DNA from: Ramlibacter sp.
GTDB taxonomy: Bacteria > Pseudomonadota > Gammaproteobacteria > Burkholderiales > Burkholderiaceae_C
DNA length: 36,549 nucleotides
NCBI RefSeq assembly: GCF_028292805.1
Contig: NZ_JAQGLS010000138.1
Span: 1-36,549 of the forward strand
Direction: 5' to 3'
Both the position numbers and the translations under genes were made by a program. Shown here in pieces: positions 1 to 36,549 of the stretch; the first letter of the stretch is position 1; each line of letters starts with the position of its first letter. The notes beneath the pieces were generated by a model. It was not told the origin of the DNA, made no database searches, and worked only from the letters and a program-made list of their open reading frames with translations.

Positions 1-75
1 CGCACCGGGCTGCAGCCGGTGCAGTAAGGGCGCCTGAAAGCACGGGTCACGGCCTGCGCGGGGACGACGGTAGCG

Positions 76-978
76 TCAGACGGCCGTCCTGTGCCGCGCG
101 ATGCAGGTGTCCAGCACCTCTTGGTGCGGCCGCTTCCACCAGTTGCCGGTGGAGAAGATCTCGACTTCGCTGTAGCCGGCAAAGCCCTGCGCCTCGACCC
201 AGCCGCGGATGCGAGGGATGTCGATGACGCCGTCGCCCATCATGCCCCGGTCGTTGAGCAGGTCGGTCGTTGGCGTCAGCCAGTCGCAGGCGTGGAAGGC
301 CAGCAGGCGGTCCCGGCCGGCGCGCACGATCTGCTGCTCCAGCTTCGGGTCCCACCACAGGTGATAGACGTCCACCGCCACGCCCAGGGCCGCTTGCGGC
401 CTTTCGGATGATTCGCCGGAGCGCCTGGGGTCCAGCTCGTCGCACACATCCAGCGCCTGCTCCATCGTGTTGATGCAGGCGCGGTCGGCCGCGTACATCG
501 GATGCAGCGGCTCGATCGCCAGCGGCATCTTCGCCGTCCGGGCGTATTCGAGCAGGTCGGCGATACCGTCGCGCACCTGGCTGCGCGCCAGCGCGATGTC
601 CTTGTGCGCGGCCTTGCCTTGCAGCGCGCCGGGCAGCGCCCCCACCACCAGCACCAGGCAGGCCGCATTCAATTCGGCCGCCTCGTCGACCGCGCGCCGG
701 TTGTCGTCGCGCGCCGCCTTCAGCCCGGCCGCATCGGTGGCGGGGAACATGCCGCCGCGGCAATACCCGGACAGCTGCAGCCCGTGGCTTCTCACCAGGG
801 TCGACACCTTGGCCAGGCCGGCGGCCTGCACCTGGTCGCGCCAGGGTGAAATGGCGCGGATACCGCGTTGCGCGCAGGCTTCGATGATGTCCGTCAGCGG
901 CAGGTCGGCGCCGCGGCTCCTGCGGATGGTGGCCGTGTTGATGGACAGCCAGCGGTGGTTTTGCGAAAAGTCGCGCAT
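76..978 (-). CDS. Sugar phosphate isomerase/epimerase-like TIM-barrel protein
   Basis: ORF 76..1071 (-); likely start at internal Met MRDFSQNHRW because the N-terminal extension translates a REP-like palindrome. Residues such as AIEPLHPMYAADRA and AVDVYHLWWDP fit the xylose isomerase-like/AP endonuclease 2 family. Confidence 0.8.
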   Translation of the reverse strand: MRDFSQNHRWLSINTATIRRSRGADLPLTDIIEACAQRGIRAISPWRDQVQAAGLAKVSTLVRSHGLQLSGYCRGGMFPATDAAGLKAARDDNRRAVDEAAELNAACLVLVVGALPGALQGKAAHKDIALARSQVRDGIADLLEYARTAKMPLAIEPLHPMYAADRACINTMEQALDVCDELDPRRSGESSERPQAALGVAVDVYHLWWDPKLEQQIVRAGRDRLLAFHACDWLTPTTDLLNDRGMMGDGVIDIPRIRGWVEAQGFAGYSEVEIFSTGNWWKRPHQEVLDTCIARHRTAV

Positions 979-1043
979 CTGATTCCTCGAAATGCCATGA
1001 AGGCCGTCGCGTCCGCAGCTCGAGCCGGGACCCGTCTGCCGCC

Positions 1044-1079
1044 GCACTGGATGCCGGACCAGGTCCGGCATGGCAGTGC
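1044..1079. repeat. REP-like intercistronic palindrome
   Basis: GCACTG-g-ATGCCGGACC-a-GGTCCGGCAT-gg-CAGTGC; perfect 10-bp inner arms around a single A plus outer 6-bp arms, directly after the stop of the 1081..2265 gene. Confidence 0.75.
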
Positions 1080-1080
1080 G

Positions 1081-2265
1081 TCATTCGACCCCGTGCAACG
1101 CCGCCAGCGTCTTCATGCGCTTGACCGCCAGCTCCGGCTGCTCCAGCAGGTTGGCCGCGTCGGCCAGCCGGAACAGCTCGGCCAAGTGCACCAGGCTGCG
1201 CGTGCTCTGCTGGCCGCCGACCGTCGTGAAGTGGCTCTGGTGGCCATTGAGCCAGGCCATGAACACCACGCCGGTCTTGTAAAAGCGCGTGGGCGCCGCG
1301 AAGATGTGGCGCGACAGCGGCACCGTCGGCCCGAGGATGGCGTGGAATTGCTCCAGGTTGCCCTGCGCCAGTTCGCCCAGCGCCGCACTGGCGGCCGGCG
1401 CGATGGCGTCGAAGATGCCCAGCAGCGCGTCGCTCTTGCCGTGCACAGGGGCGTTGCCAAAGCCGTCGCCGGCAATCAGCTCGGCGTAGTTGAAGTCGTC
1501 GCCGGTGTACATCCGCACGTTCGCCGGCAGGCGGCGCCGCATGGAAATTTCCTTGTCCTTGTCCAGCAGCGAGATCTTGATGCCGTCGACCTTGGACGCA
1601 TGCGCCTCGATGACGCCCAGCGCCGTGTTCATCGCGGCATCGACGTCCTTGCTGCCCCAGTAGCCGCCCAGCGCCGGGTCGAACATCTCGCCCAGCCAGT
1701 GCAGCACCACCGGCTGCTTGGTCTGCGACAAGATGCGGCCGTAAGCCTTTTCGTAGTCGGCCGGGCCCCTGGCCACGCGCGCCAGCGCCCGGCTGGCCAT
1801 CACGATCAGCTTGCCACCGAGTTTTTCGATGGCTTCCATCTGCTCTTCGTAGGCGCGGATCACGTCGTCGACGTTGCGCGCACTCTCGGGCGCCAGGTGG
1901 TCGGTGCCGCAGCCGGACGCGATGAGCGCGCCGGGCACGTCACGCGCGGCATCGAGCGAGCGGCCGATCAGCTCCAGCGAGGTCGGCCAGTCCAGGCCCA
2001 TGCCGCGCTGCGCCGTGTCCATCGCCTCGGCCACGCCCAGCCCCAGCGACCACAGGCGCTGGCGGTAGGCGATGGTGGCGTCCCAGTCGACGGCGCACTG
2101 CAGCCACGGGTCGATGGCCGCCAGCGGGTCAGCCACCACGTGGGCGGCGGAGTAGGCGATGCGGTCGAACTTCACGCCCTTGACGGGCTGCACCGGAGAG
2201 GTTCCGCGCAACGCGTAGTTTTCCAGTGCGCCGTTGCCGGCCGGCAGCTTCAGGGTCAGGGCCAT
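1081..2265 (-). CDS. DUF993 family protein (dihydrodipicolinate synthase-like)
   Basis: MALTLKLPAGNGALENYALRGTSP... start at CAT 2263-2265, stop at 1081-1083; GGYWGSKDVDAAMNTALGVIEAH and MYTGDDFNYAELIAGDG are typical of this family. Confidence 0.85.
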   Translation of the reverse strand: MALTLKLPAGNGALENYALRGTSPVQPVKGVKFDRIAYSAAHVVADPLAAIDPWLQCAVDWDATIAYRQRLWSLGLGVAEAMDTAQRGMGLDWPTSLELIGRSLDAARDVPGALIASGCGTDHLAPESARNVDDVIRAYEEQMEAIEKLGGKLIVMASRALARVARGPADYEKAYGRILSQTKQPVVLHWLGEMFDPALGGYWGSKDVDAAMNTALGVIEAHASKVDGIKISLLDKDKEISMRRRLPANVRMYTGDDFNYAELIAGDGFGNAPVHGKSDALLGIFDAIAPAASAALGELAQGNLEQFHAILGPTVPLSRHIFAAPTRFYKTGVVFMAWLNGHQSHFTTVGGQQSTRSLVHLAELFRLADAANLLEQPELAVKRMKTLAALHGVE

Positions 2266-2276
2266 GGGGTTCTTCC

Positions 2277-3440
2277 TCAGAAGTTCAGGGGCGGGACATC
2301 GACGAAACGGCGCTCGCGCGAGCTTTGCAGCGCGGCTTCGACCAGCTGCACGCCCTTGGCGCCTTCGGGCAGCGTCCACCTGTAAGGCGCGTTTTCCACC
2401 ACGTGGCGGATGAAGGCTTCCCACTGGATCTTGAAGCCGTTGTCGTACACCTCGGTGTCCGGCACCTCCTGCCACTGGGCGCCGAAGTCCATGGTGTTCT
2501 TCACGTCCGGGTTCCACACCGGGCGCGGCGTGTTGACGCGGCTTTGCGCCTTGCAGCCGGTCAGCGTGGCGACGGCGGAACCGTGCGTGCCGTCGACGTG
2601 GAAGGTGACCAGGTCTTCGCGGTTGACGCGGGTGGCCCACGACATGTTCAGCTGCGCGATCACCGGCTCGCCGTTGTGGCCCACCAGTTCGGCGGTGGCA
2701 TAGGCGGCGTCGTCGGCCGTCGCGGGGTAGGGCTTGCCATCCTCGTCCCAGCGCTGCGGGATGTGGGTGGCGGCCAGGCAGGAGATGGACTTGACCTCGC
2801 CGAACAGGTTGTCCAGCACGTAGCGCCAGTGGCACATCATGTCCAGGATCATGCCGCCGCCGTCTTCGGCGCGGTAGTTCCAGCTGGGGCGCTGGATCGG
2901 CTGCAGGTCGCCCTCGAACACCCAGTAGCCGAACTCCAGGCGCAGCGACAGCATGCGGCCGAAGAAGCCGGAGCGGCGCAGCATGTCGAGCTTGCGCAGC
3001 CCGGGCAGGAACAGCTTGTCCTGCACGGCGCCGTGCTTGAGGCCCGAAGCCTGGGCGGTCTTGGCGATTTTCACCGCCTCGCCCAGTGTGGTGGCGATCG
3101 GCTTTTCGCAGTAGACGTGCTTGCCGGCGCGCAGCGCCTTGGCCAGCAGCGTCGGCCGCATCTGGGTGGTGCCGGCGTCGAAGAAGACGGTGTCTTCCTG
3201 GTTCTGCAATGCCTTGTCGAGGTCGGTGCCCCAGCGCTCGATCTTGTGGGCGCGGGCCAGGGCCTCGATTTTTTCGGCGTTGCGGCCGATCAGGATCGGG
3301 TCGGGCATCACCTTGTCGCCGTTGGCCAGCGTGACGCCGCCCTGGTTGCGAATGGCGACGATGGAGCGGATCAGGTGCTGGTTCATGCCCATGCGTCCGG
3401 TGACGCCGTGCATGATGATTCCGAGTCTCTGGGTGGGCAT
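2277..3440 (-). CDS. Gfo/Idh/MocA family oxidoreductase
   Basis: 387-aa ORF with GVTGRMGMNQH, AGKHVYCEKPIATTLGEAVKIA (EKP motif) and HHxxD-like region DMMCHWRYVLDNLFGEV. Confidence 0.88.
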   Translation of the reverse strand: MPTQRLGIIMHGVTGRMGMNQHLIRSIVAIRNQGGVTLANGDKVMPDPILIGRNAEKIEALARAHKIERWGTDLDKALQNQEDTVFFDAGTTQMRPTLLAKALRAGKHVYCEKPIATTLGEAVKIAKTAQASGLKHGAVQDKLFLPGLRKLDMLRRSGFFGRMLSLRLEFGYWVFEGDLQPIQRPSWNYRAEDGGGMILDMMCHWRYVLDNLFGEVKSISCLAATHIPQRWDEDGKPYPATADDAAYATAELVGHNGEPVIAQLNMSWATRVNREDLVTFHVDGTHGSAVATLTGCKAQSRVNTPRPVWNPDVKNTMDFGAQWQEVPDTEVYDNGFKIQWEAFIRHVVENAPYRWTLPEGAKGVQLVEAALQSSRERRFVDVPPLNF

Positions 3441-3449
3441 GGCGGTTCT

Positions 3450-4430
3450 TTACTTGTGCACTTCGAGGCCGGCGGCCTTGACCAGGGCGGCGTTGTTCTT
3501 CACTTCTTCGCGCAGGTAGGCCTCGAAGGCGGCCGGCTCCAGCGTCCAGGCATCGGCGCCGAGCGCGAGGAAACGCTCCTTGACTTCCGCCGTGGCCAGC
3601 GCCTTGACCACTTCGTTCTGCAGCCGGTTGACGATCGCCGCGGGCGTCTTGCCGGGGGCGAACATTCCGATCCAGAAGTTGAATTCGGAACCGGGCACGC
3701 CGCCTTCGGCGGTGGTGGGGACGTTGGGCAGGGCGGCCGCGCGGCGCGGCGAGCCGACCGCCAGCGGCACCAGCTGGCCGCTGCGGATATGGCCGATCAC
3801 CGGGGCGATGGGAGAGAAGTAGTAGTCGACGCGGCCGGCCATCACCTCGGTGACGGCTTCGGCGGAGCCCTTGAAGGGGATGTTCCGGGCTTCGATCTTC
3901 GCGGCCAGCTTGAACTTCTCGGCGTTCAGATGGGTGGCGCTGCCCTGGCCGGCCGAGGCGAAGTTCATCTTGTCCGGGTTGGCGCGAGCCAAGGCCAGCA
4001 GTTCCTGCAGCGTCTTGATGTTCTTGGCCGGCGAGATCACCAGCACGTTCGGCGTGGAGGAGATCGGCGTGACCGGCGCGAAGTCGGCCAGCGTGTCGAA
4101 CGGCAGCTTGGCGAAGGTGTGCGGGCTGACCGTGTGCGACGACGAGTGGATCATGATCGTGTAGCCGTCGGGCGCCGCCGCGGCCACCTGGGCCTGGCCG
4201 ATGGTGCCGCTGGCGCCACCCTTGTTCTCGATGATCAGCTGCTGGCCCATGCTCTGGCCCATCTTGTCGCCGATGGCGCGCGCAATGATGTCGGTGGTGC
4301 TGCCCGCCGCGAACGGCACGATCACGCGGATCGGCTTGTTCGGGTAGCCGGCCTGGGCCAAGGCGGCGAGCGGTGTGGCCAGCGCGATACCGGCAATGGC
4401 GGCGGCAAGGGTGCGACGGGTGAGCTGCAT
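3450..4430 (-). CDS. Tripartite tricarboxylate transporter substrate-binding protein (Bug/TctC family)
   Basis: Signal peptide then YPNKPIRVIVPFAAGSTTDIIARAIGDKMGQSMGQQLIIENKGGASGTIGQAQVAAAAPDGYT, classical Bug signature. Confidence 0.93.
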   Translation of the reverse strand: MQLTRRTLAAAIAGIALATPLAALAQAGYPNKPIRVIVPFAAGSTTDIIARAIGDKMGQSMGQQLIIENKGGASGTIGQAQVAAAAPDGYTIMIHSSSHTVSPHTFAKLPFDTLADFAPVTPISSTPNVLVISPAKNIKTLQELLALARANPDKMNFASAGQGSATHLNAEKFKLAAKIEARNIPFKGSAEAVTEVMAGRVDYYFSPIAPVIGHIRSGQLVPLAVGSPRRAAALPNVPTTAEGGVPGSEFNFWIGMFAPGKTPAAIVNRLQNEVVKALATAEVKERFLALGADAWTLEPAAFEAYLREEVKNNAALVKAAGLEVHK

Positions 4431-4467
4431 GGGTTTGTCTCCTGGGCGGGTCTGTGTGTAATGACTC

Positions 4468-4489
4468 TAATTCACTGGCTGGTGAATTA
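4468..4489. promoter_or_regulatory. Candidate TetR operator O1
   Basis: TAATTCAC-tggctg-GTGAATTA, perfect 8-bp arms, 38 bp upstream of the tctC start; a near-identical copy lies at 5194..5215. Confidence 0.65.
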
Positions 4490-4535
4490 TAGGGAGACCG
4501 TGCCGCCACGCAAGCCCCTCGGGCGGGCGGGGAAT

Positions 4536-5186
4536 TCAAGCCGGCAGCAGGTAGCCCAGAATCACGTCCGTCATGTGCGACAGCCGCTCGCTGCGCGACT
4601 TGGGCGTCATCAGGTCGCGCCCGAAGATGGCCGAGAGGGTGTGGGCGTTGGACAGGTAGAAGTAGGCCAGGCCGGCGATCGACACGTACAGCTGCACCGG
4701 GTCGACGCCGCCGCGCAGGCTGCCTTCGCGGCGCCCGCGCTCCAGCACCGCGGCCAGGGTGTCGACCAGCGGCGAGTTCAGCTCGCGCGCCCGGGTCGAG
4801 CCGGCCAGGTGGCGCGCCTTGTGCAGGTTGGCGCTGTTGAGCAGGGTCATGAACTCGGGGTGCTGCAGGTAGTAGTTCCAGGTGAACTCCACCAGCCGAC
4901 GCACCGCGTCGGGCGGCGCCAGGTCCAGCAGGTGCAGCTTGTTCTCCTGCTCGCGGATGTCGCGGTAGGCCTGCTCCAGCACCGCCTGGAACAGCTTTTC
5001 TTTGTCCTCGAAGTAGTAGTAGATCAGGCGCTTGTTCAGGGCCGCGCGCTCGGCGATGCGGTCCATGCGCGCGCCGCCCAGGCCGTACTCGGCGAACTCG
5101 TCCCGAGCCGCCGCTAAGATGGTGTTCTGGGAGCGGTCTGCGTCGCGCAGCCGCTCTTCCGCGACGGGGCTGGTGTCTCTCGCCAT
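4536..5186 (-). CDS. TetR/AcrR family transcriptional regulator
   Basis: NTILAAARDEFAEYGLGGARMDRIAERAALNKRLIYYYFEDKEKLFQAVLEQAY is a TetR HTH; ATG at 5186 preferred over the GTG at 5201. Confidence 0.9.
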   Translation of the reverse strand: MARDTSPVAEERLRDADRSQNTILAAARDEFAEYGLGGARMDRIAERAALNKRLIYYYFEDKEKLFQAVLEQAYRDIREQENKLHLLDLAPPDAVRRLVEFTWNYYLQHPEFMTLLNSANLHKARHLAGSTRARELNSPLVDTLAAVLERGRREGSLRGGVDPVQLYVSIAGLAYFYLSNAHTLSAIFGRDLMTPKSRSERLSHMTDVILGYLLPA

Positions 5187-5193
5187 GCTCTGA

Positions 5194-5215
5194 TAATTCA
5201 CTTTTCAGTTAATTA
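5194..5215. promoter_or_regulatory. Candidate TetR operator O2
   Basis: TAATTCAC-ttttca-GTTAATTA, one arm mismatch relative to O1 and the same 6-bp spacer, in the short tetR / ThDP-enzyme divergent gap. Confidence 0.6.
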
Positions 5216-5226
5216 AGTCAAGCACC

Positions 5227-6927
5227 ATGTCCCAAGACACGCAGATCGCCGGCCACCTCATCGTCGAGTGCCTGGTGGCCCAGGGCGTCTCGCACGCCTT
5301 CGGTGTGCCCGGCGAAAGCTACCTGGCGGTGCTCGACGGATTCCACAAGTATCGCGACCAGATCCGCTTCGTCATCAACCGCCAGGAAGGCGGCGCCGCC
5401 TTCATGGCCGAAGCGGCCGGCAAGCTGTCGAATCGGCCCGGCGTCTGCTTCGTCACGCGCGGGCCGGGCGCCACCAATGCCTCGATCGGGGTGCACACGG
5501 CGTTCCAGGACTCGACCCCGATGGTGCTGTTCGTCGGTGACGTCGCCAGCGACCAGCGTGACCGCGAGGCCTTCCAGGAGGTGGACTACGGCAGCTTCTT
5601 CGGCCCCAGCACCAAGGGCATGGCCAAGCGGGTCGAGCGCATCGACGATCCGGACCGCATCCCGGAGTATGTCGCCCGCGCCTTCGCCACCGCCATGAAC
5701 GGCCGGCCCGGCCCGGTGGTGCTGGTGTTGCCGGAAGACATGCTGACCCGGGCGACGGCGGCGCGGCCGCTGGCGAAGGTGGAGGCGGTGGAAGCCTGGA
5801 GCGACCCGGGCTCGCTGCGCCGGCTGCGCGAGCTGCTGTTGGCGGCGAAGAAGCCGGTGGTGATCGCCGGCGGCGGCGGCTGGACGCCGCAGGCGGCGCA
5901 GGCGCTGCAGCGCTTCGCCGAGAACTGGAAGCTGCCGGTGGGCAACGCCTTTCGGTTCCAGGACACCTTCGACAACCACCATCCGCTGTATGCCGGCGAC
6001 GTCGGCATCGGCATCGCCCCGAAGCTGGCCGCGCGCATCAAGGACAGCGACCTGGTGCTGGCGATCGGCCCGCGTCTGGGCGAGATGACCACTGGCGGCT
6101 ACACGCTGCTGGTGCCGCCCAAGGCCAGGCAGAAGCTGGTGCACATCCACGCCAGCGCCGAGGAACTGAACCGCGTCTACCAGGCCGACCTGGCCATCAA
6201 CGCCACGATGAATGCCGCGGCCCGCTCGCTCGAGGTGCTGGCGGCGCCGCCGGAGCTGCCCTGGGGCGAGGCCTGGGCCCGGTCCGCCAACGATGACTTC
6301 CGCGCCAACCTGCAGCCGCAGCCGCTGCCCGGCGAGATCGACATGCCGGCCATCATCGCCGTGCTGCAGCGGCTGCTGCCCGCCGATGCGGTGCTGACCA
6401 ACGGGGCCGGCAACTTCGCCTCCTGGATGCACCGCTTCTTCCTGCACCATGGCCTGGCCAAGGGCCACAAGACCCAGCTGGCGCCGACGGTGGGGGCCAT
6501 GGGCTACGGCGTGCCGGCGGGCATCGCGGCCAACATCGTGTCCGGCCGCGCCGCCTTCACCATTGCCGGCGACGGCGACTTCCTGATGAACGGCCAGGAG
6601 CTGGCGACGGCGGTGCAGCATGGCGGCAAGTCGATCATCCTGCTGCTGAACAACTGCATGTACGGAACGATCCGCATGCACCAGGAGCGCGATTACCCAG
6701 AACACGTGCACGGCACGGAGCTGGCCAACCCCGACTTCGTGGCGCTGGCCCGCGCCTATGGCTATGCCGGTGCGCGGATCACGCGCACGGCGGAGTTCGA
6801 GCCGGAGCTGGCGGCGGCGCTGGAGCGCAAGCAGGGAACGCTGATCGAGGTGGTGCTGGACCCGGAGGTGATCACCACGCGCGGCACGCTCAGCGGGATC
6901 CGGTCGGCGGCACTGAAGAAGAACTGA
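5227..6927 (+). CDS. Thiamine pyrophosphate-dependent enzyme, acetolactate synthase-like
   Basis: 566 aa; HAFGVPGESYLAVLDGF, RQEGGAAFMAEAAGKL, and GDGDFLMNGQELATAVQHGGKSIILLLNN (TPP motif). Confidence 0.9.
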   Translation: MSQDTQIAGHLIVECLVAQGVSHAFGVPGESYLAVLDGFHKYRDQIRFVINRQEGGAAFMAEAAGKLSNRPGVCFVTRGPGATNASIGVHTAFQDSTPMVLFVGDVASDQRDREAFQEVDYGSFFGPSTKGMAKRVERIDDPDRIPEYVARAFATAMNGRPGPVVLVLPEDMLTRATAARPLAKVEAVEAWSDPGSLRRLRELLLAAKKPVVIAGGGGWTPQAAQALQRFAENWKLPVGNAFRFQDTFDNHHPLYAGDVGIGIAPKLAARIKDSDLVLAIGPRLGEMTTGGYTLLVPPKARQKLVHIHASAEELNRVYQADLAINATMNAAARSLEVLAAPPELPWGEAWARSANDDFRANLQPQPLPGEIDMPAIIAVLQRLLPADAVLTNGAGNFASWMHRFFLHHGLAKGHKTQLAPTVGAMGYGVPAGIAANIVSGRAAFTIAGDGDFLMNGQELATAVQHGGKSIILLLNNCMYGTIRMHQERDYPEHVHGTELANPDFVALARAYGYAGARITRTAEFEPELAAALERKQGTLIEVVLDPEVITTRGTLSGIRSAALKKN

Positions 6928-6948
6928 CGCGGCGTCCGCGCGCAGGCG

Positions 6949-6975
6949 AAAAAAAGGCCGGCGTCAGCCGGCCTT
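6949..6975 (-). terminator. Rho-independent terminator for the SWIB gene
   Basis: Stem AAGGCCGGC-gtca-GCCGGCCTT with an A-tract on the + strand (U-tract on the - strand transcript). Confidence 0.75.
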
Positions 6976-6997
6976 CTCGCATCAAGTCGAGACCTGA

Positions 6998-7498
6998 TTA
7001 CTTGACGTGCTTGCCGATGAGGCCGGCCATCTCGAACATGGACACCTGGTTCTTGCCGAAGAGTTCCTTCAGCTTGGCGTCGCCGTTGACCATGCGCTTG
7101 TTGGCGTTGTCCTGCAGCTTGTTCTTCTTGATGTAAGCCCACAGCTTCGACACGATTTCCGTGCGCGGCAGGGGAGCCGGACCGACCACCGCGGCGAGCG
7201 CTGCGTCGGGCGTCAGGGGCTTCATGAAAGCTGCGTTCGGGGTGCGCTTCTTCGCGGGCGCTGCCTTCTTCGCGGCCGGAGCCTTCTTCGCCGCCGGAGC
7301 CTTCTTCGCCGCCGGAGCGGCCTTCTTGGCCGGAGCTGCCTTTTTGGCCGCCGGAGCTGCCTTCTTGACCGGGGCTGCCTTCTTCGCCGCCGGAGCCTTC
7401 TTGGCCGGAGCCGCCTTCTTGGCTGCCGGCGCCTTCTTCGCCGGAGCCGCCTTCTTCGCCGGCGCCTTCTTCGCCGCCGCTTTTTTCGCAGTTGCCAT
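6998..7498 (-). CDS. SWIB/MDM2-domain protein with Ala/Lys/Pro-rich histone H1-like N-terminus
   Basis: MATAKKAAAKKAPAKKAAPAKK... followed by FMKPLTPDAALAAVVGPAPLPRTEIVSKLWAYIKKNKLQD...LFGKNQVSMFEMAGLIGKHVK (SWIB fold). CAT start at 7496-7498. Confidence 0.9.
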   Translation of the reverse strand: MATAKKAAAKKAPAKKAAPAKKAPAAKKAAPAKKAPAAKKAAPVKKAAPAAKKAAPAKKAAPAAKKAPAAKKAPAAKKAAPAKKRTPNAAFMKPLTPDAALAAVVGPAPLPRTEIVSKLWAYIKKNKLQDNANKRMVNGDAKLKELFGKNQVSMFEMAGLIGKHVK

Positions 7499-7775
7499 GA
7501 TTGATTTTCCTTCTAGAAGTTTGAGATGAACCACCAGCGGAACTGCACTCTCACTGGCTGTGCGGATGCTAATGGAGAAAAACCCCGCGTCCAAGGGAAA
7601 ACAGGGATTTTTCATTGGGAAATGTTGCTTTTTCATCGGGGCGCAAACAGCCGTCTTCCCCCTGGAGAGCAGTTGGCAAGCACGGGTTCGGGTTCCTGGC
7701 TTGCCGGCGCTGCCGCTTGCATGCAAGATTCAAGGCCTGTACCTTGAGTGACCTTGTTTTAAAAGGCCGAACATC

Positions 7776-8270
7776 ATGCCGACCGAAGTTCCAGAGCTCG
7801 ACGACCACGACACCCTGATCCTGACCGAGCTGCAGCGTGACGCCCGCACCAGCATGGCGGAGCTGGGCCGGCTGGTGCGCCTGAGCCAGCCCGCCGTGAC
7901 CGAGCGCGTGCGCAAGCTGGAGATGGCCGGTTTCATCAAGGGTTACCGCGCCGTGGTGGACTACCAGCGCCTGGGCTACGGCATCCGCGCCCTGCTGCGG
8001 CTGGGGCGGGCGGAGTACGCCCGGGTGGTCAAGCTGATCGAGCAGACGCCGGAGGTGGTCAATGCCTTCAACGTGACCGGCCGGGACTGCTGGATCCTGG
8101 AGATTGCCGTGATCGACGTCGAGCACCTGGATGCGGTGGTCACCCGTTTTTCCATCCTGACGGAGACTTCGACCTCGATCCTGCTGAACATGCCGCGGGA
8201 AAACGCGACGGTGCTGCCGGCCCGGCGCGAGAACATCAAGCCCGCGATCAGGAAGGTGACCGGCCGCTGA
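7776..8270 (+). CDS. Lrp/AsnC family transcriptional regulator
   Basis: LDDHDTLILTELQRDARTSMAELGRLVRLSQPAVTERVRKLEMAGFIKGYRAVVDYQRLG. Confidence 0.93.
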   Translation: MPTEVPELDDHDTLILTELQRDARTSMAELGRLVRLSQPAVTERVRKLEMAGFIKGYRAVVDYQRLGYGIRALLRLGRAEYARVVKLIEQTPEVVNAFNVTGRDCWILEIAVIDVEHLDAVVTRFSILTETSTSILLNMPRENATVLPARRENIKPAIRKVTGR

Positions 8271-8296
8271 GGATCGCGATCGCGATCCTTCGGCCG

Positions 8297-8323
8297 GTCA
8301 TCCCCGCGCAGGCGGGAACCCAG
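8297..8323. repeat. Dispersed short repeat GTCATCCCCGCGCAGGCGGGAACCCAG
   Basis: A related copy in inverse orientation is at about 51..67 (gcctgcgcggggacgac) and a degenerate one near 10860..10880. Confidence 0.5.
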
Positions 8324-9233
8324 CAACTGCCTTTCCGGGGACAGTGGCCAGCACCATGCCCGCCAACGCCGCCCCGAACGCCAGCAGCTGCATCCCGCTC
8401 AAACTTTCCCCCAGGACCAGCACGCCGACCAGCGCCGCCGAGATCGGCAGCATCACCGTGAACACGCCGGCCTGCGCCGCCGGCACCACCTTCAGGCCAG
8501 TCATCCACAGCCACACCGTCCAGATGCTGGCCGCCAGTGAATAGAACAGCAGCAGCATCCAGAGCCCCGGCGTGACGCCGGCGAAGTCGAAGCGCCAGGC
8601 CGCATACAGCCCGAACGGCGTGACCAGGACGAAGCCCCACAGGTTGATCAGCGAGGTAATGCGCTTGGGGCCCAGCGCCCCGGTGAGGGCCTTGCCGATC
8701 ACGGCATAGGCGGCCTCGCAGACGACGGCGGCGAACACCAGCAGGTTGCCGAGCCAGGTCCACGCACCGGCCGCCCCCTGCGCGCCGGTGTGCGCGCCCG
8801 GCCCGGCCAGCGCCAGCAAGCCGATGCCGGCGCCGGCGCAGACGATCGCCGCCCAGGTGCGGGGCGCGATCCGTTCGCGCAGGAAGATCCGGCTGAGGAT
8901 GGCGATGGCCGCGGGAATCGCCGCCATGATCGCGCCGGCCGACACGGCGCTGGTCATGCTGACCCCGAACAGCATGCAGATGGAGAACAGGAAGTTGCCC
9001 AGGAACGATTCCAGGAACAGCAGCCAGCGTGTGCGCGGCGCCAGCGCCGCTTCCTGCGGCGGCTTGCGCAGCCAGTGCAGCATGGCGGCGCCGCCGATGC
9101 CAAAGCGCAGCCAGGCCAGCAGGAACACCGGAATCGCCGCCACCAGCGGTTTGGACAGCGCCACGTAGCTGCCCACCAGGGCCATGCTCAGGGCGAGGCA
9201 GGCATAGGCGGCGGGGCGGGGCAGGGCACGCAT
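8298..9233 (-). CDS. EamA/DMT superfamily transporter
   Basis: Two repeats of hydrophobic helices; MRALPRPAAYACLALSMALVGSYVALSKPLVAAIPVFLLAWLRFGIGG. Start taken at CAT 9231-9233. Confidence 0.88.
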   Translation of the reverse strand: MRALPRPAAYACLALSMALVGSYVALSKPLVAAIPVFLLAWLRFGIGGAAMLHWLRKPPQEAALAPRTRWLLFLESFLGNFLFSICMLFGVSMTSAVSAGAIMAAIPAAIAILSRIFLRERIAPRTWAAIVCAGAGIGLLALAGPGAHTGAQGAAGAWTWLGNLLVFAAVVCEAAYAVIGKALTGALGPKRITSLINLWGFVLVTPFGLYAAWRFDFAGVTPGLWMLLLFYSLAASIWTVWLWMTGLKVVPAAQAGVFTVMLPISAALVGVLVLGESLSGMQLLAFGAALAGMVLATVPGKAVAGFPPARG

Positions 9234-9301
9234 CGGCACTCGAGGATCTGAGTTGCGCCGGATCATGCCTGAGGCCGCCGGTTTCACAGCGTCTCGCGGG
9301 T

Positions 9302-9380
9302 TTTTGCAGTGCGAAAAACGAAGATGGTGCGGCGCCGCAATGTTTCTCAACACAAGAAAGTTGATTTTGCATTGCGAAAA
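9302..9380. promoter_or_regulatory. Paired TTTTGCAKTGCGAAAA sites upstream of aceA
   Basis: 9302-9317 TTTTGCAGTGCGAAAA and 9365-9380 TTTTGCATTGCGAAAA; 15/16 identical, offset 63 bp. Confidence 0.55.
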
Positions 9381-9420
9381 GTGGCTCGCAAGCCATTGAT
9401 TCGACACGGAATAATATGAT

Positions 9421-9464
9421 GTCTTCTATAAGACATAAGAACATCAGGAAGTCTTCTACAAGAC
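9421..9464. promoter_or_regulatory. Paired GTCTT-N4-AAGAC sites upstream of aceA
   Basis: 9421-9434 GTCTTCTATAAGAC and 9451-9464 GTCTTCTACAAGAC; 13/14 identical, offset exactly 30 bp. Confidence 0.65.
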
Positions 9465-9529
9465 TTAAAGTTCATTCACTGCCGGAACACACCCCGGCCC
9501 CGGTTTTGGCAACTACCTTTGGAGTGAAC

Positions 9530-10855
<1,326 letters not shown>

Positions 10856-11039
10856 GCGTCGTTCCGGCGCAAGCGGGAACTCAAGCCTGGGCGCCCAGCC
10901 GGTCCTGCGTGGCGCCTGCGGGCGCGGTGCCCGCTCGGGGACGGCCCGGTCAAGGCCGACCTTCGAGCGACGTTGCGAGGCTCTGGTTTGGCATTTCCCC
11001 GCTCAGTACAGTCGAGCTTTCGCTGGGGAGGAGCCGGAC

Positions 11040-11227
11040 ATGACCTCGAACGAAGACAAGGCGGGGGGTGTTCAACCTGCGCGACCTCAGCGCCGAGCGC
11101 TGCCCCGACTGCGGCGGGCAACCGCATCGACAGCGAGAACATCGACGAGAACTTCGAGGTCGAAAAGCAGACCGTGATCACCGAATGCCCGACCTGCGCC
11201 GGCACCGGCGTGGAGCCGGCGGGTTAG
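11040..11227 (+). pseudogene. Small two-CPxCxG zinc-ribbon protein with two apparent +1 frameshifts
   Basis: MTSNEDKAGG (frame of 11040) then FNLRDLSAERCPDCGG (frame of 11068) then NRIDSENIDENFEVEKQTVITECPTCAGTGVEPAG (frame of 10973). Switches coincide with GGGGGG at 11063-11068 and GGG at 11116-11118. Confidence 0.5.
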
Positions 11228-11275
11228 AATTTGGGCCATCCGAGCCCTGACAAGAGCGAGAAAGGCAACCCGGTG

Positions 11276-11317
11276 ATGACACCGCGAACTACCACGGAAG
11301 CTCCCACGGTCCTGTGA
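11276..11317 (+). CDS. Putative threonine-rich leader peptide of thrS, MTPRTTTEAPTVL
   Basis: atg aca ccg cga act acc acg gaa gct ccc acg gtc ctg tga: 5 Thr in 13 codons including three consecutive; purine-rich GAGAAAGG at 11258-11265; in-frame GTG at 11273 is an alternative start. Confidence 0.8.
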   Translation: MTPRTTTEAPTVL

Positions 11318-11392
11318 GGCCGCGTAGTCGCGTGCACCGAGTTGCCCTCCCCAACTGAAAAGCGCGGCTGCATGTCGCGCTTTTTTGTTTTT
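11283..11392 (+). promoter_or_regulatory. Transcription attenuator leader of thrS (alternative hairpins plus terminator)
   Basis: 1:2 CGCGAACTAC (11283-11292)/GTAGTCGCG (11324-11332); 2:3 GCCGCG (11319-11324)/CGCGGC (11363-11368), enclosing AGTTG/CAACT (11340-11344/11352-11356); 3:4 terminator AAAAGCGCG (11358-11366)/CGCGCTTTT (11376-11384). Confidence 0.75.
11358..11392 (+). terminator. Intrinsic terminator (attenuator) immediately before thrS
   Basis: AAAAGCGCG-gctgcatgt-CGCGCTTTT, perfect 9-bp stem, followed by TTTTTTGTTTTT. Confidence 0.85.
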
Positions 11393-11414
11393 CGCACCCG
11401 GACCAACGCATTCC

Positions 11415-13322
11415 ATGATCCAGATCACGCTTCCCGACGGCTCCCGCCGCGAGTACCCGGCCCCGGTGACGGTCGCCGACGTCGCCGCTTCGATCGGCCC
11501 CGGCCTGGCCAAGGCGGCGCTGGCCGGCAAGGTCAACGGCAAGGTCGTCGACACTTCGGCCGTCATTCCGGACGGCGCCCAGGTGGCGATCGTCACGGCC
11601 AAGGACCCCGAAGGCCTGGACGTGATCCGCCACTCCACGGCGCACCTGCTGGCCTACGCGGTCAAAGAGCTGTTTCCGCAGGCGCAGGTCACGATCGGCC
11701 CGGTGATCGAGAACGGCTTCTATTACGACTTCGCGTACCAGCGGCCCTTCACCCCCGACGACCTGGTCGCCATCGAAAGGCGCATGGCCGAGCTTGCCGC
11801 CAAGGATGAGCCGGTCACGCGCAGGGTGCTGCCGCGCGACGAGGCCGTGGCCCATTTCAAGGGCATCGGCGAGGCCTACAAGGCCGAGATCATCGGCAGC
11901 ATCCCGGCCGGCGAGGACGTCTCGCTGTATGCCGAAGGCAAGTTCGAGGACCTGTGCCGCGGCCCGCACGTGCCCAGCACCGGCAAGCTCAGGCACTTCA
12001 AGCTGATGAAGGTGGCCGGCGCCTACTGGCGTGGCGACCACCGCAACGAGATGCTGCAGCGGGTCTACGGCACCGCCTGGGCCAGCAAGGAGGAGCTGCA
12101 GCAGTACCTGCTCATGCTGGAGGAGGCAGAGAAGCGCGACCACCGCAAGCTGGGCCGCGAACTGGACCTGTTCCACATCGACGACCACGCGCCAGGCGTC
12201 GTGTTCTGGCACCCGCGCGGCTGGGCGCTGTGGCAGGAGGTCGAGCAATACATGCGGCGCGTGTACCGCGACAACGGCTACCTGGAAGTCAAGGGTCCGC
12301 AGCTGCTGGACAAGACGCTGTGGGAAAAGACCGGCCACTGGGACAAGTACCGCGACAACATGTTCACGACGGAGTCGGAAAAGCGCGAGTACGCGCTCAA
12401 GCCGATGAACTGCCCCGGCCACATCCTGATCTACAAGCAGGGCATCAAGAGCTACCGCGACCTGCCGCTGCGCTACGGCGAGTTCGGCCAGTGCCACCGC
12501 AACGAGCCGACTGGCTCCCTGCACGGCATCATGCGGGTGCGCGGCTTCACCCAGGACGACGGCCACATCTTCTGCACGGAAGACCACATCCTGCCGGAGT
12601 GCACTGCGTACACGACGCTGCTGCAGAAGGTGTACCGCGACTTCGGCTTCGAGCACATCATCTACAAGGTCGCGACCCGGCCGGCGGCGCGCATCGGCTC
12701 CGACGAGAGCTGGGACAAGGCCGAGCACGCCCTGATGGAAAGCCTGCGGGCGTCCGGCTGCGAGTTCGAGGTCTCGCCGGGCGACGGCGCCTTCTACGGC
12801 CCGAAGATCGAGTACACGCTCAAGGACGCCATCGGCCGCCAATGGCAGTGCGGCACGATGCAGGTCGATTTCTCCATGCCCGAGCGGCTCGACGCGGAAT
12901 ACGTGGGCGAGGACGGCGCCCGCCACCGTCCGGTCATGCTGCACCGGGCGATTGTCGGCAGCATGGAGCGCTTCATCGGCATCCTGATCGAACAGCACGC
13001 CGGCGCGCTGCCGGCATGGCTGGCGCCGGTGCAGGCGGTGCTGTTGAACATCACCGACGGACAGGCCGATTACGTGCGGGATGTTGCCAAAGCTTTGCAG
13101 AATCAAGGGCTTAGGGTGGCGACCGATCTGCGCAACGAGAAAATTACGTATAAAATACGCGAGCATTCGCTGCAAAAGCCGCCTTACCTCCTCGTCGTCG
13201 GCGAGAAAGAGAAGGCGGCCGGTGCCGTCGCAGTGCGCGCCCGGGGCAATCAGGACCTCGGCGTGATGTCCCTCGAAGCGTTCCAGAAACGGATTGCCGA
13301 AGACATCGCAGGCAAGAGCTGA
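11415..13322 (+). CDS. thrS: Threonyl-tRNA synthetase
   Basis: [28 protein letters not shown] (TGS), [26 protein letters not shown]. Confidence 0.98.
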
Positions 13323-13397
13323 TTGAGCTGCTGCCCGCGCGTACCAACACGGTGATGCTACATATTTCGTAGCTTATAGAATTGAAGGACTCGAACC

Positions 13398-14012
13398 ATC
13401 GCTACTGAATTTCGCGACCGCCGCCACCGCGAGGAGCGCAAGCACCGCCTGAACCGGGAGATCATGGCCCCGGAAGTCCGCCTCAGCGGGGTCAACAACG
13501 AACCCCTGGGCATCGTCAACATCACCGAGGCATTGCGCCTTGCCGGTGAAGCGGACGTTGACCTGGTCGAAATTGCCGCCACTGCAGTCCCTCCGGTCTG
13601 CCGGTTGATGGACTACGGCAAGTTCAAGTACCAGGAGCAGAAGAAGGCAGCGGAAGCGAAGGCCAAGCAAACGGTCATCGAGATCAAGGAAGTCAAGTTC
13701 CGACCCGGCACCGACGACGGTGACTACAACATCAAGCTGCGGAACATCCGCCGCTTTTTGGCCGAAGGCGACAAGTGCAAGATCACGCTGCGGTTCCGCG
13801 GCCGCGAGATCACGCACCAGGAAATCGGCGTGGCGCTGCTCAATCGGCTGCGCGACGACCTGGCGGACACGATCCTCGTGGAGCAGTTCCCCAAGCTGGA
13901 AGGCCGGCAGATGGTCATGATGATCGCGCCAGGCAAAAAGAAGCCGGCGGCCACCAAGGCCGCCGAGGGTGCCGCCGCCGCCGCTCCGGTGACGACGACG
14001 CCGTCGACGTAA
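13398..14012 (+). CDS. infC: Translation initiation factor IF-3, probable AUC start codon
   Basis: In-frame TGA at 13383; SD GAAGGA at 13384-13389; atc gct act gaa ttt cgc gac = [40 protein letters not shown]; no ATG/GTG/TTG before the internal Met at 13464. Confidence 0.9.
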
Positions 14013-14057
14013 ATAGTTTCAGAGCCATCACGGTTTGGTCGCCGCGGTGGTGGTGAA

Positions 14058-14077
14058 GGAAGGGCTTTGGCCCTTCC
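14058..14077 (+). promoter_or_regulatory. Hairpin in the infC-rpmI intergenic leader
   Basis: GGAAGGGC-tttg-GCCCTTCC, perfect 8-bp stem and tetraloop in a 166-bp gap before rpmI. Confidence 0.5.
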
Positions 14078-14178
14078 ACCCGGCGCACCCCAGGGTTCGC
14101 CAAATAGTGGCTCGAGGCTCTCAAGACGCGGTCTTTTCCGCGGCGCCTCACGAGCACGAACGAAGAAGGAGCATTCAC

Positions 14179-14382
14179 ATGCCCAAGATGAAGACCAAGA
14201 GCGGTGCGAAGAAGCGCTTCCGCGTCCGTCCCGGTGGGACGGTCAAGCGCGGCCAGGCCTTCAAGCGTCACATCCTGACCAAGAAGTCCACCAAGACCAA
14301 GCGCCACCTGCGTGGCTCGGTTGCCGTGCATGAGACCAACATGGGTCACATGGCGCAAATGCTGCCGTTCGCCGGCCTTTAA
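14179..14382 (+). CDS. rpmI: 50S ribosomal protein L35
   Basis: [46 protein letters not shown]. Confidence 0.98.
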
Positions 14383-14406
14383 CCCACAGACGAAAGGAAA
14401 ACTCAC

Positions 14407-14766
14407 ATGCCTCGCGTCAAACGTGGTGTAACGGCTCGCGCCCGACACAAGAAGGTTCTCGCCCTCGCCAAGGGCTTCCGCGGCCGCCGCGGCAACGTCT
14501 ATCGCATCGCCAAACAGGCGGTGATGAAGGCGGGCCAGTATGCGTACCGTGACCGCCGTGCCAAGAAGCGTGTCTTCCGCCAGCTGTGGATCGCCCGTAT
14601 CAACGCCGCCGCGCGCCTGAACGGGATGACTTACAGCCAGTTCGCCAACGGGATCCGCAAGGCCGGCATCGAGATCGACCGCAAGGTTCTCGCCGATATC
14701 GCCTATCACGACCCCGCGGCGTTTGCCGGCATCGTGGAGCAAGTCAAGGCCAAGCTGGCTGCTTGA
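14407..14766 (+). CDS. rplT: 50S ribosomal protein L20
   Basis: [70 protein letters not shown]. Confidence 0.98.
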
Positions 14767-14814
14767 GTTCACGGTAGGCGCACCCGCAAGGGAGCGCCTG
14801 GTGTCAACCACAGG

Positions 14815-14855
14815 ACGGGGCTAGGGCTGCAAGGCGCTAGCCCCGTTTTCTTTTT
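14815..14855 (+). terminator. Intrinsic terminator/attenuator between rplT and pheS
   Basis: ACGGGGCTAG (14815-14824) / CTAGCCCCGT (14837-14846), perfect 10-bp stem, then TTTTCTTTTT, 4 bp before the pheS ATG. Confidence 0.82.
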
Positions 14856-14858
14856 CCC

Positions 14859-15917
14859 ATGACCACAGAACACGAAGCCATCATCGAGTCGGCCCGCGCG
14901 GCCTTCGCCGGCGCGGCCACGCCCGCGGAACTGGAAAACGCCAAGGCGCAGTTCATCGGCAAGTCCGGCCGCATCACCGAGCTGATGAAGGGCCTGGCCG
15001 CGTTGCCGGTCGACGAGAAGAAGTCGCGCGGCGCCGCCATCAACCAGGCCAAGCAGGCGATCGAAGCCGCGCTGGGCGAGCGCCGCCAGGCGCTGGCCGA
15101 CGCCGAACTCGAAGCGCAGCTCGAAGCCGAGGCGCTCGACGTCTCGCTGCCGGGGCGCGTGCGCGAACCGGGCGGCCTGCACCCGGTCTCCCTGACCCTG
15201 GAGCGCATCGAGCAGATCTTTGCCAGCATGGGTTTCGCCGTGGCCGACGGCCCCGAGATCGAGAGCGACTGGCACAGCTTCACCTCGCTCAACAACCCGC
15301 CCAACCACCCGGCGCGCTCGATGCAGGACACGTTCTACGTGGACATCGATGGCGACGACGGCATCCCCTACAACCTGCGCCCGCACACCAGCCCGATGCA
15401 GGTGCGCTACGCCCACGCGCACATCAAGAAATACGCCGAAGCGGTCAAGCGCGGCGAAGCGATGCCCGAGATCCGCGTGATCGCCCCCGGCCGCACCTAC
15501 CGCGTCGACAGCGACGCGACGCACTCGCCGATGTTCCACCAGTGCGAAGGCCTGTGGCTGGGCGAGAACGTCAGCTTCAAGGACCTGAAGGTCGTCTTCA
15601 CCGATTTTTGCCGCACCTTCTTCGAAAGCGACGACCTGGCGCTGCGCTTTCGGCCCAGCTTCTTCCCGTTCACCGAGCCCAGCGCCGAGATTGACATCCA
15701 GTTCCAGAGCGGGCCGCTGGCCGGCCGCTGGCTGGAAGTGGCAGGTTCCGGCCAGGTGCACCCGCAAGTGGTGCGCAACATGGGGCTGGACCCGGAAAAG
15801 CACATCGGCTTCGCGTTCGGCATGGGACCGGACCGGCTGACCATGCTGCGCTACGGGGTGAGTGACCTGCGCCTGTTCTTCGACGGCGACATCCGTTTCC
15901 TGCGCCAGTTCCGCTGA
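14859..15917 (+). CDS. pheS: Phenylalanyl-tRNA synthetase alpha subunit
   Basis: [47 protein letters not shown]. Confidence 0.98.
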
Positions 15918-15938
15918 TTCACCGATCCAAAGACGTTC

Positions 15939-18353
15939 ATGCAATTCCCCGAGTCCTGGTTGCGCGCGTTCTGCAACCCGCCGCTGTCCACGCAAGAGAT
16001 CGCCGACGTGCTCACCATGGGTGGGCTGGAGGTGGAGGACCTGCGCCCGCTGGCACCGCCGTTCAGCCTGGTCGTGGTCGGCGAGATCAAGGAAGCCGTC
16101 CAGCACCCCAACGCCGACCGCCTGCGCGTGTGCCAGGTGGACGTGGGGCGGGGCGCCTTGCTCAGCATCGTCTGCGGCGCGCCCAATGCGCGCGTCGGCA
16201 TCCGCGTGCCGACCGCGCTGGTCGGCGCCGAACTGCCGCCGGGCGAGGACGGCAAGCCGTTCGCCATCAAGCGGGGCTTGCTGCGCGGCGTCGAGAGCCA
16301 GGGCATGCTGTGCTCGGCGCGCGAATTGAAGCTGAGCGAAGACCACGGCGGCCTGCTGGAGCTGGCGGCGGACACGCCGATCGGGGCCAACGTGCGCGAC
16401 GTGCTCAAGCTCGATGACCACGTCTTCACGCTCAAGCTCACGCCCAACCTGGCCCATGCGCTCAGCGTGTACGGCGTGGCGCGCGAGCTGTCTGCGCTGA
16501 CCGGTGCGCCGCTGCAGCAGCCGGAATTCGCGCCGGTGCCGACCAGGAATGACGCCAGGCTCAAGGTCACCGTCAGCGCGCCCGACCTGTGCGGGCGTTT
16601 TTCGGGCCGCGTGATCCGCAACGTCGACACCAGGGCGAAGACGCCCCAGTGGATGGTGGAACGCCTGGCCGGTTGCGGCCAGCGCAGCGTCACCGCGCTG
16701 GTGGACATCTCCAACTACGTGATGTTCGAGTTCGGCCGGCCCTCGCACATCTTTGACCTGGACAAGATCCACGGCGGCCTCGACGTGCGCTGGGGCCGTC
16801 CCGGCGAGCAGCTCAAGCTGCTCAATGGCACGACGATCACGGTGGACGAGAAGGTCGGCGTGATCGCCGACGACGCCCAGGTGGAGTCGCTGGCCGGCAT
16901 CATGGGCGGCGACGGCACGGCCGTCTCCGACGACACCCGCAACGTCTACGTCGAAGCCGCGTTCTGGTGGCCGCAAGCGGTGCAAGGCCGCTCGCGCCGC
17001 TACAACTTCTCCACCGACGCCGGCCACCGCTTCGAGCGCGGCGTCGACCCCAGCCTGACGGTTGCCCACATCGAGCACGTCACCCGCCTGGTGATCGAGA
17101 TCTGCGGCGGCGAAGCCGGCCCCATGGACGACCAGGTGCTGCGCCAGCCCGAGCGCCAGCCGGTGCAACTGCGCGTCGCCCGCGCTGCCAAGGTGATCGG
17201 CATGCCGGTGACCGAGGCCCAGTGCCTGGACGCGTTCCGCCGGCTGGGCCTGCCGGCGAGCGCCGCCGACGGGGTGGTGACGGTCACGCCGCCGCCTTAC
17301 CGCTTCGACCTCGCCATCGAGGAAGACCTGATCGAGGAGGTGGTGCGGATCATCGGCTACGACCAGCTGCCGACCACGCCGCCGCTGGCACCCATCACGG
17401 CCAAGCTTCCGCCGGAAAACCGCCGCGGCCGATTTGCGATCCGCCGCCTGCTGGCGGCCCTGGGCTACCAGGAGACGATCAACTTCAGATTCGTCGAGGC
17501 GCACTGGGAACGGGAGCTGGCCGGCAACCCCGATCCGATCAAGCTGCTCAATCCCATCGCCAGCCAGATGAGCGTGATGCGCTCCTCGCTGCTCGGCTCG
17601 CTGCTGCAGGTGCTCAAGTTCAACCTGGACCGCAAGGCCGAGAGGGTGCGCGTGTTCGAGCTGGGCCGGGTGTTCCTGCGTGATGCCTCGGTGCCGACCA
17701 CCGACCGCACCGTGCATGGCGTGCACCAGCCGATGAAGGTGGCAGGCCTGGCCTACGGCGCCGCCGACGGACTGCAGTGGGCGCGCAAGGCCGGCGCCGT
17801 CGACTTCTACGACCTCAAGGGCGACGTGCAGGCGCTGCTGGCGCCGCTGCAGGCCGAGTTCGTGCCCTTCGCGCATCCGGCGATGCATCCCGGGCGTTGC
17901 GCGGCGGTGCGCATCGACGGCCACGAGGTCGGCGTGATCGGAGAGCTGCATCCGCGCTGGCGCCAGCAGTGGGAACTGCCGCACACGCCGCTGCTGTTCG
18001 AGATCGATCTGGACGCCGTCGCTGCCCGCCGCATCCCTGCCTTCGAGCCGGTGCCGAAGTTCCAGCCGGCCGAGCGTGACATCGCCGTCATCGTGGCCGA
18101 CAGCGTGACGCACGACGCCCTGCTGCGCGCCATCCGTGCCGCCGACACCGGGCTGCTGCGCGACGCGATGCTGTTCGACGTGTACAAGCCGCAGCATGCC
18201 GCCGGCGGCCTCCATGCCGGGGAGAAAAGCCTGGCAGTGCGCTTGACGCTGGGCAGTGCCGCAGCCACACTGACCGACGACCAGATCGAGGCTGCAGTGC
18301 GGGCCATCCTGGAGCGCATCACGATCCAGCTCGGCGGCCGCCTGAGGGGGTGA
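15939..18353 (+). CDS. pheT: Phenylalanyl-tRNA synthetase beta subunit
   Basis: MQFPESWLRAFCNPPLSTQEIADVLTMGGLEVEDL, tRNA-binding domain, C-terminal anticodon-binding domain. Confidence 0.98.
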   Translation: MQFPESWLRAFCNPPLSTQEIADVLTMGGLEVEDLRPLAPPFSLVVVGEIKEAVQHPNADRLRVCQVDVGRGALLSIVCGAPNARVGIRVPTALVGAELPPGEDGKPFAIKRGLLRGVESQGMLCSARELKLSEDHGGLLELAADTPIGANVRDVLKLDDHVFTLKLTPNLAHALSVYGVARELSALTGAPLQQPEFAPVPTRNDARLKVTVSAPDLCGRFSGRVIRNVDTRAKTPQWMVERLAGCGQRSVTALVDISNYVMFEFGRPSHIFDLDKIHGGLDVRWGRPGEQLKLLNGTTITVDEKVGVIADDAQVESLAGIMGGDGTAVSDDTRNVYVEAAFWWPQAVQGRSRRYNFSTDAGHRFERGVDPSLTVAHIEHVTRLVIEICGGEAGPMDDQVLRQPERQPVQLRVARAAKVIGMPVTEAQCLDAFRRLGLPASAADGVVTVTPPPYRFDLAIEEDLIEEVVRIIGYDQLPTTPPLAPITAKLPPENRRGRFAIRRLLAALGYQETINFRFVEAHWERELAGNPDPIKLLNPIASQMSVMRSSLLGSLLQVLKFNLDRKAERVRVFELGRVFLRDASVPTTDRTVHGVHQPMKVAGLAYGAADGLQWARKAGAVDFYDLKGDVQALLAPLQAEFVPFAHPAMHPGRCAAVRIDGHEVGVIGELHPRWRQQWELPHTPLLFEIDLDAVAARRIPAFEPVPKFQPAERDIAVIVADSVTHDALLRAIRAADTGLLRDAMLFDVYKPQHAAGGLHAGEKSLAVRLTLGSAAATLTDDQIEAAVRAILERITIQLGGRLRG

Positions 18354-18404
18354 CGGGTGGACGACCTGACAACAACAACAAGAGCAGTGAAGGAAGAGGA
18401 CACC

Positions 18405-18740
18405 ATGGAGTTTGCCGTCGAAAGCCTGGAGACCCCGGCGTTGACGAAGGCCCAGCTGGCCGAACTCCTGTTCGAGCAGATCGGCTTGAACAAGCGCGAG
18501 TCCAAGGACATGATCGATGCTTTCTTCGACCTGATCGCCACCAGCCTGGTGGACGGCCAGGACGTCAAGATTTCCGGCTTCGGCAACTTCCAGATCCGCA
18601 CCAAGGCGCCGCGGCCCGGACGCAACCCTCGCACTGGCGAGGCAATCCCGATCGGCGCCCGACGCGTGGTGACGTTCCATGCCAGCCACAAGCTCAAGGA
18701 ACAGATCCAGGGGCCGGGCACTGCGGCCGAGGCAGCCTGA
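18405..18740 (+). CDS. ihfA: Integration host factor alpha subunit
   Basis: [32 protein letters not shown]...[47 protein letters not shown], directly after pheT. Confidence 0.97.
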
Positions 18741-18959
18741 CGGGCTCATCCCGGACTTGGCCAGGCATCCACTCTGCGATGGCGCAACCGCTGCAGGGAG
18801 TGCGGCTCGGGGGCCGCATTGACGGGGCGCTGTAGACCCAGGGTCGCCCCCATCCATCGTCACAAAAAGCAACGTGGGCCCGCTGGCGGCCGGCCGCGCT
18901 TTGCAGCTGCGGCCTCTTAGAGTAACCTTGCAGCTTTCTCTCCTAGTAGATTGATTTCA

Positions 18960-19412
18960 ATGGAGAAAGCCCTCCCGGCCATCCCGGCCAAGCGCTACTT
19001 CACCATCGGTGAGGTCAGCGAGCTGTGTGGCGTCAAGCCTCACGTGCTACGGTATTGGGAGCAGGAGTTCACCCAGCTGCGGCCCATGAAGCGGCGCGGC
19101 AACCGGCGCTACTACCAGCACCACGAGGTGCTGATGATCCGGCGCATCCGCGATCTGCTGTACGACCAGGGCTTCACGATCAGCGGCGCGCGCAACAAGC
19201 TGCAGGAGATCGTGCAGGGCGAGCGCGACCGCAGGCGCAACGGCGAGGTCATGCTCGAAGGCGTGGAAGTGATCGAAGGCGACGACACCGGGCTCGACAG
19301 CGGCTTTGGCGATTCGGTGCTCGATGGCGGCGGCGACGAGATGACGCAAAAGCTCCAGTTCTTGCGCCGCGAGCTGTTCGAGATCCGCGATTTGTTGAGC
19401 TCGGCGCACTGA
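18960..19412 (+). CDS. MerR family transcriptional regulator
   Basis: RYFTIGEVSELCGVKPHVLRYWEQEFTQLRPMKRRGNRRYYQHHEVLMIRRIRDLLYDQGFTISGARNKL, downstream of ihfA as in many proteobacteria. Confidence 0.93.
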   Translation: MEKALPAIPAKRYFTIGEVSELCGVKPHVLRYWEQEFTQLRPMKRRGNRRYYQHHEVLMIRRIRDLLYDQGFTISGARNKLQEIVQGERDRRRNGEVMLEGVEVIEGDDTGLDSGFGDSVLDGGGDEMTQKLQFLRRELFEIRDLLSSAH

Positions 19413-19453
19413 TTGGCGCAAGCGGCCCGCGCGCCAGCTATAATCGCGGGCTT

Positions 19454-19530
19454 CGGCGTGTAGCGCAGCCTGGTAGCGCACTTGCATGGGGTGCAAGGGG
19501 TCGCGAGTTCGAATCCCGCCACGCCGACCA
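19454..19530 (+). tRNA. tRNA-Pro (anticodon GGG)
   Basis: CGGCGTG acceptor arm pairs with CACGCCG; anticodon stem CTTGC-ATGGGGT-GCAAG gives GGG; TTCGAAT T-loop; encoded CCA; 77 nt. Confidence 0.97.
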
Positions 19531-19538
19531 AGAGTATG

Positions 19539-19573
19539 AAAGCCCGGTTTCCGCAAGGAGGCCGGGCTTTTTG
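19539..19573 (+). terminator. Rho-independent terminator after tRNA-Pro
   Basis: AAAGCCCGG (19539-19547) / CCGGGCTTT (19562-19570) followed by a T-rich run. Confidence 0.8.
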
Positions 19574-19937
19574 CTTTTCTCGCCGGAAAACTGCAGAAAC
19601 TGCAGGCACATCAAAGTGTTAGTCAAAGAGCCTGGCGGTGGTGCTGTTCCTACGGCAAGGCCGTCGAATTTGGCCCTGCGGCGACCGCTGGGCGTCTGAG
19701 ATTTTGGAGCGTGGCGAGTGCCTGACCCAAGGTTTCTCCATGAGGGCCTCGGCCGCGGAGATGGGAAAGTGCCGTGAGCACCGGCTTCCAGATGCGGCAC
19801 TGCTTCCGGCAGTTGGGTCATGAGCCACCAGCCCAGAGCTGTGGCGGCACGGCGGCCAAAGCCAGGGGCTTGCGTTGGGACTCATCCCGGTACTCGTCGG
19901 CCCGAGCGGCTGGGCATCCCAGCTTGAGCGGTGCAGG

Positions 19938-20531
19938 TCAGCGCAATTTTCGTATCGCGAGGTTCGCTGCATTCAAGTCGAAGCCGTTGGGATCAAACGG
20001 CCCACCCCACCACAGCCACATCGCTCCGTGCTCTTCGTGCGCTGTGTCCCGCATGGCGTGCAGGAAGTCCATGTACCCCGGCGTGCCGCCGACGTCTTCG
20101 GGCGGGCATGCGTTGGCGCCAGCCAAGCACATCGGCCAGGTGTTCACGTCTTCCTGCGGCTGCAGCACCTGTTCGATTTTCACCAGGTGCCTCCAGTCGT
20201 CGCCGAAGTCGTAGATGTACTCGAACTCCTGCACTTCATCACCGAGCACGTCGCCGAGCTGGAACCGTTTGTCTTCGAGCAGGTTGCCGTCGAGGCCCCA
20301 TTCGTCGTTGCGGATTCCGAAGCGGCGACCCTCGATACGGAAGTCGTGCAGATGGCTGTTGTTCCAGCCCATGGCGGCCTGGATCACCCGGTCCAGCTTT
20401 GCCAGTGTCAGCGTGTCCGGGACCCATAGCCGGCGCCAAATGGCCGGCTCGATGTCCGCCAAGAGGACCTGCAGTTGATAGATGCGCTGTGGGGCGGTTC
20501 GGCGCCCGGTGCCGATTTTGCGGGTAACCAT
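19938..20531 (-). CDS. Plasmid pRiA4b ORF-3 family protein
   Basis: IYQLQVLLADIEPAIWRRLWVPDTLTLAKLDRVIQAAMGWNNSHLHDFRI...YDFGDDWRHLVKIE...CLAGANACPPEDVGGTPGYMDFL. Confidence 0.93.
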   Translation of the reverse strand: MVTRKIGTGRRTAPQRIYQLQVLLADIEPAIWRRLWVPDTLTLAKLDRVIQAAMGWNNSHLHDFRIEGRRFGIRNDEWGLDGNLLEDKRFQLGDVLGDEVQEFEYIYDFGDDWRHLVKIEQVLQPQEDVNTWPMCLAGANACPPEDVGGTPGYMDFLHAMRDTAHEEHGAMWLWWGGPFDPNGFDLNAANLAIRKLR

Positions 20532-20589
20532 CCGTCAAGGTTAGCAGCCCGGCTGCGGCTGCCAGCGGTGTGGCAGCAACTGGCCGTCG

Positions 20590-21072
20590 CGGCTGGCGCT
20601 GGAAGCGTGAGAGTTCACCCAGGAAACCGTCGCGCTGTTCGTGGCACGGGGTGACATGCGGCTGTGCGTGGCCGAAATGCAGAGCCACCAACCGCTGAGT
20701 CTCCGACGCGAGGTCGGCTACAACGGACGGCTAATCCGTGGCGCGGGCGGCCGGGCCATCTTGGCCTCGTGGCGCCCGGCCCGTGCCAACTTGAGTCCTG
20801 CGCCGCCGGACGCACGTCGACCTGGCCTGGAGTCGCGGCGAGATCTCAATGACGCGAGAGCGTGGCTATGCCATGGGTCATAAGGAAGCGATCCAGGGTG
20901 CGTATGCCGTGGCCGCCCGTTCTTCGACGGTGCCGGCCAAGTCGCAGGATCGCTGGCCGCGTTCGAGCCCGGCGTCCGGTCGACGGCCCAGCGTGTGCAT
21001 GAGTTCGAACGGTACCTTCGGTCTCGGGCCGCCAAGCTGACCCTGGCTTTGGGGGAAAGTTACGTGACTTGA
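20590..21072 (+). pseudogene. Decayed IclR-family regulator (effector-binding domain only)
   Basis: FTQETVALFVARGDMRLCVAEMQSHQPLSLRREVGYNGRLIRGAGGRAILA (frame 1), RERGYAMGHKEAIQGAYAVAA (frame 2), PFFDGAGQVAGSLAAFEPGVRSTAQRVHEFERYLRSRAAKLTLALGESYVT* (frame 1). Aligns by eye with the intact IclR at 33667..34440; HTH missing. Confidence 0.82.
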
Positions 21073-21087
21073 CTCGATGAATGCCAT

Positions 21088-21122
21088 GTCCGTAGAATGA
21101 ACAATCGATTCGTAGTACGGAC
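21088..21122. promoter_or_regulatory. Two weak GTCC-N7-GGAC-like half-matched sites upstream of the Rieske gene
   Basis: 21088-21102 GTCC-GTAGAAT-GAAC and 21108-21122 ATTC-GTAGTAC-GGAC, offset 20 bp; outer arms TGTCCGTA/TACGGACA are perfectly inverted. Confidence 0.55.
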
Positions 21123-21127
21123 AAAAA

Positions 21128-22420
21128 ATGGCGGTCAACGAGATGATGAAAACGCTGGTGCGCACGGGCCCCGGCACCCCCACCGGCAACCTGCTGCGCC
21201 GCTATTGGGTGCCGATCCTCCTGAGCAGCGAGATCGTGGAGCCCGACGGTGCCCAGGTGCGCGTGCAGATCCTGGGCGAGAAACTTCTGGCGTTCCGTGA
21301 TTCCGAAGGCCGCGCGGGCTTGATCAGCGAGTTCTGCTCGCACCGCGGCGTGTCGCTCTACTTCGGGCGCAACGAAGACGGCGGCATTCGCTGTTCGTAC
21401 CACGGCCTGAAGTTCGACATCCGTGGCAAGTGCGTCGACGTGCCGCAGGCGCCGCAAATGTGCGAGAAGATGTCGATCAAGGGCTACCCCTGCGTGGAGC
21501 GCGCCGGCATTGTGTGGGCTTACATGGGCCCTCCCGACAAGCAACCCGAGCTGCCTGGCGTCGAGTGGGCCAACCTGCCGGCGAGCCATGTTTTCGTGTC
21601 GAAGCGGCTGCAGGAATGCAACTTCATGCAGGCCATGGAAGGAGGCATCGACACCAGCCACGTGTCGTTTGTGCACAAGTTCGAGGTCGATGATGACCCG
21701 TTTCACCAAGGCACGAAGGCCAACGAATACATCAAGAAGGACGGCAACGTCACCTTCGAGGTCGAGCGCCACGAAGGGGGACTCACGCTGTTCGGCCGTC
21801 GCATGGGCGAGCCCGATTCCTATTACTGGCGCGTCACTCAGTTCATGTTCCCGTGGTTTACCCTGATCCCCCCGTTCGGCGACCACGCGCTTGGGGGCCA
21901 CGTGTGGGTGCCGATCGACGACGAGCACTGCTGGGCCTGGAGCATCAATTTCCATCCCACCAAGCCGCTGAGCGGCGAGGAAATGCAGCATCTGCAGGAC
22001 GGCAAGGGGGTCCACTGCGAGTATGAACCCGGCGCCGACGTGCCGGGCGGCACGTTCCGGCCGAAGCAGAACAAGGACAACGACTACCTGATCGACCGCG
22101 TCGCGCAGAAGGAGCGGCGTTCGTTCAGCGGCGTGTTAGGCTTCGCGGCGCAGGACGCTTCGCTGCAGGAAAGCATGGGCCCGATCCAGGACCACGATGC
22201 CGAGAAGCTGCTGCCCAGCGACCGCGCCATCGTCATGGCCCGCCGCATGCTGTACGAGGCAGCGGAGAACCTGGAGCAGGGCCTCGAGCCGCCGGCACTC
22301 GCTGCCGCCTCGCAGGCGGTGCGCTCGGCGGGCGTGCTGCTGCCGCGCGACCAGAAGCCGCAGGAATGGGCGAAGGAGCACCTTCGCGACGCCACCACCC
22401 AGCCGGTCTACACGCTGTGA
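21128..22420 (+). CDS. Rieske aromatic ring-hydroxylating oxygenase, phthalate 4,5-dioxygenase-like
   Basis: RRYWVPILLSSEI, Rieske CSHRGVSLYFGRNEDGGIRCSYHGLKFD, and mononuclear iron region EGGIDTSHVSFVH. Confidence 0.92.
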   Translation: MAVNEMMKTLVRTGPGTPTGNLLRRYWVPILLSSEIVEPDGAQVRVQILGEKLLAFRDSEGRAGLISEFCSHRGVSLYFGRNEDGGIRCSYHGLKFDIRGKCVDVPQAPQMCEKMSIKGYPCVERAGIVWAYMGPPDKQPELPGVEWANLPASHVFVSKRLQECNFMQAMEGGIDTSHVSFVHKFEVDDDPFHQGTKANEYIKKDGNVTFEVERHEGGLTLFGRRMGEPDSYYWRVTQFMFPWFTLIPPFGDHALGGHVWVPIDDEHCWAWSINFHPTKPLSGEEMQHLQDGKGVHCEYEPGADVPGGTFRPKQNKDNDYLIDRVAQKERRSFSGVLGFAAQDASLQESMGPIQDHDAEKLLPSDRAIVMARRMLYEAAENLEQGLEPPALAAASQAVRSAGVLLPRDQKPQEWAKEHLRDATTQPVYTL

Positions 22421-23202
22421 GCACTGCGGCAGGCACGCGGCTGGCGGCAGGGTGGCGCTCGTCACCGGCGGTGGCGCCGGCATCGGCGCCGCCACCGCGC
22501 AGCTGTTGTGTTCCGAAGGGGCCGGCATGATGCTGGTCGACGTAGGTTCCGGCGCATTGGCGCGCACCGCGAAGGCCGTGCTGGACGGCCGGCCGGCCGC
22601 GCGCGTGGAGTTCGTCGCCGCCGATGTCGCCGACGCCGCAGCAGCGCAGCGAGCCGCGGCGCGCTGCGAAGAAGTGCTCGGACGGCTCGACGTGTTGGTG
22701 AACAACGCCGCGATGCGCAACTACGGCGCACTGTCCGATGCCACGCCCGAAGCGTGGCAGGCCATGGTCGGCGTCAACATGATCGGCAGCGCGAACTACT
22801 GCCGCGCGGTCTTGCCGCTGTCGCGCCGATCGAGACGTGGCGCGATCGTCAACGTCCCGGCCTGCGACACCGTCACCGGCCGCAAGGGCATGGGCCTCGA
22901 CGACGCGACCGAGGCCGCGATGCTGGCCATGACTCGCACGCTGGCGCTCGAAGAGAGCAGCCATGGCGAGCGCGTGAATGCCATTTTCCCGGGTTCGACG
23001 CCCACGGATTTTCATGTGAATCGCACGCGCGCTGGCGGGACAGCATGGACGGCTCAAGACGCAGCGGCGGGACACCTCGCTGCTGGGGCCTTGTGCGGAC
23101 CCCATGGAGATCGCATGCCCGATCTGCTGGTTGGCATCCGACGAGGCCTCGTTCATCACCGGCACCCCCCCGATGGTGGACGGTGGCCTCCACATCAAGT
23201 GA
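22417..23202 (+). pseudogene. Short-chain dehydrogenase/reductase, frameshifted and catalytically degenerate
   Basis: GRVALVTGGGAGIGAATAQLL...VNNAAMRNYG...IVNVPACDTVTGRKGMGLDDATEAAMLAMTRTLAL in frame 0; C-terminus DTSLLGPCADPMEIACPICWLASDEASFITGTPPMVDGGLHIK* only in frame 1. Confidence 0.85.
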
Positions 23203-23260
23203 GGGCGGCGCCATTGCGGCCGGCCGCAAGCAGAGACAACAAAGCAAGGAGACACGTGTC

Positions 23261-24238
23261 ATGAGCAAGATCAATCGCAGGGCCGCCCTCGTACTGACTG
23301 CCGCAGCCTTGTGCATCGGAACGCCCGCACAGGCGCAGGAATGGGCGCCCAGCAAGCCCGTGCGCATCATCGTTCCCATCGTCGGCAGCACCAATGACGT
23401 GGTGGCCCGCCTGGTGGCGCCGAAACTGCAGGAGGCCATCGGCCAGCCGGTGATCGTCGAGAACAAACCGGGAGCCGGCGGCAACATTGGCGCGGACATG
23501 GTCGCCAAGGCAGCACCCGATGGGCACACGCTGCTGATCGGTTACAACGGCCCGATGGCGATCAACGCCACGCTGTTCGACAAGATGCCGTACGACCCGG
23601 TGAAGGACCTCGCTCCCATCACGCTGGCCGTGAAGTCCCCGCAGTACCTGGTGGTGAACACCGCGACGGGCATCACCAGCGTGCGCGATCTCGTTGCCAA
23701 GGCCAAGGCGGCCCCGGCCAAGTATTCCTACGCCTCCATCGCCATGGGCAGTGCCTCGCATCTCACCATGGAGATGTTCAAGATGGCCGCCAACGTGCGC
23801 ATGACGCATATTCCCTACCGTGGTGCGGGCCCGGCCGTTGTGGATCTGGTGGCAGGCAACGTGCATGCGGCCTTCATGGTGCCGGGCAACGTTCAGCAAT
23901 TCGCCAAGGAAGGCAAGCTCAAGCTCCTGGCTTCCAGCGGCACGAAGCGGTTCGCCAGCACGCCGGACGTGCCGACGCTCATCGAACTGGGCTACAAGGA
24001 CTTCGAGGCGACCTCGTGGATCGGGTTCCTGACCACCGCCGGCACGCCCAAGCCGATCATCGACCGCTATCACCGCGAGATCGTCAAGATCCTGAACTCG
24101 CCGGAGATCACGCAACGGCTGCATGACATGGAGTTCGATGTGGTGGCCACCACGCCCGAGCAGTTTGGCGGGTGGATCAGGGCGGAGATCCCGCGCTGGG
24201 GTGCGGTCATCAAGGCGACTGGCGCGAAGGCCGAGTAA
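23261..24238 (+). CDS. Tripartite tricarboxylate transporter substrate-binding protein (Bug/TctC)
   Basis: WAPSKPVRIIVPIVGSTNDVVARLVAPKLQEAIGQPVIVENKPGAGGNIGADMVAKAAPDGHTLLIG. Confidence 0.93.
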   Translation: MSKINRRAALVLTAAALCIGTPAQAQEWAPSKPVRIIVPIVGSTNDVVARLVAPKLQEAIGQPVIVENKPGAGGNIGADMVAKAAPDGHTLLIGYNGPMAINATLFDKMPYDPVKDLAPITLAVKSPQYLVVNTATGITSVRDLVAKAKAAPAKYSYASIAMGSASHLTMEMFKMAANVRMTHIPYRGAGPAVVDLVAGNVHAAFMVPGNVQQFAKEGKLKLLASSGTKRFASTPDVPTLIELGYKDFEATSWIGFLTTAGTPKPIIDRYHREIVKILNSPEITQRLHDMEFDVVATTPEQFGGWIRAEIPRWGAVIKATGAKAE

Positions 24239-24589
24239 GAGAACCCTCCATGGCACGCGTTCGTCACATCCCCATCCTGACCAACGACCAGGCGGAGCTG
24301 GCTGACGATGCCGTTCGCCTACGAGTTGTGTCCGGCGTCGGCCGCTGCCTGGAGATCGTTTAAGTAGCACGGGCTTGGCGCTGGGCTGGCGCCGACCACT
24401 ACGACCGAGTGCTTCATGCGCGCGATCCTTCCCGACCTGCCGCCGCACGTGGAATGAAAGTTGCGGCCGAATTCATGCGAGCGACGGTATGTACGCGTTG
24501 CGCAAGCGTTCTGCCGGAGACATGTCGCACAGGATATGGGTCAGCGCGATTGCTCATTACCCGGGTCATGGCAAGAATTCCATGCTGCG

Positions 24590-24960
24590 GTCATGCCTCC
24601 CGCCGCGTTCATCGTGCACGGCGCGATCCATTTGGCGCGTCCGACGCGGGTTGCGTCTTGCACACCCACACCGACCCCGGCGTTGCCGTAGCGGCGCAGC
24701 AAGGCGGCGTGCTGCCGCGCTTGCAGCACGTCATGCGCTTACCGGCGCACGGCCTTCCATGACTTCGAAGGCATTGCCCTTTCGACGGGCCGGACAGCCC
24801 GGCCGGTGCGCGATCTCGGTGCCAAGAACGTGCTGATTCTGCGCAACCACGGCCTCTTGACCATCGGGAGGACTGTCGCCCATGCCTTCAAGGAAATGTT
24901 CTTTCTCGAACGGGCTTGCCGGATCCAGGTGCGGGCGCTTGCCGGCAGCGGTCCACTCAG
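24590..24960 (+). pseudogene. Class II aldolase/adducin family pseudogene
   Basis: AAFIVHGAIHLAR (frame 2), DAGCVLHTHTDPGVAVAAQQGGVLPRLQHVMRL (frame 1), FHDFEGIALSTGRTARPVRDLGAKNVLILRNHGLLTIGRTVAHAFKEMFFLERACRIQ (frame 2). Confidence 0.8.
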
Positions 24961-25026
24961 CGTCCGCCCGCGGCGGTCTGTGCGCACGCGTGCGCACAGT
25001 TCTGGCGCGATTCAGGCTGGCTGCAG

Positions 25027-25194
25027 GGGCGCGACTGGAATGCGGTGGTGGTCCCCGCCGGCTTCACCGCATCGGGGCTGCCGGTGGGCTTGCAGATCAC
25101 CACCGGTCACGGCGAAGACTACAAGGCCATCAAGCTGGCCGAGGTGCTGGGCCGGCTCCTCGGGGCGAGTGAGCAGCGGCCCCCTGTAGGCTAG
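25027..25194 (+). pseudogene. Amidase-family C-terminal fragment
   Basis: DWNAVVVPAGFTASGLPVGLQITTGHGEDYKAIKLAEVLGRLLG resembles the C-terminus of amidase signature enzymes; no catalytic domain upstream. Confidence 0.7.
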
Positions 25195-25205
25195 GGCGCA
25201 GGCGA

Positions 25206-26135
25206 TCACCTCGATGTTGCGGCGGGCCGGCGCGCGGCCGCCCGCAGCGCGGCCAGCAGGCCCTCGACCGCCGCCGAGTACACGGCGTCCCTGCGCCAGT
25301 ACATGGTGACGGCGCTCTGCGTATCGATCTTCAGTGGCAGCCGGCGCAGGACCTTGTGGCGCTCCGGCAATTCGATGGCGCGTTCCGACACGACCGCGAC
25401 CATGTCGCTGTCGGCCACCAGTGCGATGGTGGCGAGCACGGAGTTCGACTGCACGCTGTGGCGCGGGATGGCCACGCCTGCGGCAGTGAGCGATGTCTCG
25501 AGCAGCTCGCGCGACGGGATGTCGCGGGTCCACACCACCCAGCGCTGCGACAGCAGGTCATCCCAGCGCAGGTTGCGCCGCGCTGCCAGCGGGTGATTGG
25601 GGCGTACGGCGAAATGCATGCGCTCCTGGTACAAGGCCTCGCTGAGGATGTCGGCGTCCTGGTAGCGGGGAGATGCCCGGCCCACCGCCACGTCGAGCTC
25701 GCGTTGGAGCAGTTGCTGGTACAGGCGGTCCATCGGGGCCTCGAGCAGCTCGATATTTGCTTGTGGCATCGTGGTCAGCAGGTTCAGGACGGCCCGCGGC
25801 ACCACGCTGGCGACCGCCGCGCCGGAGGCCCCCACCACGGCGCGGCCGCTGCTGCCGCTGCGCAGGGCCCCCATCTCGTCGCGGGCACGGTCGAGTTCGT
25901 TGCCGATTCGCTCCGCGAATTGGATCAGCGTGCGGCCGTAGTCCGTGGGCCGCAGACCGCGGGCGTGCCGCTCGAACAGGGGCAGGCCGATGTCGGTCTC
26001 CAGCTCTTTCAGCCATTTCGACAGCGCCGGCTGCGTCATGTGCAGCTGCTCGGCCGAGCGGCTGATGTTCTGCGTGGCGGCGAGGCTCTGCAGCACTTGC
26101 AGCTGGCGCAGCCTGAGTCGATTGGTCCAGTCCAT
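25206..26135 (-). CDS. LysR family transcriptional regulator
   Basis: LRLRQLQVLQSLAATQNISRSAEQLHMTQPALSKWLKELETDIGLPLFERHARGLRPTDYG. Confidence 0.95.
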   Translation of the reverse strand: MDWTNRLRLRQLQVLQSLAATQNISRSAEQLHMTQPALSKWLKELETDIGLPLFERHARGLRPTDYGRTLIQFAERIGNELDRARDEMGALRSGSSGRAVVGASGAAVASVVPRAVLNLLTTMPQANIELLEAPMDRLYQQLLQRELDVAVGRASPRYQDADILSEALYQERMHFAVRPNHPLAARRNLRWDDLLSQRWVVWTRDIPSRELLETSLTAAGVAIPRHSVQSNSVLATIALVADSDMVAVVSERAIELPERHKVLRRLPLKIDTQSAVTMYWRRDAVYSAAVEGLLAALRAAARRPAATSR

Positions 26136-26238
26136 GAGATCAGATATACAGTTAAAGGTATGGATTAGACCAATTAGTCATTTCCCAGGGAATACCTTGC
26201 GTGCCAATACTGGGGAACAAACTATCAGGAGACTGGCC

Positions 26239-27198
26239 ATGATCCGCAACGCCGTTCCCGCGCTGCTTCTTTTTGCCTGCGCGATGGGCGCCCACGCACA
26301 GGATCCTGTTTACCCCAGCAGGCCCATCAAGCTGATCGTCGGCTACACGCCTGGCGGCTCCAACGACGTGGTTGCACGAATCGTCGCCAAGCGGCTCCAG
26401 GAAAGCCTTGGCCAACCGGTCACTGTCGAAAACCGCCCCAGTACCGGCGCGATCGTGGGCGCCGTCGTGACCGCCAAGGCGCCGCCCGATGGATACACCC
26501 TGATGATCGGCGCGAGCGGTCCGATCGTGATCAATCCCGCGACCTACCAGAGCCTGCCGTATTCGCCGCAGAAAGACTTCATCCCGATCTCCCTGGTGGC
26601 CAACTTCCCGCTGATCGTTTCGGTGAAGGCGGACTCCGGGCTGCAAACCATCGCCGATCTGGTGAAGTACACCAGGGAGAACCCGAAGCTCGCCAACTAC
26701 GCGTCGAGCTCCTCCACCTTCCGGCTGGCGTCCGAACTGCTCAAGGAGCGCACTGGAATCGTCGCGGAGCACGTGCCGTATAAGGGCAGCGCCGACTCCA
26801 CGCAGGCGGTGGCCTCCGGCCAGATCACCTTCAGCATGCTCGATCCGGGCCCCGCTGCAGGTGCCATCAAGGGCAACCTGCTGCGCGGCATCGCCGTGAC
26901 GTCGGAACAGCGGATGGGCGCCTATGCCAATGTGCCTACGCTGAAGGAGCAGGGCGTCGATCTGCAGATCAAGTTCTGGATCGGCCTGTTCGCGCCGGCC
27001 GGCACCCCGGCCCCGATCATCAAGCTGCTGGAGCGCGAAACAGCCAAGGCAGTCGCCAATGCCGAAAGCGTCAAGAGCATGGAGCAGCTCGGACTCGAAC
27101 CTGCTTCCAGTTCGTCGGAAGCTTTTGCCCAGCAGATCGGCCGCGAGATCCAGTCCTGGACGGCTCTCGCAAAACAGAAAAACATCAAATCTGAGTGA
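26239..27198 (+). CDS. Tripartite tricarboxylate transporter substrate-binding protein (Bug/TctC)
   Basis: YPSRPIKLIVGYTPGGSNDVVARIVAKRLQESLGQPVTVENRPSTGAIVGAVVTAKAPPDGYTLMIG. Confidence 0.93.
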   Translation: MIRNAVPALLLFACAMGAHAQDPVYPSRPIKLIVGYTPGGSNDVVARIVAKRLQESLGQPVTVENRPSTGAIVGAVVTAKAPPDGYTLMIGASGPIVINPATYQSLPYSPQKDFIPISLVANFPLIVSVKADSGLQTIADLVKYTRENPKLANYASSSSTFRLASELLKERTGIVAEHVPYKGSADSTQAVASGQITFSMLDPGPAAGAIKGNLLRGIAVTSEQRMGAYANVPTLKEQGVDLQIKFWIGLFAPAGTPAPIIKLLERETAKAVANAESVKSMEQLGLEPASSSSEAFAQQIGREIQSWTALAKQKNIKSE

Positions 27199-27200
27199 CC

Positions 27201-28655
27201 ATGCAAAGCAATCCGGCAGCGTCCTATCGCGCGCCGCGTCTCTACATCGGGGGCGAATGGCGCACCGGGTCGGCTCAGACGAGCAACCCGATCATCAACC
27301 CCGCCACCGAGGAGGTGATGGCCGAACTGCGGCATGCATCCGCGCAGGACCTCGAGGCGGCACTCGTTGCCGTCGAACAAGGGTTCGCGGTCTGGCGCAA
27401 GACGCCCGCAGCCGAACGGCAGCGAATCCTGTTGCGCGGAATGGAGATCCTGCGGTCGCGCCGCGAGGAAGTCGCGTACTGCCTCACGCTGGAGCAGGGC
27501 AAGCCGCTCGCGCAGGCCCGCTCGGAAGTGGACGTCGCGGCCGGCATGGTGCAGTGGTACGCGGAGCAGGCTCGCCGCGCCTATGGGCGGATCCTGCCTG
27601 GACCGGCTGAGGACACCGACTACGAGGTGCGCAAGGAGCCGGTCGGGCCCTGCCTGCTGCTGTCCCCCTGGAACGTTCCTCTGATCCTGGCGGCACGCAA
27701 GATCGGCGGGGCGCTGGCCGCCGGCTGCTCCTGCATCATCAAGCCGCCCGAAGAAACCCCGGCTGCCGTGGCCAAGATGGTCGAGTGCTTCATCGAGGCC
27801 GGCGTGCCCCCGGGTGTCATCAACCTGGTGTTCGGAATTCCGCAGGCGATCTCCGAGCAGCTGATCGCATCGGACATCATCCGCAAGGTTTCGTTCACCG
27901 GCTCGGTCGGTGTCGGCCAGCAGCTTGCGCGGCTTGCCGCCGGCGGGCTGAAACGTATGACGCTGGAGCTCGGCGGCCATTCGCCCGTGATCGTTTTCGA
28001 CGACGTGGACGTCGATGCGTGCGTGCGGCAGCTCGTCGCTGCGAAGTTCCGCAATGCGGGCCAGCTTTGTCATGCGCCGACCCGGTTCTTCGTGCAGAAA
28101 GCAGTCTATGGCCGCTTCGTTGATCGATTCGCCCAAGCCGCGGCGAAGCTGCAGGTGGGCGACGGACTGGACGAGCGCACCGAGATGGGCCCGCTGGCCA
28201 ACGCGCGCCGTGTCAGTGCCATCAGTGAACTCGTCGAGGCGACTAAAGCCAAGGCGACCTTGGTCGCGGGAGGTTCCCGTGTCCTGGAGCGTGGCTATTT
28301 CTTCTCGCCCACGGTTTTTGCCGATGTGGAGCTCGATGCGCGCGCGATGCGCGACGAGCCGTTCGGCCCGATCGCCTTGATTCGCTCCTTCGACATGCCG
28401 GCCGAAGCTTTGCAGATGGCGAACGCCACGCGCTTCGGACTGGGCTCCTACGTGTTCACGGACTCGGCTCGCCTGCAGCGCCAGATGGTCGACGGACTGC
28501 GCGTGGGTAGCGTAGCGATCAACAGCACCATCGCCACCGTGGCCGAGGCGCCGTTCGGTGGCGTCGGGGACAGTGGCTACGGCTACGAAAGCGGTGAAGA
28601 AGGGCTGGAAGGTTACCTGCACACAAAGTTCGTCCACCGTACCCAAGCCGTATGA
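27201..28655 (+). CDS. Aldehyde dehydrogenase family protein (benzaldehyde dehydrogenase candidate from context)
   Basis: LYIGGEWRTGSAQTSNPIINPATEEVMAEL, MTLELGGHSPVIVF, NAGQLCHAPTRFFV; overlaps the next gene by ATGA. Confidence 0.92.
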   Translation: MQSNPAASYRAPRLYIGGEWRTGSAQTSNPIINPATEEVMAELRHASAQDLEAALVAVEQGFAVWRKTPAAERQRILLRGMEILRSRREEVAYCLTLEQGKPLAQARSEVDVAAGMVQWYAEQARRAYGRILPGPAEDTDYEVRKEPVGPCLLLSPWNVPLILAARKIGGALAAGCSCIIKPPEETPAAVAKMVECFIEAGVPPGVINLVFGIPQAISEQLIASDIIRKVSFTGSVGVGQQLARLAAGGLKRMTLELGGHSPVIVFDDVDVDACVRQLVAAKFRNAGQLCHAPTRFFVQKAVYGRFVDRFAQAAAKLQVGDGLDERTEMGPLANARRVSAISELVEATKAKATLVAGGSRVLERGYFFSPTVFADVELDARAMRDEPFGPIALIRSFDMPAEALQMANATRFGLGSYVFTDSARLQRQMVDGLRVGSVAINSTIATVAEAPFGGVGDSGYGYESGEEGLEGYLHTKFVHRTQAV

Positions 28656-30268
28656 ACCTGTCCGACATTCTGCTGCCGGCCTCCGCCGACGCTGCACGCC
28701 AATCCACCGTCCGCGACGCCGTCTTCGACGTAATGCGTGCGTTCGGGGCCACCACGATCTTCGGCAATCCCGGGTCCACGGAACTGCCGATGTTCCGGGA
28801 TTTCCCTGCGGACTTCCAGTACGTGCTGGGACTGCAGGAAGCCGTCGTTGTCGGCATGGCCGACGGCTACGCGCAGGTGAGCGGCAAGGTCGCCTTCCTC
28901 AACCTGCATTCGGCGGCCGGCGTGGGCAACGCCATGGGAAACCTGCACACCGCATTCAAGAACCGCTCGCCGCTGGTGATCATCGCCGGGCAGCAGGCGC
29001 GGTCCATCCTGCCGTTCGATCCCTACCTCGCATCCGAAGAGGCCACCGAGCTGCCAAAGCCGTACGTCAAGTGGAGCATCGAGCCGGGCCGTGCCGAAGA
29101 CGTGCCGCAGGCTATCGCCACGGCCTGCTACCGGGCGCTGCAGGCGCCTTGCGGGCCGGTGCTGGTGTCGGTCCCCTCGGATGACTGGGATCGCTTTGCA
29201 AGCCGGCCCGCTCAGCGCACGGTCAGCCGCAGCAACAGGCCCGACCCGACCGTGCTGGCCGAAGTGGCCGCCGCACTCGACGCCTGCGAGCGACCGGCAT
29301 TCGTCGTCGGCGCCGAGGTAGACCGCGACGGCGCGTGGGACGACATGGTCGGGCTGGCCGAAGCCCATGGGGCAGCGGTGTTCAACGCGCCGATGTCGGC
29401 GCGCGCGGGTTTTCCGGAGGACCACCCGCAGTTCATGGGTTTCCTGCCGGCGGTCCGTGCGCAGATCGTGCAGAAGCTTGCCGGCTACGACCTCGTGTTC
29501 GTCATCGGGGCCCCGCTCTTCACCTATCACGTGGAAGGCGAAGGCCCGCACGTGCCGCCGCAGGCGTCCGTGTACCACCTGACGGAAGACGCGAACGCCG
29601 CCGCCCGTGCACCATTGGGCGTGGCGGTGGTCGGAGGACTCGGCCTGTCATTGCGCGACCTGCTCGCCACGTCGCAGCCGCCACGAAGGACGCTGCCTGC
29701 CCTGCGCCCCCCTGTGCCGCTGGCCGAAGCGAGCGACCCCATGACCCAGGCTTACGTGCTGCAGACACTGGCCGGACTGCGAGGCCCCGACGACATCGTC
29801 GTCGAGGAAGCGCCGACGGCACGGATCCACATGCAAGCCTACCTGCCGATGGTCCGGCCGAGGTCGTTCTTCACGATGGCCAGTGGCGGGCTCGGGTACG
29901 GCATGCCGGCCGCGGCAGGTATCGCGATGGCGCTGCCTGGTCGCAAGGTCATCGGGCTCATCGGGGACGGATCGAGCATGTACGCGATCCAGACCTTGTG
30001 GACGGCGGTGCAGTTCAACCTGAACGTCACCTACCTGGTGCTGAACAACCGCAAGTACGGGGCGATGAAGCGCTTTGGCGGTGTGCTCGGCTTTCCGGCC
30101 GGTGCGCACCTGCCCGGCACCGACTTGCCCGGATTGGACTTTGTCGCCCTCGCGCAAGGGCATGGCTGTCCCGCCGAGCGGGTCGACCAGCCGGGAGACC
30201 TCGCCGCCGCCCTTGCCGATGCGCTGGGCCATGCGGGCCCGAGGCTGGTGGAGGTGATCGTCGCTTGA
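28652..30268 (+). CDS. mdlC: Benzoylformate decarboxylase-like ThDP enzyme
   Basis: FDVMRAFGATTIFGNPGSTELPMFRDFPADFQYVLGLQEAVVVGMADGYAQVSGKVAFLNLHSAAGVGNAMGNL; GDGSSMYAIQTLWTAVQFNLNVTYLVLNN. Confidence 0.9.
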   Translation: MNLSDILLPASADAARQSTVRDAVFDVMRAFGATTIFGNPGSTELPMFRDFPADFQYVLGLQEAVVVGMADGYAQVSGKVAFLNLHSAAGVGNAMGNLHTAFKNRSPLVIIAGQQARSILPFDPYLASEEATELPKPYVKWSIEPGRAEDVPQAIATACYRALQAPCGPVLVSVPSDDWDRFASRPAQRTVSRSNRPDPTVLAEVAAALDACERPAFVVGAEVDRDGAWDDMVGLAEAHGAAVFNAPMSARAGFPEDHPQFMGFLPAVRAQIVQKLAGYDLVFVIGAPLFTYHVEGEGPHVPPQASVYHLTEDANAAARAPLGVAVVGGLGLSLRDLLATSQPPRRTLPALRPPVPLAEASDPMTQAYVLQTLAGLRGPDDIVVEEAPTARIHMQAYLPMVRPRSFFTMASGGLGYGMPAAAGIAMALPGRKVIGLIGDGSSMYAIQTLWTAVQFNLNVTYLVLNNRKYGAMKRFGGVLGFPAGAHLPGTDLPGLDFVALAQGHGCPAERVDQPGDLAAALADALGHAGPRLVEVIVA

Positions 30269-30277
30269 GGTTGCCCC

Positions 30278-31417
30278 GTGATCTTCGCGCTGGATGATTT
30301 CGAGGCAGTGGCGCGCAAGCGCCTGCCTCGCTGCCTCTACGGGTTCGCCGCGAACGGCTCGGAGCGAGGGGCCTCGGTCCACGCCAATGCGCAGGCGTAC
30401 CAGCGCTGGGGGTTCATGCCACAAACCCTCGTTGACGTTTCGAACATTCGGCAGGACTGTTCGTTGTTCGGCAGGCGCTACGCATCACCCGTCGGCGTCG
30501 CGCCCATGGGTGGCTGCGCGCTGTTTGCCCATCGCGCGGACGAGGCGCTGGCAGCCGCTGCCCACGCACAGCGGGTTCCGTTCGTGCTCAGCGCCGCGTC
30601 GAGTACACCGCTGGAGCGCGTGCTGGAGGTGGCGCCGGCGACCTGGTACCAAGGCTACATGCCAGGCGAAGAAGGACCCATCACCTCACTGCTGGCGCGC
30701 CTGAAGGCCGCGAAGGTGGAAGTCCTGGTGCTGACGGTCGATGTGCCGGTCGCGTCGAACCGCGATCGCGATCGAAGGCTGGGGTTTTCGGTGCCGCTGC
30801 GGCCGACGCTGCGCCTGGCCATTGACGGCCTGATGCATCCGCGCTGGCTGGCGGGCACCTTCGTGCGGACCCTCCTGGCCGACGGCGTGCCGCTGCTGCC
30901 GAACTTTTCGGCAGAAGGTCCGGCGCGCCCGATCATCGCCGCGCCGTCGCCAGTGGCGCGGCAGCACCGCGACCGGTTCACCTGGGATCACGTGCGGCTG
31001 GCCCGCAGGCTCTGGCACGGCAGGCTGGTGCTGAAGGGGGTCCTGTCGCCGGCAGACGTTGGCCGGGCTGCTGAAGCGGGCGCTGACGCCGTCATCCTCT
31101 CCAACCACGGCGGGCGGCAACTCGATGGCGCGGTGGCGCCGCTCGACGTGTTGCCGCAAGCGGTCGAAGCGGCCGGCGCCATGCCGGTCTGCATCGACGG
31201 AGGCGTGCGGCGCGGAACCGACGTGCTCAAGGCGCTGGCGCTGGGCGCGCGGATGGTCTTTGTCGGCCGTCCGATGCTCTATGCGGCTTCGGTGGCTGGC
31301 CAGCGCGGCGTCGAGGCTGCCATCCAGATCCTGCGCGCCGAGATCGCGACGAGCCTGGCACTGCTCGGATGCGTGAGCGCCGACAGGCTCTGCCGCGATC
31401 ACCTGCGGGCGCTTTGA
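30278..31417 (+). CDS. FMN-dependent alpha-hydroxy acid dehydrogenase, (S)-mandelate dehydrogenase candidate
   Basis: GTG start; SPVGVAPMGGCALFAHRADEALAAAAHAQRVPFVLSAASSTPLE, LKGVLSPADVGRAAEAGADAVILSNHGGRQLDGAVAPLDVLP. Confidence 0.9.
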   Translation: MIFALDDFEAVARKRLPRCLYGFAANGSERGASVHANAQAYQRWGFMPQTLVDVSNIRQDCSLFGRRYASPVGVAPMGGCALFAHRADEALAAAAHAQRVPFVLSAASSTPLERVLEVAPATWYQGYMPGEEGPITSLLARLKAAKVEVLVLTVDVPVASNRDRDRRLGFSVPLRPTLRLAIDGLMHPRWLAGTFVRTLLADGVPLLPNFSAEGPARPIIAAPSPVARQHRDRFTWDHVRLARRLWHGRLVLKGVLSPADVGRAAEAGADAVILSNHGGRQLDGAVAPLDVLPQAVEAAGAMPVCIDGGVRRGTDVLKALALGARMVFVGRPMLYAASVAGQRGVEAAIQILRAEIATSLALLGCVSADRLCRDHLRAL

Positions 31418-31493
31418 GCCGTGCGCGGCAGCGATGCAACTCCTTCACGCCCTTGGGCAGCAGAGTGTCATCGGGCGCTTGCAGGCGAATGGT

Positions 31494-31990
31494 TCAAGGG
31501 TTGACGGTGATTCCCGGCTTGGTCGCGTTGACGCTGAAGGCGGGCATCTGGAGCCGGTTGGCCAGCGGGCGGACGGTCTCCCACTGCGTGCCGGTCATCG
31601 GGCTGGCGACGCCCAAGTCGCCTTCACTGGCGAACTTGCGAAACCGCAGCACGGCTTGCCCTGGGTCGGTGGACGAGCCCTGCACGTCGAGTGTGGCGAC
31701 GCCCTCGTTGTTGAACGCAAGGTGAATGTTGCCGAACGTCGCTTGCACGCAGTCGGCGAGCTCATGCACCGACTGCGGGTCGGAGACGTCGCACTGCCGT
31801 CGTGCCACGTGCAGGCCATCCTCAGCAAGCGGGTTGCGAAGGTGTCCAGTCGAGCCTGCGGGATGTCGGCAAGCACCACGTTCACGCCCTTGCGGGAAAA
31901 AAAGTTCGGCGGTGGCGGCGGCAATGGCGGAAGCGGCCCCGGTCACGATGGCTGTCTTGCCAGCCCGGTTGGTGGTTATGGCTTTTAAGC
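31494..31990 (-). pseudogene. Short-chain dehydrogenase pseudogene
   Basis: GKTAIVTGAASAIAAATAELFF, then RKGVNVVLADIPQARLDTFATRL in another frame, then LAEDGLHVARRQCDVSDPQSVHELADCVQATFGNIHLAFNNEGV; no YxxxK region, ends GITVNP. Confidence 0.75.
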
Positions 31991-32031
31991 TCCGGAATGT
32001 TGTTGATGCTGTTGTCGTGGCCGGCATCCTG

Positions 32032-32486
32032 CTAGAGATTGGCCCAGCCGCCCGCCAGCGGTGTCGTGCCCGTTCCGTTTACGCTCAAGGCATCGCCGAG
32101 GCTGCCGTTCGAATCGCCGTCGCCACTGAAGACGAGGCGGCCGTTCCATGCCTGGCCCATGGGCAGGCGGAGATGAAACTTGATCGCGTCGGGGCTGGCC
32201 GTCGGTGCCGGTGCGCTCGTCGATGGCGCCAATCACTTCGCAATGCTCCGGCAGGGCTGGGACTGCGCCGGTCGCCGCCGTCGCCCGCCGGACACCGGCG
32301 CTGACGACTTTGTGGTCGCACTGACGCTCCGAGGGCCTTGCAAGGCTGCGCGGTGCCGAAGGTTCTCGCCGCTGCAGGCGGCGTGGCGCGCCGGCCGACA
32401 TCGCTGCTGGTGGCGAAGCCGGCGAGCGCCACCGCAGCGCCAAGGGCGAGCTGCTGGATTGATGCATGTGAGTCTTGCCCCGGCAC
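32032..32486 (-). pseudogene. Tannase/feruloyl esterase family N-terminal remnant
   Basis: PALPEHCEVIGAIDERTGTDGQP in one frame continuing as DAIKFHLRLPMGQAWNGRLVFSGDGDSNGSLGDALSVNGTGTTPLAGGWANL* in another. Confidence 0.7.
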
Positions 32487-32522
32487 GCCGCGTCGCCGGC
32501 GGAGTGCAGCGTGCTTCGCGCC

Positions 32523-33530
32523 TTACTCGGGCTTGATGTTGGCCGCCTTTGCGACCGCGGTCCAACGCGTGATGTCGCTCGCGATGCGGCGGCCGAGCGC
32601 GGCCGAGTCGGCGTCGCCCGGATCCAGGCCGAAGCCGCGCATCTTTTCGACGGTCTCCTTCTCCTTCAAGATCTCGGCGACGGTCGCGCGCAGCTTGACC
32701 AGCACGGGCTCCGGCGTACCCTTGGGCGCCATCAGCGCGGTCCAGATCGGGATGTCGTAGCCGGCGTAGCCGGACTCGGCGACGGTCGGCACGTCGGGCA
32801 GGGCAGCCGAGCGCTTGCCGGTGGTCACGGCCAGCGCCTTGAGCTTGCCGCCCCTGACCTGGGCCACGACCGCCGGGCTGTCCAGGACGCCCACCTGGAT
32901 CTCGCCACCAAGGAGGCCGGTCACCACCGGGCCCGAGCCCTTATACAAGATGTGGTTGAACTTCACGCCGGCCGCAGCGGCCAGCGTTTCAGCGACCAGC
33001 ACAAACGAGGTGCTCGGGGTGCCGTGGTCCAGCCTGCCGTCCTTCGACGTCTTCGAGAACTGCACCAGTTCGGCCAGGTTCTTCACCGGCAGCGTGGCGT
33101 TCACCGTGACAACTAGGGGAAACGATCCGAGCATCGCGATGGGTTCAAAGTCCTTGACCGGGTCATACGGCAGATTCTTCATCAACACCGGGTTGGTCGT
33201 GAGCCCGCCGCTGGAGGACACAAGCAGGGTGTAGCCGTCGGGGCTGGCCTTGGCGACAGAATCGTTGCCGATCGATGAGTTCGCACCCGGCTTGTTCTCC
33301 ACGATGAAGCTCTGCTTGAGCTTCTCCTGCAGTTTCTGGGCGATCAGGCGCGCCAGGATGTCGTTGGTGCCGCCGGGCGCGAAGCCGACGACGATCTTCA
33401 CCGGCTTGTCAGGGTAGGCCTGCGCGGCTGCCTGCGGGGCGTGCAGCGCGAGGGCCGTGAGCGCTGCGGCGGCTACGACACGGTAGATGGCGCGCAGTCT
33501 GCGGCGGGCGGAAGAAAGGCCATGAAGCAT
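32523..33530 (-). CDS. Tripartite tricarboxylate transporter substrate-binding protein (Bug/TctC)
   Basis: Start at MLHGLSSARRRLRAIYRVVAAAAL; YPDKPVKIVVGFAPGGTNDILARLIAQKLQEKLKQSFIVENKPGANSSIGNDSVAKASPDGYTLLVS. Confidence 0.93.
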   Translation of the reverse strand: MLHGLSSARRRLRAIYRVVAAAALTALALHAPQAAAQAYPDKPVKIVVGFAPGGTNDILARLIAQKLQEKLKQSFIVENKPGANSSIGNDSVAKASPDGYTLLVSSSGGLTTNPVLMKNLPYDPVKDFEPIAMLGSFPLVVTVNATLPVKNLAELVQFSKTSKDGRLDHGTPSTSFVLVAETLAAAAGVKFNHILYKGSGPVVTGLLGGEIQVGVLDSPAVVAQVRGGKLKALAVTTGKRSAALPDVPTVAESGYAGYDIPIWTALMAPKGTPEPVLVKLRATVAEILKEKETVEKMRGFGLDPGDADSAALGRRIASDITRWTAVAKAANIKPE

Positions 33531-33640
33531 GCGGATGTCTCCTGCAAATTTTGACGAAGATCGAGGTCGGTCGTTGTCCATACCGCGGATCGCCTGTCCA
33601 TCTTATGAGCGGAGATTGATCCACGTCAAATTTCGGATGT

Positions 33641-33661
33641 GTAGTCCGTAGTGCGGACTAC
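33641..33661. promoter_or_regulatory. IclR-type operator B, upstream of tctC
   Basis: GTAGTCCG-tagtg-CGGACTAC, perfect 8-bp arms; core GTCC-N7-GGAC at 33644-33658. Confidence 0.75.
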
Positions 33662-33666
33662 GCCGC

Positions 33667-34440
33667 CTATCTCGCTGGTTTTCCTGGCTTGCCGAACCCG
33701 AGGGCCTCCGAAAGCTTGAGCGACTCCTCGAGAATGAGGTTGGCGATGGCCTTCTGGCGCCCGGCGTCGAGCCGGACCTCCGGCCCGAAGACGCCAATGG
33801 AGCCCGCGACACGACCATTGCTGTCGAAGAACGGCGCGGCGACGGCAACCGCGCCGGGGATCAGTTCGCTGCGGCTGGTGGAGTAGCCGCGCTTGCGGGT
33901 GGCGCTCAGTTCCGACTCGAGCTCCTTGAGGTCGAGATCGGTGCCTTGCGCGCAGACGCGGAGTTGCTCGCGGGTGGGCTCCAGGTACGCGAGGATGGCG
34001 CGGCCGGTGGCGCCCCGCACGATGCGTTCCGTGTGCCCGACGCCGCGCTTGAAGTTCAGCGGCTGGGGGCTGGGGAGTTCCGCCACGCAGACGCGCATGT
34101 TGCCCTGCAGGACATGCAGCGCCACGGTTTCGCTGGTTGCCTGCCAGATGCGGCGCAGCACCGGCTCGGCCACCGCGCCCACATCCAAGGTGGATTTCCA
34201 CACATGCGATAGCTTCGCCACGGCCGGCCCGAGGCGGAAGCGCTGCGGCTCGCCCACGGACACCAGGAAGCCGCTCTCCTCCAGCGTGTACAGCAGCCGG
34301 TACAGGGTGGGCCGCGACAGGTCGACCCGCTTGAGCAGCGCGCCGGCGGAGAGCTCGGGATCGTCCTCGGTGAAGGCAAGCAGGATTTCGAGTGCGCGCC
34401 CCACGGCGCGCACGTTCTCGTTCTTTTCGACGGTAGCCAT
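33667..34440 (-). CDS. IclR family transcriptional regulator
   Basis: ALEILLAFTEDDPELSAGALLKRVDLSRPTLYRLLYTLEESGFL...GVGHTERIVRGATGRAILAYLEPTREQL...PGAVAVAAPFFDSNGRVAGSIGVFGPEVRL. Confidence 0.95.
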   Translation of the reverse strand: MATVEKNENVRAVGRALEILLAFTEDDPELSAGALLKRVDLSRPTLYRLLYTLEESGFLVSVGEPQRFRLGPAVAKLSHVWKSTLDVGAVAEPVLRRIWQATSETVALHVLQGNMRVCVAELPSPQPLNFKRGVGHTERIVRGATGRAILAYLEPTREQLRVCAQGTDLDLKELESELSATRKRGYSTSRSELIPGAVAVAAPFFDSNGRVAGSIGVFGPEVRLDAGRQKAIANLILEESLKLSEALGFGKPGKPAR

Positions 34441-34472
34441 TGATCCGGGGATTCAGTTGGGATCGTCATTAT

Positions 34473-34544
34473 GTCCACCATGCGGACAGATTGACCACGC
34501 AGGTTAAAAGTCCGTACAATGGATTTCATGTCCGACAAGCGGAC
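34473..34544. promoter_or_regulatory. Cluster of three GTCC-N7-GGAC-type sites in the iclR/reductase divergent promoter
   Basis: 34473-34487 GTCC-ACCATGC-GGAC; 34510-34524 GTCC-GTACAAT-GGAT; 34530-34544 GTCC-GACAAGC-GGAC. Confidence 0.75.
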
Positions 34545-34561
34545 TAACGCTGAGGATCAAG

Positions 34562-35560
34562 GTGACTCGTCCCGTCATTCCCGTCACGCTCCTGTTCGCC
34601 GATGGCGTGTCCCACCGGCTCGCTGTTCCGCGCGGCGGCAACCTGGTCGAGGCGGCCATCGAAGCGGGGTTGAACCTGCTGACCGACTGCTCCAACGGGC
34701 AATGCGGAACCTGCACCGCGCAGCTGGTGTCGGGGTCGGTGGACCTGGATGACTACGACCCCGCCGTCCTCCCCGACGACGACCGCGCCTCCGGCACCGT
34801 CCTGCCGTGTGTCTGCCGCATCAACTCGGCGTGTGCGATCGAGTTGCCTTACGACTCCACGGAAGCCATGAGCGACGAGCCGGCGCCGGTTTCCGCGCAA
34901 GTGACGGCGGTGGAACAGGTAGCCAGCGAAACCTTTCGCGTCGAGCTGAAGGCTACGGAAGCCGTCGTCTTCGAACCCGGCCAGTACGTTCGCATCACGC
35001 CTGCCGGTGCCGATTTTCACCGCTCGTACTCGATGGCCAATGCCCCCGGATCCGAGCGCCTGGAATTTTTCGTACGCCTGGTGCCGGGTGGAGCGTTCTC
35101 CGAGTGGCTGGGTGGCGCCAAGCCTGGCGACCGGGTGGAGCTGAGCGCGCCACACGGCACGTTCTTCCTGCGCGACGAGGCGCGGCCGCGCCTGTTCGTC
35201 GCCGGCGGCACGGGCGTCGCTCCTTTTCTATCGATGCTGCGCTCCATGGCCGGACATCCGCCACCGCACCGAACGACCCTTCTGATCGGCGCACGCACGC
35301 CGGGCCACCTGTTCGCACTCGATGAGCTGAACAACCTGGGCGAGCAGCTCAACGACGTCCACTTGCAGATCGCCGTGGAGCAGGAGGCGCAACCGGGCTG
35401 CCACGCCGGCTATGCCACGGAGCTGATTGGCCACCTCGGCCTGGACCCGACCACCCGCGTGTACCTGTGCGGCCCGCCGCCGATGGTGGAGGCCGGCCGC
35501 AGGGCGGCCGAGGCCGCCGGGCTCAAGCGTGGCGACGTCCTCTGCGAACGCTTTGCCTGA
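34562..35560 (+). CDS. 2Fe-2S ferredoxin/FAD/NAD(P)H oxidoreductase (oxygenase reductase component)
   Basis: TDCSNGQCGTCTAQLVSG (plant-type 2Fe-2S), FEPGQYVRITPAGADFHRSYSMAN (FAD), LFVAGGTGVAPFLSMLRSM (NAD). Confidence 0.93.
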   Translation: MTRPVIPVTLLFADGVSHRLAVPRGGNLVEAAIEAGLNLLTDCSNGQCGTCTAQLVSGSVDLDDYDPAVLPDDDRASGTVLPCVCRINSACAIELPYDSTEAMSDEPAPVSAQVTAVEQVASETFRVELKATEAVVFEPGQYVRITPAGADFHRSYSMANAPGSERLEFFVRLVPGGAFSEWLGGAKPGDRVELSAPHGTFFLRDEARPRLFVAGGTGVAPFLSMLRSMAGHPPPHRTTLLIGARTPGHLFALDELNNLGEQLNDVHLQIAVEQEAQPGCHAGYATELIGHLGLDPTTRVYLCGPPPMVEAGRRAAEAAGLKRGDVLCERFA

Positions 35561-35587
35561 CCCACATTGATCCGAAGAGAGAAACGC

Positions 35588-36549
35588 ATGATCCCGATCA
35601 CCACCGAATCCCGCTACAACGCGATGATCAAGCTGCGCGAAGGCAAGATCAGCCGCGAGATCTTCTCCGACAAGGAGATCTACGCGGAGGAACTTGAGAA
35701 GGTCTTCACCCGCGCGTGGCTGTTCGTCGGCCACGAGAGCCAGGTGCCCAACCCGGGCGACTTCTTCACCTCGCGCATGGGGGCCGAGTCGGTGATCCTG
35801 GCGCGCGACAAGAAGAAGAAGGTCCACGTCTTCCTGAACTCATGCCGCCACCGCGGCATGAAGGTGTGCCAGTACGATCACGGCAACACGCAGCTGTTCA
35901 CCTGTCCCTACCACAGCTGGAGCTACACCACCGACGGCAAGTTGTTCGGCGTGCCGCAGTTCAAGCAGCTGTACGAGGGCTGCATGGAAAAGCAAGAGTG
36001 GTCGCTGATCGAGCCTCCCAAGATGGAGGTCTATAAGGGCACTGTCTGGGCTTCGTGGGACAAGGACGCTCCCGACCTGATGACCTACCTTGGCGACGCC
36101 AAGCTGCACCTCGACTTGGCGCTGGATTGCCGCGACGGCCGCGAAGGCGGCTCGGAAGTGCTGGTGGGCGTGCACAAATGGATCATCCCGTGCAACTGGA
36201 AGTTCGCCGCCGAGAACTTCCTGGGCGACACCTACCACAATGTCAGCCACCGCTCGGTCGACCTGATCGGCATCGGCCCGAGCGCCGAGGCGGGCGTGAA
36301 GGGTCGGCGTGACAACGAGATGGACAAGGCCCAGCACGTCTGGGCCAACTTCCCCGCCGGCCATGGCGTGCACAGCGCGATCATGCCCGAGGACTGGGAG
36401 TTCCTGAACACGTACCAGAACAACCCGGTGGTGGCGGAGTACTTCCGTGAAGCGCACACCAGGCGCAGGGAACGCCTGGGCGCCGAGCAGAGCCGCCTGA
36501 TTCCCTTCGTCGGCACGATCTACCCCAACGTATCGTTCCACGGCAACCA
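35588..36549 (+). CDS. Aromatic ring-hydroxylating dioxygenase alpha subunit (truncated by window end)
   Basis: MIPITTESRYNAMIKLREGKISREIFSDKEIYAEELEKVF..., Rieske CRHRGMKVCQYDHGNTQLFTCPYHSWSYTTDGKLFGVP, ENFLGDTYHNVSHRS; no stop before 36549. Confidence 0.93.
   Translation, partial: MIPITTESRYNAMIKLREGKISREIFSDKEIYAEELEKVFTRAWLFVGHESQVPNPGDFFTSRMGAESVILARDKKKKVHVFLNSCRHRGMKVCQYDHGNTQLFTCPYHSWSYTTDGKLFGVPQFKQLYEGCMEKQEWSLIEPPKMEVYKGTVWASWDKDAPDLMTYLGDAKLHLDLALDCRDGREGGSEVLVGVHKWIIPCNWKFAAENFLGDTYHNVSHRSVDLIGIGPSAEAGVKGRRDNEMDKAQHVWANFPAGHGVHSAIMPEDWEFLNTYQNNPVVAEYFREAHTRRRERLGAEQSRLIPFVGTIYPNVSFHGN

Follow-up and report, generated by a model that had tools for sequence, protein, structure and literature searches.

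The window, i.e. the whole stretch of 36,549 nucleotides of Ramlibacter sp. DNA that was analysed, contains a thrS gene (encoding threonyl-tRNA synthetase, ThrRS) whose closest named relatives are those of Rhodoferax, Polaromonas, Methylibium and other Burkholderiales. It is the first of six genes on one strand, in the order thrS, infC, rpmI, rplT, pheS and pheT, which are presumed to form an operon. The gene for isocitrate lyase (9416-10855) lies upstream, and the leader described here lies in the gap up to thrS at 11415. Between the isocitrate lyase gene and the leader, positions 11040-11228 resemble a gene for a small CPxCGG zinc-ribbon protein that frameshifts, due to assembly errors or decay, have disrupted. 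Further downstream, the gap between rplT and pheS (14767-14858) holds a hairpin, GGGGCTAG...CTAGCCCC, followed by a T-rich tail; no Phe-rich ORF was found preceding this hairpin in the window. The features of the locus are as follows.

11225-11230, + strand: TAGAAT, a -10-like hexamer taken to mark the start of the leader transcript, with no good -35
11258-11265, + strand: Shine-Dalgarno (SD) sequence GAGAAAGG of the leader peptide, read directly
11264-11269, + strand: 5' arm GGCAAC of helix P0 (with GAG at 11258-11260); its partner is GTTGCC at 11341-11346, then CTC
11276-11317, + strand: leader ORF MTPRTTTEAPTVL, 13 codons, from ATG at 11276 to the end of TGA at 11317
11283-11292, + strand: region 1, CGCGAACTAC, within codons 3-6; its partner is region 2
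11307-11322, + strand: tip hairpin CGGTC/GGCCG, whose loop contains the stop codon; 94.4% of cells paired
11324-11333, + strand: region 2, GTAGTCGCGT; its partner is region 1 in the terminator state and region 3 in the antiterminator state
11340-11356, + strand: inner hairpin AGTTG/CAACT inside the antiterminator, from folds of the free RNA 3' of a stalled ribosome
11358-11392, + strand: intrinsic terminator AAAAGCGCGGC-TGCAT-GTCGCGCTTTTTTGTTTTT (regions 3:4), stem 11358-11384, T-rich tail ending at 11392
11362-11371, + strand: region 3, GCGCGGCTGC; 5' arm of the terminator, paired with region 2 in the antiterminator state
11415-13322, + strand: thrS (NCBIfam TIGR00418, E 2e-213), first gene under the presumed control
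13464-18353, + strand: infC, rpmI, rplT, pheS and pheT, the remainder of the presumed operon (NCBIfam equivalog models, each above cut-off)

The SD sequence, the 13-codon ORF with five Thr codons, the stem between regions 1 and 2 (1:2) and the terminator preceding thrS, all reported in the initial annotation, could be read directly at positions 11258-11392, and only the spacing had to be adjusted, as the T-rich tail ends 22 rather than 23 nt before the thrS start codon. The Thr codons are numbers 2, 5, 6, 7 and 11 of the 13 codons of MTPRTTTEAPTVL. Several codons of the leader are rare: ACA and ACT make up 3.3% and 4.9% of the Thr codons, and CGA 1.6% of the Arg codons, in six coding sequences of the window. 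When the intergenic region was shuffled 300 times with dinucleotide composition preserved, no ORF with four Thr codons in six arose. The leader RNA is predicted to fold more stably than all of 200 shuffled sequences (z -4.4), and the terminator segment has a z-score of -4.2 against its shuffles. In this species only, the leader might instead start at an in-frame GTG at 11273. In the genus alignment of 48 sequences (A1) the SD motif GAAAGGCA is invariant. A promoter scan at sigma-70 stringency called no promoter for the leader; a TANAAT hexamer is present 45-60 nt upstream of the leader ATG in 34 of the 48 genus members, with a peak at -49 to -51.

The pairings were scored in A1 as the percentage of cells paired, and across families with a swap test, in which native pairing energies of two arms were compared with those of swapped arms (20000 permutations, kinship ignored). 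The conserved antiterminator helix (2:3) is formed by GUAGUCGCGU (11324-11333) and GCGCGGCUGC (11362-11371). The initial annotation had placed the 2:3 stem at GCCGCG/CGCGGC, which can form, but is neither the most stable 2:3 pairing in the window nor the conserved one: 87.5% of its cells are paired, 28 of 47 sequences disrupt one of its pairs and compensatory changes number zero. With the antiterminator corrected to 11324-11333 and 11362-11371, one and the same arm is used in two stems, as GUAGUCGCGU pairs with CGCGAACUAC (11283-11292) in 1:2 and with region 3 in 2:3, making 1:2, 2:3 and 3:4 a set of mutually exclusive alternatives. For a ribosome placed at codon 2, 5, 6 or 7, folding of the free RNA as far as region 3 gives a predicted minimum free energy (MFE) structure that has a 10-bp 2:3 helix with the AGUUG/CAACU hairpin inside it; for a ribosome at the stop codon, the predicted MFE structure lacks the 2:3 antiterminator. 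The inner hairpin is found in some close relatives only.

Together with the tip hairpin, the 2:3 helix has 92.3% of its cells paired in A1, and its covariation score exceeds those of all 500 shuffles and of all slid versions. The corresponding percentages are 93.7% for 1:2 alone, 94.0% for 1:2 with the tip hairpin (both over 48 sequences) and 91.3% for the terminator stem, and a terminator is present in 135 of 136 homologs. Compensatory changes in the tip hairpin replace GC by AU in 11 sequences and GC by CG in 2. Regions 2 and 3 change jointly between genera, as in GUCCGCG/CGCGGAC of Rhodoferax, GACCGCG/CGCGGUC of Methylibium and CUAGUCG/CGGCUAG of Massilia. In the swap test, none of 20000 permutations reached the native energy of 2:3, either with 135 sequences (z -6.5) or with 96 representatives (z -4.7; kinship ignored in both). 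The 1:2 helix scored z -3.8 across families (2/20000, kinship ignored); its weak covariation within the genus is due to region 1 being nearly constant.

A further helix, P0, had been missed in the initial annotation. The stretch of about 30 nt 5' of the leader ATG, including the SD sequence, is complementary to the segment immediately preceding the terminator. In the window this helix consists of GGCAAC/GUUGCC and GAG/CUC, and it is part of the MFE structure of the whole leader. Its arms vary by family with retention of complementarity, e.g. AUCAAACUC/GAGUUUGAU in L336 and CUCAAAUGGC/GCCAUUUGAG in L321, and the swap test with 74 representatives gave z -5.5 (0/20000, kinship ignored), against z -1.7 for a control in which the segment was paired with the terminator arm. 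As the 3' arm of P0 overlaps the 5' arm of the inner hairpin, P0 and the antiterminator hairpin are mutually exclusive. The leader anatomy is thus maintained by covariation, since 1:2, 2:3 and the SD helix all pair better within than between species. The compensatory pairing looked for in orthologous leaders was thereby found, with 2:3 and the SD helix co-evolving and 0 of 20000 permutations reaching native energy.

Upstream regions of thrS were collected from genomes of the same genus, from 80 named relatives and from samples of the order. A homologous leader was identified in at least 136 of these regions, from many betaproteobacterial families, at 112-280 nt upstream of thrS. The start of the ORF, ATG ACA CCG CGA ACN (MTPRT), is near-invariant and belongs to a fuller core GTT ATG ACA CCG CGA AC(T/G/C). 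Among 135 leaders, ACA (Thr2) is found in 132, CCG in 134, CGA in 126, an ACN codon at position 5 (Thr5) in all 135 and Thr6 in 87, and the codon preceding ATG is GTT in 134, the sole exception being the GTG of the window. Thr codons in orthologous leaders, asked about alongside the pairing, are therefore present in the form of Thr5 (135/135) and Thr2 (132/135), and Thr runs occur in the unrelated peptides of other families. Thr6 and Thr7 are variable; 28 of the 135 leaders carry just two Thr codons, and some other leaders, such as MFRTCSLALYC and MGFRTCMPDSMHRF (L279 and L337), carry a single one. So low a number is unexpected in a Thr sensor and counts against a reading as Thr attenuator. 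In 399 genomes of the order, the examined exact or one-mismatch matches to the 18-nt core pattern were nearly all located directly upstream of thrS; for two matches, in L145 and L148, no thrS start was found within the stretch taken, so that their position relative to the gene could not be assigned. One Polaromonas sequence (L010) has ATA in place of the leader start codon (CTATAACACCGCGAATTGG) and may be a decaying copy.

The nucleotide invariance of GTT ATG ACA CCG CGA AC exceeds the needs of a codon-counting device. One could envisage a nascent-peptide attenuator or a programmed pause, in which an Arg-Thr core (CGA-ACN or MTPRT) halts the ribosome and the signal is translation speed or a peptide ligand instead of the charging of Thr-tRNA. 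CGA ACN is indeed the only feature common to nearly all leaders, some of which have one Thr codon, the first five codons and the preceding GTT are invariant at the nucleotide level, and few Arg codons of the window are rarer than CGA. This invariance is, however, partly due to the pairing of region 1 with region 2, and runs of the type RTTTT recur at the same place in unrelated peptides (L059, L277, L291, L300, L321, L325), which would be unexpected for a fixed arrest peptide. We consider such a pause mechanism unlikely.

Unrelated peptides with Thr runs were found at the same site in Ralstonia (MIQAPRTTTASERQ), Achromobacter (MFFPPARTTTRNFRPMSR), Vogesella (MFKRTTTTRISR) and Aquitalea (MKHWRTTTTRHSHAS), and in further betaproteobacteria (MSFRTTTTGTLNLG, MQLNRTTTTS, MAVRTTTTHP, MSCRTTTTRER). 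Arg-Thr is the core common to the leaders, including those with one or two Thr codons. In an even sample of the order, at least one member of 20 out of 39 families has a candidate leader by a loose rule that includes some chance ORFs. Thr is the most enriched residue in ORFs preceding thrS in the order: after masking of tRNAs, four Thr in five codons were found in such ORFs in 10 of 83 genomes of the order, the next residue being Arg with 2. Outside the order the same Thr density was seen in 1 of 66, which does not support Thr leaders as common to gammaproteobacteria in general, the short Xanthomonadales-like type apart. Thr-rich ORFs starting with MVGVVGSSPIAPTTT, seen in several species, proved to be an artefact of reading through tRNA-Val and disappeared upon tRNA masking. 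In Xanthomonadales-like sequences (L071, L073, L074, L225-L227) a separate short Thr leader (peptides MSTTTAQR, MSTTTAHC, MATTRFHC and MSTTPI, preceded by a conserved GTGCGACATG) lies before thrS and is followed by a terminator. Some Comamonadaceae (L016, L017, L023, L042) retain, directly ahead of thrS, an element resembling a promoter and a GC-rich hairpin ending in a U-tract, but no leader ORF.

Of 149 regions sampled from the class (L231-L387), 104 have a tRNA-Val(GAC) gene upstream of thrS, so that in many species tRNA-Val and thrS probably share a transcript that contains the attenuator. One mapped start in Cupriavidus metallidurans that is attributed to thrS bears an apparent RNA-gene locus tag, Rmet_R0015 (PMC9045368). 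The genus of the window, by contrast, has the -10-like hexamer about 50 nt upstream of the leader.

These upstream genes raise the question of whether the hairpin is simply the terminator of the preceding gene (isocitrate lyase here, tRNA-Val elsewhere), accompanied by a chance ORF, with the thrS promoter further downstream. Three regions in which only a hairpin with U-tract was seen and no leader ORF (L016, L017, L042) would fit this explanation. We nevertheless find it scarcely credible, given that just 22 nt separate the U-tract from the thrS start, that the frame and codons of the ORF are kept across many families, and that the alternative pairings co-evolve.

Regulation of thrS expression through its own product is a further alternative, as E. 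coli ThrRS regulates its own mRNA by binding to an operator, which blocks expression at the level of translation initiation. Feedback on thrS would be common to both systems, but here the conserved part consists of an ORF and a terminator. If ThrRS, or some other RNA-binding protein encoded in the operon (cf. L20 on rpmI-rplT), acted on the leader and the short ORF were incidental, this would suit the strong nucleotide conservation near the leader start codon. The conserved element is, however, an ORF with SD sequence and start codon that precedes alternative stems and then an intrinsic terminator. None of the known leader families was matched, and the Thr-codon runs recur in unrelated sequences; inspection of the folds by eye revealed no hairpin resembling the anticodon arm of tRNA-Thr. 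Protein-mediated autoregulation appears very unlikely.

We propose that the transcription of thrS-infC-rpmI-rplT-pheS-pheT is controlled by ribosome-mediated attenuation in response to the supply of charged Thr-tRNA, which we regard as highly probable. What the computational comparison shows directly is the ORF with its codons, a set of alternative pairings that co-evolve, and a location ahead of thrS that recurs in many families. When Thr-tRNA is ample, the ribosome would advance to the tip loop, where the stop codon lies, and cover region 2, allowing the terminator 3:4 to form and leaving thrS untranscribed. When it is scarce, the ribosome would stall at Thr codon 2, 5, 6 or 7 and cover region 1; region 2 would then be free to pair with region 3, no terminator would form and transcription would continue into thrS. 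An untranslated leader would have its SD sequence hidden by P0 and form 1:2, with termination as the default. Low levels of charged Thr-tRNA would in this way probably lead to more ThrRS; the stalling, its co-transcriptional timing and the response to threonine are what we infer from the leader architecture. Thr-tRNA attenuation accounts for the ORF, the rare Thr codons, the switch and its position, but only in part for the fact that the leaders have CGA-ACN, and not the Thr runs, in common; RNA pairing of region 1 and a slow CGA codon may contribute. The initial reading as a Thr attenuator is supported, with a different 2:3 arm and with the SD-sequestering P0 helix added.

A far more tentative extension, which we consider rather doubtful as a whole, is that the leaders form an ancestral betaproteobacterial class in which a fixed pair of rare Arg and Thr codons (CGA-ACN), lineage-specific Thr runs and the SD-sequestering helix make up a three-helix switch sensing both Thr-tRNA charging and the rate of leader initiation. 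In many species this switch could be situated inside a tRNA-Val-thrS transcript, with one promoter feeding the tRNA and, conditionally, the translation operon.

A close relative in mechanism is pheM-pheST of E. coli, in which an aminoacyl-tRNA synthetase operon is subject to ribosome-mediated attenuation. Both systems have a short leader peptide rich in the cognate residue, alternative 1:2, 2:3 and 3:4 stems and a terminator, and in both the synthetase gene that follows belongs to the same cluster; unlike pheM, the leader described here is a Thr leader and precedes thrS instead of lying between rplT and pheS, and the sequences are not known to be related. Enterobacterial thrL, the leader of thrABC (Thr operon leader, RF00506), likewise is an attenuator that uses Thr codons; it controls biosynthesis and counts Ile codons as well. 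In T-box leaders of Firmicutes, synthetase genes are controlled by antitermination upon direct reading of the uncharged cognate tRNA, without translation; a rise of synthetase transcription by antitermination is what is proposed here as well, whereas the present leader has a conserved ORF. No Rfam family, including Thr_leader (RF00506) and the T-box covariance model (RF00230), matched the window at gathering threshold or positions 11150-11450 at E <= 10.

The literature search yielded no description of a betaproteobacterial thrS attenuator, and an earlier one is possible in attenuator surveys under subscription, which lay outside the search. The view that a Thr leader controlling thrS is without precedent is too strong, as a Thr-containing leader peptide, thrL (MKRVRPFLETTPGFVPAR, two Thr codons), is listed as an annotated attenuator upstream of thrS in Streptomyces lividans (PMC8079986). 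According to that paper, its transcript is leaderless and termination is unclear (PMC8079986). By eye, the published peptide has Thr-Thr in common with the MTPRT leaders and no other likeness. The proposed mechanism is known, from pheM-pheST and S. lividans thrL-thrS, and the betaproteobacterial family, absent from Rfam, seems to be undescribed.

The leader predicts how many betaproteobacteria tune ThrRS and, via the shared transcript, IF3, two ribosomal proteins and phenylalanyl-tRNA synthetase. It constitutes a widely distributed RNA family that could be added to Rfam, where it is missing, and its natural variants, with one to seven Thr codons and covarying stems, allow one to ask how many control codons an attenuator minimally needs. 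Finally, it suggests that the same gene, thrS, is under different control in different groups of proteobacteria.
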